Assembly (NCBI RefSeq): GCF_003386535.1
Contig: NZ_QTTN01000034.1
Span: forward strand, 1-64,000
Direction of reading: 5' to 3'
DNA: 64,000 nucleotides
Origin: Paenibacillus taihuensis
GTDB lineage: Bacteria > Bacillota > Bacilli > Paenibacillales > Paenibacillaceae
Under the pieces are notes generated by a model. It saw only the letters and a program-made list of their open reading frames with translations. It was not told the origin of the DNA and made no database searches. Each line of letters begins with the position of its first letter. Within the stretch, counting starts at the first letter, position 1. This document shows positions 1 through 64,000 of the stretch, piece after piece. The translations under genes were made by a program, and so were the position numbers.

Positions 1-36
1 ACATCCCCGTTTCAGATCTCAGCTTCTTATTAAAAC

Positions 37-85
37 ACAAAACCCGCAAGATGGACACTTTTTTCAAAGTGTCCATCTTGCGGGT
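37..85 (-). terminator. Rho-independent terminator after yajC
   Basis: A perfect 20-bp inverted repeat (42-61 with 66-85, loop TTTC) is followed on the minus strand by a T-rich stretch. It lies about 60 bases past the yajC stop and would end the tgt/queA/yajC transcript. Confidence 0.85.
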
Positions 86-144
86 CACAGTTCAGTCTGA
101 ACTGGCGGGGCCGCTTTCTGTAACGCTGTATACTTGTGAAAGAG

Positions 145-477
145 TTAAGCTTTAATGTTGTCTGCCTTCTCTTCCTTCTTCTCCACGACTGGCGCCGGTG
201 CTGCTTGTACAGCTGCGCTTGCGGATACGACGTTGTTGATTGCGCTGCGATCAAACGTAATCTTCGTTGCGTCGTTTACGCGCAACACAACCGTGTCGTC
301 GGTAAGCTCAAGAATCGTACCGTGCATGCCGCCGATCGTGACGATCTTGTCGCCTTTCTTGATCCCGCTAAGCATGAGGTTACGCTGCTTCGACTTACGC
401 TGCTGCGGGCGAATGAGCAAGAAGTAGAATACCGCAAACATAAGTACAAATGGAAGTATCGATGCTGCTCCTGACAT
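145..477 (-). CDS. yajC: Preprotein translocase accessory subunit YajC
   Basis: YajC is a small membrane protein that associates with SecDF and the SecYEG translocon and assists protein export. The 110-residue product has one N-terminal membrane segment (about residues 5-21) followed by the family hallmark IRPQQRK, and then a small cytoplasmic domain with KKGDKIVTIGG and GxxGTI. The tail is rich in Ala, Pro, Lys and Glu, as is common in the family. It is the last gene after queA and tgt, the same order as in B. subtilis and many other bacteria. A strong terminator follows. Length and motifs match the family. Confidence 0.95.
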   Translation of the reverse strand: MSGAASILPFVLMFAVFYFLLIRPQQRKSKQRNLMLSGIKKGDKIVTIGGMHGTILELTDDTVVLRVNDATKITFDRSAINNVVSASAAVQAAPAPVVEKKEEKADNIKA

Positions 478-501
478 AATAGATTCACCTCTTTCCTCAA
501 A

Positions 502-2705
<2,204 letters not shown>

Positions 2706-2714
2706 AGGTTATTG

Positions 2715-4895
2715 TCATTCCTTAACGATCTGCACGTCTTTATAGTAGTATTGCATTATATATTTATAGTCATACCCAAGCTCTGCCAATCCGCGAGCTC
2801 CGTACTGTGACAGACCGACGCCATGGCCATTGCCTCCGCCTTCGAAGCGGAAGCCCGGCTCCTTCGTCGCAGCCCGAACTTGTCCATCTCCACTCAGGAT
2901 AAAATAGTTCGGCTCCTTCAATTCTCGTGCCGAGCCGTCTCCCCCTTGGATATAAACAGAACCGCCGTCCGCAGGAAGATTGCGTACGGAATCATCTGCC
3001 CCCGACATCGTCACTCTCGCCGTCTCGTCGATCGTGAACAATGTGCTCGGCAAGCCGCCGAATGCAGAACGGAATCCGTCCGGGTTCTTCACTTGCAGCT
3101 TCTGCCCGTTGACCATAATTTCAGTCGGTCTGCCGGAAGGTCCGCGCTGGCTGACTTCAAGCGTCGATATCTTCCCGCTGATCGCCTTCTGAAGCTTCCC
3201 TTGCGTAAACCCGAGCAATGTATCGGCCGAGTACGTACCGCGCACCCACGACATCTCATTAGACTGCGTCACCTTGTCCAACTGAACAACCAGCGAGCCG
3301 CTGTTGACCGAATCTACGATGGGCACGTCGTCTTGAATGAGCGGGATTGGACGGACCTTCGAACCGTCTGACTTGACGCGCAGCAGAGGTTGCCCGCTCG
3401 CCGAGAATTGGTCAGTCGTATCAAGCAGATCCTCACGCATATAACCGACAGAACCGTCCGGTGTTACGATGCGATACCACTTGTAGAGCCCCTTCTCCGA
3501 AACTTCATCCGGACTTGTGACGCTCTTCAAGTAAGCAACATCGCTTCCCCAAATTTCTTTGGAATCCGCCGTAACGCCTCCTGCGCTTGAGGAAAATACC
3601 GTCTCGATCAGCTTCCCATTATACATCGCCACTTCGCCGTTTGTCGCATCAACCGCAGCGATCGTCGTCGGCTTCTCGGAGCCGATGCCCCCATAAGCCT
3701 GACTTAGTGTCGTATCGACGACATGCGCGATTTGAAATCCGAACCCTTGATAAAGGGCATATGTACGCGCCGCAATCGCTTGCGATTTCAGCGCTTCTGC
3801 CGGCCAGGACGCAGGCATCTCTGCACCGACTACAGCATAGACGTACTGCTCGAATGGCAGCTCATTAATAACAGCGAGCTTGTTGTTCAGCCCGCTCACC
3901 TCGAAGCTCCCCCGATAGCTGCGATTATATCGCTCGGTTAGCTTAATGCCCGTTGCCCCTGTTGTGGAAACCCACAGCTTCGCGCCTGCAGCAGGAACCG
4001 AATAGAGTGCAACCGGAGGCTTGGAGGCCGACTCAGCTGTCGTGTAATCGTCACGGATCAGCGAATAGATCGATGCTGCATCTGTCACACGCAGTGCCAG
4101 AGCGGGGTTCGCTTGCAGCGCCCCTGCCTTCGCCTTGCTAAGCGCCGTCTGGTCGCTTTCGGCACCGATCAGTACCGTGTACACTGCAGCTGCGCTGCCT
4201 GTCTGTTTCAATGCTGCATAAGCCTCGGCGCCGCTCGCGCTAAGCGCTCCAGCCGCTTTTACCGCATCGCTCTTCGACGCGTACGTCATACCGGTCTCCA
4301 GATGCAGCGGACCGATCAAGCTGGCGTTGCTTGATTTGCCGGCATAGCTGGCGACTGTTGCGTCTTTGAGCCAGCGGTCAGCCGCCGACTTCGCTTCCGC
4401 CGCCGTCCCGTAGGAGCCTTCAAGGATCTGATAGACTTTGCCTCTCGGATCACTTGACGCCGTCATCATGCCCGACCCGCCCATAGCCTTCAGCCGCTTG
4501 ATCAGAGCAAGCGCCGTCTGGTAATTCGTCGTCTCCAGCAGCATTGGCTTGTAATCATCCATCGTGAATCGGATCATCTCGCCGCTCGCTGTTTCGAACA
4601 TTGGTATGACGCCTGACGGCAGCCTCAGACCAACCTGCAGTGCCGCTGCTGAACTGAACGAAGCTGCAGCGGTATTCAGCTTGTACTTGCTCGTATCGAG
4701 GAATATCCCAACGCGTATCGTATCCAGATGAGGTACAGCCGCTCCGTTAGATGGGAGCGCCGTCCACACGGAAAGTCCAATTACACCAGCCAAAATCGCG
4801 GTAACCGTTCGCATCGTCTTCGGCATCGGAAACTGCATTCGTGCCGGCTCCTTCGTCTCGTTCGTATGAACGTTAACGCCATTCATCGGCCTCAT
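2715..4895 (-). CDS. SpoIID/LytB domain protein
   Basis: This is an exported SpoIID/LytB-family protein of about 726 residues. A signal-like hydrophobic stretch sits near the N-terminus (TVTAILAGVIGLSVW), followed by two segments resembling SPOR/peptidoglycan-binding repeats. The SpoIID/LytB core contains ELPFEQYVYAVVGAEMP and AARTYALY; the Glu in GAEMP matches the catalytic Glu of SpoIID lytic transglycosylases. The C-terminus carries GHGVGLSQYGARGLAE, also typical of the family. It probably remodels peptidoglycan during sporulation or growth. It is not spoIID itself, which is shorter and lies elsewhere in relatives. The start at 4895 or 4886 is preferred because AGGAGG lies just upstream; a longer upstream reading is possible. 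Confidence 0.85.
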   Translation of the reverse strand: MRPMNGVNVHTNETKEPARMQFPMPKTMRTVTAILAGVIGLSVWTALPSNGAAVPHLDTIRVGIFLDTSKYKLNTAAASFSSAAALQVGLRLPSGVIPMFETASGEMIRFTMDDYKPMLLETTNYQTALALIKRLKAMGGSGMMTASSDPRGKVYQILEGSYGTAAEAKSAADRWLKDATVASYAGKSSNASLIGPLHLETGMTYASKSDAVKAAGALSASGAEAYAALKQTGSAAAVYTVLIGAESDQTALSKAKAGALQANPALALRVTDAASIYSLIRDDYTTAESASKPPVALYSVPAAGAKLWVSTTGATGIKLTERYNRSYRGSFEVSGLNNKLAVINELPFEQYVYAVVGAEMPASWPAEALKSQAIAARTYALYQGFGFQIAHVVDTTLSQAYGGIGSEKPTTIAAVDATNGEVAMYNGKLIETVFSSSAGGVTADSKEIWGSDVAYLKSVTSPDEVSEKGLYKWYRIVTPDGSVGYMREDLLDTTDQFSASGQPLLRVKSDGSKVRPIPLIQDDVPIVDSVNSGSLVVQLDKVTQSNEMSWVRGTYSADTLLGFTQGKLQKAISGKISTLEVSQRGPSGRPTEIMVNGQKLQVKNPDGFRSAFGGLPSTLFTIDETARVTMSGADDSVRNLPADGGSVYIQGGDGSARELKEPNYFILSGDGQVRAATKEPGFRFEGGGNGHGVGLSQYGARGLAELGYDYKYIMQYYYKDVQIVKE

Positions 4896-4909
4896 TATCC
4901 TCCTCGCAC

Positions 4910-5356
4910 TTAATCCTTTCGCGGCAGCGAACAAGCCCCTTCATGGCAGCTTTGGTCCGCTTTGCCGAACCATTCATAGCGTCTTGCTGCAATAATCCGG
5001 TACAAGCCATCAGCAGCAATGCGCAGGCCTGGTACACGGTACAGCCACGCCAGCCATCGCAGCCCTCTCGTCGTTCGCAGAATACGGACAATGCCTGCCG
5101 CTCCGGCATGCAGCGTCCCATTCATCTCTACGACATGAATCTTCGTTAGCAGCTGTTCGGTTGAAACATGATCAAGACCAGGAACCGTCTCATACGTCTC
5201 TTCCAGCGCTTGCACGGCGATAAAACGAATGGTCGCGCTAGACTGCAGCTCCTTCAAGCGCTTCACACTTGCCAAACATAAATTGCATTCTCCGTCATAC
5301 AGGACAATCAGCTTCTCGCGACTTCGCTCCTCCGACTGTTTCTGTTCTCGGGCCAT
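4910..5356 (-). CDS. DCC-family thiol-disulfide oxidoreductase (DUF393)
   Basis: A 148-residue protein with the family signature YDGECNLCLASV, a CxxC-like site at the N-terminus as in the DCC/DUF393 family, whose members are thought to be thiol-disulfide oxidoreductases. The rest has the family pattern, including IRFIAVQ and a hydrophobic patch around LRWLAWLYRVPGLR. The C-terminus has two extra Cys (SCHEGAC). Its ATG overlaps the ruvB stop codon (TAATG), so it is likely translated with ruvB. The substrate is unknown, and the location beside ruvB does not indicate one. Confidence 0.8.
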   Translation of the reverse strand: MAREQKQSEERSREKLIVLYDGECNLCLASVKRLKELQSSATIRFIAVQALEETYETVPGLDHVSTEQLLTKIHVVEMNGTLHAGAAGIVRILRTTRGLRWLAWLYRVPGLRIAADGLYRIIAARRYEWFGKADQSCHEGACSLPRKD

Positions 5357-6411
5357 TAGAGGATGACGCCTCCTTCATCGGTATCGCTTTCCTGCTCCGC
5401 AGCGCCGCCTTTCTCTTCCGGAACGGGCAGCCCGAGATGCCGGTAAGCAAGGGGCGTCACCATCCGGCCGCGCGGTGTGCGCTGCAGGAAACCGATTTGC
5501 ATCAAATACGGTTCATACACATCTTCAATCGTCTGGCCTTCTTCACCGATCGTCGCCGCGATCGTATCGAGCCCTACAGGTCCGCCGCGATAGATCGTAA
5601 TCATCGCGCGGAGCATCTTATGGTCGATGCTGTCGAGGCCGAGCGGATCGACTTGAATGAGGCTCAGAGCGGATCGCGCCAATTCATGCGTCACAATGCC
5701 GTCGCCCCGGACTTGCGCGAAATCACGCACCCGCTTGAGCAGACGGTTCGCAATCCGCGGCGTTCCGCGGGAACGCATCGCAATCTCTTGCGCAGCTTCA
5801 CCGATAATGCTCACGCCGAGAATTTCCGACGCACGCGAGACGATAAATGCCAGCTCATCGACCGTGTAGAACTCGAGCCGGCTTACAACGCCGAAACGGT
5901 CGCGAAGCGGAGCCGACAAGAGGCCTGCCCGCGTCGTCGCCCCGATCAGCGTGAACGGCGGCAAGTCGAGGCGAACCGATCTTGCGCTCGGGCCTTTGCC
6001 GATCATAATATCAAGCGCGAAGTCCTCCATCGCCGGATAGAGCACTTCCTCTACCGTACGGTGGAGTCGGTGAATCTCGTCGATGAACAGCACATCGCCT
6101 TCCTGCAGGTTCGTCAGCAGCGCGGCAAGATCGCCTGGGCGCTCAATTGCCGGTCCGCTCGTCGTACGCAGATTAACGCCAAGCTCGTTGGCGATGATAT
6201 TCGAGAGCGTCGTCTTGCCAAGCCCCGGCGGCCCGTACAATAGCACGTGATCCAGCGCTTCCTTGCGCAGCTTCGCCGCTTCGATAAAGACTTTCAAATT
6301 CTCTTTCACTTGCGATTGGCCGATATACTCAGACAAATAGCGGGGACGTAAACTAAACTCCACCGCTTGATCTTCCATCATGAGGTTGGCGGAAATTATC
6401 CGATCGTCCAT
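5356..6411 (-). CDS. ruvB: Holliday junction branch migration ATPase RuvB
   Basis: RuvB is the hexameric AAA+ motor that drives branch migration of Holliday junctions with RuvA. The 351-residue product has the Walker A motif GPPGLGKTT, Walker B FIDEIHR, sensor 1 (GATTRAG) and the C-terminal winged-helix domain with [10 protein letters not shown]. The ATG is preceded by GAAGGAGG with good spacing. It follows ruvA and ruvC in one operon (ruvC-ruvA-ruvB), and a DCC-family gene overlaps its stop codon. Confidence 0.98.
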
Positions 6412-6430
6412 TTACGCTTACCTCCTTCAA

Positions 6431-7063
6431 TCAGCCTTTGAACAGCTGCTGCAATGCCCGCTTCATGAGCGCATCAACGGTTTCATTCGGCACTTCGGTC
6501 TGCTTCATGCTCTGCCATGCGCGGTCAAGCTCTGCCGCGGTATAACCAAGCGCCATGAGCGCTTCACGCGCCTCTCGCCATACTTCTCCGCCTTCGAACA
6601 GCGTGCCGCTTGTGCCCGCATCATCAAGCGAGACGGCTGCTGCCGCGAAGCTGAATCCGCCTGGAATATGATCGAGCTTATCCTTCAGATCAAGCACCAT
6701 CCGCTGCGCGGTCTTCTTGCCAATGCCCGGCAGCTTCGTAAGGAACGTCAAGTTCTCTTGCTGAATCGCCGCTGCAATCGTCTCCGGCTTGCCGCCTGCG
6801 AGAATGCCGAGCGCAACGCGCGGACCGATGCCCGAAACGTCAAGCAGCTTGCGGAACATCGCCTGCTCCTCGCGGTTCGAGAAGCCGAACAGCAGATTCG
6901 CATCCTCACGCACATGGTGATGCGTGTATATCGTAACCACATCTTCGCTCTTCACAAAAGCATACGGATTCGGCGTAAACACCTGATAGCCGATATCACG
7001 CACATCTACGACGACATATTCCGTATCCAAATGGACGACACGGCCGCGAATATAATCGATCAT
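6431..7063 (-). CDS. ruvA: Holliday junction DNA-binding subunit RuvA
   Basis: RuvA binds four-way junctions as a tetramer and loads RuvB. The 210-residue product begins MIDYIRGRV, has the OB-fold N-terminal domain, two helix-hairpin-helix motifs (SGIGPRVAL and LPGIGKKTAQR) and the small C-terminal domain that contacts RuvB (LMALGYTAAE). Its start codon overlaps the ruvC stop by 4 bases (ATGA), showing translational coupling. Length is normal. Confidence 0.97.
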   Translation of the reverse strand: MIDYIRGRVVHLDTEYVVVDVRDIGYQVFTPNPYAFVKSEDVVTIYTHHHVREDANLLFGFSNREEQAMFRKLLDVSGIGPRVALGILAGGKPETIAAAIQQENLTFLTKLPGIGKKTAQRMVLDLKDKLDHIPGGFSFAAAAVSLDDAGTSGTLFEGGEVWREAREALMALGYTAAELDRAWQSMKQTEVPNETVDALMKRALQQLFKG

Positions 7064-7563
7064 CCTCGGTTCACCTCGTTTATTTTATGTGTCAGAACCG
7101 ACGAATGGGCATGGCAAATCGCCACCGCGAGCGCATCCGCAACGTCATCAGGCTTCGGAATGGCGGACAGCTTCAGGAACATCTTCACCATCTCTTGCAC
7201 CTGACGCTTCTCGGCTTTGCCGTAGCCGACAATAGCTTGTTTCACCTGCAGCGGCGTATATTCCGTCACCGGCAGTCCGCGCTGCGCAGCGGCAAGAATC
7301 ATGACGCCGCGTGCCTGACCGACCGAGAATGCTGTCGTGACGTTCTTGTTGAAGAACAGCTTCTCCACCGCAACGGTGTCAGGTTTGTAACGATCAATAA
7401 GTGCGCAGGTTGATTCGTAAACCTGCTTGAGCCGCTCCTCTTGAGGCGTATGCGCCTCCGTCTGAATGCAGCCGTATTGAACGGGAACGAGCTTGCTCCC
7501 GATTTTGTCAATAAATCCGAAACCGACAATCGCAATCCCCGGATCGATACCTAATACGCGCAA
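7060..7563 (-). CDS. ruvC: Holliday junction resolvase RuvC
   Basis: RuvC is the dimeric endonuclease that cleaves Holliday junctions. The 167-residue product starts MRVLGIDPG, giving the first catalytic Asp, followed by the catalytic Glu in VEKLFF and the C-terminal acidic pair in DDVADALAVAI. The start codon is TTG with GGGGAGAG upstream. It is the first gene of ruvC-ruvA-ruvB. B. subtilis has only ruvAB at this site, so the presence of ruvC here is a lineage difference. Confidence 0.95.
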   Translation of the reverse strand: MRVLGIDPGIAIVGFGFIDKIGSKLVPVQYGCIQTEAHTPQEERLKQVYESTCALIDRYKPDTVAVEKLFFNKNVTTAFSVGQARGVMILAAAQRGLPVTEYTPLQVKQAIVGYGKAEKRQVQEMVKMFLKLSAIPKPDDVADALAVAICHAHSSVLTHKINEVNRG

Positions 7564-7618
7564 ATCTACTCTCTCCCCAGGCCAACTTCATCCTTCTATC
7601 AAAAATTGGCTTCCCCCC

Positions 7619-7647
7619 ATTATATCAAATGATGAGCAGTATGAGAA
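7619..7647 (-). promoter_or_regulatory. Candidate sigma-A promoter for ruvC-ruvA-ruvB
   Basis: On the minus strand a TTCTCA box (7642-7647) is separated by 17 bases from a perfect TATAAT (7619-7624). It lies between the group II intron and ruvC, so the operon would have its own promoter. The -35 box is weak. Confidence 0.5.
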
Positions 7648-7680
7648 CACGCGTTTTGTCCCCCGAATCGGCGGCAGGCA

Positions 7681-8336
7681 ATCGAGTAGGAGGGGGCTGC
7701 TAGCCCCCGACCTCTCACACCACCGTACGTACGGTCCCGTATACGGCGGTTCGTCAAACTTGCCCAACCATGACCACACCATGACCACATGGTTGATGGG
7801 AGGAGTGGCGGTTCATGCCGGAGCCGATTAAGCCCACTTTTATGAGCCGTTCGGGCTTCACCCTTCTTTCTCATAACGTGTTCCAAATTTGGAATTCTGC
7901 TCTTGAACACCTGCTCACGAAATCCCCGCTTATTTCCACTGTCTGACGTTCGGTCCTTCCGTATTTCTACGTACTATGACCTCTGCTGACTTCTGCCAGT
8001 GTAGTCTTGCCTTCCGACAAGGGTTATTCCGAAGGAACACTTGGGCCTTCTTCACTTTCTGACAGATCTCCCCGGGTAAGAGCGATAACTTTCATTCCAT
8101 GTACCCGCCCAATTTACTGCTGTATCCCTTGGCTGTATGGGGCTTTGTCTTGTCTTGGAGACTCGCCCAGATACAACAGCCTCACCTTGGGTTCGTGGTC
8201 CTCGGGTCGGAACTTTGCCGCCGGCTTCCTTCAGATCCCACCTCACGGTCGGCACCCTTGCCTTAGGCTAACGGTTGGTACAGCCAACCTCCGTTCAGGA
8301 CTTTCACCTTAGAGTTATCGCCCATGCCGGGCGCAC
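7681..8336 (-). mobile_element. ORF-less group IIC intron
   Basis: On the minus strand this 656-base element starts GTGCGCCCGG (8336-8327), a standard bacterial group II intron 5' end, and ends in CTACTCGAT at 7681. A 34-base domain V lies at 7719-7752: ACCGCCGTA pairs with TACGGTGGT-type sequence around a bulge. A domain VI hairpin (7692-7708) precedes the 3' end. Internal segments such as TTACCCGGGGAGATCTG and GCAGAAGTCAGCAGAGGTCA resemble group IIC ribozymes like the Oceanobacillus iheyensis intron. It sits 4 bases past the bofC terminator hairpin, the usual target of class C introns. Domain IV holds no reverse transcriptase: only about 250 bases lie between domain III-like sequence and domain V, with no long reading frame. 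It is therefore a deletion derivative, perhaps still splicing-competent. Confidence 0.88.
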
Positions 8337-8340
8337 AAGA

Positions 8341-8374
8341 AGAAGGACGGACCGGGTTACCGGACCGTCCTTCT
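8341..8374 (-). terminator. Terminator after bofC (intron target hairpin)
   Basis: AGAAGGACGG pairs with CCGTCCTTCT, extended past one mismatch by CCGG/CCGG. The hairpin lies 16 bases after the bofC stop. The T-run that should follow is interrupted after TCTT by the group II intron. Confidence 0.8.
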
Positions 8375-8389
8375 AGCTGTTTGCTCTGG

Positions 8390-9043
8390 TCAAAACGACC
8401 GTTTCATCACTTTCTCGACCTTCTCATTGCGGTCGAGCGCATAATCGCTGAACGTTGAAATCACACTGTTGAACTCATCTTTATCCGTGATGCGGATGCC
8501 GTTCATGAGCTGGTCAATCCGCTCCTTAGGCAGGCTGCTCTCCATGTAGTGAACATCGAGCTGGAAGAAGGTACGCATCACCTTCTTCTCCTTCGGCGAG
8601 CCGTCGAACAGCGTCAAATTCCCCGCCTTATCGAGGCTGATATAACCGTTGCGCTTGCAGGATTCGGATAAATCGTCGATGCGCTGTTCCATGACAACTG
8701 CACCGTCCGCATGCATGACCGCATTCCACTCCGGATGCTGCGAAAGCATGCGGAGCGCGGCTTTGGCACTCATTTTGCCGAGCGTTTTCATCTCGTCACC
8801 GCATAAGTAGATCATACGCAGCCTCACATTGACCTGTTCGGACTGCCCCGATAGTGTCTCGATGACACTGTTAGGAGCGTCATTCTGAGGCTGAGGCTTG
8901 TCCGGTTCAGCAGCAGCTGCACTGCCGCCCGTATAGCTGCTGATTAGTATCAATACGGCAGCGATTATACTGCCAAGCTGCCATATCGGGCGGCGGGAAC
9001 GGCGCAGTTTCTGTTTTATTTTTTTCCACAGGCTGAATTCCAT
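8390..9043 (-). CDS. bofC: BofC, intercompartmental sporulation signalling protein
   Basis: BofC is made in the forespore and restrains SpoIVB-dependent activation of pro-sigma-K in the mother cell. The 217-residue product has a positively charged N-terminus, a membrane/signal segment (about residues 20-45, IIAAVLILISSYTG), a linker and a C-terminal domain matching BofC: RMIYLCGDEMKTLGK in the first half and NGYISLDKAGNLTLFDG in the second. The ATG is preceded by AAGGGG. Its position beside the ruv operon is the same as in B. subtilis. The terminator after it carries the group II intron. Confidence 0.9.
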   Translation of the reverse strand: MEFSLWKKIKQKLRRSRRPIWQLGSIIAAVLILISSYTGGSAAAAEPDKPQPQNDAPNSVIETLSGQSEQVNVRLRMIYLCGDEMKTLGKMSAKAALRMLSQHPEWNAVMHADGAVVMEQRIDDLSESCKRNGYISLDKAGNLTLFDGSPKEKKVMRTFFQLDVHYMESSLPKERIDQLMNGIRITDKDEFNSVISTFSDYALDRNEKVEKVMKRSF

Positions 9044-9133
9044 GTTGGGAACTCCCCTTTTTACCTTTTTTGCTAGTTTTTCATTAGCGCTGGAGAAATA
9101 TGCATGGATTTCTTATAAAGTTATCCCCTTGCC

Positions 9134-9187
9134 AAAAAGCCCCGGCTTGCGCTCGGCATACGAGATGCCAATCGCTAACGCGGGGCT
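9134..9187 (-). terminator. Terminator after safA
   Basis: On the minus strand AGCCCCG pairs with CGGGGCT around a nested GGCAT/ATGCC hairpin, followed by TTTTT. It lies about 25 bases past the safA stop. Confidence 0.65.
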
Positions 9188-9209
9188 GTTTGATTATTGC
9201 TGGAGTCGA

Positions 9210-10898
9210 TTATTGATTAATCCATGGAAAGCTTCCGCGGCGTTTCGGTTTTGTCGTGCGCACGGTACGGATGACTGGCTTTTTCTTGCGAGCCACTTTC
9301 GCTTTCGGCGCATTCAACTCGATGTTCTCTTCATCAACAAGCTCTTCTTCGTCTTCGCGGCAGCCGCAGTTGCCATTCTTATCGTTTGCGCCTGCGACGA
9401 TTGGCGACACTTGACCGTTTCCCATGTAAGTGTAGCCTTGCGGTCCCATGTTTGCTGGCGATACCATCGAAGGGTCATAGCCGTAGCCATAGCCGCCTTG
9501 CGGGCCAACGTTAGCCGGGGATACCATCGAAGGGTCAAATCCGTAGCCATAACCGCCGTGTGGTCCCATTTCTGCTGGCGACACCATCGTTGGGTTGAAG
9601 CCATAACCGCCCTGTGGTCCCATCTCCGCTGGCGATACCATCCACGGGTTGAAGCCGTAACCGCCTTGTGGTCCCATTTCTGCTGGCGATACCATCGAAG
9701 GGTTAAAGCCGTAGCCGCCTTGTGGTCCCATCTCTGCTGGCGATACCATCGAAGGGTTGAAGCCGTAACCGCCTTGTGGTCCCATCTCTGCTGGCGATAC
9801 CATCGAAGGGTTATAGCCGTAACCGCCTTGTGGTCCCATCTCTGCTGGCGATACCATCGAAGGGTTATAACCATAGCTTGGCGCGCCCCATGGCAATGTC
9901 ATTGGAGGACCCCATTCCGGCCCTTCTTGTGCAGGGCTAACTGCAGTCGGTCCCATGTCGAAGCCATAGCTGCCCCCTGTTGATGCTGGGGACACTGCCG
10001 TCGGGAAGCCGTAGCCGCCTCCTGTCGATGCTGGCGATACCGCTGCCATGTTCATGCCGTAGCCGCCTGTCATCGCTGGCGACACCGCTGCCATGTTCAT
10101 GCCGTAGCCGCCTGTCATTTCCGGCGACACAACGGTCGGATTGCTGAAGCCATAGCCATGCTTCATCGGTCCTTGCGATGCCGGCGATACCGCTTCAGGC
10201 ATCTTCGGCATATCATAAAGCGACATCACTTCTGTTGCAGGCACGCCATACTGCTTAAACAGGTCAACATGCTGCTGCGCTTGGTATACTGGATATTTCT
10301 TCTCCACTACCGGCATTGGAGCTGGTAGCGGTGTAGGTACTGGTTCAGGAATCGGCATCGGAGTCGGTTCAACTGCTTCCGGAAGCACTTCTGGAATTGG
10401 CATTGGCATTGTGCTTGGCTTTTGGCCAGTTGGCTTCTTGCCTGTCGGGATCTTGCTCATCAAGCCTTGAACGCCTTGCATAACCGAGCTTGGCGACAGA
10501 TGATGGTGGTGGCCTGTGCCTTTACCGTTGTTCTCGCTCATCTCATGCATCATCATACCCGAAGAGCCCGGCGTCGGAATGTTCACGATCTCGCCTGTGA
10601 GCAGTACGTTCGGATTTTTAAGCTGCGGATTCGCTTTGATCATATCGCCGAGCGGAACGCCCCACGCCTTCGACAGCTTCCACAACGTGTCCCCTTGCTG
10701 CACAACATGCTGGTGCATGATGTCCATTTGGCCGTTATGATGATTCGAGCCAGTAGGGACTTTCACTTTCATGCCGATGTCGATTTGGTCCGGATTCGTG
10801 ATCTCCGGGTTAAGCTTAATGATTTCTTCCAGCGATACATTGTACTTCTGTGCAATTAGGTATAAGGTATCGCCTTTTTTTACAATATGGATTTTCAC
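9210..10898 (-). CDS. safA: SafA-like spore coat assembly protein with LysM domains and a repeat array
   Basis: SafA organises the inner spore coat and binds cortex peptidoglycan through LysM. The GTG at 10898 is chosen because AGGAGG lies 8 bases upstream; it gives a 562-residue protein starting MKIHIVKKGDTLYLIAQKY. Two N-terminal LysM domains follow each other (KKGDTLYLIA and QQGDTLWKLSKAWG, each ending in a VxVPT/VNIPT-like strand). A Pro/Met-rich linker leads to a long low-complexity region with at least 13 VSPA motifs, including eight near-identical 18-20 residue units (NPSMVSPAEMGPQGG type). The C-terminus has a CGCREDEEE segment and a basic tail. It sits beside bofC, as safA does in B. 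subtilis, but its repeats differ from the B. subtilis protein. Confidence 0.82.
   Translation of the reverse strand: MKIHIVKKGDTLYLIAQKYNVSLEEIIKLNPEITNPDQIDIGMKVKVPTGSNHHNGQMDIMHQHVVQQGDTLWKLSKAWGVPLGDMIKANPQLKNPNVLLTGEIVNIPTPGSSGMMMHEMSENNGKGTGHHHHLSPSSVMQGVQGLMSKIPTGKKPTGQKPSTMPMPIPEVLPEAVEPTPMPIPEPVPTPLPAPMPVVEKKYPVYQAQQHVDLFKQYGVPATEVMSLYDMPKMPEAVSPASQGPMKHGYGFSNPTVVSPEMTGGYGMNMAAVSPAMTGGYGMNMAAVSPASTGGGYGFPTAVSPASTGGSYGFDMGPTAVSPAQEGPEWGPPMTLPWGAPSYGYNPSMVSPAEMGPQGGYGYNPSMVSPAEMGPQGGYGFNPSMVSPAEMGPQGGYGFNPSMVSPAEMGPQGGYGFNPWMVSPAEMGPQGGYGFNPTMVSPAEMGPHGGYGYGFDPSMVSPANVGPQGGYGYGYDPSMVSPANMGPQGYTYMGNGQVSPIVAGANDKNGNCGCREDEEELVDEENIELNAPKAKVARKKKPVIRTVRTTKPKRRGSFPWINQ
9430..9880 (-). repeat. 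In-frame 54/60-bp tandem repeats in safA
   Basis: Eight coding repeats lie head to tail: six of 54 bases (18 residues, unit GYGFNPSMVSPAEMGPQG) and two longer ones of 60 bases with an extra Tyr-Gly. Copies are nearly identical at the DNA level, with most changes at the NP(S/W/T)M position and the YGY/YGF site, suggesting recent expansion. Confidence 0.9.
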
Positions 10899-11009
10899 CC
10901 GCTGAAACCTCCTGTCACGTTCATGCGCCTTACCCGAAAGACGCGGCAAACGCCCGTTATCAATCCCTACATCCTATGCATCAGCTAGGCGAGTGTCACC
11001 CATCCACAT

Positions 11010-11063
11010 AAAAAAAAGTTGAAGTCCTGTTGGCCTCTAAGCCTCACAGAACTTCAACTTTCC
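11010..11063 (-). terminator. Terminator after ilvE
   Basis: On the minus strand AGTTGAAGTTCTGTGAGGC pairs imperfectly with GCCAACAGGACTTCAACT and is followed by a run of seven or more T. It lies just after the ilvE stop and before the safA start. Confidence 0.85.
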
Positions 11064-11075
11064 GTTAATTTGCCG

Positions 11076-11957
11076 CTATTCGTATACTTTCACGCCATCC
11101 ACTTCAACTGTTTTACGGAATTCGCCAAGCAGATGAGTCGTAATCGGGCCGGCTTTGCCGCCGCCGATCGTACGTCCGTCCACTTCGCGAACCGCGATAA
11201 CTTCCGCTGCTGTACCTGTGAAGAAGACTTCATCTGCTACGTAAACATCATGCAGTGTGAACGGCTCTTCCTTCAGCGAGTAGCCCAGCTTCTCGCAAAG
11301 CTCGATAATCGTAGCCCGCGTAATACCTTCTAGCGCGCCTACGTAGCACGGTGGTGTATATACGACGCCACGCTTGATAATGAAGATATTATCGCTGGAG
11401 CCTTCCGCAACATAACCTTGGGAGTTCAGCATAATCGCTTCGCCGACACCTGCAAGGTTCGCCTGGATTTTTACGAGAATGTTATTCAAGTAGTTCAGCG
11501 ATTTGATCTTCGGATTCAGTGCATCCGGGATGTTGCGGCGCTGCGATACCGATACCGATACGAGACCGTCGCGGTAAGCTTCTTCCGGATAGATGGCAAG
11601 CTGTTCTACGATGATGATGACCCATGCTTTCGGGCAGCGCTTCGGATCAAGACCCAGGTTACCAGGACCGCGGGATACGACCAAGCGGATGTAGCCATCG
11701 CGCAGAGCGTTCTTACGGATCGTCTCGATCAACGCTTGCTCCATTTCATCGTATGCCAGCGGGATGTCCAGCATGATGGATTTTGCCGAGTCATAGAGAC
11801 GGTCCAGATGTTCTTTGCATTTGAAGATGTTGCCGCCGTAAATACGGATTCCTTCAAAAATACCGTCGCCATAAAGAAAACCATGGTCAAATACGGAAAT
11901 TTTCGCGTCTTCTTTGCTTACATATTCACCGTTTAAATAAATGACTTGCTCTGCCAT
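11076..11957 (-). CDS. ilvE: Branched-chain amino acid aminotransferase
   Basis: A PLP-dependent fold-type IV aminotransferase that would interconvert Ile, Leu and Val with their 2-oxo acids. The 293-residue product has FDHGFLYGDGIFEGIRIY at the N-terminus, the catalytic-lysine region KSLNYLNNILVKIQA, and the cofactor phosphate-binding segments EGSSDNIFII and GITRATIIEL. The ATG follows GGAGGTG. It lies 65 bases after pheA and is closed by a strong terminator. D-amino acid aminotransferases share the fold, but the length and the sequence around the Lys fit IlvE better. Confidence 0.92.
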   Translation of the reverse strand: MAEQVIYLNGEYVSKEDAKISVFDHGFLYGDGIFEGIRIYGGNIFKCKEHLDRLYDSAKSIMLDIPLAYDEMEQALIETIRKNALRDGYIRLVVSRGPGNLGLDPKRCPKAWVIIIVEQLAIYPEEAYRDGLVSVSVSQRRNIPDALNPKIKSLNYLNNILVKIQANLAGVGEAIMLNSQGYVAEGSSDNIFIIKRGVVYTPPCYVGALEGITRATIIELCEKLGYSLKEEPFTLHDVYVADEVFFTGTAAEVIAVREVDGRTIGGGKAGPITTHLLGEFRKTVEVDGVKVYE

Positions 11958-12022
11958 GACTGCTCATGCACCTCCGGAATATTTGGTTCACCTATACGTT
12001 AACGACTGCTGCGACTCTTACT

Positions 12023-12904
12023 TCAAGCCCCCGCTGTTTCGTATTTAAAGCTAGGATAGCTTCCTAATACACGAACCTGACAACCGATTGCTTCGATTTC
12101 AGCAATTGCCGACGGAAGCAGCACAGTATCAAGCGACATCTCGATGTCGATAAGAAAATAATAATTGCCGAGCTTCTTCTTCGTCGGACGCGATTCGATC
12201 CGCGACAAGTTGATTCGGCGCCAGGAGAATGCCGAGAGCACCTGATGAAGGGCACCCGGGTAGTCTTCAGGCATCGTAATCAGAATGCTCGTCTTATGAG
12301 CTGCTGATTCGCGAACTGTGAATGGTTTATCGCCGACAAGCAAGAATCTCGTGAAGTTGTTGTCGTGATCGGTCACGGCGGTCTCTAGAACGGACAAACC
12401 ATTGTCCGCTGCTGCGGTCACTTGGCCAATCGCTGCCCAGCCAAGGCCTGGATTGTCTCTTACAATTCGAACGGCTTCCGATGTACTGCCGACATGCTCA
12501 AGCTCTGCGTGTGGAAGATGACGCTTCAAATATTGCGTACATTGCGCCATCGCTACAGGGTGGCTCATTACTTTCGTAATCCGCCCGTAAGCAAGCCCTC
12601 CAGCATCATCGAGCAATTCGGTGGATGAACCGATCAAGTTCTGAATGGATGGATACACCCACTCCGCTTGAATCGGCAAGTTCACCTCATCTACGAGCCA
12701 ATCGGTATGTAAGCTCACCGAGCCGTCAATTGTATTCTCAATCGGAATGATGGCGTAGTCGGTTCTACCTTCCGCAGTCGATAGAAACACATCTGCAATC
12801 ATTCGATGGTACGTATAGTTGATATCATCATTATGCGCACCGAACAAATATTTGGCCGCCTCGTCTGAGGTGGAGCCTTTCGTCAAACATGCTACGCTTA
12901 TCAT
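12023..12904 (-). CDS. pheA: Prephenate dehydratase
   Basis: PheA converts prephenate to phenylpyruvate in phenylalanine synthesis. The 293-residue monofunctional enzyme has the catalytic-domain motifs IPIENTIDGSV and NFTRFLLVG (the TRF motif) and a C-terminal ACT domain for Phe feedback with the motif ESRPTKKKLGNYYFLID. Its start overlaps the thrB stop by 4 bases, coupling it to the threonine genes. The regulator pheB lies upstream in the same cluster, beyond hom, thrC and thrB. Confidence 0.95.
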   Translation of the reverse strand: MISVACLTKGSTSDEAAKYLFGAHNDDINYTYHRMIADVFLSTAEGRTDYAIIPIENTIDGSVSLHTDWLVDEVNLPIQAEWVYPSIQNLIGSSTELLDDAGGLAYGRITKVMSHPVAMAQCTQYLKRHLPHAELEHVGSTSEAVRIVRDNPGLGWAAIGQVTAAADNGLSVLETAVTDHDNNFTRFLLVGDKPFTVRESAAHKTSILITMPEDYPGALHQVLSAFSWRRINLSRIESRPTKKKLGNYYFLIDIEMSLDTVLLPSAIAEIEAIGCQVRVLGSYPSFKYETAGA

Positions 12905-13878
12905 GCCCTGACTTCTCCTTTAACCCGTTCCATGAACGATTGTCCACTCGGCTCTCGTACAATTGTGAGCTCCGGTCCCTGGCTGCATGGCTCAAGCCAC
13001 ATCGTCTCTGCTTTAATGCCATGCCCCTTCAGCGTGTCGACCAAGAATACTTCAAGATCCGCCTTCCGCGTGCTGCTGCGTTTCACAAGCGTCAGCAGCG
13101 TCGGCCCCGCTCCGCTAAGCGCAACCCCCAGCGCGCCATGCTCAGTGGCACGCTCAAGAATCTCCGCCATACCCGGCACGAGCGCCGCCCGGTAGGGCTG
13201 ATGGAGCCGATCCCGCATCGCATGCGGGATCAAATCGAGATTGCCGCTCGCGAGAGCTGCCACTAGCAGCGAGCTGCTCGCCAAGTTGAAGACGGCATCC
13301 TTCATCGGAACTTGCGTCGGGAGCGCATGCCGCGCCTTCTCTGTCGCGAGCTCGAATGCCGGAATCGCAACGAGCACCTCCAGATCAGCAGGCGGATTAA
13401 TGGTCACCTTCTCCGCACGGTTGCCGTCCCAAGATGCAACGACGATACCGCCGAACAGCGATGCGCCAACATTATCCGGATGGCCTTCGAGCTCAGTCGA
13501 GAGCTGGAACAGCTCGTCCTGGCTCAGCGGGCTGCCGATCAGGGCATTCGCGGCAACGAGGCCGCCAATAATAGCGGATGCGCTGCTGCCAAGCCCTCTC
13601 GTCAGCGGAATTTCAATATACATATCGATGGCGAGCTCAGGCACGGATACGCCTGCTCTGTCGAACACAAGCTGCGCCACTTTGAATATCAGGTTCGATT
13701 TATCAACGGGGATACCGTTCAGTCCATCTCCGTGCAGGTTGATAACGGTCTGGCCATCCTGGGGAATTGCCATCTCGATCCAAGCATATAGTGACAACGC
13801 CATGCCAAGCGCGTCAAAGCCAGGACCTAGATTCGCCGTGCTGGCCGGGACCTTCACCATTACCCGGCGGTTCATCAC
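12901..13878 (-). CDS. thrB: Homoserine kinase
   Basis: ThrB is a GHMP-family kinase that phosphorylates homoserine in threonine synthesis. The 325-residue product has the N-terminal [20 protein letters not shown], the ATP-binding motif [17 protein letters not shown] and the C-terminal GHMP motif [14 protein letters not shown]. Its start overlaps the thrC stop by 4 bases and its own stop overlaps the pheA start by 4, so the three are translationally coupled. The gene order is hom-thrC-thrB-pheA. Confidence 0.96.
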
Positions 13879-14948
13879 TTTGCAGCTCCTTCAAGCTGGC
13901 GGATGGCATTCATAACCGCTTCTTCCGTATCTTCAACGACGATCGGCTCGGCTTGTACGCTCTTGATCGCTATGTTCGGATCTTTCAAGCCGTGACCAGT
14001 AAGAACGCAAACCACAGTCTCGCCGCCTTGGAACTTGCCTTCGCGCTTCAGCTTGAGTACACCAGCGATCGATGCTGCAGATGCCGGCTCAGCGAAGATG
14101 CCTTCGCGGCTAGCGATTAGCTTGTACGCGTGCAGAATCTCTTCGTCTGTTACATAGTTGATTTGACCTTCGGACTCTTCCGCCGCAGCAACCGCTGTTT
14201 TCCAGCTAGCTGGGTTACCGATACGGATCGCCGTTGCAATGGTTTCAGGCTCAGCGATTGGCTCGCCCTTCACGATTGCCATTGCGCCTTCCGCTTCGAA
14301 GCCGACCATCTTCGGCAGCTTCGCGATCCGACCATGCGCATGAAGCTCCTTGAAGCCTTTCCAGTATGCCGAGATATTGCCCGCGTTGCCCACTGGAATT
14401 GCCAAGTAGTCAGGCGCTTCGCCGTTCAGTTGATCAACGACCTCGAACGCCGCCGTTTTCTGGCCTTCAATCCGGTACGGGTTAACAGAGTTCACGAGTG
14501 TAATCGGGTGCTTCGCCGTAATTTCACGAACGATTTCGAGTGCACGGTCGAAGTTGCCGTTGATCGCGATCACTTTCGCGCCATAGATAACCGCTTGAGC
14601 AAGCTTGCCCAGCGCAATGTTATTATTCGGGATGAGAACGATACAGTTCAGTCCGCCGCGAGCCGCGTATGCCGCTGCAGCTGCCGAAGTGTTGCCAGTC
14701 GATGCGCACATAATCGTTGTGCTGCCTTCCTCCATGGCTTTGGCAACAGCCATTACCATACCGCGGTCTTTGAACGAGCCTGTCGGGTTCAAGCCTTCAT
14801 ACTTGAAGAACAGGTTCAGCCCAAGCTCCTTGGACAAGTTCTCTGCGCGAACGAGCGGCGTATTGCCTTCTTGCAGTGTGAGCATCGGAGTTTTGTCCGT
14901 AACAGGCAAATATTCTTTGTACGTTTCAATCAAGCCAAGGTATCTCAT
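13875..14948 (-). CDS. thrC: Threonine synthase
   Basis: ThrC converts O-phosphohomoserine to threonine with PLP. The 357-residue product is of the short threonine synthase class. It has TPLVRAENL near the N-terminus, the cofactor lysine in [11 protein letters not shown], the substrate-binding [13 protein letters not shown], and a glycine loop [11 protein letters not shown] for PLP phosphate. It lies between hom and thrB in the threonine operon; the 89-base gap to hom is GA-rich on the coding strand. Confidence 0.96.
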
Positions 14949-15037
14949 TGTAGGTAATGCTCCTTTATGTCCATGTAATTAGTTAGCATTCAAGTCTTAA
15001 GCCTTCGATCCTTCTATCCTTCGTTCCTTTTAGCCAT

Positions 15038-16324
15038 CTAGCCTTCTACGCGATAAACGCTCTTGATCGTCTTCACGACTTCCATATCCTCGAGCGAGTT
15101 CAGCACTTTCTTCATGGATGCTTTGTTCGCATCATGCGTAATGATGATGATTTCTGCTTCCGGATTGCTTGGGTTCGGCTGCTGCAGCACAGACTCCAGG
15201 CTGACTTCGAACTCGGCAAATGCTTGCGTAATCCGCGCCAGTACACCCGCACGGTCTGCAACATGAAGCAGCAAGTAGTACTTCGAAGCGATTTGCTCGT
15301 CAGTCTTCAGCTTCTTCTCTTTATACGCGATTTTCTCTTGCTTGCCGTTCACGCCGAGCTTGAGGTTCTTCACGACTGCTACAAGGTCTGCCACGACCGA
15401 AGTTGCCGTCGGCAGCTCGCCTGCGCCTGGACCGTAGAACATCGTCTCGCCCACTGCTTCGCCATATACATAAACTGCGTTAAATACGCCGTTAACCGAA
15501 GCGATCGGGTGCGAACGCTTCACCATCGTAGGCTGAACGCTTACGCTGATATAGTCATCTTGACGCTCTGCGATACCGAGAAGCTTCACTTCATAGCCCA
15601 GACGCTTCGCGTACAAGATATCTTCACGGGAAATCGCCGAAATCCCTTTTACATCGACATCTTCAAGCGCGACGTTGGCACGGAAGCCAAGCGTTGCGAG
15701 AATCGTCATTTTGCGAGCTGCGTCAAGACCTTCCACGTCCGATGTTGGATCTGCCTCTGCGTAGCCAAGCGCTTGCGCTTCCTTCAACACTTCGCTATAG
15801 TCTGCGCCTTCTTGGCTCATCTTCGTCAGAATGTAGTTCGTCGTACCGTTGACGATACCCATAATCTTCATGATACGGTCAGAAGAGAAGCCTTCAATCA
15901 GCGTACGGATAATCGGGATACCGCCGGCTACGGAAGCTTCATACAGCACATCGCAGCCATGCTCCTGTGCTTTAGACAGAATTTCAGGGCCATGCAGCGC
16001 CATCAAATCTTTGTTGGCTGTAACGATATGTTTGCCGCGAGAAAGCGCCTCAAGGATGTAGCTGCGCGTCAGTTCAATGCCGCCCATTACTTCTACGATG
16101 ACGTCAATCTCCGGATTATGAATGATTTCCCATACATCGTCTGTCAGCTTATGCTGATCGATGCTGATCGAACGAGCTTTGTCCTTATTCTGAACGAGTA
16201 TCTTCTCAATGACGATTGGGGAGCCGACTTGGCTTTCCAAATCGCTTTGATGCTTCTCCACGATGCGAACAACACCTGTTCCCACTGTTCCAAGGCCAAG
16301 CAATCCTACTTTAATCGGTTTCAT
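15038..16324 (-). CDS. hom: Homoserine dehydrogenase
   Basis: Hom reduces aspartate semialdehyde to homoserine with NAD(P)H, the branch point to threonine and methionine. The 428-residue product has an N-terminal Rossmann motif (GLLGLGTVGTGVV), the family signature around GLDAARKMTILATLGF, and a C-terminal ACT domain (YYLLLHVADRAGVLARIT), the usual site of threonine feedback. It is the first enzyme gene of hom-thrC-thrB-pheA and follows the ACT regulator pheB by 30 bases. Confidence 0.97.
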   Translation of the reverse strand: MKPIKVGLLGLGTVGTGVVRIVEKHQSDLESQVGSPIVIEKILVQNKDKARSISIDQHKLTDDVWEIIHNPEIDVIVEVMGGIELTRSYILEALSRGKHIVTANKDLMALHGPEILSKAQEHGCDVLYEASVAGGIPIIRTLIEGFSSDRIMKIMGIVNGTTNYILTKMSQEGADYSEVLKEAQALGYAEADPTSDVEGLDAARKMTILATLGFRANVALEDVDVKGISAISREDILYAKRLGYEVKLLGIAERQDDYISVSVQPTMVKRSHPIASVNGVFNAVYVYGEAVGETMFYGPGAGELPTATSVVADLVAVVKNLKLGVNGKQEKIAYKEKKLKTDEQIASKYYLLLHVADRAGVLARITQAFAEFEVSLESVLQQPNPSNPEAEIIIITHDANKASMKKVLNSLEDMEVVKTIKSVYRVEG

Positions 16325-16354
16325 TCCAGTTCCTCCACGTATGAAAATTTCTGT

Positions 16355-16792
16355 TTATCCCTGACCAATAATCGACGCCTTGCGGACGCCGTCATGCTTA
16401 CGAATGTCATCCATCATTTCGGACATCGGCTTCGTCATCAATGACGTTTCGACCGAAATAATGACACTGGCTAATCCTTGCAGCGGAATCGTCTGATGGA
16501 TCGTCAGCACATTGCCTTCGGAGCTGGCTACGAGACCGAGCACTTTGGACAAAACGCCTGAGCGATGATCCAGATCCATGGAGATCGTAACGATTGCTTC
16601 TCGCTGCAGCTGGTTCTGCGTATAAACGCCGTCTTTGTACTTGTAGAAAGCGCTTCGGCTTAAGCCCACCCGCTCTGCTGCTTCATGAACGGTAGCCGCT
16701 TCCCCGCGACGGAGCATTTCCTTAACCTGAATCGTCTTGACGATCGCTTCAGGCAACATATCCTCACGGACGACAAAATATCGTTCCTCCAC
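16355..16792 (-). CDS. pheB: ACT-domain regulator PheB/ThrR type
   Basis: A small ACT protein of 145 residues similar to B. subtilis PheB, an amino-acid-responsive regulator found with hom/thr or pheA genes. An upstream helix-turn-helix-like segment is seen (AAERVGLSRSAFYKYKDGV), followed by the ACT domain (SMDLDHRSGVLSKVLGLVAS). The GTG start at 16792 is chosen because AGGAGG lies 8 bases before it and because it gives the family N-terminus (EERYFVVRED); the open frame extends 52 codons further without family similarity. It lies between obg and hom, so it may control the downstream amino acid genes. Confidence 0.88.
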   Translation of the reverse strand: MEERYFVVREDMLPEAIVKTIQVKEMLRRGEAATVHEAAERVGLSRSAFYKYKDGVYTQNQLQREAIVTISMDLDHRSGVLSKVLGLVASSEGNVLTIHQTIPLQGLASVIISVETSLMTKPMSEMMDDIRKHDGVRKASIIGQG

Positions 16793-16926
16793 TCGCCGTC
16801 CTCCTACAAAAGACATCTGTTCTTCCATAGAGGACATTATATCGAATATCGGCGAATGCGGCAATAGAAAATGTGCCATCCACAACATTTCTATTATACC
16901 TGAATGTTCCTGCATGCGTAATGAAA

Positions 16927-16985
16927 GAAAAGCTCCTTCAGCAAGCAAGCCTGCAGATTAAACTGCAAACTTGGCCAAAGGAGCC
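16927..16985 (-). terminator. Probable terminator after obg
   Basis: GCTCCTT pairs with AAGGAGC around an inner TGCAG/CTGCA hairpin, followed on the minus strand by TTTTCTTT. It separates obg from pheB. Confidence 0.6.
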
Positions 16986-17006
16986 TTGAATCTGTTATTC
17001 GTGCTG

Positions 17007-18335
17007 TTATTCGTGATAATAGAAGTCGCTTCCCTCGAAGAACTCGAATGAAAAGTCGCCGATCCGAACAATATCGCCGTCCTTCGCACCAATCTTACGC
17101 AGCGCTGCATCGACACCCATCTGCCGCATCGTCCGTGCAAAACGCATGATGGCATCATAGGAGTTGTTCAAGTTGACGCGCTTCATGAACTTCTCGATAT
17201 AAGCACTCTCGACATAGAAGCCTTCGTTCTCCTTGCCAACCTTGAACGAACGATCCTCCGCCGCATCGAGCGTATATACTTTACGTTCCGCAACATCCTT
17301 CACTTCTTCGATGGTCCGTGTCTCTGGAACCGTCTCAAGAAGATCTGCCGCTTTGTACAGCAGCTCCTGAACGCCTTGCTTCGTCAGCGAAGACATCGCA
17401 ACGATCTTGTGATTCTCCGCAAGACCCGCTGCTTCCAGCTGTTCCTTGAACAGCGCAAGCTGCTCCTCCGACTCCGGCATGTCCATCTTGTTCGCTACGA
17501 TGATTTGCGGTCGTTCAGCCAGGAGCGGATTGTACAGCTTCAGCTCCTGATTGATCTTCACCCAATCCTCGTATGGATCGCGGCCTTCGGAGCCGGACAT
17601 ATCAAGCACGTGCAGGATGATGCGCGTACGTTCAACGTGACGCAAGAAATCGTGTCCGAGACCAACGCCTTCGTGCGCGCCTTCGATGAGACCTGGCAAA
17701 TCCGCCATGACGAAGCTGCGGCCATCACCGACATCAACGACGCCAAGGTTCGGCGTAATGGTTGTGAAGTGATACGCACCGATCTTCGGCGTTGCTGCCG
17801 ATACGACAGACAGCAGCGTCGACTTGCCTACGCTCGGGAAGCCGACAAGTCCGACGTCAGCCATTACCTTCAGCTCAAGCGTAATCCAGCGCTCTTCGCC
17901 TTCTTCGCCGTTCTCGGCAAAGTCTGGCGCAGGGTTCGCCGCCGTCGCGAACCGGCAGTTGCCGCGTCCGCCGCGTCCGCCTTTCGCAACGATGATCTCC
18001 GAACCGTGCTGCGTCATATCCGCCAAAATCTCTTCCGTATCGGAATCCAAAATTACGGTTCCAGGCGGAATCCGAATGATCGTATTCTCAGCGTTCGCAC
18101 CGTGCATCGACTTCACTTTGCCGCGCTCGCCCTTCTCGCCTTTAAAGTGCTTCTGGTAACGGAAATCCATCAACGTACGAAGCCCTTCGTCTACACGAAA
18201 GATCACGTGTCCGCCTTTGCCTCCGTCACCGCCGGCAGGACCGCCGTTCGGCACGTATTTCTCGCGACGATACGACACGATTCCGTTGCCGCCGTCGCCG
18301 CCTTTTACAAAAATTTTCGCCTTATCGACAAACAT
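17007..18335 (-). CDS. obg: GTPase Obg (CgtA)
   Basis: Obg is an essential ribosome-associated GTPase that assists 50S assembly and, in Bacillus, sporulation initiation and the general stress response. The 442-residue product has the Gly-rich Obg fold ([20 protein letters not shown]), the G1 motif [10 protein letters not shown]3 [10 protein letters not shown]4 NKMD, and the C-terminal OCT domain that is present in Firmicutes. It starts with an ATG after GGAGG. The order rplU-prp-rpmA-spo0B-obg is the B. subtilis one, linking ribosome assembly with the phosphorelay. Confidence 0.97.
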
Positions 18336-18349
18336 GTGTCAGCCTCCGT

Positions 18350-19087
18350 TTAGTTCCCAAGCTGCGCCTGCAGCCTCATGTATCCGCTGTCTAGTTCGCT
18401 CTCCGCCAGCTGCAGCGGCGATCCTTCCAGCGCTTTGTTGCATTGTGTTCTCCAATTGTCTATTTCGCCTATAGCTGTATCACAGCTGAACGTCACAAGA
18501 AGCTTCCGGTCTTCTTCCAACAAGTCGATGCACAGCGTAGCTGCATCGCCCAAACCCGGTTGCACCGTATACCGATAGGCATTAATCACTTCAATAATCG
18601 TCTTCGCACAGGCTTCCCCGTCCACATTCAGATCCGCCAGATTTAATTCCCCGTCAATATCCCAATCGATGACTAATGAGTGCGTTAACGTGCGAAAGGA
18701 TTGAATAAATAAGACGAGCGACGGAATGCCAAGCTTCGCGATCTTGCTCTCCGTCATCATTCTTTCTCTTATCTGTTCCACGTACTGAACGGTTCTATCC
18801 GTCTTGTTCATTCGAATATAGCCATAAATCACCTGGAGATCATTCATCCAGTCGTGACGATGATGATTGAGCGTGCGAATTGCGATCTGCTGAATGTCAG
18901 CACTCGCCGATTCGATCCGCGATTCATATGCTTTGCGCTCCGTCCAAATCCAGTAAACCGAAGCAAGTGTAAGCCAGACTACGAACACAGCCAGCAGCCA
19001 CAGCTGTGACGGCCAGATAATAACTGCAGCCGCAGGCACCACAATCGATGCAGCCGCCAGTTGTTTGGTGGGTTCGATCCGATTCAT
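18350..19087 (-). CDS. spo0B: Spo0B-like sporulation phosphotransferase
   Basis: Spo0B passes phosphate from Spo0F to Spo0A in the sporulation phosphorelay. The 245-residue product has two N-terminal membrane segments (about residues 10-45), then a helical-hairpin DHp domain with the phospho-acceptor His in NHHRHDWMNDLQVIYGYI, and a degenerate ATPase-like C-terminal domain. B. subtilis Spo0B is about 192 residues and lacks membrane segments, so this membrane-anchored form is longer, closer to a SpoOB_a sensor-kinase fragment. The assignment rests on the His motif and on its place between rpmA and obg. Confidence 0.82.
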   Translation of the reverse strand: MNRIEPTKQLAAASIVVPAAAVIIWPSQLWLLAVFVVWLTLASVYWIWTERKAYESRIESASADIQQIAIRTLNHHRHDWMNDLQVIYGYIRMNKTDRTVQYVEQIRERMMTESKIAKLGIPSLVLFIQSFRTLTHSLVIDWDIDGELNLADLNVDGEACAKTIIEVINAYRYTVQPGLGDAATLCIDLLEEDRKLLVTFSCDTAIGEIDNWRTQCNKALEGSPLQLAESELDSGYMRLQAQLGN

Positions 19088-19202
19088 TCACCGAGCCTAC
19101 TTTCCTATTCTTTCCTAGCTTAAACAGTATAGCACAAGCTGTCCCTTTTTGCCGTCTCCTGCGGTCTAAAAAATTTCGAGCTGTTTCGCCAAGAAAGACC
19201 AT

Positions 19203-19241
19203 CAAAAAAAGAAAACCCCGGCCTGCAAGCAGACCAGGGAG
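19203..19241 (-). terminator. Terminator after rpmA
   Basis: A CCCTGGTCTGC/GCAGGCCGGGG stem on the minus strand is followed by TTTTCTTTTTTT. It would end the rplU-prp-rpmA transcript before spo0B. Confidence 0.8.
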
Positions 19242-19248
19242 AACTCTC

Positions 19249-19554
19249 TTATTCTGCTGCCGCTACAGGAGCAGCTGCAACCGGGTAGACGCTAACTTTC
19301 TTGCGATCGCGTCCCCAACGCTCAAACTTCACAACGCCTTCCACTTTCGCGAAGAGTGTGTCGTCTTTACCGATACCAACGTTGTTGCCCGGGTGAACTT
19401 TCGTTCCGCGTTGACGAACGAGGATGCTGCCCGCTGTTACCGTTTGGCCGTCAGCACGCTTTGCACCAAGACGTTTCGATTGGCTGTCACGTCCGTTCTT
19501 CGTGGAACCTACACCTTTCTTCGAAGCGAAAAGCTGGAGATTCAGTTTCAACAT
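19249..19554 (-). CDS. rpmA: 50S ribosomal protein L27
   Basis: L27 sits near the peptidyl transferase centre of the 50S subunit. The 101-residue product has the bacterial L27 core ([37 protein letters not shown]). It begins with the short N-terminal extension [11 protein letters not shown], which in Firmicutes is removed by the protease Prp to expose the functional N-terminus. The prp gene lies directly upstream, consistent with that maturation. The C-terminus is Ala/Val-rich. Confidence 0.98.
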
Positions 19555-19568
19555 GGATGTTCCCTCCT

Positions 19569-19910
19569 TTATTCCCGAAATTGTTGACGAATATCAACAT
19601 ACTTACCGTACGAGGCTGCAATTGAATTCAGCATCACGATCATCCCTTCGAGCAGCAGCTGCGCCTTCTCGTCCGAGGCTGCGTCAGCTGTAACCGGAAT
19701 ATCCGAACGGAGCCAGCCGCTCTTCATGGAAGCTGGCAGCTCAATACCCGCCAGCTCCTCAATCGCGTTCACCGTACCGACCGATACAGCCGATACGCCG
19801 GCGCAGACAATGTCCTTGCCGGGCTTCGCAAACTTGGCATGTCCTTCAATTGCAAACGATACGATCCGTGCATTAGCAGCCGATTGGCGCTCAATCGTGA
19901 CCGTGATCAT
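19569..19910 (-). CDS. prp: Ribosomal-processing cysteine protease Prp
   Basis: Prp (YsxB) is the cysteine protease that trims the N-terminal extension of L27 in Firmicutes. The 113-residue product has the catalytic His in [10 protein letters not shown] and the catalytic Cys in [11 protein letters not shown], spaced as in the family. It lies between rplU and rpmA, its substrate gene, as in B. subtilis and Staphylococcus aureus. Confidence 0.95.
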
Positions 19911-19921
19911 AATGGAACCTC

Positions 19922-20233
19922 TTACGCTTGGATCTTGCCAATCGTTACTTTGGAGTACGGTTGACGGTGACCTTGCTTACGGCGGTAGTTTTTCTTCGCT
20001 TTGTATTTATAAACGATGATTTTTTGTCCTCTGCCATGTTTCTCAACAGTTGCTGTTACAGTAGCGCCGGAAACAACCGGAGTTCCTGTTACGAGCTCTG
20101 CACCTTTGGAAACAGCCAGTACGCGGTCGAAAGTTACCTCTTGACCTTCGAACTGTTCTAATCTCTCGATGAAAAGAACGTCGCCCTCTTGTACTTTATA
20201 CTGTTTACCACCAGTTTCAATAATCGCGAACAT
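19922..20233 (-). CDS. rplU: 50S ribosomal protein L21
   Basis: L21 binds 23S rRNA. The start at 20233 gives a 103-residue protein ([18 protein letters not shown]) of normal length; the frame is open further upstream but that part overlaps the leader RNA. The [19 protein letters not shown] motif at the C-terminus is the family signature. It is the first gene of rplU-prp-rpmA and is preceded by a structured leader. Confidence 0.97.
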
Positions 20234-20235
20234 AT

Positions 20236-20361
20236 GTGTTGCACCTCCTTGTATCGAAGACTCGCCTGATGCAGGTGTCGGCTCGAGCCATGAGCTCAAA
20301 CTGAGCTTATGTACCTGTTCTGTGCGGTACATGCGAGTAAAAGCCGAGCTTTCACAGGCAC
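20236..20361 (-). ncRNA. L21 leader (ribosomal protein autoregulatory RNA)
   Basis: About 120 bases upstream of rplU can fold into several hairpins, among them GGTACAT/ATGTACC and GAGCTCA/TGAGCTC, ending just before the AGGAGG ribosome binding site. Firmicute rplU operons carry an L21 leader RNA in this place. The match is by position and hairpin content; the consensus was not aligned. Confidence 0.7.
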
Positions 20362-20367
20362 CAAAAA

Positions 20368-20397
20368 ATAATATCACATTTAGCTGGTCTGTAGCAA
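20368..20397 (-). promoter_or_regulatory. Sigma-A promoter of rplU-prp-rpmA
   Basis: TTGCTA (20392-20397) and TATTAT (20368-20373) are separated by 18 bases on the minus strand. Transcription would start near 20361, giving a leader of about 125 bases. Confidence 0.65.
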
Positions 20398-20532
20398 TCT
20401 TTTTCATAAATTATTTTACAATACGTTAGTTCATCGACTATACCATCTCTATAAAACTCTCATATGTTGACGTATACGTATCTATCAATGGCAGCTGCTA
20501 GATACCTATAAATGCCAAGGGAGGCGAATGAG

Positions 20533-20694
20533 ATGCTCGTTCTGTTCATCATTGCGCTTGCAGGAGCTGGTGTTTTCTATATGCTTACGCCGACTACCGC
20601 CGCCAAACAGGAAGTTGTGATTCATGGAAGCACGGAGCTCGAGCTTAGTCAAAAGCTGCACGAAAGTCCAGTTCTCACCAAACCGCAGCTGTAA
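20533..20694 (+). CDS. Small single-span membrane protein, unknown function
   Basis: A 53-residue protein with one hydrophobic segment (LVLFIIALAGAGVFYMLT) and a polar C-terminal tail. Support for translation is an AAGGGAGG site 8 bases before the ATG at 20533 and a compact gap of 39 bases to the transporter gene on the same strand. I do not recognise the family. It could be a small partner or regulator of the following transporter, but only position suggests this. Confidence 0.6.
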   Translation: MLVLFIIALAGAGVFYMLTPTTAAKQEVVIHGSTELELSQKLHESPVLTKPQL

Positions 20695-20733
20695 TTACGA
20701 CTGCAAACGACCAGATAGGGGTGATAACAAACC

Positions 20734-22116
20734 ATGTACGGTACATTAGCGAATACGGTGACCATCTTCGCCTTCGTCATGACCGTTATCCTCATTCTGT
20801 GGCGGCCGAAAGAGATCAATGAAGCGATTCCTTCTACAATCGGCGCAGTGCTTGTCGTGCTCAGCGGGACGGTCTCCTTCTCCGACTTCATGGAGATCAC
20901 CGAAACGGTCAGCGGCGCAGCGATTACCATTATGGCAACAATCGTCATGGCGGTCGTTTTAGAGAGCTTCGGCTTTTTTATTTGGGCCGCGGAAGGACTA
21001 GCCGCTCGGGCGAAAGGCTCCGGCATTCGTCTGTTCTGGTATGTGAACCTGCTTTGCTTCTTAATGACGCTGTTCTTCAACAATGACGGCAGCATCCTCA
21101 TCACAACACCGATACTGCTTATTTTGCTGCAAAACTTAGGGCTTAAACCGCATCAGAAAATCCCTTATCTGCTCTCGGGCGCCCTCGTCGCGACTGCGTC
21201 CAGCGCTCCAATCGGCGTCAGCAACATCGTCAACTTAATCGCGCTGAAAATGGTCCATATGAGCTTGTACATGAACACGCTGATGATGTTTGTTCCTGCC
21301 ACGCTTGGCCTGCTTTTCATGGTGCTGCTGCTGTTCCTGGTTAACTATCGTGCACTGCCGAAGCGTCTCCCGGCGATGCCGCGAGTGCACAGCAGAGGCA
21401 GACTCCACCTTCCAGGCGAGCATCCGTTGAAACAGCCGCAGCAAGCAACCGTTCCGATATTAAGTACGATGTCGGGCGATGCTCGGAACCGATTTATGCA
21501 GAAGGTGCTGCTGTTTGTGTTCGTTGTCCGTATCAGCTTGTTCATCGCTTCGTACTACGGCATTCCGATCGCATACGTGTCGGTGCTCGGATCCCTTATT
21601 CTGCTCGGCTGGCGCTGGTATTACTTACGAATTACTCCTGCCGACATGCTTCGCAAAACACCTTGGCACATCCTCGTATTCGCACTTGGCATGTACGTTA
21701 TTATTTTCGGCATCCATAACATCGGCTTCACGAATTGGCTGGTCCATTTCTTTGAACCGGTTGTGAGCGGCAGCTTGCTTAATGCCAGCCTTGTCATTGG
21801 CGCTATTCAAAGCGTGATGTCCACTCTGTTCAATAACCATCCAGCGCTGATGATTGGAACGCTCACCTTAACATCGATGCATCTCGATCCGCTCACGCTG
21901 AAGATTGCCTACCTTGCGAATGTCATCGGCAGTGATATTGGCTCTCTCCTGCTGCCAATCGGCACGCTGGCTTCACTCATCTGGCTCCACATTCTGCGCA
22001 AGAACAAAGTCAAGCTCAAATGGACGGACTATACGAAAGTAACGATTCTCGTCATTCCGCCCACCGTGTTGTTTACGCTCGTCGTGCTTTATTATTGGGT
22101 TAGCTGGCTTTTCTGA
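20734..22116 (+). CDS. ArsB/NhaD-type (SLC13/IT superfamily) transporter
   Basis: A 460-residue integral membrane protein with about 11-12 membrane segments and the ion-transporter superfamily layout. Recognisable features are the hydrophobic N-terminal span, LMTLFFNNDGSILITTPILL (the FNND-type loop in the first half) and MSTLFNNHPALMIGTL (the matching FNNHP loop in the second half), as in ArsB/NhaD transporters. Likely substrates are arsenite, Na+/H+ exchange or an organic anion; sequence reading alone cannot separate these. It follows a small membrane ORF and converges with rng, 21 bases away, with no clear terminator between. No arsenate reductase lies nearby, so arsenic resistance is not implied. 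Confidence 0.8.
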   Translation: MYGTLANTVTIFAFVMTVILILWRPKEINEAIPSTIGAVLVVLSGTVSFSDFMEITETVSGAAITIMATIVMAVVLESFGFFIWAAEGLAARAKGSGIRLFWYVNLLCFLMTLFFNNDGSILITTPILLILLQNLGLKPHQKIPYLLSGALVATASSAPIGVSNIVNLIALKMVHMSLYMNTLMMFVPATLGLLFMVLLLFLVNYRALPKRLPAMPRVHSRGRLHLPGEHPLKQPQQATVPILSTMSGDARNRFMQKVLLFVFVVRISLFIASYYGIPIAYVSVLGSLILLGWRWYYLRITPADMLRKTPWHILVFALGMYVIIFGIHNIGFTNWLVHFFEPVVSGSLLNASLVIGAIQSVMSTLFNNHPALMIGTLTLTSMHLDPLTLKIAYLANVIGSDIGSLLLPIGTLASLIWLHILRKNKVKLKWTDYTKVTILVIPPTVLFTLVVLYYWVSWLF

Positions 22117-22137
22117 TTGGCTTATGTAAAAGAGCAA

Positions 22138-23343
22138 TCAGCTGCCGCCCGAATAACTGCTCTGCTCGCGCACTTTCTTCCTCGTCATCTCGAGGAGTCC
22201 GAGCCTCGTCCAGCCTACGACTTGGCATTTGGTCCGGTCGGATCGGACGAGGCGCTCGAGCAGCTGCATCACCTGGTCACGATGCTCTTCTTTGTCCATA
22301 TCGATAAAATCGACAATAATAATGCCGCCGACATCGCGAATGCGCAGCAATCTTGCGATTTGCTCAGCCGCCTCCAGGTTCGTACGAAAAACGGTATCTT
22401 CCAGATCGCTTGTCCCTACAAATTTGCCCGTATTCACATCAATAACGGTTAACGCTTCGGTCTGATCCCAGACCAGATAGCCGCCGCTCTTCAAACGGTA
22501 ACGCCGCTCGAACGCTTCGTGCAGCTGCTCACGAATCCGGTACTGATGGAATAGTGAAGCGGCGTTGCCATGCTTCTCAAACTGCCTCAGCTTTGGCAGC
22601 ATCGCCTTCGCCATCTGATGCATCATTGCCTCGGTCTGCTCATACGCAGCAAGGTCGTCGATCCAAACCTCGTCTATCGCAGACGTGAGCAAATCGCGCA
22701 CGAGCCGATGTACGAGATCTGCCTCGCGGTGCAGCAATGCTGGTGCTGCAGCCTTATGAGCTGCCCCGTCAATTCGCTGCCACACTTCACGCAGAAACTG
22801 GACGTCATTCGCGAGAGAATCGCTGCACTCTCCTTCGGCCGCGGTTCTCATAATGACGCCTTCCTCGGCTTGCCTAATCTGCTCGCCGATGACGCGAAGC
22901 CGATGACGCTCCGATTCCGTGGATACTTTCTTCGATACCCCTACATAATCGGCAATCGGCATATAAACGAGGAAACGCCCCGGCAACGAGAAATGAGTCG
23001 TCACCCGCGCTCCTTTACCGCCAAGCGGCTCCTTGATCACTTGTACCGTAATCTCTTGACCGACACGAAGAAGCTGATTAATCTGCGGCTTCTCTTTGCT
23101 CTGCTTCTCGAGATGCGGATGCAGCACATCATCAATATAGAGAAATGCATTCTTCGGGAGTCCAATATCGACGAACGCCGCTTGCATGCCCGGCAGCACA
23201 TTCACAACCTTGGCTTTATAGATGCTGCCGACGAGCTGCCCCGCATTCTCGCTCTTTTCCATATAAAATTCAAACAGCCGCTCTTGATCGACCACTGCGA
23301 TCTGCAGCGACTCTTTCTGTTTCTGTACCAGCATTCGTTTCAT
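22138..23343 (-). CDS. rng: Ribonuclease E/G family protein (short RNase G)
   Basis: RNase G is an endoribonuclease for rRNA and mRNA processing. The 401-residue product has the N-terminal S1-like RNA-binding domain (GSIYKAKVVNVLPGMQAAFVDIG) and the DNase I-like catalytic core, with both metal-binding acidic motifs TVIDVNTGKFVG and IIIVDFIDMDKEEHR. It ends soon after TRLGLLEMTRKKVRE and lacks the CPxC zinc-link and C-terminal small domain found in E. coli RNase G (489 residues). It may therefore be dimeric rather than tetrameric. It begins with an ATG after GGAGG. Confidence 0.9.
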   Translation of the reverse strand: MKRMLVQKQKESLQIAVVDQERLFEFYMEKSENAGQLVGSIYKAKVVNVLPGMQAAFVDIGLPKNAFLYIDDVLHPHLEKQSKEKPQINQLLRVGQEITVQVIKEPLGGKGARVTTHFSLPGRFLVYMPIADYVGVSKKVSTESERHRLRVIGEQIRQAEEGVIMRTAAEGECSDSLANDVQFLREVWQRIDGAAHKAAAPALLHREADLVHRLVRDLLTSAIDEVWIDDLAAYEQTEAMMHQMAKAMLPKLRQFEKHGNAASLFHQYRIREQLHEAFERRYRLKSGGYLVWDQTEALTVIDVNTGKFVGTSDLEDTVFRTNLEAAEQIARLLRIRDVGGIIIVDFIDMDKEEHRDQVMQLLERLVRSDRTKCQVVGWTRLGLLEMTRKKVREQSSYSGGS

Positions 23344-23387
23344 AGGAACGACCTCCTTGAGTCAGTCGTCTGAACTGATACTTTATT

Positions 23388-24275
23388 TTACATGAAAAGC
23401 TCGAGCACTGCACGGTCTGGTCTTCCATCCGCCAAAAATCCGTTCACAAGCCGCTGTTCAGGGAGCACACCGATGACGTCGCCTTTCTCCTCCATGACAA
23501 CGATGAGGTGATAGCTGTCCCGCTTGAACAAACGAAGCGCTGCGAGAATGGTGTATCCCTTCGGAATGACAATCGGAAGTGCCCAGACGCCGCGGGCGAT
23601 GGAGCGTGAGGATGAGCCCGCGCGGTTTGCAAGAAATCGAATGAACAGAAACGGAATGTTCCGATAAGATGTCCAGTTCGACAGCAGCAGGAATATACCT
23701 ACGGCGATCAAATTCATATGCAGATGGATGGCATTGCCGCTCATAATCGCTGGGAAGATCGCATAGCAGACCATGAGCGCACTGAAGAGAAGGCTGATGC
23801 GCGCGCCCCAGACGAGTGTGCTGTGAAACGTTAGTGTCCGGCTAAACGCCGCCTGCATCAGCTTGCCCCCGTCGAGCGGCAAAATCGGCAGCAGATTGAA
23901 CAGGCCGATCATCATGTTCGCTTGGCACACATAGTTCGCCCACTCGTGGCTCCACAGGCCGAAATGGCCGAGCAGGTAGGCGATGCCGGCCATCCAAACA
24001 TTTTGCAATGGTCCGGCAATGGCGACGATCGCTTCTTCTTTCGCCGGAAGTCCGCTCCCGTCCTCAACCTCTGCGACGCCGCCGAAAGGCAGCAGCTTGA
24101 TCTCGCGCACATTCCAGCCGAAACCCTTCGCTGTGATGACATGCCCAAGCTCATGCACGAGCACGATGACAAACAAGGTTAGCAGCTCTATGAAATAACC
24201 CGTAACCACCGACGCCAGCATGACGAGCACAAATAGAGGATGAACGGACCACCGAATGCCTCCAAACTTAATCAA
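23388..24275 (-). CDS. spoIVFB: SpoIVFB-like M50 intramembrane metalloprotease
   Basis: SpoIVFB is the site-2-type protease that cuts pro-sigma-K in the mother cell. The 295-residue product has about six membrane segments, the zinc motif HELGH at residues 41-45 and the second metal-ligand motif NLLPILPLDGGK. The C-terminal soluble part ends with EKGDVIGVLPEQRLV, a CBS-like region as in SpoIVFB. The TTG start overlaps the end of spoIVFA by 8 bases, so translation is coupled. With BofC and the SpoIVFA-like partner, the sigma-K activation module is present. Confidence 0.88.
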   Translation of the reverse strand: MIKFGGIRWSVHPLFVLVMLASVVTGYFIELLTLFVIVLVHELGHVITAKGFGWNVREIKLLPFGGVAEVEDGSGLPAKEEAIVAIAGPLQNVWMAGIAYLLGHFGLWSHEWANYVCQANMMIGLFNLLPILPLDGGKLMQAAFSRTLTFHSTLVWGARISLLFSALMVCYAIFPAIMSGNAIHLHMNLIAVGIFLLLSNWTSYRNIPFLFIRFLANRAGSSSRSIARGVWALPIVIPKGYTILAALRLFKRDSYHLIVVMEEKGDVIGVLPEQRLVNGFLADGRPDRAVLELFM

Positions 24276-25272
24276 GCGGAACGACGTCAGCGGGATTGAC
24301 GTACTTGCCTTTCTCCTTCACCGCGAAATACAGCATCGTTTGCTGCCCCTCCTGAGCTGCCGGGAGCTGACCGAGCTTCGTACCCGCTTCAAGCCAATCA
24401 TTAACAGCGACCTTCACATCGCCGAGATGTCCATATAGGGTAACACGGTTGTTCGCATGCTGGATGACAACGGTCTCGCCGGTTTCATCGTCATTCGTGA
24501 CATTGATGACTCTGCCTGTCTCTGCAGCAAGCACCTCTTGCGACGGCTGACCGGCAATCTCTACACCACTTAACGTTTCGGCGAAGGACCTGACGACACT
24601 GCCATTGATGAGCGGCGCTACGATGGGCAGCTCCACGGATCCTCCCGTGAGCTGCGTTTCCGGATTATCATGACTTCCGAATAGCGGTATGAAGGATGGT
24701 GCACCGGCAAACATGTCTTTGTACCATGCAGCAGCGGCATCGAAATTAATCTCATCGGTTAATGCAGCGGTGACGACATCCTGCCCCTTCTTCGCGATCG
24801 GCATATCCATCTTGAATACGGCGAAGACGATGACGAACAGAGCGACAGAGATTGCCGTCTGAACAAAGAGACCGCGGACGATAAATGAAAACCGCTGCGG
24901 CGATGGCGGAGGCGTTGGACCGCCCGCCTTGCCATTCCGGTCGTATTTGCTCGGCAGCGGCGCGATACGCCATCCGGCGCTTTCCCACGGATTCGGATTC
25001 GCTTTCCACAGCCGTTCCGGATCGTCATATTCACTTTGCGGCTGTTGCACAGCTGGTGCGAGTTCGTGCTGCGGCGGCAGCTGTTGATGCTGCTGATTCG
25101 AATTCGGATGGTGAATCAGCTGGTTTTGCTGATGCTGCTGTGACGGCCCAGGCAGCGCCTTCTGCTGCTTCGATGATGGCAAATTCTGCAGCGGCTCAGC
25201 ATCGCGGTTCTCCTCCAATATCCGTCTGATCCGCTCCGCTCTGCGCTCGCGGATACTTGTTTTCGTATCCAT
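24268..25272 (-). CDS. spoIVFA: SpoIVFA-like membrane-anchored M23 domain protein
   Basis: SpoIVFA anchors and inhibits SpoIVFB in B. subtilis. The ATG at 25272 has GGAGGG upstream and gives 334 residues. A basic N-terminus and a long Gln/His-rich low-complexity stretch are followed by one membrane segment (IRGLFVQTAISVALFVIVFAVF) and a C-terminal LytM/M23 fold (VVIQHANNRVTLYGHLGDV, EAGTKLGQL). The first M23 metal site is lost (LSGVEIAG where HxGxD is expected), so it is probably a catalytically dead regulator like SpoIVFA. It overlaps spoIVFB by 8 bases. Confidence 0.85.
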   Translation of the reverse strand: MDTKTSIRERRAERIRRILEENRDAEPLQNLPSSKQQKALPGPSQQHQQNQLIHHPNSNQQHQQLPPQHELAPAVQQPQSEYDDPERLWKANPNPWESAGWRIAPLPSKYDRNGKAGGPTPPPSPQRFSFIVRGLFVQTAISVALFVIVFAVFKMDMPIAKKGQDVVTAALTDEINFDAAAAWYKDMFAGAPSFIPLFGSHDNPETQLTGGSVELPIVAPLINGSVVRSFAETLSGVEIAGQPSQEVLAAETGRVINVTNDDETGETVVIQHANNRVTLYGHLGDVKVAVNDWLEAGTKLGQLPAAQEGQQTMLYFAVKEKGKYVNPADVVPLD

Positions 25273-25366
25273 AGCTATCCCTCCAACATTTGCAGCTTGT
25301 ACGCTTATGTATATGAAGGGGCATGTACAGTTATGTTGGAGCTTGACCGCAGCTACTCGCAGAACG

Positions 25367-25401
25367 AAATAAAAACCGCCTTGCGCATGAACGCAAGGCG
25401 G
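25367..25401 (-). terminator. Terminator after rodA
   Basis: CCGCCTTGCG pairs perfectly with CGCAAGGCGG around a 6-base loop, followed on the minus strand by TTTTTATTT. Confidence 0.9.
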
Positions 25402-25408
25402 CGGGCAG

Positions 25409-26557
25409 TTAAGCAGCCATTTGATATTTCTCTTGATGTGCTTTGACGCTGAAGACAAGACCGATGCATAGCATATTGAGCAGCAGCGAGGTACCGCCAT
25501 AGCTGATGAACGGAAGCGTAATACCGGTAATCGGCATTAGGCCGATCATCATGCCGATGTTCTGGAAGACTTGAAAGACGTACATCGAGACGATCCCGAT
25601 GATGATAAAAGAGCCCTTCAAGTCATAGCATTGGAACGCGATTATGATCATCCTGTATATCAGCAAGAAGTAGAGCATGAGCACGACGGCGGCCCCTTGG
25701 AAGCCAAATTCCTCGCCGATGACGACGAAGATCGCATCCGAGTACGGATACGGAATGAACTTCCGGTTCTTCGACTCGCCTTTCATATAACCGTCGCCGG
25801 TAAGCCCGCCGGAGCCGATGGCGATCTTCGCCTTGCTCACTTGGTAAATCTCTTTCTCCGATGCGCTTTCAGGATCAATGAAGGCGTTAATCCGCTCGTA
25901 CCAGTGCAGCTTATGTTTCTCGACCAAGTAATCATGAATCTGCGTATTATAGGTATTGAACAAGAAAACAAACAATACAAGCCCGCCTGCAATGATCGAG
26001 ACGCCGAGCAAAACATGAGAATATCGGACATTGCCAATCCACAGCATGCCCAGGACGATAACCAAGTAGATGATCGCATTACCAAGGTCAGGCTGAATCA
26101 TGACGAGCATGAACGGCAAGATCGAGAACGCGGCAATGACAAGCAGATCTTGCCTTACCCGTAGCGGATCCCCCTGCCTTCTGCCCATCAAGAACGCGAC
26201 TGTCAGGATCAGAATGATCTTGACCATCTCAGCAGGCTGGAACTGCAGACCGCCAGGAAGCATAAACCAACTCTTCGCACCGTTGATCTCCGGAGCGGTC
26301 AAGTAGACCACGACGAGCAGAATAATGCCGATCGCATACAATACCCACCAGGCTCGTAAGAATAGACGGTAATCGAAGAACGTCGAAAAGAGTGCGACAG
26401 CGAATCCCAAACCGTAGAAAATAACCGTCTTCACGTCATAGTTCGCGTAATCGGGGTTGCCGTAAGTGGCGCTGCGGACAAGAAGCGTACTGACCACCAT
26501 CAAGGCAAGCAGGATGAGAATCATGCCGAGGTCCACTTTTTTTAGTTTATTTAGCAC
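25409..26557 (-). CDS. rodA: RodA-type SEDS peptidoglycan polymerase
   Basis: SEDS proteins polymerise glycan strands; RodA works with the MreBCD elongation machinery. The 382-residue product has about ten membrane segments and SEDS motifs: NGAKSWFMLPGGLQFQPAEM, QPDLGNAIIYL, and near the end GITLPFISYGGTSLL. FtsW and SpoVE share these, but the location next to minD/minC and mreBCD points to RodA. It lies 8 bases after minD and is closed by a strong terminator. Confidence 0.92.
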   Translation of the reverse strand: MLNKLKKVDLGMILILLALMVVSTLLVRSATYGNPDYANYDVKTVIFYGLGFAVALFSTFFDYRLFLRAWWVLYAIGIILLVVVYLTAPEINGAKSWFMLPGGLQFQPAEMVKIILILTVAFLMGRRQGDPLRVRQDLLVIAAFSILPFMLVMIQPDLGNAIIYLVIVLGMLWIGNVRYSHVLLGVSIIAGGLVLFVFLFNTYNTQIHDYLVEKHKLHWYERINAFIDPESASEKEIYQVSKAKIAIGSGGLTGDGYMKGESKNRKFIPYPYSDAIFVVIGEEFGFQGAAVVLMLYFLLIYRMIIIAFQCYDLKGSFIIIGIVSMYVFQVFQNIGMMIGLMPITGITLPFISYGGTSLLLNMLCIGLVFSVKAHQEKYQMAA

Positions 26558-26564
26558 TGCTTAA

Positions 26565-27356
26565 TCATCCTATTCCAAGGAACTTGCGAAACCGCTTCAT
26601 CACGCCGGACTTCTCCTCCAGCGGCATAAGCGGAACCATATCGCCAAGCATCCGCCGCGCAATGTTGCGATAAGCGATCGCCGCGCGCGAGGACGGATCC
26701 ATAACCGTTGGTTCGCCTGCATTTGCGGAGCGGATCACCTTCTCATCATCCGGCACGATGCCTAGCAAATCAATGGCTAATACTTGGCAGATCTCGTCGA
26801 TATCAAGCATTTCGCCGCTGCGAACCATGTTCGCGCGGATGCGGTTAATGACGAGTCTCGCAGGGATTTGTGTCTGCTCGAGAAGCCCGATGACACGGTC
26901 CGCGTCGCGAACGGCCGCATTCTCCGGCGTCGTCACGACAATCGCCCGGTCTGCGCCTGCAACCGCGTTGCGGAAGCCTTGCTCGATGCCTGCAGGACAA
27001 TCGATAATGACATAATCGAATTCCTTCTTGAGTTCGAGCACCATTTCTTTCACTTGCTCCGGCGACACATCCGATTTATCCTTCGTTTGCGCGGCAGGAA
27101 GCATATATAACTCATCGAAGCGTTTGTCCTTCACCAGTGCTTGATTGAGTCGGCAGCGGCCTTCCGCTACGTCGATCAGGTCATAAATGATCCGATTCTC
27201 AAGCCCCATTACAACGTCCAAATTGCGGAGGCCGATATCGGTATCCACCATACATACTTTTTTCCCCAGCAATGCAAGCGCAGTGCCGATATTGGCAGAT
27301 GTCGTCGTCTTGCCGACGCCGCCTTTGCCAGAAGTTACTACTATCGCTTCTCCCAT
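26565..27356 (-). CDS. minD: Septum site-determining ATPase MinD
   Basis: MinD positions the division septum by binding membrane and MinC. The 263-residue product has the deviant Walker A motif GKGGVGKTT at the N-terminus, the switch-like DTDIGLRNLD, DCPAGIEQGF, and a C-terminal amphipathic membrane-targeting tail (VMKRFRKFLG). The ATG at 27356 (MGEAIVVTSGKG) is preferred to a GTG three codons upstream because a GGGGAG site precedes it by 8 bases. It follows minC by 23 bases. Confidence 0.97.
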   Translation of the reverse strand: MGEAIVVTSGKGGVGKTTTSANIGTALALLGKKVCMVDTDIGLRNLDVVMGLENRIIYDLIDVAEGRCRLNQALVKDKRFDELYMLPAAQTKDKSDVSPEQVKEMVLELKKEFDYVIIDCPAGIEQGFRNAVAGADRAIVVTTPENAAVRDADRVIGLLEQTQIPARLVINRIRANMVRSGEMLDIDEICQVLAIDLLGIVPDDEKVIRSANAGEPTVMDPSSRAAIAYRNIARRMLGDMVPLMPLEEKSGVMKRFRKFLGIG

Positions 27357-27379
27357 GATCAACACTCCCCGCTTACTAC

Positions 27380-28039
27380 TTAAGCTCTAAACAATACAGG
27401 CAGCTTGCGCAAACGCTGCAGCTGCGTCATTTTGTCAATCTTCATAGCGCCTTCGCTTAAGTACGCGAACTCCATTGCCGCATCACCCGTCATCCATTCG
27501 TCCGGCGGACGGCTGATGACACCGCTGATTCGCAGCTGTGTCGGCTTCAGCAGCGAGGCTGCGATGATTGCCTCTTCATTCCCCTTATAGCCTGCATGCG
27601 CCAAACCGCGCAATGCGCCAAGCACATAGATGTCTCCAGTGCACAAAAGCGTACCGCCTGGATTCAAGTCGCCCATGAGCAGCAGATTGCCGTCATGCTC
27701 AAGCGTCTGTCCAGAGCGAACGATACCTGTCAGCACTTTCAAATTGTTGCCGTCCTCAAGCTGTGAAACAATTGGCGGCTCGCTCTCAATAGACTGCACG
27801 AGCAAATTCCCCTGCTGCCGAATGAGCGATCGCAACTGTTCCTTCTCATCTTCACTTACTTGGCGGGTGCCGAGCTTCACTTGTACGTGAACGATTGGAC
27901 CTGACAGCAGCTGTTGATGCGATTTTTCCAACTTGAATTGCAGCTCATCCAGCAGCGAGGAAAATTCGCAATGATCGTCAAGAAGAAAGATGAGACCTTC
28001 TTTGACGCCTTTTATGGTTATATGCTGCTTCTCGGTCAC
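27380..28039 (-). CDS. minC: Septum site-determining protein MinC
   Basis: MinC inhibits FtsZ ring formation away from midcell. The 219-residue product has the N-terminal FtsZ-inhibiting domain and the C-terminal triangular beta-helix domain, with short repeated turns (VRSGQTLEHDGNLLLMGDLN and PGGTLLCTGDIYVLGALRG). The order mreB-mreC-mreD-minC-minD is the B. subtilis one. Confidence 0.94.
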   Translation of the reverse strand: MTEKQHITIKGVKEGLIFLLDDHCEFSSLLDELQFKLEKSHQQLLSGPIVHVQVKLGTRQVSEDEKEQLRSLIRQQGNLLVQSIESEPPIVSQLEDGNNLKVLTGIVRSGQTLEHDGNLLLMGDLNPGGTLLCTGDIYVLGALRGLAHAGYKGNEEAIIAASLLKPTQLRISGVISRPPDEWMTGDAAMEFAYLSEGAMKIDKMTQLQRLRKLPVLFRA

Positions 28040-28114
28040 GCTCGTCCCACCCCTTCTCTATACGATTCTTTGAACACGGTACGGATTCCTGCCTGGCCGG
28101 CACGTCAACTTTCG

Positions 28115-28639
28115 TCAACTTTCTTCTTCTTCCTTCTTCGCAACAAAGCTGCCCTCAAACCATCTGCGCGCAGGCACGTAGATTGCTAGTGAGAACAGCA
28201 GCTGTAGAAACAAGCTCGGAATCATATGCTGATACAACGCCCACTCGAACGTCTCGTTCGTCAACCGGAATACACGATAGATCATATAAACGATGGCATC
28301 ACAGACAAGTGTCGACAAGCCGATCATCGTCAGCGCCATCAGAAGCGTGCTCTTTCGACGCTCCATCATCAGTGCCGTCATATAACCGACAAGTCCCATC
28401 GTAAAGGAATGGACGCCTATGATGCGTCCGTAAAATGCCAGATCCTGCAGCAAGCCGAAGGCCATGCCAAGGATCAAGGCGGAATGCCGGCCACGGTAGA
28501 GCGAGGCAAAGAGGACAAAAGCGAGCGTAAAATGCGGAATAATCCGATCTACCATGCTGCTTGGCACGAGCCAATAGAACAAGGTGCCTTCGACGAGGAA
28601 GAACAGCAGCATTACACCAATGATGCGCTGCATGCTCAT
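28115..28639 (-). CDS. mreD: Rod shape-determining protein MreD
   Basis: MreD is an integral membrane subunit of the elongasome. The 174-residue product has about five membrane segments, including MLLFFLVEGTLFYWLVP and FTMGLVGYMTALMMERR, and the family region GMAFGLLQDLAFYGRIIG. The start overlaps the mreC stop by 4 bases. It sits between mreC and minC. Confidence 0.92.
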   Translation of the reverse strand: MSMQRIIGVMLLFFLVEGTLFYWLVPSSMVDRIIPHFTLAFVLFASLYRGRHSALILGMAFGLLQDLAFYGRIIGVHSFTMGLVGYMTALMMERRKSTLLMALTMIGLSTLVCDAIVYMIYRVFRLTNETFEWALYQHMIPSLFLQLLFSLAIYVPARRWFEGSFVAKKEEEES

Positions 28640-29511
28640 TGCTCGCTCTCCTCTGTTTCAACAGGCTGTACGACAAACACTTCTGTCAAATGGTCAAAAT
28701 CTGCAGCCGGCGTAATTGTCGCTGTATAGGTAAGACCAAAGTCACCAACCTGGCTCGATTCCACCGTTCCGATAACCATACCGCGCGGGAAGACGTTGCC
28801 AAGTCCCGATGTGATGATCGTATCGCCCTTCTTAAGCGGATCATGCTCGGAAATTTTGGACATGTAGAGCTTGCCTGTCTCTGCATCAAACGTATCGACG
28901 ATACCGAATGAATCGAGCTCCTTGCCAAGAACAGTGGCCGCGATTCCCTTCGAATCCGGCGACGTCGGGCTCATCTTCGTCAGCGGCATAACCGATGAGA
29001 AGAACGGTTCTACCCTCGTAATGCGTCCGACCAAGCCCTTGTCGGTTACGACAACCATATTCAGCTTAATGCCGTCCTTCGAACCAAGGTTAATGCGAAT
29101 GGTATCATCGTAAGGATCCTGGCTGACCGCCACGACCTGTGCAATCAAATAATTGTAATCGTAAAGCTTCTTCTGCCGTTCTGTGAAGTTCAGCTTCTCC
29201 TGAAGACGTTTGTTCTCCCGGTCAATCATATTAAATTTGATGCTGTCTCTGGCATACGCCGCAGCTGCAATGCGAAGCTCTTCATTCTCCTTGTAGATAT
29301 TGTGCAAGTTCGACAAATCTTGAAACAAGCCCGCTACATAACCAGCGGGCCTGTACAACCATTGCTGCACAAATGAGGTGGAATCGAGCGCAAAGTTCTC
29401 CGGCCAAGTCAGCTTCTTCCGATCCGTGATCGAGAAGCCCATTACCGCAACGAACAAAATAAATACAATCATCAAGACGAACATTCGTCTGTTGCGCATC
29501 CAATTAAACAA
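28636..29511 (-). CDS. mreC: Rod shape-determining protein MreC
   Basis: MreC is a periplasm-facing scaffold of the elongasome. The product has one N-terminal membrane segment (MFVLMIVFILFVAVMGF), a coiled coil (NEELRIAAAAYARDSI and following) and the beta-domain with NLGSKDGIKLNMVVVT and GVVTSGLGNVFPRGMVIG-like motifs. The TTG at 29511 is chosen because AGGTG lies 8 bases upstream, giving 291 residues; the frame also opens at a GTG at 29553 without a ribosome binding site. The order is mreB-mreC-mreD. Confidence 0.92.
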   Translation of the reverse strand: MFNWMRNRRMFVLMIVFILFVAVMGFSITDRKKLTWPENFALDSTSFVQQWLYRPAGYVAGLFQDLSNLHNIYKENEELRIAAAAYARDSIKFNMIDRENKRLQEKLNFTERQKKLYDYNYLIAQVVAVSQDPYDDTIRINLGSKDGIKLNMVVVTDKGLVGRITRVEPFFSSVMPLTKMSPTSPDSKGIAATVLGKELDSFGIVDTFDAETGKLYMSKISEHDPLKKGDTIITSGLGNVFPRGMVIGTVESSQVGDFGLTYTATITPAADFDHLTEVFVVQPVETEESEQ

Positions 29512-29620
29512 CTTCTTTACACCTGCCCATTCCGCGCTGAATGCTGAACGCACCTGAAGGTTCGTTCACACCAATCAGCCATTGCTCATCCGTTTTCCCC
29601 ATCTATACACACGCCGGATT

Positions 29621-30649
29621 TTATCGTTTGGAACGGGAAACCGGGCCTCCGCGTGTTTTGAACATATCAATATTATCGAGCGCGCGGCCTGTACCGATGG
29701 CAACGCAGTCAAGCGGATTCTCCGCAACGATAACCGGCATGCCAGTCTCGCGGGACAGCAGCTTGTCCAGATTCTTAAGGAGCGCGCCGCCGCCTGTAAG
29801 GACGATACCGCGGTCCATAATATCCGCAGACAGCTCCGGCGGACATTTCTCGAGTGTAATCTTAACGGCTTCGACAATTGCGTTCACCGTATCCGACAGC
29901 GCATCGCAAATTTCTTCGGACGAAATCGGAAGCGTCTTCGGCAAGCCTGTCACCAAGTCGCGGCCGCGAATTTCGATCGTTTCCGTGCGCTCCAAGATGA
30001 GTGCAGAGCCGATCTCCATCTTCAGCTGTTCCGAAGTACGTTCACCGATCATCAGGTTGTACATGCGCTTGATGTACTGCATAATCGCTTCGTCCATTTC
30101 GTCACCGGCAATCCGGATCGAACGGCTCGTTACGATACCGCCGAGCGAGATAACTGCAACTTCAGTCGTACCGCCGCCGATATCAACAACCATGCTGCCT
30201 GTCGGCTCCCAAACCGGCAAGTCCGCACCGATTGCTGCCGCGAAAGGCTCTTCAATCGTGAACGCTTCGCGTGCACCCGCTTGCTCCGTCGCGTCTTTAA
30301 CCGCGCGCTGCTCAACTGCAGTGATGCCCGATGGCACGCACACCATGACATTCGGATGGCGCGCGAACAACCCGCGCTGCTTCTGCGCTTGGCGGATAAA
30401 GTATTTGATCATCGTCGAAGTGGTGTCGAAGTCAGCGATAACGCCATCCTTCATCGGACGAATCGCACGGATGTTGCCCGGTGTACGGCCAATCATCTTC
30501 TTCGCTTGCTCGCCGACAGCTTCGATCGTTTTTGTATCAGTACGCAGAGCAACCACGGACGGCTCTCTTACGACAATCCCTTTTCCTTTTAGATAGACGA
30601 GTGTGTTAGCTGTGCCAAGGTCAATTCCTAGATCTTTCGTTCCAAACAT
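29621..30649 (-). CDS. mreB: Rod shape-determining actin homologue MreB
   Basis: MreB filaments guide sidewall peptidoglycan synthesis. The 342-residue product starts [20 protein letters not shown], with the actin-fold phosphate-1 motif DLGTANT, the phosphate-2 motif [13 protein letters not shown], and the adenosine motif [13 protein letters not shown]. It is the first gene of mreBCD; the gap to mreC is about 110 bases if the TTG start of mreC is used. Confidence 0.97.
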
Positions 30650-30694
30650 GTTTGTATACTTCCTTTCTGCTTTCAGACAATCCCTCTTATTATA

Positions 30695-31390
30695 TTACAT
30701 GTGACCTCGCTCCTTCAAACTTATAAAGCGATTGTCACCTATTACCAAGTGATCGAGAACATCAATACCTACAAGCTCGCCCGCATCGATCAGACGCTTC
30801 GTAAGCGCTATATCTTCGGGACTCGGCGTTGGGTCGCCGCTTGGATGGTTATGTACGCAAATCAGCGAAGCGCTGCTGCACTTGATAGCCGCCCGAAATA
30901 CTTCGCGCGGATGCACTAAGGTCGCATTGAGGGTGCCGACGGATAATGTTTCTTTTAAAATAACCTGATTCTTCGTATTTAAAAACAAGCAGACAAAATG
31001 CTCTTGTTTCAAATAGCGAAGTTCCTCCATTAATAAGTTCGCAGCATCGGCCGGTTTTCGTATGGTCGGAAGCTCGCCTTGCTGGCTTCTAGCAATCCGG
31101 CGCCCGAGCTCGATGCCTGCCCGAAGCTGAATCGCCTTTGCCGTCCCAATACCGCGTATCTTCGTCATCTCCGCTATGCTCATATCCACCAAGCCGCGCA
31201 AATCGCCGCATTCATTCAATATCCGCGAGGCGAGCAGAACGGCAGATTCCCGTTTCGTACCCGTTCGCAGCAGAATGGCCAGCAATTCCGAATGGCTAAG
31301 CGCCTCAGCCCCCGATGACATCAATCGCTCCCGAGGTCTATCGCTGTTCGGTACATCCTTCAATATAAATGACTTTGCTTCCACAGACAT
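30695..31390 (-). CDS. radC: RadC-family JAB1/MPN domain protein
   Basis: RadC proteins carry a JAMM metal site; their role in DNA repair is doubtful. The 231-residue product has an N-terminal helix-hairpin-helix (IRGIGTAKAIQLRAGIELG) and the JAMM motif HNHPSGDPTPSPED. The start could be the ATG at 31390 or a GTG two codons inside, because AGGCAGGG is very close to the ATG. It lies between maf and mreB, as in B. subtilis. Confidence 0.94.
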   Translation of the reverse strand: MSVEAKSFILKDVPNSDRPRERLMSSGAEALSHSELLAILLRTGTKRESAVLLASRILNECGDLRGLVDMSIAEMTKIRGIGTAKAIQLRAGIELGRRIARSQQGELPTIRKPADAANLLMEELRYLKQEHFVCLFLNTKNQVILKETLSVGTLNATLVHPREVFRAAIKCSSASLICVHNHPSGDPTPSPEDIALTKRLIDAGELVGIDVLDHLVIGDNRFISLKERGHM

Positions 31391-31420
31391 CCCTGCCTTT
31401 GCGAGAATCGTCTAAGCTGC

Positions 31421-32053
31421 TTAAATCACGTTGATGCCGAATTCGTCTAGCATGTCTGACAGGAGTGATAACGGAAGTCCGACCACGTTAAAATAACAGC
31501 CGTCAATCCGTTCCACGATCGTTGCGCCTAGCCCTTGAATACCATAGCTGCCCGCTTTATCGAGCGGCTCTCCGGAATCGACGTAGCGCTGAATCCGCTC
31601 ATCGCCGAGCTTCTTCATCGTTACGCGCGTCATTCGGTGATGCACGAGCTCTCTACCGGTTCCCGGCTCAATAACGGCAACGCCGGTGTAGACCTCGTGC
31701 TCCCGTCCCTCGAGTGCTGTCAGCGTCCGGATGGCGTCGTTCTTGTCCACTGGCTTGCCAAGTACTTTGCTGTCCAGTACCACGATCGTGTCCGCACCGA
31801 GAATAAGCGAGCTATTCACAGCTTCACTGCTTAGCAGCTCACAGGTCGCTCTCGCCTTGCGCAGCCCGAGCTGCTCCACGATCATCGCTGGCGGCCAATG
31901 CTGCGGCGTGCTTTCATCCGCATCGCTGGACAAAATGAGAACCGGCAAGGAAAGGCCGAGTGACGCGACCAGTTCCTGCCGGCGGGGAGAAGATGAAGCC
32001 AGCACAAGCTGGCGGATTGTTGAAGAAGATGTAGAGGAAGATCTCACGTTCAT
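31421..32053 (-). CDS. maf: Maf-family nucleotide pyrophosphatase
   Basis: Maf proteins hydrolyse non-canonical nucleoside triphosphates and affect septum formation. The 210-residue product has the family start LVLASSSPRRQELVASLGL, the acidic motif ILGADTIVVLDSKVLGKP and YGIQGLGATIVERIDGCYFNVVGLP near the end. An N-terminal Ser-rich tail of about 14 residues precedes the core. It sits between a DUF4321 gene and radC. Confidence 0.95.
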   Translation of the reverse strand: MNVRSSSTSSSTIRQLVLASSSPRRQELVASLGLSLPVLILSSDADESTPQHWPPAMIVEQLGLRKARATCELLSSEAVNSSLILGADTIVVLDSKVLGKPVDKNDAIRTLTALEGREHEVYTGVAVIEPGTGRELVHHRMTRVTMKKLGDERIQRYVDSGEPLDKAGSYGIQGLGATIVERIDGCYFNVVGLPLSLLSDMLDEFGINVI

Positions 32054-32085
32054 GGTGGCGCTCCTTACGCATACTTAATAACCAT

Positions 32086-32328
32086 TTAGAGCTTGCGGTA
32101 AACCCAAATCGCCGCAATAAGTCCAGCGATGCTAAGCAGGCTAATATCAATCCGAAGTGAGAAATTGTAACTGATCACGAGCAAATCCGCTGCCGGCGCC
32201 CATTTAATCGTTGTTGTCTTGGTGAGGAACGAAAGTCCTGGTACTTCAGACAGCCACCTCGAAATCAGTGCGCCTGTCAATAATCCAATGAGTAAAAATA
32301 GTAATAATACCCAGAAATTTTTCTTCAT
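32086..32328 (-). CDS. DUF4321-like small membrane protein
   Basis: An 80-residue protein with two hydrophobic segments (FWVLLLFLLIGLLTGALI and ISLLSIAGLIAAIWVY). The ATG at 32328 has a GAGGG site upstream; the frame is open further but that part is not family-like. It resembles DUF4321 proteins that sit beside maf in related Firmicutes. Function unknown; the neighbourhood (maf, radC, mreBCD, minCD) suggests the cell envelope. Confidence 0.7.
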   Translation of the reverse strand: MKKNFWVLLLFLLIGLLTGALISRWLSEVPGLSFLTKTTTIKWAPAADLLVISYNFSLRIDISLLSIAGLIAAIWVYRKL

Positions 32329-32390
32329 GTTGTTACGTCCCTCGCCATAATTTGACACGTACACTTTATTATACGCGCCAGTGGGACGCT

Positions 32391-33917
32391 TTACAATGCA
32401 TCCATGGAAGCAAACCAACCTTTCTGTGTGAAGACGGCTTCCATCAGTGCCTTTTGCATCGACCACAAGTAAGCTTCGGACGGTTTCTTCACATAAGCAT
32501 CAGCAGCGACCGCCGCCGTATTGATCGATTGGACCAGCTTTAACAACGCAGTTTTGTTCACTTTATCCGTCATTCCTGCTTCCATGAGCGAAGCGGATTG
32601 AGTCCAAGTCTCGTGAAGCTCTTTCCAGTCCTTCTGTGCAAAGCCGCCCAGGCCGCTGCTGCTGCCGCTTAGCTGCTCCAAAGTCAGCGAATCCAGCTTC
32701 GACATCAGGTCATTCGTCTGCGAGAAGAACGATTCAACGACAGAGCTGTCACCTTTGAAAGGGATCGAGGAAACCGGAGGCAAATCGATCTGTTTCACAT
32801 AGACATCCATGCCCGTTAGAAGCTGGCCCAGCAGCTGGGCATTGTCTTTGTCCGATGACATGCCCACATAGACACGATAGTCCTCGCTCGAGCTCAACGA
32901 GGCTGCTGCAAGCCCCTTCTCATCCAGCTCGCTCACCGCTGCATCTAGACCTTCCTTATTGCTGAAGACGCCATATTGAAGCATATAGTACGATGCCGCA
33001 GGCACCTTTACTTGTACCATCGCAGATTGCGCATCGGTTTGACCGCTGCTGGTGTTATTCGTCGCGGTACCGGTCGTGCCTTTATTGTTCGAGTTTGCCG
33101 CTGTAGCATCCTTACCGGAGTTTGCAGCTTTGTCCGTGCCACTTGCAGCCGCATCTGTGCTCGTGTCTGACGAAGGGTTAGTGGTCACTGGCGCCGCATC
33201 ATTGCCCGTCGCGCCTCCACCGCTCGTAAACAGCGTAAGCACAAAATAGCCAAAGAGCGCACCTGTTGCTATCGCGCCGGTGACCGAAGCAAAAACCTTA
33301 AACCATGACGGCCCTTTGCCTGGACGCCCAGCTGTACCAGGCAGAAAAGCGCCATAAGGGGATTTTGCTGCACGGTTATTACTGCCTGCACGGCGATAAC
33401 GGTCTTCTTCCTCGACGTCTATGATCGGGTACATATCGATGATCTGAGGAGGCTGCGCCGGTTTCTTGATAGGCGCTTCTTCGTATTCATCACCTAGCAG
33501 AATCGGTTCGAGCACATCCGTCTCTGGATAGGGATGTATTGGGGTATGGGATGACTGCTGACGATCTGCGTGGAGCCGATGCTGGTGGTGATTTTGGTAG
33601 AATGGATCGGCAGCTTCTAGATCCTGCTCCGCTTGGCGTGGGTTCTGCTTCTGCGGCTGGGATGGTGTCTGCGATTGCTTTTGTTTTTGCTTCGGAATTT
33701 GACCGTCTGCTTCGCGAATAAGCTGCTCGAGCGCGTGGGCATCATTTTGAAAAGGGCTATTCCATGTACCTATATCAGATGTGAATTTAAGCTCCTCTTG
33801 AAAATAAGGTACGGCATTCGCGGAGTTGCCCTGCTGCTGCTTCTCCTCCTGCTTCGGCTCCATCCGTGCTCCGCTGCTTGAATCGAAACGATACGTAATG
33901 CGTCCTTTATTGTTCAT
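32391..33917 (-). CDS. SPOR-domain membrane protein, likely SpoIIB counterpart
   Basis: A 508-residue bitopic protein: a long Gln/Pro-rich, disordered cytoplasmic N-terminus (about 200 residues), one membrane segment (about residues 208-231, FKVFASVTGAIATGALFGYF), a Thr/Asn/Ser-rich linker, and a SPOR domain (YYMLQYGVFSNKEGLDAA to VYVKQIDLPPV) that would bind denuded glycan at septa. The C-terminal about 120 residues form a helical tail not recognised. In B. subtilis spoIIB, also a single-span SPOR protein that acts in engulfment, lies between folC and maf; this gene lies between murC/folC and maf. I infer positional orthology, but the sequence is much longer. Confidence 0.75.
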   Translation of the reverse strand: MNNKGRITYRFDSSSGARMEPKQEEKQQQGNSANAVPYFQEELKFTSDIGTWNSPFQNDAHALEQLIREADGQIPKQKQKQSQTPSQPQKQNPRQAEQDLEAADPFYQNHHQHRLHADRQQSSHTPIHPYPETDVLEPILLGDEYEEAPIKKPAQPPQIIDMYPIIDVEEEDRYRRAGSNNRAAKSPYGAFLPGTAGRPGKGPSWFKVFASVTGAIATGALFGYFVLTLFTSGGGATGNDAAPVTTNPSSDTSTDAAASGTDKAANSGKDATAANSNNKGTTGTATNNTSSGQTDAQSAMVQVKVPAASYYMLQYGVFSNKEGLDAAVSELDEKGLAAASLSSSEDYRVYVGMSSDKDNAQLLGQLLTGMDVYVKQIDLPPVSSIPFKGDSSVVESFFSQTNDLMSKLDSLTLEQLSGSSSGLGGFAQKDWKELHETWTQSASLMEAGMTDKVNKTALLKLVQSINTAAVAADAYVKKPSEAYLWSMQKALMEAVFTQKGWFASMDAL

Positions 33918-34029
33918 CGCTCTCTCTCCTTGTCCAACATACTCTAGTACGATTCTATGAAAAAGTTGAGAGAATTATGCGCTGCTTTTTGATATTGGGA
34001 GAGGCTGCGTGAATTCGAATACCCATTCC

Positions 34030-34060
34030 TTGACAGGAATATTCCTTGTGAGGTATATTC
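34030..34060 (+). promoter_or_regulatory. Promoter with overlapping operator-like palindromes (arsR-type gene)
   Basis: TTGACA (34030-34035) and TATATT (34054-34059) are 18 bases apart. The perfect palindrome GGAATATTCC (34036-34045) lies between them, and GAATATTCC (34037-34045) forms a 9-bp inverted repeat with GGTATATTC (34052-34060), one mismatch, across a 6-base spacer. This fits an ArsR-type operator covering the -10 box. The predicted start of transcription is at or next to the ATG at 34066. Confidence 0.65.
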
Positions 34061-34065
34061 GATTC

Positions 34066-34395
34066 ATGAATTCGACTATGAATGCTCTTGCTGAGCCAAA
34101 CCGATTACGTATTGTCGAACTTCTGCGTGACGGCCCTCTTACTGTGGGTGAAATCGCCGAACGGCTCGAATTGAACCAGCCGCAAGTATCCAAACATCTG
34201 CGCGTGCTTCTTGAAGCAGGACTCGTCGAGGTGCATCCAATCGCTAACCGACGGATCTACAAGCTTGGGACAAAGCCGCTTCAGGAGCTGGATGACTGGG
34301 TCAGTTCATTCCGCCGCTTCTGGGACGGGAAGTTCGATGATTTGGACCATTATTTGCGCAAGCTGCAGGCGAAAGAACCGAACCAAGAAGAGTAG
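34066..34395 (+). CDS. ArsR-family winged-helix repressor
   Basis: A 109-residue DNA-binding protein of the ArsR/SmtB class. It has the winged helix-turn-helix (LTVGEIAERLELNQPQVSKHLRVLLEAG) after the usual ALAEPNRLRIVELL N-terminal helix, then a beta wing (LVEVHPIANRRIYKLG). No Cys pair is present, so it is not a CxC metal sensor; it resembles the LRI-type subgroup often paired with SRPBCC proteins, though none is adjacent. The ATG at 34066 is chosen because GTGAGG lies upstream; a second ATG at 34078 is possible. It is one of the few plus-strand genes and is followed by a strong terminator, so it is monocistronic. Confidence 0.82.
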   Translation: MNSTMNALAEPNRLRIVELLRDGPLTVGEIAERLELNQPQVSKHLRVLLEAGLVEVHPIANRRIYKLGTKPLQELDDWVSSFRRFWDGKFDDLDHYLRKLQAKEPNQEE

Positions 34396-34433
34396 GAGGA
34401 TAGGAAGAAATCAACCCATATCGTAGATATGAA

Positions 34434-34468
34434 GCTGAGAATCGGCTGTCCGATTCTCGGCTTTTTTT
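34434..34468 (+). terminator. Terminator after the arsR-type gene
   Basis: GCTGAGAATCGG pairs with CCGATTCTCGGC (one G-T pair) around CTGT, followed by seven T. Confidence 0.92.
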
Positions 34469-34545
34469 GCATATATGGGGGAAAAGAAAGAGAATACTCT
34501 ATCGTCAACAGCCGCGACGGATTGCTGGATTTTCACCAATGCAGC

Positions 34546-34744
34546 TACCTGGAGTACTCTCTTTCACTCATATTGCCGTTTTCCCGCCAATGTAGGTACC
34601 TGGAGTACTCTCCTTCACTCATATTGCCGATTTCCCGGCAAAGTAGGTACCTGGAGTACTCTCTTTTCCTCGTGTAGTCCATCAAATCAGCTATCTCCCC
34701 TCATTCTCCTCACTTTCACCCCAAGTAGTCCACCAAACCAGCTA
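34546..34744. repeat. 51-bp tandem repeat array in intergenic spacer
   Basis: Copies with the core TACCTGGAGTACTCTC start at 34546, 34597 and 34648, exactly 51 bases apart. A second conserved segment, GTAGTCCATCAAATCAGCTA, starts at 34674 and again, with three changes, at 34725, also 51 bases apart. The later part is more degenerate. No convincing gene covers it. Confidence 0.75.
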
Positions 34745-34752
34745 CACAACAC

Positions 34753-34792
34753 AAAAAAGCTGAGAAATCGGAAACCCGAATCTCAGCTTTTT
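34753..34792. terminator. Bidirectional terminator-like hairpin
   Basis: AAAAAAGCTGAGA pairs with TCTCAGCTTTTT, with an inner TCGG/CCGA pairing and an AAAC-type loop. T-runs flank it on both strands. It could terminate murC transcripts on the minus strand, about 200 bases after the stop. Confidence 0.6.
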
Positions 34793-34870
34793 AACCCTAC
34801 GTAGTAGTCTCGCCACTAAACCGTAACTCCGCCGCTTCTCTGTCACTCCAACGTTAGACCATTCGGGTGT

Positions 34871-34905
34871 CCAGAGGGACGAGTCCCTCGGAGTCCCTCC
34901 TCTGG
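34871..34905. repeat. GC-rich nested palindrome downstream of murC
   Basis: CCAGAGG (34871-34877) pairs with CCTCTGG (34899-34905) and encloses GGGAC-GA-GTCCC. It is flanked by purine-rich GGGAGGGG stretches. It may be a repetitive extragenic palindrome; no T-run follows. Confidence 0.5.
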
Positions 34906-34996
34906 AGGGATTTAGGGAGGGGAATTCGATTTAGGGGGGGACTCGGTTTATGGTAGTTGAAGTTGGATTTTAAATGATGGGAGAGTCCGGGAGAGC

Positions 34997-36391
34997 CTAC
35001 GCCTTCCCGCGGAGCGTCTTCGCCAGAGCATCCGCAACCTTCCAAATATCTCCAGCACCCATCGTAATAACAAGATCACCCGGTTTCACTTGATCCGTCA
35101 ACACCGCGAGCACTTCTTCTTTGGTCGGGTAGTATGACGTATTCGCGTTGCTGTTCTTGATGATCATGTCCACGAGCTTCTTGGAGTGAACGCCCTCGAT
35201 TTGCTGCTCGCCTGCAGGCGAGTAAATATCCGTGATAAGCACCTCATCCGCTTCGGAGAACGCACGGCTGAACTGCTCCAGCAAAAAGAACGTGCGCGTA
35301 TACCGCTGCGGCTGGAACACCGCAACGATCCGTTTGCCCGTCGATTTGGCAGCGCTGATCGTCGCCTGAATCTCCGTAGGATGATGTGCATAGTCGTCGA
35401 TAACGAGAATATCGTTTACTTCGCCAAGCACCTGAAATCTGCGCTTCGCGCCGCGGAAATCAACGATCGCCTCCGCAATCGCCTCGAACGATACGCCCGC
35501 TTCGAGACATGTAATGACCGTAGCCATCGCATTGTACACGTTATGTCGCCCTGGAACGGACAGCTCAATGCGGCCAAGCAGCTGGCCATGGCGTGTCATA
35601 TCGAACGACGCTTTGCGGTCGCCCAGCGTAATATTGGTCGCACGGTAAATCGCCTCATGGTCAATGCCGTACGACAGTACGCCTTCTTGGCCGAGAGGTC
35701 CTGCAATCAATTCCGGAAGCATAGCTTGCATGTTCTCATCGTCGGCACAGACGATCGCTTTGCCGCCATCCTTCACTTGGCTTAGAAACTGCACGTAAGC
35801 CGCTTTCAATTTATTGAAATCACCGTCGTAGTTCTCGAGATGATCAGGTTCGATATTCGTCACGATGGCAATTGCAGGATGGTACTGCAGGAACGAACCG
35901 TCGCTCTCATCTGCTTCCGCAACGACATAATCGCCCTTGCCGGCTTTAGCGTTCGTGCCGACATTGACGATTTCACCGCCAATGATATAAGTCGGATCGA
36001 GCTGGCACGTTTCCATAACCAGAGCGATCATCGAGGACGTCGTTGTCTTGCCGTGCGCGCCGGCGACAGCGACTCCTTTGCCGTTATTCATTAATCTAGC
36101 AAGCATTTGAGCGCGGTGAAGAATCGGAATGTTCAGCTCTTCCGCAGCGACGCGCTCGACGTTATCACGAGACAGCGCCGTCGAGTATACGACCAAATCC
36201 GCTCCTTTGACATGCTCCGGCTCATGGCCGATGTAAATTCGCGCCCCTTTGGCTGCAAGCTTCTCCGTAAGCTCCTGCCGGGCAACGTCCGAGCCTGTCA
36301 CTTTATAGCCCATCTCCAACATGACGCGGGCGATGGCGCTCATGCCGTAACCGCCAATACCGATGAAATGAACGTGTTCTGCCGTGTTCAA
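34997..36391 (-). CDS. murC: UDP-N-acetylmuramate-L-alanine ligase
   Basis: MurC adds L-Ala to UDP-MurNAc in peptidoglycan precursor synthesis. The product has the N-terminal Rossmann motif FIGIGGYGMSAIA, the ATP-binding motif GAHGKTTTSSM, DESDGSFLQYHPAI, and YAHHPTEIQATI. The TTG at 36391 is preferred (GGTGA 7 bases upstream, just after the folC stop), giving 464 residues; the open frame extends 21 codons upstream into folC without MurC similarity. It is the last gene of valS-folC-murC. Confidence 0.95.
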   Translation of the reverse strand: MNTAEHVHFIGIGGYGMSAIARVMLEMGYKVTGSDVARQELTEKLAAKGARIYIGHEPEHVKGADLVVYSTALSRDNVERVAAEELNIPILHRAQMLARLMNNGKGVAVAGAHGKTTTSSMIALVMETCQLDPTYIIGGEIVNVGTNAKAGKGDYVVAEADESDGSFLQYHPAIAIVTNIEPDHLENYDGDFNKLKAAYVQFLSQVKDGGKAIVCADDENMQAMLPELIAGPLGQEGVLSYGIDHEAIYRATNITLGDRKASFDMTRHGQLLGRIELSVPGRHNVYNAMATVITCLEAGVSFEAIAEAIVDFRGAKRRFQVLGEVNDILVIDDYAHHPTEIQATISAAKSTGKRIVAVFQPQRYTRTFFLLEQFSRAFSEADEVLITDIYSPAGEQQIEGVHSKKLVDMIIKNSNANTSYYPTKEEVLAVLTDQVKPGDLVITMGAGDIWKVADALAKTLRGKA

Positions 36392-36398
36392 AGACGGT

Positions 36399-37766
36399 TC
36401 ACCAACCTTTTTCAGAATCCTTATTGTAGAGCAATTGGGAGCGGACGTCTGCAATTAAGTAGAGCGTTCCGGTAGCAACCGCCAAATCCGCTTCATTCGC
36501 CAAACCTTGCAGTCTCTTAAGCGCCTGCTTCCAATCCGGTTCAACGATGAGCTCAAAAGGACGGTCGACTGTTTCACGAATCTCGCTGATGAGCTCAGCC
36601 AGTTCCGCCGCAGGCATCGCCTTGCGGAAGTTTGGCTCAGTCACGATGAGCGTATCCACTAGAGGTAGTATATGCCGCAATGTGTCACGATGATTCTTAT
36701 TAGCAAGCATCCCCATCATGAGATGCAGCCGATCATACGAATACGTGTCACGCAGTGCCGCCGCTAATGTTTCCGCGCCCTCTGGGTTATGCGCGCCGTC
36801 GATGAGCAGCCTTGGTGGCTGCTGGATCATCTCAAGGCGTCCCGGCCACGCTGCTGTGCGAAGTCCTTCACGAAGATCATCATCTTCGATAATGGCTGCA
36901 TAATATTGCCGCATCACCTCGAGCGTCATAACGGCAACTGCCGCATTCGTCCGTTGATGAGCGCCATTCAGCGTAATGGTCAGCGAATCAATCGAGCGGA
37001 ACAAGCCGTCAAAACGGAACGTCTGCTCATTTTCCGCCACATCCAGCGCTGTTTCGTGAAACTGGTCTCCCAGTAAATAAAGCGAACTGCGTTTCTCCTT
37101 CGCAGTTGAAGTAATGACTTCAACCACTTCCGGTTGTGTTACTGCGCTGACGACTGGAACGCCGGCCTTAATGATGCCCGCCTTCTCAGTTGCGACAGCT
37201 TTGATCGTATCACCAAGAAGGTCCATATGGTCATGGCCAACGTTCGTAATAACCGATACAATCGGGGTCACGATATTCGTTACATCCAGACGACCGCCAA
37301 GCCCTGTTTCCCACACGACAAAATCAGGATAGGACACTGTGCCGTAATACAGAATCGCCAGCGCCGTCGACACTTCAAACATCGATGGCGAGCCGAGCTC
37401 CGACTGTGCAATCTCCTCGACGTGGGGCTTCAGCTTGTTAGCCAGCATAAGCAGCGTTTCTTCCGGAATGTCCGCATCGTTATACTTGAAGCGATTCGTA
37501 AACTTCGTTATGTAAGGGGACGTGAACGTCCCTACATCGTAGCCGCAGCGCAGCAGCACGCTGGTCAAATAAGCGCAAACCGAGCCTTTGCCATTCGTGC
37601 CTGCCACATGAATAAATTTAAGCCGGCGTTCCGGGTGATTGAAAATTTCCATCAGCTTCTCGATCCGATCCATACCGGGGCGAATGCCGAATGGAACAAG
37701 CCCTTCAATCCACGCTCTTGCTTCCTCGTAGCTCGCAAGCGGCGCCGAAAACTGTTGTTCAGTCAT
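36399..37766 (-). CDS. folC: Folylpolyglutamate synthase / dihydrofolate synthase
   Basis: FolC adds glutamate to folates and, in many bacteria, to dihydropteroate. The ATG at 37766 (MTEQQFSAPLASYEEARAWI) follows AAGGA and gives 455 residues. Mur-ligase-type motifs are present: HVAGTNGKGSVCAYL for ATP, TSPYITKFTNRF, GLGGRLDVTN, and LLIDGAHNPEGAETLAAAL. It lies between valS and murC, as folC follows valS in B. subtilis. Confidence 0.95.
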   Translation of the reverse strand: MTEQQFSAPLASYEEARAWIEGLVPFGIRPGMDRIEKLMEIFNHPERRLKFIHVAGTNGKGSVCAYLTSVLLRCGYDVGTFTSPYITKFTNRFKYNDADIPEETLLMLANKLKPHVEEIAQSELGSPSMFEVSTALAILYYGTVSYPDFVVWETGLGGRLDVTNIVTPIVSVITNVGHDHMDLLGDTIKAVATEKAGIIKAGVPVVSAVTQPEVVEVITSTAKEKRSSLYLLGDQFHETALDVAENEQTFRFDGLFRSIDSLTITLNGAHQRTNAAVAVMTLEVMRQYYAAIIEDDDLREGLRTAAWPGRLEMIQQPPRLLIDGAHNPEGAETLAAALRDTYSYDRLHLMMGMLANKNHRDTLRHILPLVDTLIVTEPNFRKAMPAAELAELISEIRETVDRPFELIVEPDWKQALKRLQGLANEADLAVATGTLYLIADVRSQLLYNKDSEKGW

Positions 37767-37837
37767 TATGAATTCCTTCTTCCTTCTTCCTTCGTCCATC
37801 TGCAAGCGAAGGCTTGCAGCTGCTAGCAGCAAAGCGG

Positions 37838-37860
37838 AAAGGGCTAGATAGCCCTAGCCC
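37838..37860 (-). terminator. Possible terminator overlapping the valS stop
   Basis: GGGCTAG pairs with CTAGCCC, followed on the minus strand by TTT. It includes the valS stop codon. A second stem-loop, CTGCAAGC/GCTTGCAG, follows at 37800-37819. Confidence 0.4.
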
Positions 37861-40514
37861 TTCAGCTCTTCAATACGCGCAAGCACTTTCTCGCGTTTCT
37901 CTGCGTAGTCCGCCATTTTCGCGCGTTCTTCCTCAATGACCTTCGCCGGCGCTTTCGCTACGAAGCCAACATTACCCAGCTTCTTCTCCACACGCTCCAC
38001 TTCGCTCGTCAGATGCGCAACCTCTTTGTTCAAGCGAGCAATCTCTTGCTCGATATCAATGAGGCCGGCAAGCGGCAAGTACATTTGAGCGCCTGTAACG
38101 ATTGCAGCCATCGCTTTGTCCGGAGCTGCGAGCGACTCGCTGATCTCAAGCTTCGACGTGCCGCAGAAGCGGATAATGAACTCTTCGTTGCGCGTCAAGA
38201 TCGCAGCTTCAGCCGCGCTCGAAGGCTTCACGAGCAGCTCGACTTTCTTGCTCATCGGTACATTAACCTCAGCACGGATGTTTCGAACCGCACGGATCAT
38301 TTCCATCAGCAGCTCCATCTCGGCAACCGCTTCTGGCGCTTCCAGTGCTGGATCGTAAACCGGCCAAGGAGCGAGCGTAATCGTCTCGCCTTCATGCGGC
38401 AAGTGTTGCCATATTTCCTCGCTGATAAACGGCATGAACGGGTGAATGAGACGCTGTGTACGGTCGAGAACGTAAGCGAGAACGGATTGCGTCGCGCGCT
38501 TCGCTTCTGCGTCTTGGCCATTCAAGTTCAGCTTCGCGAACTCGATGTACCAATCGCACAGATCATCCCAGATGAAGTTGTACAGAACGCGGCCTGTTTC
38601 GCCAAAATCATAGCTGTCAATCAGACGCGTTACATCCGCAACTGCAGCATTCAGACGGTGCAGAATCCAGCGGTCAGCTGTTCCCAGCTTCACATTGATG
38701 TCGATGTCCGCAGCGGTAACGCCCTCGAGGTTCATAAGCGCGAAACGCGAAGCGTTCCAGATCTTATTCGCGAAGTTACGCGCTTGTTCAACGCGCTCCC
38801 AACGGAAACGAAGATCCTGGCCTGGCGTGCTGCTTGTCGAGATCATGAAGCGCATTGCATCAGCGCCATACTTCTCGATAACTTCGAGCGGATCAACGCC
38901 GTTGCCGAGCGATTTGGACATTTTCTTGCCATTCTCGTCACGAACGAGACCGTGAATAAGAACATCCTTGAACGGCTTCTCATCTGTAAATTCAAGCGCG
39001 GTAAAGATCATCCGAGCAACCCAGAAGTAAATAATATCGTAACCCGTTACTAGAACATTCGTCGGGTAGAACCGTTTTAAGTCGTCAGACTGCTCAGGCC
39101 AGCCAAGTGTCGAGAACGGCCAGAGCGCCGAGCTGAACCAAGTATCGAGAACGTCTTCGTCTTGACGAAGCGATTCGCTGCCGCAAGAGGAGCAGGATGT
39201 TTGATCTTCCCGTGCAACATGCATCGCGCCGCAAGAGTCGCAGTACCATGCCGGAATGCGGTGTCCCCACCACAGCTGACGGGAGATACACCAGTCGCGA
39301 ACATTTTCGATCCATTGCAGATAGATTTTCTCGAAACGGTCCGGAACGAAGTTAACGCCTTTGCCGTTGTTCTGAGCTTCAATTGCAGCTTCAGCGAGCG
39401 GCTTCATCTCAACGAACCATTGTGTCGACAAGTATGGCTCAACAACCGCGCCGCTGCGCTCGCTGTGGCCAACTTGGTGAACGTGATCTTCAATCTTGAT
39501 GCAAACGCCTTGTTCCTGCAGATCTGCAACGATACGCTTACGGCAGTCCGCACGGTCGATGCCGTTGTATGGACCTGCTTCCGCATTCATCGTACCGCTC
39601 TCGTCCATAACGACGATTTGCGGCAGGTTGTGGCGAAGGCCTACTTCGAAGTCGTTCGGGTCGTGCGCCGGCGTTATTTTGACCGCACCGGAACCGAACT
39701 CTTTCTCTACGTATTCGTCAGCGATGATCGGAATCTCTCTGCCGATGATAGGAAGAACGATCAGCTCGCCGATGAGGTGCTTGTAGCGCTCGTCTTCCGG
39801 ATGTACCGCAACCGCCGTATCGCCGAGCATCGTCTCCGGACGCGTCGTAGCAACCGTAATGAAGCCGGAACCGTTCTTCAGCGGATATTGGAGGTGGTAC
39901 AAATGACCGTTAACTTCTTTATGCTCAACTTCGATATCGGAGAGCGCTGTGCGCGCAGCCGGATCCCAGTTGATGATTTTTTTGCCGCGGTAGATCAGGC
40001 CCTTCTCATAGAGGCGAACGAACACTTCGCGAACCGCTGCGGACAGACCTTCATCGAGCGTAAAACGTTCACGCGAGTAGTCGAGCGAGAAGCCCATCTT
40101 GGCCCACTGATCACGAATCGTTTCATTGTACAGCTCTTTCCATTCCCAAACCTTCTCCAGGAACTTCTCGCGGCCGAGGTCGTAGCGGGATACGCCTTCC
40201 TCGCGCAGCTTCTGCTCAACCTTCGTCTGTGTTGCGATACCAGCATGGTCACTGCCTGGCAGCCACAGCGCATCATAACCTTGCATCCGTTTCGTGCGGA
40301 TCATAATATCCTGCAGTGTAAAATCGAGCGCGTGCCCGATATGCAGCATACCAGTTACGTTCGGAGGTGGAATTACAATGGTATACGGCTCCGCTTCCGG
40401 GCGTTTGCCTGCTTCAAAAAATTTGCCATCCATCCAATAAGGATACCATTTGGACTCGGCTGCCTTCGGATCATACGTCGTCGGCATCTCTGTCATTCCT
40501 TGTTTCTGTGACAT
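37854..40514 (-). CDS. valS: Valyl-tRNA synthetase
   Basis: ValS charges tRNA-Val and edits misactivated threonine. The ATG at 40514 ([16 protein letters not shown]) follows GAGGAG by 6 bases and gives 886 residues. Class I motifs are HIGH-type [18 protein letters not shown] and [12 protein letters not shown]. The editing domain has [17 protein letters not shown], and a Cys-rich zinc-like insertion is present ([20 protein letters not shown]). A C-terminal coiled-coil arm ([19 protein letters not shown]) completes it. It is preceded by a T-box. Confidence 0.98.
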
Positions 40515-40565
40515 CACGAACTCCTCGCTTCCAATATATTTCAAATGATCAATAAACGGGTTGAA

Positions 40566-40850
40566 CGCAAAAAAACCTCTCGTCCTTATAGCAAAGGACG
40601 AAAGGTTCTAATCTTCCGCGGTACCACCTTTGTTCCGAACTAGCCATGCACAGGCTTCATTCGACAACTTTATCACAGATAACGGCTGCAACCGGCTCGA
40701 ACTAACGTTTTTAGTACCGTTTCATTCCAGCAACTCCGGGGCGACCTGCCAGCATTCATCACCTGCAGAACCTCTCAGCTAATTGGTCCCGCTCTCTGAA
40801 GGCATTCCTGCTGCTCTTCCCCATCAACGTCATTATAATAAGAGTATAAC
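40566..40850 (-). ncRNA. T-box riboswitch of valS
   Basis: On the minus strand the antiterminator signature AAGGTGGTACCGCGG (40616-40630) is followed by a terminator hairpin (40574-40607) and a run of seven T. The upstream part, to about 40850, has GATGGGGAAGAGCAG (the Stem I/K-turn type sequence) and AGAGAGCGGGACC. Uncharged tRNA would favour the antiterminator and so valS expression. Valine specificity is inferred from the gene; the specifier codon was not fixed with confidence. Confidence 0.93.
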
Positions 40851-40862
40851 CCTATTTTTTCT

Positions 40863-40892
40863 ATCATACACGTTCTTAATTGTCCACGTCAA
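40863..40892 (-). promoter_or_regulatory. Candidate promoter of the valS T-box leader
   Basis: TTGACG (40887-40892) and TATGAT (40863-40868) lie 18 bases apart on the minus strand, just upstream of the T-box sequence. Confidence 0.5.
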
Positions 40893-40935
40893 TCCCGCAG
40901 CCGCCTACACATTCTGACATTTGGAGATAAAAGGA

Positions 40936-40982
40936 AAAAAGCCTCTGAGCAGACCCGCTGGTGGTCTTTCGGAGGCTCTTTA
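40936..40982 (-). terminator. Terminator after spoVID
   Basis: GAGCCTC pairs with GAGGCTT around an inner AGACC/GGTCT stem, followed by TTTTTT. It lies 19 bases past the spoVID stop. Confidence 0.85.
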
Positions 40983-41000
40983 AGTATGGTTGGGCTGGCA

Positions 41001-42269
41001 TTACGGAATGTAAAGCACTTGGCCTTCGCTGACGCTCTGATCCGAAAGCCGGTTATAGAGCGCAATCTCGCGGGGTTGAAGCTGATAACGCCCTGCGATA
41101 ACGTCGAGCGTCTCCTCGCGCTGCACGATACAGATACGAACTTTGCGGAACGACTGATCTTCGCCGGATCGGCCGAAGAACAGGTTCTTCCATTCGATAT
41201 CATCGCCGCTCGTTTTGCGCGCTTCCTTCGCCGCTTTCTCAGCTGATTCCTCCGCAGCCGCTCGTGCTTCCTGCTCCCTGCGGCTTGATTGCAGCAAGGA
41301 TCTGAAGTTGACGCTAGGCTGTGCAGCCTCTGCTTCTTCCTCAGCCGGCTTGCTTGCGAGAGCAACCTTCATCGGCTTAGGTGCTGCCGGTTCGATCTCT
41401 GATGCCGAAATATCGCCGAACCGCTGCGCAGCTGGCTCTTCTGCAATCGAAGCAGACGGCTGTCGTCCTATCGATACAGAGTCCTCCGCAGCATTGGCGA
41501 TGAACGAATTTTCCTCCGGTTGCTGCGCGGAAAGAGCCGCTTCAATCGCTTCATCCGACACTTCCGGCTCAGCTGCTTGAAGTGCCAACTCCGCTTCACG
41601 AGCTTCAGCATCCGCTTGCTGCTGTCTCACTATTGCAGCCGCGCGAGCGATCTCTTCCTGCTCGAAAGCCGCCTGCGCCGCTTGAGCCGCTGCATCGCGC
41701 TGCGCCTCTTCACGGATGAGCGCATCGCCATAGGAAGGCGAGCTCCCCGCTGTCTCCCAGCCTTCATTACGGACCGCCTGCGGCTGCGCATAACCCGTCT
41801 GCTGCTCGAATAACGTCTCGTAATTCGGCACCTCCACCGGTTCTCTTTTGTGTACAACCGTAAAAGGCTCTTCCCGCTGCCATTCCTCCTGCGGGCTTGA
41901 CTGGCCGAGCTCGATACCTTTCAGCGACAGCACACCCGTGATATTGAGCGTTCGTGTCGACAGCAAGTCGACGTCGAAGTTATCAATCTCCACGGAGATG
42001 TCATCCAGCCGGTGGATGCGATTCATAGGAAGCGTAATTTCTACAGGAATCCAGTGTTCAAGCGATTGTTCTGCTAAAGGCTCATCCTGAGCGCGGTAGA
42101 TCCCGGTCAGGAGCAAATGACCTTTCAACAACACCTGCTCGTCTTGCTGAACAATTCCGATACGAGGAACAAGCTCGATTTCTTCCAGCTCGTCGATCGC
42201 CGCTACTTCATCAGGCAAGTGAACCCGTTCATAAATGTCAAATCGTAAACCGTTTGACTGATTGGGCAC
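41001..42269 (-). CDS. spoVID: SpoVID-like spore morphogenetic protein with C-terminal LysM
   Basis: SpoVID drives encasement of the spore by the coat and binds SafA in B. subtilis. The GTG at 42269 (MPNQSNGLRFDIYERVHLP) follows AAAGGAGG and gives 422 residues. The N-terminal domain has SpoVID-like LPDEVAAIDELEEIELVP and GHLLLTGIY. A long Ala/Glu-rich, probably coiled or disordered middle follows, and the C-terminus is a LysM domain (IVQREETLDVIAGRYQ to SVSEGQVLYIP). It lies after hemL, as in B. subtilis, though an RluA-type gene intervenes. With SafA in the same window, two interacting coat organisers are present. Confidence 0.88.
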   Translation of the reverse strand: MPNQSNGLRFDIYERVHLPDEVAAIDELEEIELVPRIGIVQQDEQVLLKGHLLLTGIYRAQDEPLAEQSLEHWIPVEITLPMNRIHRLDDISVEIDNFDVDLLSTRTLNITGVLSLKGIELGQSSPQEEWQREEPFTVVHKREPVEVPNYETLFEQQTGYAQPQAVRNEGWETAGSSPSYGDALIREEAQRDAAAQAAQAAFEQEEIARAAAIVRQQQADAEAREAELALQAAEPEVSDEAIEAALSAQQPEENSFIANAAEDSVSIGRQPSASIAEEPAAQRFGDISASEIEPAAPKPMKVALASKPAEEEAEAAQPSVNFRSLLQSSRREQEARAAAEESAEKAAKEARKTSGDDIEWKNLFFGRSGEDQSFRKVRICIVQREETLDVIAGRYQLQPREIALYNRLSDQSVSEGQVLYIP

Positions 42270-42366
42270 GGTTGTCGTCCTCCTTTCCCCTCTCACCAAA
42301 GCTTGGTTACAGCTTTCTTCCCTATTTATCTATATGGCAAGGGGGAGGTAGGCATGACTACGATTT

Positions 42367-43371
42367 TCACAGCAAGGCGTAGCGTTCTCGCACTTCTTGG
42401 AACCAACTCGGTTCATCCGCATGCACGGTCATCGTATCGAAGCTCCACGGATGAACGAAAGTTAACTGCTCGCCCCGCAGCGCTTGATGGCGAAGTTTGG
42501 CGTCGCTTCCTCCGTACAACGTATCGCCGACGAGCGGGTGGCCAAGATGGCTCATATGAACACGGATTTGATGCGTTCTGCCTGTCTCGAGCCATAGGCG
42601 AACGAGTGTCGCACGGCGGTATGAGGCAATCACTTCGTAGTGCGTAACGGCATGATCGCCAGAGCCGGCTGGCGTTACCCGTCTGCGCGCGCTGTGATGG
42701 CGATCTTTGCTGATCGGCGCATCTATCGTCCCTTTGGCTTTGCGAAGCACGCCTTGGACGAGGGCAACATACTGCCTGCCGATCGTCTTCTCGCGCATCG
42801 CCTCGTCTAATCGAAGCTGCGCCAGCTCATTGCGCGCATAGAGCACCGGACCCGACGTATCATCGTCCAATCGGTGAATATGCTTCGCGAGCTGATGCTC
42901 ACCTCGCTCGATTCCAGCGAGAGCGGCTGCTTCATCAAGTGTTCCGCGCTGGCCAGGAGCATTCGGATGAACCGGCATGCCTGCTGGCTTGTCCATGACG
43001 AGGCACCAGTCGTCTTGATAGAGCACATTCGCTTGTGACAACGATGGCAATTGCTTAGAACCTGCCGCTACTTCACGCTGCTGCATCGCCATCCGATAAA
43101 CCGCATCCTTCGCCGGATCTGCAGGGATGAAGGTGCGAAGCCGGATTGTTTTCCCATCCATCTGAATACCGCCTACCGAGAATAGACGATTGATATAACG
43201 TTCCGGAAACAAACCAAGGGCCAGCAGCCATTGCCGCACATGGTGCGGATGACTCCCGGCCTCTATCTGCTGAACGCCGGCAAGGGCAGCCCGGCTCGCC
43301 AGCGCATTCGCTGACAAGCTGAGCCACTCCCCGCTTCGTTCATAATTTAATGCGTTTTGACGGTCAACCAC
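42367..43371 (-). CDS. RluA-family RNA pseudouridine synthase
   Basis: A 334-residue pseudouridine synthase with the catalytic motif HRLDDDTSG (the Asp that attacks uridine), the preceding MDKPAGMPVHPN, and the RluA-family motifs GRTHQIRVHMSHLGHPLVGD. The N-terminus is not a clear S4 domain. The start is a GTG with GGAG upstream. The target uridine in 23S rRNA or tRNA is not shown by sequence. It lies between spoVID and hemL, 16 bases after hemL. Confidence 0.92.
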   Translation of the reverse strand: MVDRQNALNYERSGEWLSLSANALASRAALAGVQQIEAGSHPHHVRQWLLALGLFPERYINRLFSVGGIQMDGKTIRLRTFIPADPAKDAVYRMAMQQREVAAGSKQLPSLSQANVLYQDDWCLVMDKPAGMPVHPNAPGQRGTLDEAAALAGIERGEHQLAKHIHRLDDDTSGPVLYARNELAQLRLDEAMREKTIGRQYVALVQGVLRKAKGTIDAPISKDRHHSARRRVTPAGSGDHAVTHYEVIASYRRATLVRLWLETGRTHQIRVHMSHLGHPLVGDTLYGGSDAKLRHQALRGEQLTFVHPWSFDTMTVHADEPSWFQEVRERYALL

Positions 43372-43387
43372 GGTTGATCAGCTCCTA

Positions 43388-44689
43388 TTAAAGACGGCGA
43401 AGCGCCTCGTCATGTGCCTCGATCGTTGCATCGATTGCCGCTTCGTCATGCACGCCAGAGACGAACATGCCTTCGAACTGGGATGGCGCAACGCTGACAC
43501 CAAGATCAAGCATCGATGCAAAATACACTTTGAACCGCTCGAGATCCGCTGTCTTCGCTGTATCGTAGTTGATGACATGCTTGTCCGTGAAGAATGGACA
43601 CACCATCGAGCCGACACGGTTAATCGTTGCCGGCACGCCATGCTTCGCCGCATTCGCCTCGAAGCCGCGCTGCAAACGAACGCTCATCCGCTCAAGCTGC
43701 TCGTACGTTTCCGGCTTAAGCAGGCTAAGTGTCGTATAACCGGCAGCCATCGCCAGCGGGTTACCGGACAATGTACCTGCTTGATAGATCGGGCCGCTCG
43801 GCGCCATCATTTCCATAATCTCGCGTTTGCCGCCGTACGCGCCAACTGGCAAACCGCCGCCGATTACTTTACCCATACAAGTGAGGTCCGGAGTAATGCC
43901 GTACAAGCCTTGCGCACAGTTGTAGTGAACGCGGAAGCCTGTCATGACTTCGTCGAAAATAAGCAAGCTGCCGTATTGCGTCGTAATATCGCGCAGACCT
44001 TGCAGGAAGCCTGGCAGCGGCGGAACCACGCCCATATTACCTGCAACCGGCTCGACGATAATACATGCGATCTGCTCGCCGTAGTGCTCGAACGCCATCT
44101 TCACAGAGTTCAAATCGTTATAAGGAACGGTAATCGTGTGCGATGCAACGCTCTCAGGCACGCCAGGGCTGTCAGGCAAGCCGAGCGTAGCTACACCCGA
44201 GCCTGCTTTGATGAGCAAGCTGTCGGCATGACCGTGGTATGAGCCTTCGAACTTGAGGATCTTGCTGCGCTTCGTGTAGCCGCGTGCAAGACGCAGCGCA
44301 CTCATCGTTGCTTCCGTGCCGGAGTTTACCATGCGGACGACTTCAACCGATGGCACACGTTCGCAGACGAGTTCTGCCATCAAAGTTTCGAGCTCAGTCG
44401 GAGCGCCGAAGCTTGTCCCTTTCTCCGCCGTCTTCTTGATCGCTTCAATAACCTCTGGATGCGCGTGGCCCATAATGAGCGGTCCCCACGAACCGACATA
44501 GTCGATATAGCTGTTGCCATCGATGTCGTAGACGCGGTAGCCTTCGCCGCGCTCCATATATACCGGTGTTAGACCGACAGATTTGAATGCGCGAACCGGA
44601 GAGTTAACGCCGCCGGGAATAACGGTTTTCGCTTTGGCGAACGCAGCTTTGGAACGATCATCCGACCTTTTCTGATTATTTACATTCAT
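43388..44689 (-). CDS. hemL: Glutamate-1-semialdehyde aminomutase
   Basis: HemL converts glutamate-1-semialdehyde to 5-aminolevulinate. The ATG at 44689 ([11 protein letters not shown]) follows AGGCAGGTG and gives 433 residues. It has [13 protein letters not shown] at the N-terminus, [31 protein letters not shown], and the PLP-lysine motif [15 protein letters not shown]. It is on the minus strand like the other hem genes, but a plus-strand Crp/Fnr gene separates it from hemB. Confidence 0.97.
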
Positions 44690-44785
44690 TTGTGACACCT
44701 GCCTGTTAAATAGTGACATTCCTATGTTACACTTCTGTAGAGATCGTACAGGCCGCTATATGTATGGAGAAGCCTGGTAATTCAG

Positions 44786-45466
44786 ATGGAGAGGCTGATT
44801 GCATTGATCGAACTATTGAAGAAAGTACAGCTATTTGAAAGCCTGAGCAACGAACAGCTCCATCACATTTTGTCGATTGCGAACAAACAAACATTCCCAC
44901 CCGGAATCGTACTGTTTCAGGAAAATGATCCGGGATCCGCCTTCTATATTTTGCTCAAGGGTTCCGTGAAAATATATACGCGCAGCACATCAGGCGAGGA
45001 AAAAGTGCTGTCGCTCATCCAAGCTGGCGAAAGCTTCGGCGAATTGTCGCTCCTTGATGGCAGACCGCGCTCGGCCTCCGCTCAGACGCTTGAATCGACG
45101 AGCTTGCTCGTGATCGCAGGCCATACATTCCACGACCTGCTGCGCAATCAATTCGAGATTACGCGTCATATCATGGCAGAGCTGTGCCGCAGACTGCGCG
45201 ACACGAATCAGCATGTCTATGACCTGACTTTCGTCGATGCCCGCACCCGCGTGCTCAAGAACGTCATTCTGCTCGCGAACCGCCATGGCTCGCGTTCCGG
45301 CAACGTCATCTCCATCAAAGTCGCGCTGAACTATGACGAGCTTGCCCAGATGGCAGGCGTTACGAAGCAGGCATTATCTCAAGTGCTTCGTGATCTTGAA
45401 GATCGCCATATACTCACATTCGGACTAAATGAATATAAGCTCGACCTTGCCCGCCTGAACGGCTAG
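44786..45466 (+). CDS. Crp/Fnr-family transcriptional regulator
   Basis: A 226-residue regulator: an N-terminal cyclic-nucleotide-like sensor domain (PPGIVLFQENDPGSAFYILL, GESFGELSLLDGRPRSAS), a dimerisation helix, and a C-terminal winged helix (LNYDELAQMAGVTKQALSQVL). No N-terminal Cys cluster is seen, so it is not an iron-sulfur Fnr. The phosphate-binding RSAS segment is Crp-like, but the ligand is unknown. A TTG at 44804, with GGAGAGG 9 bases upstream, is an alternative start. It lies between and opposite to the hem genes. Confidence 0.88.
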   Translation: MERLIALIELLKKVQLFESLSNEQLHHILSIANKQTFPPGIVLFQENDPGSAFYILLKGSVKIYTRSTSGEEKVLSLIQAGESFGELSLLDGRPRSASAQTLESTSLLVIAGHTFHDLLRNQFEITRHIMAELCRRLRDTNQHVYDLTFVDARTRVLKNVILLANRHGSRSGNVISIKVALNYDELAQMAGVTKQALSQVLRDLEDRHILTFGLNEYKLDLARLNG

Positions 45467-45482
45467 TCCGTTCAGGCTTTTT
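45453..45482 (+). terminator. Terminator overlapping the end of the Crp/Fnr gene
   Basis: GCCTGAACGG pairs perfectly with CCGTTCAGGC around CTAGT, followed by TTTTT. The hairpin contains the stop codon (TAG at 45464-45466). Confidence 0.9.
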
Positions 45483-45513
45483 ACTGTCTGTCCCTGTCCG
45501 TCCGTAAGGCCGA

Positions 45514-46509
45514 CTATTCGCCGCGCAGCCAACGAGCAACATCAAGCGCATGGTACGTAATAATGATATCCGCGCCTGCACGCTTCATCCCCGTCAACGT
45601 CTCCAGCACAACCGCACGCTCATCGATCCAGCCGTTAGCCGCAGCGGCTTTCACCATAGAGTACTCCGCACTAACGTTGTAAGCAACAACCGGCAGGTCA
45701 AAAGTCTCCTTCAGCATCCGTACGACGTCGAGATAAGCAAGCGCAGGCTTCACCATCAGCATGTCCGCGCCCTCGATGACATCCGATTCCGCTTCACGCA
45801 GCGCTTCACGCGCATTCGCTGGGTCCATCTGGTACGTCTTGCGATCTCCGAACTGTGGCGCGGAGTGCGCCGCATCGCGGAAAGGCCCGTAGAAAGCAGA
45901 AGCGTATTTAACCGAGTACGACATGATCGGCACCGACTCGAAACCAGCTGCGTCCAGACCTTCACGGATCGCGCCAACGAAGCCGTCCATCATGTTGGAA
46001 GGCGCGATAATATCTGCGCCCGCTTCTGCTTGCGATACAGCTGTCTTCACGAGCAGCTCCAGCGAAGAATCATTATCCACAACCGCGTTTCCTGTGCGCG
46101 GGTCGTGGTGAATCATGCCGCAGTGACCGTGATCGGTAAATTGGCAAAGGCAAGTATCTGCAACGATAAGCAGTTCAGGCGCCCATTCTTTGATTGCGCG
46201 CGTTGCCTCTTGCACGATACCGTTATGATCGTAAGCAGACGTGCCGACTGCATCCTTCGTTGCCGGAACGCCGAACAGCAGGATTGCTTTGACGCCGCTT
46301 GCCACAACGTTATCGATCTCTTGCTTGAGCAGGTCCATCGACAGATGATACACGCCTGGCATCGATGCGATTTCTTCTTTAATGCCTGTTCCGACTGTAA
46401 CGAATAGCGGATAGATCAAGTCATCCACGGTTAATTGAGTTTCGCGCACCAAGCTGCGAAGCCCAGCGGAGCCGCGCAATCTGCGGTTTCTTGTAATTGG
46501 AAATGCCAT
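45514..46509 (-). CDS. hemB: Delta-aminolevulinic acid dehydratase
   Basis: HemB joins two 5-aminolevulinates into porphobilinogen. The 331-residue product has the zinc-binding motif [16 protein letters not shown], the first Schiff-base Lys region [17 protein letters not shown] and the second in [14 protein letters not shown]. The start is directly after the cobA-hemD stop. It is the last gene of the hemA-hemX-sirC-hemC-cobA/hemD-hemB run. Confidence 0.97.
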
Positions 46510-46510
46510 G

Positions 46511-48073
46511 TTAGTATGCTCCCTTCACCTTGCGATGCGTTGCAATTGCATCAATAAGTCCATCTATGGTAGCCTCTTCAGGCTGAATTGTGACCGTAAG
46601 TCCTGCCTCGGCAGCGGTTTGTGCCGTTACTGGGCCGATACATGCAATATCTATGCCTTGCAGCAGCTCTATAGGCTGTTCAACGCCCATGCGTCGCAGC
46701 ACTTCAAGCAAGTTCGTGACTGTCGAGGAGCTTGCGAACGTAATGACGTTCACTTTGCGCTTCAGCAGCAGCTCGAGTGTCTCTTCGTCTTGATCTTCCG
46801 CAAGTACCGTCTCGTACACGTCGATCTCGACAGGCGTAAGCCCTCGTGCCTTCAGCTCGCGCGGCAGCACTTCGCGCGCAAGATCGCCCCGCGGCAGCAG
46901 CACGCGCTGCCCTTCAAGCAACTGCCCTTCCAAGCTATCCAGCAGGTTATCCGCTTGGAACTTCACGGGCAGCACATCGACCAGCAATCCGCGTTGCTCC
47001 AGCGCTTCTGCCGTCTTCGGACCGACCGCGGCAATACGCGCGCGGTGGAACTGGCGAATATCGATGCGCAGCTTGCTCAGCCAGCCGAAGAAATAATCGA
47101 CGCCGTTGACGCTCGTGAACATGAGCCAGTCATACTGCTCCGCCGCTTGCAGCGCGGCTGCAATCTCCGCTGCCGCCTCAGCCCCGGCAGGCTCCCTCGT
47201 CTCGATAACCGGGAATTCGCATGGCTCGCCGCCAAGCTCTTCAATCTGCTCGACAAGGTCGCTGCTTTGCGCGCGCGCGCGCGTCACTAGCACGCGCGTG
47301 CCAAAGAGCGGCTTACGCTCGTACCACATGAGCTTCTCGCGTTGACGCACAACATCGCCGACGACGATCACCGCCGGCGGCTTGAAATCCGCCGCTTGCA
47401 CGATCGCTTCGATCGTCGCAAGCGTCCCTGTGATCGTCTGCTGCTCCACGCGGGTTCCCCAGCGGACAAGCGCCACCGGCGTATCCGCAGGCTTGCCGTG
47501 CTTGATCAACTGCTCGGCGATGTACCCGATTTTCGCTACGCCCATAAGGAAGACGAGCGTACCGGTCGCAAGCGTCACTTTGTCCCAGTGAATCGAATTA
47601 TCGAGCTTATCCGGACTTTCGTGGCCGGTAATGATGGAGAAAGATGAAGCCAAGTCGCGATGCGTAACCGGGATGCCCGCATAAGCAGGAACGGCGATCG
47701 CAGAGGTAATGCCAGGCACGATTTCGTACTCGACGCTGTTCTGCTGAAGCAGCTCCGCTTCTTCGCCGACGCGTCCGAATACGGTCGGATCGCCGCCTTT
47801 TAGACGAGTGACAACCTTGCCTTGCATAGCGAGATCCGCAAGCAGCTGGTTAATCTCTTCTTGTTTCATCGTATGACGATCAGGGAGCTTGCCGACGTAG
47901 ATCTTCTCGGCACCCGGCTTCAGATATTTCAATAATCGCGGGCTAGCGAGCCGGTCATAGACCACAACATCGCAAGCTGCTATGCATTCTTTTCCACGAA
48001 TCGTGATGAGCTTTGGATCGCCTGGACCCGCTCCTACGAGATAGACCTTCCCCTTGCCATTTCCCTGCAGCAC
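46511..48073 (-). CDS. cobA-hemD: Fused uroporphyrinogen-III C-methyltransferase and uroporphyrinogen-III synthase
   Basis: A 520-residue fusion. Residues about 1-245 are the CobA/SUMT methyltransferase ([41 protein letters not shown]), which makes precorrin-2. Residues about 255-515 are HemD-like ([37 protein letters not shown]), which closes the uroporphyrinogen III ring. In B. subtilis hemD is separate. The fusion places both uses of uroporphyrinogen III, heme and siroheme, on one gene, next to the siroheme synthase gene. Its GTG start follows GGGGA. Confidence 0.95.
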
Positions 48074-48079
48074 AATAGC

Positions 48080-49045
48080 TCATCCCCTAACTTCAGCTAG
48101 TATACGGTCCGCTCCTCTTGCTTTAAGCAGCGCTGCAGCTTCAATGCCAAGCGCTACTGGGTCATTGCCTTTCAAGGTTTCTTTCAGAAGAACAGTGCCA
48201 TCCGCCGAACCGACGATACCTGTCAATTCGAGCAGCGCGGAGCCATCTTCTGCTTCGCCCACGATCGTTGCGTGCGCGCCGATCGGAATTTGGCAGCCGC
48301 CGTTCAGCGCGCCAAGGAAACTGCGTTCCGCCGACACGGCAAGCGCCGTAAGCGGATCGTTCAGCAGCGCGAGCAGCTCGCGCACCTGTGCGTCGTCCTC
48401 GCGGCACTCGATGCCGAGTGCGCCCTGACCAACAGCCGGAACGCATAGCTCTTCCGAGAGGTAGGACGAAATCTTGCCGTCCCAGCTCATCCGGTGCAGC
48501 CCTGCAGCCGCGAGCACAATCGCATCGAAGCCCTCTGTCTCCAGCTTCTTGATGCGGGAATCAATGTTGCCGCGAAGCGACTCGATCTGCAGGTCAGGAC
48601 GCGCATATTTCAATTGGCTGGAGCGGCGCAGACTGCTCGTGCCGACCTTCGCGCCCTGCGGCAGCTCTTCAAGCGACAAGCCGTTCGCCGAGATCAGGCA
48701 GTCGCGCGGATCGACGCGCTTCGGAACCGCACCGTTCATAAGCCCCTCTGGCAGCTCGTAAGGCATATCCTTCATGCTGTGAACGGCAAGATCAATCTCC
48801 CCGTCGAACAGCGCCTGCTCGATTTCTTTGACGAACAGCCCTTTCCCGCCGACTTTGGACAACGTCACATCGAGAATGCGGTCGCCTTTCGTCACAATTT
48901 TGCGAATTTCAAAATCATACGGCAGCCCGTGCTCCGCACAAATCGCTTTCAGCTGATCAATGACTTGGCCTGTTTGCGTCAAGGCCAAAGCGCTTTGGCG
49001 TGTTCCAACAACGATCACGCGGCGTCCATCCACAATATATGGCAT
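48080..49045 (-). CDS. hemC: Hydroxymethylbilane synthase
   Basis: HemC polymerises four porphobilinogens into hydroxymethylbilane. The 321-residue product has [17 protein letters not shown] at the N-terminus, SLRRSSQL and the AARP-like stretch, and the cofactor-binding Cys in [13 protein letters not shown]. The start follows GAGGAG. It sits one base after the siroheme synthase gene and 6 bases before cobA-hemD. Confidence 0.97.
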
Positions 49046-49046
49046 G

Positions 49047-49715
49047 TTATTGTCTCCTCTCGGCTGCCTGCTGCAGCCTGTTCATCCACTCATCTATTGG
49101 TTCATTGCGGTCCAAGCCATACGCTGTCTCAGCCTCGGCTTGTGCTTCAACTAGCTCCTCCGCAGCTTGCCGCAATAGAATCGTTCGCCTTGCTTCATCT
49201 TTCACATGGGCTTGTACATGCACACGAAGCAGCCTAAGTCGTTCGACCAGCTCCTGATAGGCTGGCCCATATTGCTCCGCCAATCGCCGCCTCAATCGTG
49301 CAGTCAGCGCCGGACTTGCGCCGCCTGTCGTCACGGTGAGCAGCAGCTCGCCTTGCCTAACCGTTGCGGGCGTAACGAAGTCTCCCGTCTCACCGGCATC
49401 CGCAACATTAACAAGCACACCTTCACGTTCGCCAAAAACTGCAATTCTCTCATTCACTTCCCGCGAGTCGGTCGCTGCGAATAGAAGAAAAGCCCCGTGC
49501 AGGTCTTGTTCCTTGTATTCCCGCTGCACAAGGCCGATACACTCAGCATTCGCGAGCACTTTCAGCTCTTCAGTTATAATAGGTGCGATAACGACGACTT
49601 CGTCCGCCCCGCCTTCCAGCAGGCCGCGCACCTTGCGTACGGCAACTGCTCCGCCGCCAACGACGACGCAGCGCCGGCCTTTAAGCTTCACCATCATCGG
49701 ATAATAATCTCTCAT
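49047..49715 (-). CDS. Siroheme-synthesis dehydrogenase/ferrochelatase (precorrin-2 dehydrogenase type)
   Basis: A 222-residue protein of the SirC/YlnF/Met8 type that oxidises precorrin-2 to sirohydrochlorin; some members also insert iron. The N-terminal Rossmann domain has [21 protein letters not shown] and [31 protein letters not shown] follows. The C-terminal helical part is truncated in comparison with bifunctional enzymes, so ferrochelatase activity is uncertain. It lies between hemX and hemC, within the heme operon. Confidence 0.88.
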
Positions 49716-49746
49716 AGCTTACGGCGATGCGCCCCTTTCGCTACCT

Positions 49747-50565
49747 CTACGACCAGCTGTGAAAATTCGAAGCTTGATTCATAAACACATTGAGCAGCAG
49801 AACGCCGTAGCTGATCAGATTGAGTCTGGCAAACTTCCAGCCAGCGCCGTCAAACCACCGATGCCTGAGCACATTCCAAATATAGATCGCAAGCGCGACG
49901 AATGACGTCAGCACCTTCGGGTCAATCAACAAGCTATAACGGCTTTCAACGAGAATCGATGCTACCGCAACCGCAAGCGATAGCATGAGCAGCGGCGTAC
50001 CAACGAGCGCTACCCGGAACATGAACCGATCCGCTACATCGAGACTCGGCATCCGTTGCATCTGCTTCGTCCACTGTTTACCTTTTAACCTTCTGAACAA
50101 GAACATATACATGCCTGAGAAAATAGCACTTAGCGTAAACGCCGTATACGCTAGAATCATGAGAATGACATGCAGGACCAGCATCTCATGCGCCAGCTCC
50201 CATCTCTCGAGCGAAGCGCCGGAACCGATGCCGAATAAATTGATCGTTATGACCGCGAAGCCGATAACATTGACGAAGAAAACGATAAGCTCCATTCGAA
50301 AAAAACGGCTCATCACTAAAGAAACCGTGATAAGCAGCCAAGAGAAGAGGAGCAAATATTCAAACAATGACAAGAAGGTCATGTCCAGGTGCGATATGAT
50401 TCGATGAATAATGAAGCCCGTTTGCAGCACCCAGACGAAAATAAGCAGCCCTGTTCCCAATTGTTTCGCTTGCCGATTTCGATCCACGAAATCGGAGAAG
50501 TAAAACAGAAGGCTCAGGGCATAAACATACAGCATTCCATCATAAAACCAGTTTTGGGTAACCAT
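49747..50565 (-). CDS. hemX: HemX/CcsA-like membrane protein
   Basis: HemX is a membrane protein that in B. subtilis lowers HemA abundance. The 272-residue product has eight or so membrane segments (MLYVYALSLLFYF, MLVLHVILMILAYTAFTLSA, LLMLSLAVAVASILV) and the CcsA-type cytochrome c assembly domain. It follows hemA by about 26 bases, as in B. subtilis hemAXCDBL. Its direct function is inferred from position. Confidence 0.88.
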   Translation of the reverse strand: MVTQNWFYDGMLYVYALSLLFYFSDFVDRNRQAKQLGTGLLIFVWVLQTGFIIHRIISHLDMTFLSLFEYLLLFSWLLITVSLVMSRFFRMELIVFFVNVIGFAVITINLFGIGSGASLERWELAHEMLVLHVILMILAYTAFTLSAIFSGMYMFLFRRLKGKQWTKQMQRMPSLDVADRFMFRVALVGTPLLMLSLAVAVASILVESRYSLLIDPKVLTSFVALAIYIWNVLRHRWFDGAGWKFARLNLISYGVLLLNVFMNQASNFHSWS

Positions 50566-50591
50566 AGGCGCCTCCGCAAACTTAGAACAAC

Positions 50592-51980
50592 TTATCTAGT
50601 AATCGCCGCTATTGCTCCTGTGCCAAGCGAAGGCAGCATATCTTTGGCAGCAGCTTTGATTTCGCTTTGCACGGCAGCCTGCTGCTGCTTAGCTTTGTTC
50701 TCGGTTTGTTCTAGCGTATCTTCGAGTGCGAATAATTTCACGAACATGTCCATCGCTTCGTCAGCCTTCTTCTCGCCGGCCATCTCTTTAATACGAAGGA
50801 TCGGATCATGCATCATCTGATTCACGATGCTCTTGGTTAGCTTCTGAATGATTTTGAGCTCCCGCTCGCCAAGATCAGGCAGCTTGTTCGCCAAGCTGTC
50901 CATCGTCTCCGCATGGATATCAGCGGCTTTCGTCTGCAGCGCACGAATGAGCGGTGCCACGCCAAGCGTCTTATACCATGTGCGATAAGCATCAAGCTCA
51001 GCTTGAATAAGTACTTCAATCTTCGCAGCCTCTTGACGGCGCTGCTCCATATTGCTCTCTACGATCCCTTCGAGATCGTCGATATCATACAGGAACACGT
51101 TTTCGACCGACGCGATCGCCGGGTCGAGGTCACGCGGAACGGCAATATCGATCATGAACAGCGGACGCGATTTGCGTTTCTGCATCGCAGCAGCCACTTG
51201 TTCACGCATAATGACATATCCGTCGGAGCCCGTCGAGCTGATGACGATATCCGTCTCATGCAGACGCGAGATCGCATCTGTCATCGAGAGCGGCGTTCCG
51301 TTAAATTTATCTGCAAGCTGTACGGCACGGTCATACGTGCGGTTTACGACAAAGACGCGGCTTGCGCCATTCGCATACAGATGCTTCGCAGTAAGCTCGC
51401 TCATTTTGCCGGCACCTACAATCATAATCGTCTTCCCGCCGAATTGGCCGAAAATCCGTTTGCCAAGCTCGACTGCCGCATAGCTGACCGAAACGGCAGC
51501 TTCACCGATTGCTGTATCGGAGTGCGCCTTCTTCGCAAGCGTGACAGCTTGCTTGAAGATCGAGTTGAACAACGTGCCTGTTGTTTTATGTTCTTGCGCA
51601 AGCGCAAAAGCATCCTTCACTTGACCTAAAATTTGCGTCTCGCCAATAACCATGGAATCAAGGCCGCAAGTAACGCGGAACAGATGATCGATCGCTTTCT
51701 CATCTTCATACATATATAAATCCGAGGTAAACTGCTGTCTCGGCGTATTAAACCATTTCTCCATAAAGCTGCGAATGTAATGGCCGCAAAGTGTAGGGCG
51801 ATCAACAACAGCGTATAGCTCTGTCCGGTTACAGGTCCCTACGATGACACATTCCATAATGCTCTTCGTTTGTTTCAGCTGCTTCAAAGCATCTGGCAAA
51901 TCTCGCTCAGCGAATGTAAACCGTTCCCGTACTTCAACAGGAGCCGTCCGGTAATTCAATCCGACAACGATAATGTGCAT
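50592..51980 (-). CDS. hemA: Glutamyl-tRNA reductase
   Basis: HemA reduces glutamyl-tRNA to glutamate-1-semialdehyde, the first committed step of heme synthesis. The 462-residue product has GLNYRTAPVEVRERF at the N-terminus, the catalytic Cys in IVGTCNRTELYA, the NADPH motif GAGKMSELTAKHL, and the C-terminal dimerisation domain. The ATG follows GGGCAGGTG. It is the first gene of the heme cluster and is preceded by an extended -10 promoter with an inverted repeat. Confidence 0.97.
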   Translation of the reverse strand: MHIIVVGLNYRTAPVEVRERFTFAERDLPDALKQLKQTKSIMECVIVGTCNRTELYAVVDRPTLCGHYIRSFMEKWFNTPRQQFTSDLYMYEDEKAIDHLFRVTCGLDSMVIGETQILGQVKDAFALAQEHKTTGTLFNSIFKQAVTLAKKAHSDTAIGEAAVSVSYAAVELGKRIFGQFGGKTIMIVGAGKMSELTAKHLYANGASRVFVVNRTYDRAVQLADKFNGTPLSMTDAISRLHETDIVISSTGSDGYVIMREQVAAAMQKRKSRPLFMIDIAVPRDLDPAIASVENVFLYDIDDLEGIVESNMEQRRQEAAKIEVLIQAELDAYRTWYKTLGVAPLIRALQTKAADIHAETMDSLANKLPDLGERELKIIQKLTKSIVNQMMHDPILRIKEMAGEKKADEAMDMFVKLFALEDTLEQTENKAKQQQAAVQSEIKAAAKDMLPSLGTGAIAAITR

Positions 51981-52019
51981 GCGCGTTCACCTGCCCTTCG
52001 ACATCATTTTTCATCAATT

Positions 52020-52046
52020 AGTATAGCACAGTAAGGCGAGCTATAC
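52020..52046 (-). promoter_or_regulatory. hemA promoter with inverted repeat
   Basis: On the minus strand an extended -10, TGCTATACT (52020-52028), lies about 40 bases before hemA. GTATAGC (52021-52027) and GCTATAC (52040-52046) form a perfect 7-bp inverted repeat with a 12-base spacer covering the -10, as an operator would. No clear -35 is seen. Confidence 0.5.
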
Positions 52047-52096
52047 CCCTGCAATTATGAAAATTATTTGAAAATCCTAATGGTTGCGCGGGAATA

Positions 52097-52127
52097 AAAA
52101 AAGACTGCGGATTTCTCCACAGTCTCT
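52097..52127 (-). terminator. Terminator after speD
   Basis: AGACTG.GGA pairs with TCC.CAGTCT on the minus strand (52102-52125), followed by TTTTTTT. Confidence 0.88.
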
Positions 52128-52149
52128 TTACTATCCGATCAAAGAAATG

Positions 52150-52548
52150 CTACACAAGCTCTACTTGCTTCATGTCAGCTTCAACGACTTGCAGCTCACC
52201 CATACCGCGAACAAGCTTCTTAGCGTGCATTACTTTTGGTTTCAATACAGACATCATGTAGTCGATCGCAAGCTGCGGATCAACTGTTTCTCCACATGTA
52301 TAACAATCAAGAGCAGCGAAACCTCTCTCAGGATACGTGTGAATGGAAAGATGACTTTCTGACAGCAGTACGAGCACAGTTGCACCTTGTGGTTCAAATT
52401 GTTTTGCCTGCACAGAAAGTACGGTTGCACCGCACGCTTCAGCAGCTTCTACCATTTGGGCTTGTAAAAATTCCGCGTTGTTGAGCAGGTCAAAATCTAC
52501 ACCCCAAGTGTCAACAGCAACGTGTCTTCCGAAAGTTGAGTATTCCAT
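52150..52548 (-). CDS. speD: S-adenosylmethionine decarboxylase proenzyme
   Basis: SpeD decarboxylates SAM to supply aminopropyl groups for spermidine. The ATG at 52548 (MEYSTFGRHVAVDTWG) gives 132 residues of the short prokaryotic class. It has the self-cleavage site LLSESHLSIHTYPE, where the Ser becomes the pyruvoyl group, and CGETVDPQLAIDYMMS with the catalytic Cys. A further upstream part of the frame overlaps the leader and is not family-like. It lies between hemA and an unknown gene and is preceded by a structured leader. Confidence 0.95.
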   Translation of the reverse strand: MEYSTFGRHVAVDTWGVDFDLLNNAEFLQAQMVEAAEACGATVLSVQAKQFEPQGATVLVLLSESHLSIHTYPERGFAALDCYTCGETVDPQLAIDYMMSVLKPKVMHAKKLVRGMGELQVVEADMKQVELV

Positions 52549-52598
52549 CTTTCGGTTCCCCCTTCCTAGGAATAAAATGTTTTGTAATTTCATCCGCT

Positions 52599-52673
52599 AG
52601 GACCTACGTCATTCACTGCCCGAGGGACTTTCCGCTCGCAACATTACCATGTCCTGAGTGAATCCTGGTTCCT
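52599..52673 (-). ncRNA. Structured leader RNA of speD, possible pseudoknot
   Basis: On the minus strand AGGA(A)CC/GGTCCT (52667-52673 with 52599-52604) and ATTCACT/AGTGAAT (52657-52663 with 52611-52617) enclose GGAC (52651-52654), CGAG (52635-52638), GTCC (52625-52628) and CTCG (52621-52624). GGAC/GTCC and CGAG/CTCG interlock in a-b-a'-b' order, an H-type pseudoknot. The element is 50 bases before the speD start. I do not match it to a known riboswitch. Confidence 0.5.
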
Positions 52674-52695
52674 AATTGTCTTTGCAACGAAAATA

Positions 52696-52724
52696 AAAAT
52701 AACATCTATCACCCAGAAATGCAA
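52696..52724 (-). promoter_or_regulatory. Candidate sigma-A promoter of speD
   Basis: TTGCAT (52719-52724) and TATTTT (52696-52701) are separated by exactly 17 bases on the minus strand. Transcription would start near 52690, so the leader would be about 140 bases and contain the structured element. Confidence 0.5.
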
Positions 52725-52833
52725 CAGTTTTTTTTGGAATATTTTTTTGGACCATGCTGCGCAAATTCCACTTTTCAACGTATGTTCGAACTGGACTTTT
52801 TGTGTGCGCCCTTACTCGTCCAAGCGCAATAAA

Positions 52834-52858
52834 AAAAGCCGCATTTCTGCGGCTTTCA
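52834..52858 (-). terminator. Terminator after the unknown gene upstream of speD
   Basis: AAAGCCGCAG pairs with a matching CTGCGGCTTT-type arm (GCCGCA/TGCGGC) and is followed by seven T on the minus strand. Confidence 0.88.
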
Positions 52859-52881
52859 GAGGTTCAATTATGAATTGTTTT

Positions 52882-53472
52882 TTAAGCTTCGAGCTTAAAC
52901 AAATTGCGCGAATATAGAGCTAGGCGTTCATCGATAATAGCGATTTGTTCTTTATCTTTGCATTGATTCCGCAAATCGAGCAGCTGGTTGATCGCGCCGC
53001 GCGCGACTTCGATCTCCTTCTCCACATCCATAATACGAAACGCTGCTTCGAGCTGGCCAACCGTGTCTTTGAATTCAAAGACGACTCTTGATTCACCACC
53101 GCGAATTTCGACAATTTTGCGAACAGTACCTTCAGTATAATGATAGGTCATCGTGTAGTTCGGATAAATACGGTTAACGATTGCATCGCCGCGGAATACG
53201 GATACCGCTTTGCGCATTGCGTTCGTAAGCTTCGGATGCATAATGCGGCAGGATAGCTCGCATTCGAACCGATCTTGGTCACGCTCGAAAGTAAGGCGGA
53301 CTTCTTCTTGTCCTGCGTCGTCCTCGAGAACCACCTCGTGATTGCCGTTATCCAGCACCCTCACTTGTTGTTTAATGTGCTGGTCTTCAAAAAACCGGAC
53401 AAATCCCGCCATCTCTTCAGCCGTTAATTGCAGAGAAGCTTTGACATACTCTGTGGCTATCCGCTGAGCCAT
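52882..53472 (-). CDS. Uncharacterised protein, possibly lineage-specific
   Basis: A 196-residue soluble protein I cannot assign. It starts with an ATG after GAGGAG at ideal spacing, so it is surely translated. No signal peptide, membrane segment or catalytic motif is visible. The N-terminal half is rich in beta-type alternation (EVVLEDDAGQEEVRLTFERD, YPNYTMTYHYTEGTVRKIVEI), and the C-terminal about 60 residues are helical and charged (VEKEIEVARGAINQLLDLRNQ), perhaps a coiled coil. Its own terminator follows. It stands between engB and speD, away from any functional partner; function unknown. Confidence 0.75.
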   Translation of the reverse strand: MAQRIATEYVKASLQLTAEEMAGFVRFFEDQHIKQQVRVLDNGNHEVVLEDDAGQEEVRLTFERDQDRFECELSCRIMHPKLTNAMRKAVSVFRGDAIVNRIYPNYTMTYHYTEGTVRKIVEIRGGESRVVFEFKDTVGQLEAAFRIMDVEKEIEVARGAINQLLDLRNQCKDKEQIAIIDERLALYSRNLFKLEA

Positions 53473-53638
53473 AAAAATCTCCTCAATTCTTTAAAGTAAC
53501 GCATTTGTAAATCTTCTTGCTTACCTATATTATACCTGATCGATTTGCTTTATTCCTGCGCGCCAGCCGCGATATTCTCGCATATTTCTGAATAATCAAG
53601 GAGATTTTACGAAGAGTCCACGATTTTATGCGTTATCC

Positions 53639-54298
53639 TCACTTTTCGAGTGAAACTTCTGCGGTTTCTTCTGCTTCTTCGGCTTCATGCGCTTCTGCGG
53701 CTTCTGCCTTCGCTTCCTCGATTGTCGTGTTTATTAAGGCCCACAGCTCGTCGCGGCCAAGTCCAGTCTCTGAGGAGAAGAGTACATGGCGGTCTGCCGG
53801 ATGGAAACCGAGCGATGTCTTAATCATCTTCACATGCTTATCCCACTTGCTTCTAGGGATCTTATCCGCCTTCGTCGTTACGACGCAGACGGGAATTTCA
53901 TAATGCTTCAGCCAGTCGTACATGAGAATGTCGTCCTTGGACGGCTCGTGACGGATATCAATGATGAGCAGCACCATGCGAAGCGGTTCGCGGTCGTTCA
54001 AGAACGTCTCGATCATTTGACCGAACTGTTGGCGCTGCACTTTCGATACTTTGGCATAACCATAACCGGGAAAATCGACGAGATAGACCTGGTCGTTCAC
54101 ACGGTAATAGTTAAGCTGTTGGGTTTTGCCTGGCTGCGCGCTTGTTCGCGCGAGGCCTTTGCGGTTAATCATCCGGTTAATGAGCGATGATTTGCCGACA
54201 TTGGAACGCCCTGCCAGAGCGAACTCCGGCAAGGCATCCACAGGGTATTGATCAGGCCTTACGGCACTGATGACGAATTCAACGTTAGTAATTTTCAC
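53639..54298 (-). CDS. engB: Ribosome biogenesis GTPase YsxC/EngB
   Basis: EngB is an essential GTPase in 50S assembly. The 219-residue product has G1 [12 protein letters not shown]3 [11 protein letters not shown], and G4 TKADKI, with [15 protein letters not shown] before G3. The C-terminal about 30 residues are a Glu/Ala-rich acidic tail that is longer than in B. subtilis. The start is a GTG. It lies 38 bases after lon, in the conserved lonB-lon-ysxC order. Confidence 0.96.
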
Positions 54299-54336
54299 TT
54301 AGGGTAACCTGCTTTCTTCAAACGAAACGGTTGCTC

Positions 54337-56730
54337 TCACTGATGAAGGACAGATCCAGCTTCCGTTTCCACATGATGCGCCTGATGCACAGGCGTCTCT
54401 GCCTTCGCTTCATGAAGCGCGTGCTTAAGCACTTCGTCCATCGAGCTGACAGGGACAAATTCCAGATCGTTCTTCACGCTGTCCGGGATGTCGCGCAGGT
54501 CACGCTCATTCTCCTTCGGCATTAGCACTTTCCGGATGCCGGCGCGGTGCGCGGCTAGCGATTTCTCCTTCAGCCCGCCAATTGGAAGCACGCGGCCGCG
54601 AAGCGTAATCTCGCCAGTCATCGCCACTTCCTTATTCACATACCGATTGGTCAGTGCAGAGATGAGGGCTGTCGCCATCGTAATGCCTGCAGAAGGACCG
54701 TCCTTCGGAATCGCGCCTTCCGGAATGTGAATATGAATATCGTACTTCTCATGGAATTTCGGGTCGATGCCGAGCTCTTCCGCACGTGAGCGCGTATAGC
54801 TGAACGCCGCTTGTGCCGATTCCTTCATAACATCGCCGAGCTTACCGGTTAACGTCAGCTTGCCGCTGCCTGGCAGCACCGTCACCTCGATGACAAGCGT
54901 ATCGCCGCCGACTTCAGTCCATGCCAAACCGGTAACCGCCCCGATCTGATCTTCCGCCTCCGCCATGCCATAGCGGAACTTCGATGGTCCGAGCCATTCC
55001 TTCACTCGGGCAGAATCGACGTCAATCGAACTTGTATCTGTATCCGTTACGATCGCCTTTGCAGCCTTCCGGCAAAGCGCCGCGATCTGCTGCTCCAAGT
55101 TCCGTACACCAGACTCCCGTGTATACTCGCGGATAACTTGCAGCAGGCTGTCCTCGCTAATGTTCACCTGCTCATCGGACAGACCATGCTCGCGCTTTTG
55201 CTTCGGCAGCAAGTAACGATTCGCAATTTGCAGCTTCTCAAGCTCCGTGTAGCCCGGAATGTACAGCACTTCCATCCGGTCGAGCAGCGGTCTTGGAATG
55301 TTGTGAATGACGTTCGCTGTCGTTACGAACATGACATTGGATAGATCGAACGGCACTTCGATGAAGTGGTCGCTGAATGTGCTGTTCTGCTCTGGATCGA
55401 GCACTTCGAGCAGCGCCGAAGCCGGGTCGCCCCGGAAGTCCTGCGCCATCTTATCGATCTCATCCAGCAGGAACACCGGATTGAGCGAGCCCGCTGTCTT
55501 CATGCCTTGAATGATACGGCCGGGCATTGCGCCGACATAGGTCCGGCGGTGACCGCGAATCTCGGCTTCATCCCGAACGCCGCCGAGCGAAATTCGGACG
55601 AACTCGCGATTAAGCGACTTGGCAATGGAACGGGCAATCGATGTTTTACCGACACCCGGAGGGCCGACGAGACACAGAATCGGGCCTTTCATCTTCTTCA
55701 CGAGCTGCTGAACCGCCAAGTATTCCAGTACGCGCTCTTTCGGTTTTTCCAGACCGTAATGATCCTCATTCAGAATCGTTTCCGCATGGTTCACATCGAG
55801 GTCGTCCTCGGTCTTCTTGTTCCAAGGCAAGGAGAGTAGCCAATCAATATAATTGCGGATGACACCGCCCTCTGCGGACGTCGATGGCATCTTCTCGAGC
55901 CGGTCGATTTCTTTCTCGACCTTCTCTTTCACTTTATCCGGAATGCCGGATTCGGCCATTTGCGTACGAAGCTCTTCCGCTTCGCCGGCACGGCCTTCCT
56001 TCTCGCCGAGCTCCTTCTGGATCGCCTTCATCTGCTCGCGCAAATAATATTCCTTCTGCGTCTTCTCCATCTGCTTCTTGACGCGCTGGCTGATCTTACG
56101 TTCGAGCTCAAGCACCTCGCGCTCATTGTTCAGAATGTCGAGCAGACGTTCTAGCCGCTCGCGCACATCAATCGTCTCGAGGATATCCTGCTTATCCTTG
56201 ATCTTCAGCGACAAATGACTGGAGATCACATCGGCCAAGCGGCCTGGCTCATCGATGTCCGATACCGCCGCAAGCGTCTCCGGCGTCACCTTCTTGGACA
56301 AGTTGATATAATGCTCGAACTGATTGAGCACTGTCCGCATGAGCGCATCGATCTCCGGATCGGTCGATTCCGACTCCGGCAGCTCCTTGATCGACACTTC
56401 GTAAAATTCATCATTCGGCACGTAATCCACAATCTCGGCACGAACGACGCCTTCCACGAGCACACGAATCGTACCGTTTGGCAGCTTGAGCATCTGTCGT
56501 ACCCGCGCTACCGTGCCCACTCGGAAAATATCTTCTTGGGTCGGCTCTTCAATATTCACTTCTGACTGCGAACATAGCAAAATCATATGATCGTCCAGCA
56601 TTGCGCGATCGAGCGCGCGTACTGATTTCTCCCTGCCTACATCCAGATGAAGTACCATGCTGGGGTATACAAGCAGCCCCCGTAGCGGCAGCAGGGGCAG
56701 ACGACGACCTTTCCATTTAGCAGGTCCCAT
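54337..56730 (-). CDS. lon: ATP-dependent protease Lon (LonA)
   Basis: Lon degrades misfolded and regulatory proteins. The ATG at 56730 ([18 protein letters not shown]) follows GGAGGTG and gives 797 residues. The N-terminal substrate domain is followed by a coiled coil, Walker [14 protein letters not shown], Walker [10 protein letters not shown], and the proteolytic domain with the catalytic Ser in [10 protein letters not shown] and a Lys in the [14 protein letters not shown] region. It lies beside lonB, as in B. subtilis. Confidence 0.98.
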
Positions 56731-56767
56731 TCCAGCACCTCCGTCTATGAAGCTTCTCATCGAACTT

Positions 56768-56795
56768 TCAAAGGCCGATGGGTATCGGCCTTTTT
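56768..56795. terminator. Hairpin between lonB and lon
   Basis: AAAGGCCGAT pairs with ATCGGCCTTT around GGGT. The T-run is better on the plus strand; on the minus strand it may terminate lonB. Confidence 0.55.
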
Positions 56796-56817
56796 ATATG
56801 AGCTTTTATCCATTTTA

Positions 56818-58527
56818 TCACTGAGCGGAATCCGCCTGCAAATAAGGGAGGCCTGTTGCGATAAAAACATCAGCAGCCGGCGATGGCGCGGCAGCCGGAA
56901 CAGCCGACTCTTCCGCCCCAAACACATGCTTGAACACCTCTTCGACATGGTCGACCGGGATCACTTGCACCCCTTGCAGCTCGGCAAAAATCGCCTGCCA
57001 GTTCTCGCGCGGAATGATGACCGTATCCGCACCAGCCTGGAACGCCGCTTCAACCTTGGCAAGCACGCCGCCTACCGGCTTCACATTGCCATGAATGCTC
57101 ATCTCGCCTGTCATGGCGAGCTTATTGCTAATCGGCACTCCTCTGATGGCCGAGGCGATTGCAGTTGCCATCGCAATACCTGCAGATGGTCCGTCAATCG
57201 GCGTGCCGCCCGGAAAATTAATATGTAAATCGTAGTTTTCCGGCTTCATCCCCATACGGCGCAGCACGGTCAGCACGTTCTCAATCGAGCCCTTCGCCAT
57301 GCTTTTGCGGCGAAGCGTGCGGCTGCTGCCCCCGCCAAGCTCTTCTTCATCCACGACGCCGGTAATCGTGTATACCCCTTTGCCTGCTCTTGCTCCAATC
57401 GCGCTTACTTCGATCTCAAGCAGCGTACCCATATTCGGTCCGTACACAGCCAGTCCGTTCACGAAACCGATCTGCGGTGCCGTTGGCACTTTGCGGTCCG
57501 GGCGCGGCGGAATCTGACTGCTGTTCACGACCCACTCGATATCGGCCGCGTTGATTGTCTCACGCTTCTCGGACAGCGCAAGTCCTGCAGCCAGCTGAAT
57601 AATATTGACGGCTTCGCGCCCGTTCGTCGCATAGCGAGTGATCACGTCAATGGCCTCTTGGGATGGAGGCATGCCAATCTTCTTCAGCGCATTCTCGGCA
57701 ATTTGCGATATTTCATCCGGCAGCAGCGGACGGAAATAAATTTCCATACATCTGGACCGCAGCGCAGGCGGGAGCTCTTGCGGCGAACGCGTCGTTGCAC
57801 CAACGAGGCGGAAATCAGCCGGCAAGCCATTTTGAAAAATATCGTGAATATACATCGGAATGCTGTTGTCCTCGGAATTGTAATAGGCGCTCTCGAGGTA
57901 CACCTTGCGGTCTTCAAGTACTTTTAACAACTTATTCATTTGAATCGGATGCAATTCACCAATTTCATCAATAAACAGCATGCCGCCATGCGCCTTCGTT
58001 ACTGCGCCCGGCTTCGGCTGCGGAATGCCCGCAACGCCCATCGCGCCGGCTCCTTGATAGATCGGATCATGCACCGATCCGATGAGCGGATCTGCAATAC
58101 CGCGTTCGTCGAAACGAGCGGTTGTCGCATCGATCTCCGTAAACTTCGCATCCTGCTGAAAAGGTGATGCTGGATTCTTCTTCGCTTCCTCCAGCACAAC
58201 GCGCGCAGCTGCAGTCTTACCAACACCCGGCGGTCCATAAATAATGACATGCTGCGGATTCGCACTGCACATCGCCGCCTTCAGCGCGCGCAGTCCATCC
58301 CGCTGCCCGACAATGTCGTTAATCGTCTGCGGCCGCGTCTTCTCCGACAATGGCTTGGTAAGCGAGACAGAACGCAGCTTGCGCAGCTTATCCATCTCCT
58401 TGCGCGACTCACGGTCTACGGCCGTCCGGTTCGTCTTCTGATTGCGAAGCAGGTTCCAGAAATACAGGCCGATGACAATAGCAAAAAACACTTGAATAAA
58501 CATCAAAATCAAACTTAAGTTACTCAT
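56818..58527 (-). CDS. lonB: Membrane-anchored Lon-like protease LonB
   Basis: LonB is the sporulation-associated Lon paralogue of Firmicutes. The 569-residue product has one N-terminal membrane segment (SLILMFIQVFFAIVIGLYFW), a AAA+ module with Walker [14 protein letters not shown] and FIDEIGELHP, and the Lon-type protease domain with TPIDGPSAGIAMATA and GGVLAKVEAAFQAG. The start follows GAGGAG. It is between ispG and lon; in B. subtilis lonB is forespore-expressed. Confidence 0.95.
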   Translation of the reverse strand: MSNLSLILMFIQVFFAIVIGLYFWNLLRNQKTNRTAVDRESRKEMDKLRKLRSVSLTKPLSEKTRPQTINDIVGQRDGLRALKAAMCSANPQHVIIYGPPGVGKTAAARVVLEEAKKNPASPFQQDAKFTEIDATTARFDERGIADPLIGSVHDPIYQGAGAMGVAGIPQPKPGAVTKAHGGMLFIDEIGELHPIQMNKLLKVLEDRKVYLESAYYNSEDNSIPMYIHDIFQNGLPADFRLVGATTRSPQELPPALRSRCMEIYFRPLLPDEISQIAENALKKIGMPPSQEAIDVITRYATNGREAVNIIQLAAGLALSEKRETINAADIEWVVNSSQIPPRPDRKVPTAPQIGFVNGLAVYGPNMGTLLEIEVSAIGARAGKGVYTITGVVDEEELGGGSSRTLRRKSMAKGSIENVLTVLRRMGMKPENYDLHINFPGGTPIDGPSAGIAMATAIASAIRGVPISNKLAMTGEMSIHGNVKPVGGVLAKVEAAFQAGADTVIIPRENWQAIFAELQGVQVIPVDHVEEVFKHVFGAEESAVPAAAPSPAADVFIATGLPYLQADSAQ

Positions 58528-58588
58528 AACGATTACTCCTCTCTAAAAGAAAGAAACGGCTTTTACGCCGCCGCTTCCCCTTTACGAA

Positions 58589-58642
58589 AAAAATCCGGCT
58601 GTAAGGGGCTCATACTGTTCAGTATTGCCCCCCGCCGGATGG
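58589..58642 (-). terminator. Terminator after ispG
   Basis: On the minus strand ATCCGGC pairs with GCCGGAT around an inner AATACTGAACAGTAT stem, followed by TTTTTT. Confidence 0.85.
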
Positions 58643-58674
58643 AATAATCGCTCTATTCACGTAAAGTTTGCTGC

Positions 58675-59796
58675 TTATGCCGATGGCACATGCGGCAGAT
58701 GCTGTTTGCGTCCCGGAATTTCTCCCGTTGCTTCAAACACGCGGACGATCTCGTCAATTTCCTTCTTCAGCTCGGAGAGCAGCTCTGCTTCAGGCACTTT
58801 ACGAATCATCTCTCCGTAACGGAACAACATGCCTTCGCCGCGAGCTCCCGCAATACCGATATCCGCTTCACGCGCTTCGCCTGGGCCGTTAACGGCACAG
58901 CCAAGCACGGATACTTTGATCGGCACTTTGATTTTGCTGATATAGTCTTCAACCTCGTTAGCGATCGAGAACAGATCAATATCAAGACGTCCGCATGTCG
59001 GGCAAGATACGAGCGTCGCTGCGTTTGTAATCAGTCCAAACGTTTTCAGCAGCTCACGCGCGACCTTCACTTCTTCAACAGGGTCCGCACTCAAGCTAAT
59101 CCGAACCGTGTTGCCGATTCCCATTGACAGCAATGCGCCGATACCAGCGGAGCTCTTGATCGTACCCGTATGCAGCGTTCCCGCTTCCGTAATACCGAGG
59201 TGCAGCGGGTATTTAATCACTTCTGCCGCCATCCGATACGCTGCAATTGCCATCGGCACGTCGGATGCCTTCAGCGATACGATAATGTCGTGGAAATCCA
59301 ACTCTTCAAGAATGCCAATGTGGAACAAGGCGCTCTCCACCATCGCTTCCGGCGTAGGATAGCCGTACTTCTCAAGCAGATGGTTCTCCAGCGAGCCGGC
59401 ATTTACGCCGATTCGGATCGGAATGTTCTTCTCTTTACACGCTTTAACGACCGCTTCAACTTTCTCTCTGCGGCCGATATTGCCTGGATTGATTCGAACT
59501 TTATCAACGCCGTTCTCAATTGCTGCAAGCGCCAGACGGTAATCAAAATGAATATCCGCAACGAGCGGAATATGAATGCGTTTTTTAATTTCCTTGATTG
59601 CTTCGGCAGCTTCCTTGTTATTGACCGTTACCCGGACAATTTGGCAGCCCGCCTCTTCCAAGCGCAGAATCTCAGCGACCGTCGCTTCAACGTCCGCCGT
59701 CTTGGTCGTACACATACTTTGAATGATGACTTCATCGCTGCCGCCAATCGTAAGCGGACCGACTTTGACCGGCACCGTATCTTTACGCAAATACAT
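58675..59796 (-). CDS. ispG: 4-hydroxy-3-methylbut-2-enyl diphosphate synthase
   Basis: IspG (GcpE) makes HMBPP in the MEP isoprenoid pathway with an [4Fe-4S] cluster. The ATG at 59796 ([13 protein letters not shown]) follows GGGGAGAGG and gives 373 residues. The TIM-barrel part has [19 protein letters not shown] and [12 protein letters not shown]; the cluster Cys are in SCPTCGR and [19 protein letters not shown]. It is not linked to lonB or clpX by function; its terminator separates it from lonB. Confidence 0.97.
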
Positions 59797-59929
59797 CAGG
59801 TAACCTCTCCCCATCAAGTGTAAACGGCAGCCGCCGTCCGACCTTCGGAGGCAAAGCTAACGTTTCACGGTGAAATATAAGCGTAAGTAATAAGGTGAAA
59901 CTTATACTTTCTTATATTTAAACGTCAAA

Positions 59930-59980
59930 GTCCACCTCTGCAGCCGCCCTTAAACTGGCAGGCGACTACAGAGGTGGAAA
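59930..59980 (-). terminator. Hairpin after clpX
   Basis: TCCACCTCTG.AG.CGCC pairs with the complementary GGCG.CT.CAGAGGTGGA. The following T content is modest, so termination is plausible but not strong. Confidence 0.6.
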
Positions 59981-60003
59981 CATTTGAGGTGTTATTTATT
60001 GGA

Positions 60004-61260
60004 TCAGGCGCTTTCTTCCTTCTTCTTGCCTTTCTTGGAAACAAGCTCCGGCATGATCCGGTCTTGAACGACCTTCTCTGTAATGGTGCAGCTGCTTACA
60101 TCGTCACGCGAAGGCACTTCATACATCACGTCGAGCATGAGTCCTTCGATGATTGCACGCAAGCCGCGGGCGCCAGTATTGCGCTTAATCGCTTCTTTGG
60201 CGATGGCATCAAGCGCGCCGGCCTCGAATTCGAGCTTCACGTTATCCATCTCAAGCAGCTTCTGATACTGCTTCACGAGCGCATTCTTCGGCTCGGAGAG
60301 GATACGTACAAGTGCGCCCTCATCAAGCGGCTCAAGCGTCGAGATAACCGGCAGACGGCCTACAAATTCAGGAATCAAACCGAATTTGAGCAAGTCTTCC
60401 GGCAGTACCATCGACAAGTACTCGCCCGCTTTCAGATCCTTCTGACCTTCTCCGCCTGCATTAAAGCCGATCACTTTCTTACCGATTCGGCGCTTAATGA
60501 GCTGCTCCAGTCCGTCAAATGCGCCGCCGCAGATGAACAGAATGTTCGTCGTGTCAATCTGGATAAATTCTTGATGCGGGTGTTTACGTCCGCCTTGCGG
60601 TGGAACGGAAGCAACCGTGCCTTCAAGAATCTTCAGAAGCGCTTGCTGCACGCCTTCACCGGATACGTCACGTGTAATGGACGGGTTCTCGGATTTGCGC
60701 GCTACTTTATCGATCTCATCGATGTAGATAATGCCGCGTTCAGCTTTCTCTACATCGTAATCTGCCGCTTGGATTAGCTTCAGCAAAATATTCTCAACGT
60801 CTTCACCGACATAGCCGGCTTCCGTAAGTGAAGTTGCATCTGCAATCGCGAAGGGTACGTTCAAAATCTTCGCCATGGTTTGTGCAAGAAGCGTCTTACC
60901 TGAACCCGTAGGACCTACGAGCAGGATGTTCGACTTCTGCAGTTCAACGTCCTCAAGCTTACTCTGCGAGTTGACGCGCTTGTAGTGGTTATAAACCGCC
61001 ACAGACAACGACTTCTTCGCTTGCTCTTGGCCGATAACGTATTGATCGAGAATCGCACGAATATCGCGCGGCTTCGGAATGTCCTTCAGGTCAAGCTCTT
61101 CTTCGTGACCGAGCTCCTCCTCAACGATTTCCGTACATAGCTCGATACATTCATCACATATATAGACGCCGGGTCCGGCGACAAGCTTACGCACTTGATC
61201 CTGCGATTTGCCGCAGAACGAACATTTCAGCTGGCCTTTTTCATCGTTGAATTTAAACAT
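60004..61260 (-). CDS. clpX: ATP-dependent Clp protease ATPase subunit ClpX
   Basis: ClpX unfolds substrates for ClpP. The 418-residue product has the N-terminal zinc-binding domain ([14 protein letters not shown] and YICDEC), Walker [14 protein letters not shown], Walker [15 protein letters not shown], and the pore-loop motif YVGEDVEN. It starts with ATG after GGGG. It lies 34 bases after clpP and next to tig further upstream, an E. coli-like order (tig-clpP-clpX), whereas B. subtilis has clpP elsewhere. Confidence 0.98.
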
Positions 61261-61294
61261 GAGTTTTCACCCCTTCTTGTTGGTTCGCCGTAAA

Positions 61295-61876
61295 TTACAG
61301 AGACGTTACGACTTTATCGATCAAGCCGTAGTTCAACGCCTCTTCCGCGCTCATGAAGTTGTCGCGATCCGTGTCGCGATCGATACGCTCATAAGTCTGG
61401 CCCGTGCGATCCACATAAATTTGATTCAGCTTCTGCTTCGTCTTCAAAATCCAATCTGCATGGATCTTGATGTCCGACGCTTGGCCGCGTACGCCGCCAA
61501 GCGGCTGGTGAATCATAACTTCAGCGTTTGGAAGCGCGAAGCGCTTACCTTTTGCTCCTGCCGTAAGCAGCAGAGAGCCCATGCTTGCAGCTAGACCGAC
61601 GCAAATCGTCGATACATCCGGCTTAATAAACTGCATCGTATCAAAAATACCCATCCCTGCGGTGACGGAACCGCCTGGCGAGTTAATGTACAGATGAATG
61701 TCCTTCTCCGGATCATCGGCTGCAAGGAACAGCAGCTGCGCGATGACGGCATTGGCTACATCGTCGTCGATCGCACTTCCTAGAAAAATAATCCGATCCT
61801 TCAATAAGCGGGAGTAAATATCGTAAGAACGTTCTCCCCGATTCGTTTGTTCAACGACCATAGGCACCAGATTCAT
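61295..61876 (-). CDS. clpP: ATP-dependent Clp protease proteolytic subunit ClpP
   Basis: ClpP forms the barrel that degrades unfolded proteins. The 193-residue product has the catalytic Ser in [11 protein letters not shown], the His in MIHQPLGG, and the Asp in [16 protein letters not shown]. Length is normal and no propeptide is evident. A sigma-A-like promoter lies upstream, but no CtsR heptad repeats were found. Confidence 0.98.
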
Positions 61877-61917
61877 GCGACCAACCTTCTTTCGTTTTCA
61901 ATTGTCTTACCTCATCC

Positions 61918-61946
61918 ATTTTAACATGTTCCGGATGCAATGTCAT
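61918..61946 (-). promoter_or_regulatory. Candidate sigma-A promoter of clpP
   Basis: ATGACA (61941-61946) and TAAAAT (61918-61923), each one base from consensus, are 17 bases apart on the minus strand, about 40 bases before clpP. Confidence 0.6.
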
Positions 61947-62038
61947 TTTTCTAAGTACCACCCTTATGGGGTGCGTGTAACTACATATGTACGTTGCTGG
62001 CTCCTGCCGCATGCCAAAAAGCTGCGAGAGGATAAAAT

Positions 62039-62060
62039 AAGGCACGTATGTACGTGCCTT
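62039..62060 (-). terminator. Terminator after tig
   Basis: AAGGCACGTA pairs with TACGTGCCTT, followed on the minus strand by ATTTTATCC. It lies 18 bases past the tig stop. Confidence 0.75.
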
Positions 62061-62077
62061 ATCGGTTCATTGTTTTA

Positions 62078-63373
62078 TTAAGCTACTGCAGTTTTGCTGT
62101 TTTCAAGCAAGAACTTGATTGTTTTGCGAAGTACAAGATCTTCTTTGATGTTGTCGAGGTTGCCGTTCGCTTCGAAGATCGAGCGAAGCTCTTCAACCGA
62201 GCGGTTGTACTGCTTGGACAGATTCTCAAGCTCTTCGTTCAGATCCGCTTCGTCCGAAACGATGCCTTCGTTCTTCGCGATTTGCTCAAGAACGAGGTTG
62301 TTGCGAACGCGTTTCACAGCGTCTTCACGCATTTGACCGCGCAGTGCAGCTTCGTCTTGACCGGAGAACTGGTAGTACAGCTCCAGGTTCATACCTTGCA
62401 TGCGAAGACGGTTCTCGAAGTCGCGAAGCATGAACGATGTTTCGGATTCGATCATTGCTTCTGGGATGTCGATTACTGCAGCTTCAGCCGCTTTTTCAAC
62501 TACAGCTGCTTCACGAGCAGATTCGTTGTCTTTCGATTTTCGCTCAGCAAGCTTCGCTTTCAGATCTTGCTTGTACTCTTCAAGCGTATCGAATTCGCTA
62601 ACGTCTTTTGCGAACTCATCGTCAAGAGCCGGAAGGTTCTTGCGCTTGATTTCATGCAGTTTCACTTTGAATGTTGCTGGCTTGCCAGCAAGGTGCTCTG
62701 CGTGGTATTGCTCTGGGAACGATACTTCAACATCCTTGAAGTCGCCAGTTGCCATGCCGACTACTTGATCTTCGAAGCCTGGGATGAATTGGCCGGAACC
62801 AAGCTCCAGGGAGTGGCGCTCTGCTTTACCGCCTTCGAATGCTTCGCCGTCTACGTAGCCGTCGAAGTCGATTACTGCGATGTCGCCCTTCTCTGCTGCG
62901 CCTTCTTCGATAACAGTCAGCTCAGCGTGACGCTGTTGCAGACGGTTCAGTTCAGCCGCAATTTCTTCTTCAGTAACTTCTGCATCTGCAGCCGGTACTT
63001 CAAGACCTTTGTACTCGCCAAGCTCAACTTCAGGCTTCACAGTTACTTTAGCCGTGAACTTGAATGTTTGGCCTTTGCCGAATTGTTGAACATCGATGTC
63101 AGGACGATCTACTGGGAAAATACCAGTTTCTTTCACAGCTGCTGCATACGTATCAGGAAGCAGGATGTCGATTGCATCTTGATACAGGCTTTCGATACCG
63201 AAACGGGATTCGAAAATCGCCCGCGGTACTTTACCTTTACGGAAGCCCGGCATGTTTACTTTTTGAACCACTTTCTTGAATGCCTTGTCGAGTGCTTCGG
63301 TAACTTGTCCAGCATCAACCTCTACGTTGATGGAGACAAGATTCTTGTCTATTTTTTCCCAAGTTGCTGTCAT
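62078..63373 (-). CDS. tig: Trigger factor
   Basis: Trigger factor is the ribosome-bound chaperone with peptidyl-prolyl isomerase activity. The ATG at 63373 (MTATWEKIDKNLVSINVEV) follows GGAGGGG and gives 431 residues. The ribosome-binding motif FRKGKVPRAI is clear, followed by the FKBP-like domain (EEGAAEKGDIAVIDFDGYVDG) and a long charged helical C-terminus. It lies upstream of clpP-clpX. Confidence 0.97.
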   Translation of the reverse strand: MTATWEKIDKNLVSINVEVDAGQVTEALDKAFKKVVQKVNMPGFRKGKVPRAIFESRFGIESLYQDAIDILLPDTYAAAVKETGIFPVDRPDIDVQQFGKGQTFKFTAKVTVKPEVELGEYKGLEVPAADAEVTEEEIAAELNRLQQRHAELTVIEEGAAEKGDIAVIDFDGYVDGEAFEGGKAERHSLELGSGQFIPGFEDQVVGMATGDFKDVEVSFPEQYHAEHLAGKPATFKVKLHEIKRKNLPALDDEFAKDVSEFDTLEEYKQDLKAKLAERKSKDNESAREAAVVEKAAEAAVIDIPEAMIESETSFMLRDFENRLRMQGMNLELYYQFSGQDEAALRGQMREDAVKRVRNNLVLEQIAKNEGIVSDEADLNEELENLSKQYNRSVEELRSIFEANGNLDNIKEDLVLRKTIKFLLENSKTAVA

Positions 63374-63444
63374 GTTATGCTTTCCCCTCCAAATTAAATA
63401 ACACATCAATCTGTGTCAGATCCCATACCGTAATAAACCATTCT

Positions 63445-63473
63445 ATTATACTCAACAATTTGAGTAAGATCAA
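63445..63473 (-). promoter_or_regulatory. Candidate promoter of tig with inverted repeat
   Basis: TTGATC (63468-63473) and TATAAT (63445-63450) are 17 bases apart on the minus strand. TACTCAA and TTGAGTA (63449-63466) form a 7-bp inverted repeat filling the spacer, possibly an operator. The -35 overlaps the stop of the upstream gene. Confidence 0.6.
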
Positions 63474-64000
63474 GACTGGCCCCCGTGCTCGTTTTTAAAT
63501 TGTACAATTTGGCGCAGCGATCGGCAAGCCTGTTCGTAACGGAATCGCAATGCGTCTGTAATCCCATAGGCTTCCCTTACTTCGTCGTCATCCGCTCTTC
63601 CATATAACGACAGCTCGAGCACTTGATGGAGCGCCGCGGCGTAGCAATCCACCGTCTCATCGTCGTCATTCTGCAAGCGCGTATAGGCCGATGTGCCATA
63701 AAGACATTGCAGACACTCTTTCCACAGCTCACGGGCAAAATGAGGCAGCGATGCGTCCACCACTTCTGTTACCGATTCTACCCGTTCTACGACCCTTATA
63801 ACCACTGGCGGAAAATCCTCCATCGAAAGCGGCGTCGCTTCGATGTCGAGCTCTACCGTTTCTCCGAATCGCTCGAGCTGGATTATTCCAGCCGCGCCAA
63901 GCTTCTTCAGCGATTGCAGCGCTTTGAACTGCAGCGCCGGATGTACATCGGCACTGGTCAACCACGTCACAATGGTCTGCTCGACGAGCGGATGCTGCAA
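63470..64000 (-). CDS. Partial gene upstream of tig, C-terminal part
   Basis: The 3' end of a gene whose 5' end lies beyond the window; 176 residues are visible. They are helical and charged, without a catalytic motif (LQSLKKLGAAGIIQLERF, ARELWKECLQCLYGTSAY, LRFRYEQACRSLRQIVQF). In B. subtilis the gene before tig is ysoA, a TPR-type protein, and this may be its counterpart, but I see no clear TPR consensus here. Family unassigned; the coding strand and frame are secure because the frame stays open to the window edge and ends just before the tig promoter. Confidence 0.6.
   Translation of the reverse strand: MQHPLVEQTIVTWLTSADVHPALQFKALQSLKKLGAAGIIQLERFGETVELDIEATPLSMEDFPPVVIRVVERVESVTEVVDASLPHFARELWKECLQCLYGTSAYTRLQNDDDETVDCYAAALHQVLELSLYGRADDDEVREAYGITDALRFRYEQACRSLRQIVQFKNEHGGQS

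What the first reader, a model, noticed from the sequence alone, without database searches (positions are those of the whole stretch)
7681..8336. Compact group IIC intron without reverse transcriptase, inserted at the bofC terminator
A near-complete group IIC ribozyme (canonical 5' GTGCGCCCGG, 34-base domain V, domain VI hairpin, CTACTCGAT 3' end) sits 4 bases past the bofC terminator hairpin. Class C introns use terminator hairpins as targets. Domain IV has shrunk to about 250 bases without a reading frame, so the element cannot move without a protein supplied in trans. It may have interrupted the T-run of the terminator and now lies directly before the ruvC promoter.
Basis: partly seen in the sequence, partly recalled or inferred. 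Interest (0 to 1): 0.75.

Follow-up and report, generated by a model that had tools for sequence, protein, structure and literature searches.

The report
RT-less group IIC intron past bofC
A 656-base self-splicing RNA element has lost its own reverse transcriptase gene yet belongs to a lineage that kept its ribozyme and still jumped behind transcription terminators in at least two bacterial families, so it probably travels on borrowed enzymes, like a bacterial counterpart of a SINE.

Summary
Window 8336..7681 (minus strand) is a complete, 656-bp group IIC intron with no reverse transcriptase (RT). All three Rfam group II models match in order. The two nearest congeners carry the exact empty site. 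EBS1 (AAGA) pairs 4/4 with the IBS1 (TCTT) that follows the bofC terminator hairpin. It is not a lone wreck. Full-length RT-less relatives of 649-653 bp, 75-79% identical and including domain IV, occur in an Alicyclobacillus plasmid and two more genomes of that order. A. ferrooxydans TC-34 holds at least 5 copies with identical 5' ends at 5 different terminators. All RT-less copies share one junction where the RT gene was removed, and their D1-D3 cores group together (72/97 support): one old ORF loss, then spread. They keep the pre-ORF hairpins of domain IV (DIVa), conserved by compensatory changes in RT-bearing relatives too. Most hosts encode intact class-C RTs; this assembly has at least 13 RT fragments at contig ends. 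Best reading: a non-autonomous, trans-mobilised IIC lineage, the class-C parallel of the Thermosynechococcus ORF-less introns, in the size class of HYER ribozymes. Mobility and splicing are inferred, not shown.

The parts
7681..8336 (-). complete RT-less group IIC intron, 656 bp, 5' GTGCG...CTACTCGAT 3'
   Evidence: three Rfam models in order; exact empty site in two congeners
8341..8374 (-). bofC intrinsic terminator hairpin (target stem-loop of the insertion)
   Evidence: 5'-exon fold -27.3 kcal/mol, z -7.8
8337..8340 (-). IBS1 (TCTT), last four bases of the 5' exon
   Evidence: covaries with EBS1 over 25 introns
8153..8156 (-). EBS1 (AAGA, intron positions 181-184), pairs 4/4 with IBS1
8081..8252 (-). 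domain I core (RF02001)
   Evidence: 132.1 bits
7953..8026 (-). domain II-III / start of IV (RF01998)
   Evidence: 62.6 bits
7753..7952 (-). domain IV, about 200 nt, no RT gene
7821..7916 (-). DIVa: outer helix plus two hairpins, homologous to the pre-ORF part of RT-bearing introns (candidate RT docking site)
   Evidence: 14 pairs, 93.4% of cells paired, 8 pairs with double changes
7763..7800 (-). cap hairpin CCCATCAACCATG...CATGGTTGGG at the point where the RT gene was lost; shared by all RT-less relatives
7681..7751 (-). domains V and VI (CGC triad, bulged A in D6)
7619..7647 (-). ruvC promoter-like site TTCTCA-17-TATAAT with extended TG, conserved in congeners
8390..9043 (-). bofC (upstream gene)
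   Evidence: PF08955
7060..7563 (-). ruvC (downstream gene)
   Evidence: PF02075

Best explanation
This is a member of a non-autonomous group IIC intron lineage. One ancestral RT-bearing intron lost its RT gene by a single internal deletion in domain IV, from just before the start codon to the last codons. It kept the whole ribozyme core and the DIVa hairpins, and a new short hairpin closes the gap. Its RNA is proposed to be spliced and carried by class-C RTs encoded by other introns in the same cell. The RNA-protein particle then reverse-splices into single-stranded DNA behind a terminator hairpin, guided by the 4-base EBS1/IBS1 pairing; here it entered once, behind bofC. Shown by sequence: the intact core, the exact insertion, the EBS1/IBS1 match, the shared junction of the ORF loss, identical ends at several sites in one relative, and RT genes in most hosts. 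Inferred: RT binding at DIVa, splicing, and mobility in trans.
For: Rfam D1 scores of RT-less members (132-140 bits) lie in the range of the other IIC introns scanned (111-148), so the core is not decaying. Precise insertion. EBS1/IBS1: 90% of pairs over 25 introns, z 7.8, next column 3.7; window 4/4. RT-less relatives at full length, each past a hairpin. A. ferrooxydans: five identical 5' ends at five sites; six 3' ends, four of them identical. One RT-deletion junction shared by all. RT-less clade 72/97 in the D1-D3 tree. DIVa covariation 0.487 against 0.175 in shuffles. Intact class-C RTs in G832, G422, G452, G366 and on the Alicyclobacillus plasmid; 13 RT C-terminal fragments at contig ends in the window's own genome.
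Against: The window copy is single in its genome, so no recent movement of this copy is visible. The RT-less clade has only moderate bootstrap support (72). One host (G473, 2.5 Mb, fragmented) shows no class-C RT. No intact RT is assembled in the window's own genome. Splicing, RT binding and mobility are untested. That DIVa binds the RT is known for IIA introns (stated in PMC2882425) and only assumed for IIC.
Confidence: 0.8

Rival explanations
1. Dead remnant: an RT-bearing intron inserted behind bofC, later lost its RT gene locally, and is now immobile and decaying.
For: Single copy in this genome; decaying remnants do occur, e.g. the 334-bp deleted copy on contig C9 and the G832 copy lacking D1-D3.
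Against: The same deletion junction is found in other genera; the core and EBS1/IBS1 are intact; relatives without RT are multi-copy.
Confidence: 0.12
2. HYER-like element: an IEP-less IIC ribozyme whose selected activity is sequence-guided hydrolysis of DNA, with the RT dispensable or only occasionally used.
For: Same class, no IEP and same size (0.6 kb) as described for HYERs (PMC11403445, PMC11127173); EBS1 guides the target.
Against: Not exclusive of trans-mobilisation; DIVa is kept, which a pure DNA-cutting ribozyme would not obviously need; insertion still needs cDNA synthesis. The primary HYER paper was not held.
Confidence: 0.25
3. Domesticated regulator: the intron was kept at this place to insulate ruvC from bofC read-through or to tune the ruvABC promoter.
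For: It lies right after the bofC terminator and 34 bases from a conserved promoter-like site.
Against: No comparable intron in the 22 other genomes of the genus, and an empty site in the two closest; terminator targeting alone explains the position; relatives lie behind unrelated genes.
Confidence: 0.03

Closest known systems
Thermosynechococcus elongatus ORF-less introns TeI3 (Mohr et al. 2010, PMC2882425)
   Same: One ancestral ORF deletion in domain IV, DIVa retained, later proliferation, RT in trans ('driver' IEPs).
   Different: Those are introns of another class within one genome, with experimental mobility; here class IIC, terminator-targeted, spread over two bacterial families, no experiment.
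HYER, hydrolytic endonucleolytic ribozymes (Liu et al. 2024 Science, cited in PMC11403445 and PMC11127173)
   Same: IEP-less group IIC introns of about 0.6 kb with short guide sequences.
   Different: DNA cleavage was shown for HYERs; here nothing biochemical is known. Whether this lineage was in their set could not be checked (paper not held).
RT-bearing group IIC introns of Bacilli (e.g. G345, G237, G264, G160)
   Same: D1-D3 (up to 90% in D1), DIVa, D5/D6 and terminator site.
   Different: They are 1.87-1.89 kb with an intact class-C RT.
C.te.I1 of Clostridium tetani (PMC3919590)
   Same: ORF-less intron in a Gram-positive bacterium.
   Different: No IEP anywhere in that genome, and it splices alternatively in a surface-layer protein gene.

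Membership tests
group II intron, class IIC | D1-D3 core and D5/D6 in canonical order | tested here: met
   RF02001, RF01998, RF00029 in order on one strand, all above cut-offs
group II intron, class IIC | insertion directly after an intrinsic terminator hairpin | tested here: met
   hairpin ends 4 nt upstream, empty site in congeners
group II intron, class IIC | short EBS1-IBS1 pairing to the 5' exon | tested here: met
   AAGA x TCTT, position identified by covariation, z 7.8
group II intron, class IIC | catalytic triad in D5 and bulged A in D6 | tested here: met
   CGC triad, bulged A between CCT and CTC
group II intron, class IIC | splicing activity | not testable with these tools
   needs RT-PCR or an in vitro assay
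ORF-less, trans-mobilised group II intron (T. elongatus type) | no RT gene in domain IV | tested here: met
ORF-less, trans-mobilised group II intron (T. elongatus type) | single shared deletion followed by proliferation | tested here: met
   shared junction, clade 72/97 (moderate), multi-copy in A. ferrooxydans
ORF-less, trans-mobilised group II intron (T. elongatus type) | DIVa retained | tested here: met
ORF-less, trans-mobilised group II intron (T. elongatus type) | compatible RT in the same cell | tested here: inconclusive
   intact class-C RTs in most hosts; only contig-end fragments in G000; none in G473; compatibility untested
ORF-less, trans-mobilised group II intron (T. elongatus type) | mobility in trans shown | not testable with these tools
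   needs a mobility assay
HYER | IEP-less IIC intron of about 0.6 kb | tested here: met
   definition
HYER | hydrolytic cleavage of DNA | not testable with these tools
   biochemistry needed

The most novel reading that the evidence does not exclude
An old RT-less IIC lineage persists and spreads across bacterial families as a genuine non-autonomous retroelement (a bacterial SINE analogue), kept mobile by selection on its ribozyme core and DIVa docking hairpins. This would contradict the review view that bacterial introns without an IEP have lost mobility and do not last.
Probability: 0.6. Interest if true: 0.55.

Novelty: new member of a known kind. Interest (0 to 1): 0.42.

Why it matters
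A review of the field (PMC4424553) says that group II introns without an IEP have lost retromobility, are rare in bacteria and that non-mobile derivatives do not persist long. Here one ORF loss appears to be older than the split between the copies now seen in the window's family and in Alicyclobacillus-type hosts, and descendants still show identical copies at several sites. That makes relaxed RT specificity in class IIC directly testable and offers natural compact IIC ribozymes with a known EBS1 for tool work. Because surveys usually start from the RT gene, such elements are easily missed.

Tried and rejected
EBS1 was first guessed in the CCAUACAG loop; covariation over 25 introns rejected that and placed it at positions 181-184. 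Exact-pattern scan of viral contigs for the domain IV motif: none. Phage records: only partial IIC matches. Weak CM hits in G078, G093, G160, G345, G237 and others looked like more RT-less introns; those checked were RT-bearing introns sharing only DIVa. The TIGR04416 search found only one weak RT match in G000, because the RT genes lie in collapsed repeats at contig ends. A direct deletion from the RT-bearing introns now in this genome was rejected: they are only 70-73% identical in D1. The HYER and Simon 2008 papers were not held.

Full report
Observation. On the minus strand of window 8336..7681 three Rfam models match in canonical order and over their full lengths: domain I core (RF02001, 132 bits), domains II-III (RF01998, 62.6 bits) and D5/D6 (RF00029, 45.7 bits). 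The ends are GTGCG and CTACTCGAT. D5 has a CGC triad, D6 a bulged A. The whole RNA folds better than shuffles (z -3.0). There is no RT: the longest stop-free stretch is 97 codons and tblastn with a class-C RT finds nothing in the locus. Domain IV is about 200 nt.

Insertion. Neighbours are bofC (PF08955) and ruvC (PF02075), both on the minus strand. In the two closest congeners, G001 and G021, homology runs straight through ...CCTTCTTCTT|TGCC..., so the element is an exact 656-bp insert without target duplication. None of the 22 other genomes of the genus has a comparable intron. The bofC hairpin (8341-8374) ends 4 nt before the intron; the terminator tail TTCTTCTT remains. A conserved ruvC promoter-like site begins 34 nt beyond the intron.

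Target recognition. Over 25 IIC introns with known 5' exons, one variable tetranucleotide in domain I pairs with the last four exon bases in 90% of cells (z 7.8 against shuffled exons; next best column 3.7). This is EBS1. In the window it is AAGA (8153-8156) and pairs perfectly with IBS1 TCTT (8337-8340). RT-bearing introns of the same genome carry AACA and sit behind TGTT in 8 of 10 copies.

Relatives. A full-length match, 75.8% identical including domain IV and also without RT, lies on plasmid NZ_CP044435.1 of Alicyclobacillus sp. TC. A domain IV pattern found Alicyclobacillus ferrooxydans TC-34 and a Bacillota MAG; a search of 59 genomes of that order added G473 and G452. Lengths are 649-656 bp. 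In A. ferrooxydans five 5' ends are identical over 123 nt and lie behind five different hairpins. Six 3' ends exist, four of them identical over 119 nt; most of these contigs break inside the copies, as repeats do. In the window's own family, G832 has a relative that has lost D1-D3. A covariance model of the RT-less domain IV hits with high score only the window, G832 and the MAG among about 800 genome draws; weaker hits that were checked are RT-bearing introns.

Origin. RT-bearing relatives (1.87-1.89 kb) share D1-D3, D5/D6 and, before the RT start codon, a hairpin pair that the RT-less introns keep. On 14 sequences 14 pairs are formed in 93.4% of cells, 8 pairs with changes on both sides, covariation score 0.487 against 0.175 in shuffles. 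After this region all RT-less members share CCCATCAAC(C/T)ATG...CAT(A/G)GTTGGGCAAG or a close variant, absent from RT-bearing introns, which folds as a cap hairpin. The last codons of the RT seem to survive as GQV-stop in the window copy (inference). The D1-D3 tree puts the four complete RT-less introns together (72/97; 76% of bootstrap trees). A single ORF loss is the simplest account.

Mechanism. Four other host genomes (G832, G422, G452, G366) have intact class-C RTs, as does the Alicyclobacillus plasmid. The window's own assembly has at least 13 RT C-terminal fragments, all at contig ends; the introns there fall into two families by their 5' ends. G473 shows none. The proposal is that such RTs recognise DIVa, help the RNA splice and copy it after reverse splicing into single-stranded DNA behind a terminator. 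In Thermosynechococcus this division of labour was shown for ORF-less introns of another class (PMC2882425). For class IIC the RT-binding role of DIVa is assumed.

Standing in the literature. Zimmerly and Semper (PMC4424553) call ORF-less bacterial introns rare, describe introns without IEPs as having lost retromobility, and suggest that non-mobile derivatives do not persist long. Preference of class-C introns for terminators is well known (PMC8919778). IEP-less group II ribozymes of 0.6 kb that cut DNA are known as HYERs. The finding is therefore a new, well-supported member of a known kind. Its interest lies in the cross-family RT-less lineage, and less in the single insertion behind bofC.

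Noticed in passing
G000 contig ends, e.g. L002-L006, L008-L020: At least 10 intron 5' ends and 13 RT C-terminal fragments at contig ends show that two RT-bearing IIC families are multi-copy and collapsed in this assembly (EBS1 AACA, IBS1 TGTT).
   Followed up: partly
L090 (G000:C9:82820-83153): A 334-bp internally deleted IIC remnant of another family, also behind a terminator hairpin.
   Followed up: partly
L230 1544-1998; L231 3212-2758 (G714, G724): D5/D6 of one RT-bearing group II intron is followed within about 80 nt by the D1-D3 core of a second IIC intron with no D5 found downstream: tandem insertion into an intron end, or a circularly permuted arrangement.
   Followed up: partly
L232 / L111 (G832:C1 about 1205430-1205710): RT-less relative that has lost D1-D3 by internal deletion, still behind a terminator hairpin.
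   Followed up: partly
window 9210-10949 (-): LysM protein (SafA-like) with about a dozen tandem repeats of the type MVSPAEMGPQGGYGFNPS.
   Followed up: no
window 7770-7800 (-): An 11-bp tandem duplication (TGTGGTCATGG) in the cap hairpin of the window intron, absent from all relatives.
   Followed up: no

Follow-up and report, generated by a model that had tools for sequence, protein, structure and literature searches.

In riboswitches of the SAM-III (SMK box) class, which precede metK and exert translational control in the Firmicutes, an anti-SD strand pairs with a G-rich Shine-Dalgarno (SD) sequence. In H-type pseudoknot riboswitches such as SAM-II and preQ1-II, the SD sequence is taken up by the pseudoknot. 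A spermidine riboswitch has been described as a variant of SAM-I, with 13 examples in Gram-positive bacteria acting by transcription termination ahead of several polyamine genes, including speD (Salvail et al. 2023, PMC10853860). The odc1 motif, found by comparative genomics, is a pseudoknotted leader preceding the ornithine decarboxylase gene and is described together with a uORF (Brewer et al. 2021, PMC8632094). In Trypanosoma brucei, dcAdoMet has been reported as a translational signal (PMC6221367). The adjustment of S-adenosylmethionine decarboxylase in the Bacilli is little described in the accessible text of the open-licence literature searched.

We analyzed a 64,000-nt stretch of Paenibacillus taihuensis DNA (contig NZ_QTTN01000034.1, hereafter the window), in which speD, encoding S-adenosylmethionine decarboxylase, is preceded by a structured leader. 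Like the SMK box, this leader is probably translational and carries a candidate anti-SD strand complementary to a G-rich SD sequence; it differs from the SMK box in its gene, conserved sequence and layout, and the leader in the window matches no Rfam family when E-values as high as 10 are admitted. With SAM-II and preQ1-II it shares the idea of an SD-capturing pseudoknot, but there is no Rfam match to these families, and gene and sequence differ. It resembles the SAM-I variant in its occurrence in Gram-positive bacteria, its place ahead of a polyamine gene and its presumed feedback logic (PMC10853860). However, the speD element has no match to an Rfam family of the SAM clan and is not recognizable as SAM-I by fold or sequence; no terminator precedes speD by eye, the hairpin before the SD being followed by a G-run rather than a U-run; and the element targets only speD, in contrast to the several genes preceded by that variant. 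The odc1 motif is likewise a pseudoknotted leader of a polyamine gene, but differs in structure, in its gene (ornithine decarboxylase) and in the uORF described with it. Control of prozyme in T. brucei is similar in that translation within the pathway is tuned by AdoMetDC and dcAdoMet, and dissimilar in concerning a eukaryote and a different gene (PMC6221367).

A search of the window against Rfam 15 at gathering thresholds gave no match in the speD leader, and at E up to 10 over positions 52100-53000 the matches listed all lay outside 52549-52676. Diverse speD leaders from other genomes gave no family match at 20 loci (gathering threshold), 7 loci (E up to 1) and 16 loci (E up to 0.5), the few Rfam matches listed being located elsewhere or far below threshold. 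These results agree with the sequence-only reading of this locus, which had assigned the element to none of the known riboswitch classes. No description of the element was found in the accessible text of open-licence papers, supplements aside; the structured-RNA surveys do not mention speD in the main text available, and the core sequence string was found in no open-licence paper. Elsewhere in the window, three Rfam matches (RF02001, RF01998 and RF00029) mark parts of a group II intron at 7681-8252 on the minus strand.

The speD leader element in the window

The element is located on the minus strand at 52676-52549, immediately upstream of the speD start codon at 52548. The core element extends from 52676 to 52594 and is followed by the expression platform as far as the start codon, the platform in its entirety being 52602-52529. 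The features, all on the minus strand, are as follows.

52724-52696, promoter-like site: -35 TTGCAT (52724-52719), 17-nt spacer, -10 TATTTT (52701-52696), by eye
52594-52676, core element: P1-J1/2-P2 and the Paenibacillales apical domain, matched by model R2 with 82 bits
52667-52674, P1 5' arm UAGGA-A-CC, partner 52604-52598; both sides changed in 3 of 7 P1 pairs among 89 distinct leaders
52657-52663, P2 5' arm AUUCACU; both sides changed in 5 of 7 P2 pairs, 96.5% of cells paired
52651-52654, 5' strand GGAC of pseudoknot helix a, partner GUCC (52628-52625)
52635-52638, 5' strand CGAG of pseudoknot helix b, partner CUCG (52624-52621)
52622-52627, C-rich candidate anti-SD strand UCCCUC, complement of GGGGGA (52562-52557) by sequence inspection; types of apical strand and SD are coupled
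52611-52617, P2 3' arm AGUGAAU; covariation count over 89 distinct leaders
52605-52610, J2/1 internal-loop strand GACGUA, facing AGG (52666-52664); comparison of leaders
52598-52604, P1 3' arm GGUCCUA, common to P1 and the anti-P1 hairpin; covariation and hairpin folding
52564-52602, predicted anti-P1 hairpin UCCUAG-C-GGAUGAAAU ... AUUUUAUUC-CUAGGA, reaching the SD region; minimum free energy (MFE) fold of the leader, and distinct segments
52558-52567, SD region AGGAAGGGGG, 9 nt upstream of the start codon; sequence
52529-52555, start-codon hairpin CCGAAAG-AUG...-CUUUCGG; sequence, by inspection
52150-52548, speD, S-adenosylmethionine decarboxylase, 132 aa; SpeD matches in relatives

The sequence-only reading had proposed, at 52599-52673, two stems enclosing an H-type pseudoknot, behind a promoter with a 17-base spacer. 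Both nested stems, P1 and P2, are present in the minus-strand sequence and both covary in related leaders (see below), the two pseudoknot helices interlock in the a-b-a'-b' order that had been claimed, and the promoter-like site stands upstream with that spacing, which recurs with a similar -10 sequence in the leaders of relatives that were inspected. The proposed span leaves a few bases of P1 outside it and omits the expression platform, and the element is much larger than first described. In relatives' leaders, the 5' arm of the start-codon hairpin varies between A and G with G-U pairs kept (by inspection). The J2/1 strand is almost constant, as GACG[UC]A, in leaders with a GGUCC arm, and is replaced in those with AGAUCC.

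Taken by itself, the window sequence contains nothing significant. The folding z-scores of the leader against shuffles were -0.99 and -0.77, no better than chance, and shuffling the apical loop 2000 times with dinucleotide content preserved gave a 4+4 bp pseudoknot in 278 cases. When the rest of the leader was included, the MFE fold contained the alternative, anti-P1 hairpin instead of P1. Read on the plus strand, the span folded with a z-score of -0.13; this orientation was rejected because speD lies on the minus strand. The case for the element is made by comparison, conservation being decisive.

Conservation and covariation of the P1/P2 form

A SpeD match was obtained in 38 of 39 relatives, and all 30 speD leaders read from relatives (24 distinct sequences) carried the element, in support of a cis-regulatory RNA that is conserved in homologous leaders. 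In an alignment of 15 of these leaders, the outer parts were almost invariant and the apical domain was variable. A scan with a loose pattern, in a collection with named organisms, returned at least 120 stretches, with Paenibacillus, Cohnella, Brevibacillus, Aneurinibacillus, Ammoniphilus and Chengkuizengella among the matches listed. A strict script recognized 186 copies (138 distinct) preceding a SpeD N-terminus among 220 loci, the loci it missed were chance pattern matches, had a speD gene whose N-terminus is longer or altered, or were truncated at the end. A class-wide pattern allowing up to three mismatches (130 of 250 genomes) gave many chance matches, judging from a reversed-pattern control; the pattern matches kept had no more than one mismatch, together with a few weaker ones that were found to be unrelated (e.g., L092-L096).

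Model R2, representing the P1/P2 form, matched 144 of 398 Bacilli genomes and, in a draw across the phylum, 3 of 299, two of them from the family of the window organism and one from another class (L292). SpeD also follows a further 60 R2 copies, mostly weaker (59 from the Bacilli search and one from the phylum draw). Alignment A4 comprises 93 rows of P1-form leaders, 89 of them distinct, fitted to R2 after five antisense low-score rows of A3 had been dropped before counting; all 93 rows run into the G-R-H motif of SpeD. In A4, 95.1% of cells pair, and both sides of a pair are changed in 35 cells, against 5.8 on average in 500 shuffles, none of which reached that count, and 0-7 in slid controls. 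Compensation is displayed by the P2 variants AUUCAC/GUGAAU, AUCUAC/GUAGAU and CAUCC/GGAUG. Most rows fit P1 with a bulged A; in 17 of 89 rows, those with UAGGAUCC/GAUCCUA, P1 takes a second, symmetric register in which a U-A pair replaces the bulge. On this comparative evidence, P1 and P2 are real helices, and speD is preceded by a conserved structured leader with covariation, as is expected of a riboswitch.

The pseudoknot fared differently. The apical loops of the Paenibacillales were compared in 59 distinct sequences. Helix a (GGAC/GUCC) has at least 3 bp in 53 of them and 4 bp in 13, helix b (CGAG/CUCG) has at least 3 bp in 56 with no compensatory pair noted, and 51 loops have 3 bp or more in each helix. 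The fourth pair of helix a, which is C-G in the clade of the window and A-U in 10 loops with GGAA/UUCC, provides the sole compensatory switch; most Paenibacillus have a C-U mismatch at this position. Thus, of the four helices in the sequence-only reading, the two stems pass the covariation check that had been set and the pseudoknot helices show this single switch only. The pseudoknot is confined to the Paenibacillales, as a local version of an apical domain that takes another form in other Bacilli. Locus L279 was omitted from the apical-loop counts and from the apical/SD counts, duplex energies and upstream-ATG counts given below, as its start codon had been misassigned.

A second form with a near-invariant core

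Twenty speD leaders were fetched from genomes missed by R2. Sixteen of them (L317-L332) carry a near-invariant core and four (L313-L316) do not. In the sixteen, the core lies inside a variable P2, without P1, and reads CUUAAAGGGUUAGGACCUC-N3-GGACUAACUU[UG]CCCCCGUGG with small changes; the near-invariant consensus of this second form is CUUAAAGGGUURGGACCUC-N3-GGACUAACYUUCCCCCGUGG. Many P1 forms hold the core as well. In an independent MAFFT alignment of 28 copies of the core form (A5, which was not fitted to the model structure), both sides were changed in 5 of 6 P2 pairs and in 34 cells, compared to 12.7 in shuffles (0 of 500 as high); the count of pairs with both sides changed was not unusual (97 of 500 shuffles). 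P3, within the core, hardly varies and is without covariation.

Model R3, built on the core, matched 197 of 398 Bacilli genomes, with one match in each genome listed, and 3 of 214 in the phylum draw, all three of them Bacilli. The genome of the window organism gave no R3 match. The pseudoknot of the window is the Paenibacillales replacement of the core, the apical domain having been rebuilt there; P1/P2 persist in the Paenibacillales, Brevibacillaceae and others with a different sequence in place of the core. In family f31 (L287 and L307), a long GC-rich insertion takes the place of the three-base loop of the core, indicating that this loop tolerates insertion.

Association with speD

PF02675 (AdoMet_dc) was found in 292 of the 398 Bacilli genomes, and one or both models marked 264 (77 by both, 67 by R2 only and 120 by R3 only). 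PF02675 was present in 262 of these 264 element-bearing genomes, and 30 genomes had PF02675 without the element. Of the two exceptions without PF02675, one (G300, bases 8-72) abuts a contig end and the other (G299) is a marginal match with an E-value of 0.009. We checked the position of 109 core matches, those of the 197 R3 genomes that appear in both the core and the AdoMet_dc lists, and every one was located on the contig and strand of the AdoMet_dc match, 51-88 nt upstream of it. No copies were found before other polyamine or SAM genes, and the phage records searched for the core gave no match. By these searches, the element precedes speD almost exclusively. SpeD sequences of two distinct types (MEYSTFGRH- and MDTMGRH-like) follow the same core. 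As a structured leader of a single gene that occurs in 262 of 292 sampled AdoMet_dc-containing Bacilli genomes and is absent from Rfam 15, it offers a direct entry point to polyamine feedback and lends itself to reporter assays in laboratory strains of Bacillus.

On the Anoxybacillus amylolyticus plasmid pDSM15939_1, the core is flanked by speD and a gene for glyceraldehyde-3-phosphate dehydrogenase. This 258 kb record (L341), labelled a plasmid, carries the housekeeping block polA-mutM-coaE-gap-speD-nrdR-dnaI.

A predicted expression platform

In P1-form leaders, the P1 3' arm sequence UCCUAG has an alternative complement in CUAGGA at the edge of the SD region, and every one of the 67 distinct segments analyzed was predicted to fold into the resulting anti-P1 hairpin. 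Excluded from this analysis were L253, leaders without UCCUA or UCUUA, leaders with a GGUCCC arm, and the core-only leaders. Swapping the 3' halves among leaders weakened the hairpin from a native mean of -13.1 to -10.1 kcal/mol, the native combination being better in 66 of 67 cases. As predicted pairings that share the P1 3' arm, P1 and the anti-P1 hairpin are mutually exclusive, and an expression platform of mutually exclusive structures, a further mark of riboswitches, was accordingly found in all 67 distinct segments. The anti-P1 hairpin includes part of the SD (UAGGA). In family f27 (L263, L266, L288 and similar loci), UGAGC, which directly precedes P1, could pair with its complement GGCUCA in the loop of the anti-P1 hairpin as a possible further contact.

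The C-rich strand of the apical domain, which reads UCCCUC in the window and CCCCC or CUCCUC in other leaders, complements the G-run of the SD. An SD of the GAGG/GGAG type accompanied all 18 CUCCUC combinations compared to 14 of 173 with other apical types, as counted with a loose SD pattern that includes GGAG and uncorrected for relatedness. The calculated duplex of CUCCUC with SDs of its own type averaged -14.6 kcal/mol, versus -9.4 to -11.7 kcal/mol with other types; the other apical types had no comparably clear preference, several swapped apical/SD pairings equalling native strength. Nested folding of the core-only leaders placed the C-run on the SD with a probability of at least 0.9 in 9 of 16 and of at most 0.36 in the other 7. 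The observations that bear on a possible placement of the SD within a ligand-stabilized helix are the complementarity and the coupling of types.

Proposed mechanism and alternative explanations

We propose that SpeD synthesis is set at the level of translation by an RNA regulator in the speD leader, most probably a riboswitch, and we give this reading a probability of roughly one half (about 0.52). When enough product is present, the ligand would hold the P1-J-P2 domain together and block the anti-P1 hairpin, and the C-rich strand would pair with the SD as a pseudoknot, switching translation off. Without ligand, the anti-P1 hairpin would win, leaving the G-run free 9 nt before the AUG and translation on. 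The polarity is itself presumed, and the presence of UAGGA of the SD inside the anti-P1 hairpin would suit the opposite one. Going by gene association, we favor decarboxylated SAM among the candidate ligands, since the element was found ahead of no other polyamine or SAM gene; it is attractive also because the use of the element for speD only contrasts with the SAM-I variant, which serves several polyamine genes. Spermidine and SAM are possible ligands as well. To our knowledge, decarboxylated SAM would, if true, be a new riboswitch ligand. The boldest version of the proposal, which we consider doubtful, is that of a riboswitch used throughout the class Bacilli for decarboxylated SAM, the exclusive product of SpeD, in which an SD-capturing pseudoknot would stop SpeD translation, and of which the Paenibacillales would have kept P1/P2 and rebuilt the apical domain.

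The main rival is binding of a protein to the near-invariant core. SpeD or another Bacilli protein would bind the leader and block or open the SD, as in ribosomal-protein leaders; the near-invariant sequence of the core P3 and of the Paenibacillales P1/P2, together with a single dedicated target, are typical traits of a protein site, and the AdoMetDC protein of T. brucei represses translation of its paralogue prozyme (PMC6221367). However, the same core precedes both SpeD types, and its replacement in the Paenibacillales, Brevibacillaceae and others while P1/P2 stay would not be readily allowed by a single protein site. We regard protein-mediated control as rather unlikely. Less probable again is an element that works independently of any ligand, such as a fixed translation brake, an enhancer, a thermosensor or an mRNA-stability structure: the SD-proximal hairpins are stable by themselves, but exclusive structures sharing the P1 arm (in all 67 segments) and a near-invariant core exceed what a fixed hairpin would need.

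Control by a leader peptide would require a uORF, and a short AUG frame (ATG ... TGA, by eye) does cross the apical domain of the window, with ATG triplets found upstream of the start codon in 76 of 92 P1-form and 12 of 16 core-only leaders. Yet the remaining 16 and 4 leaders, respectively, have no upstream ATG, and the frame shifts or closes among relatives (L017, L026 and L029); a short upstream frame was rejected as a general feature given the leaders lacking any upstream ATG, and uORF control is very improbable. That the inverted repeats formed by the stems act as a DNA operator instead of RNA is the least credible explanation, since the distance between the arms varies by tens of bases, compensatory changes keep the pairs, and the element is located downstream of the promoter-like site.

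Genomes with more than one AdoMet_dc homologue

The genome of the window organism has two PF02675 matches, the best with an E-value of 8.6e-36, and a second, weaker AdoMet_dc homologue is present in many genomes, including many Paenibacillaceae. Several genomes of family f1 have only the weaker AdoMet_dc type (E about 1e-13) and no element. In family f21 (L041-L068, Aneurinibacillus-type), most genomes have two speD genes, each under its own element; one element of the pair combines a CUCCUC apical strand with a GGAGG-type SD, and the other CCCCC with GGGGG.
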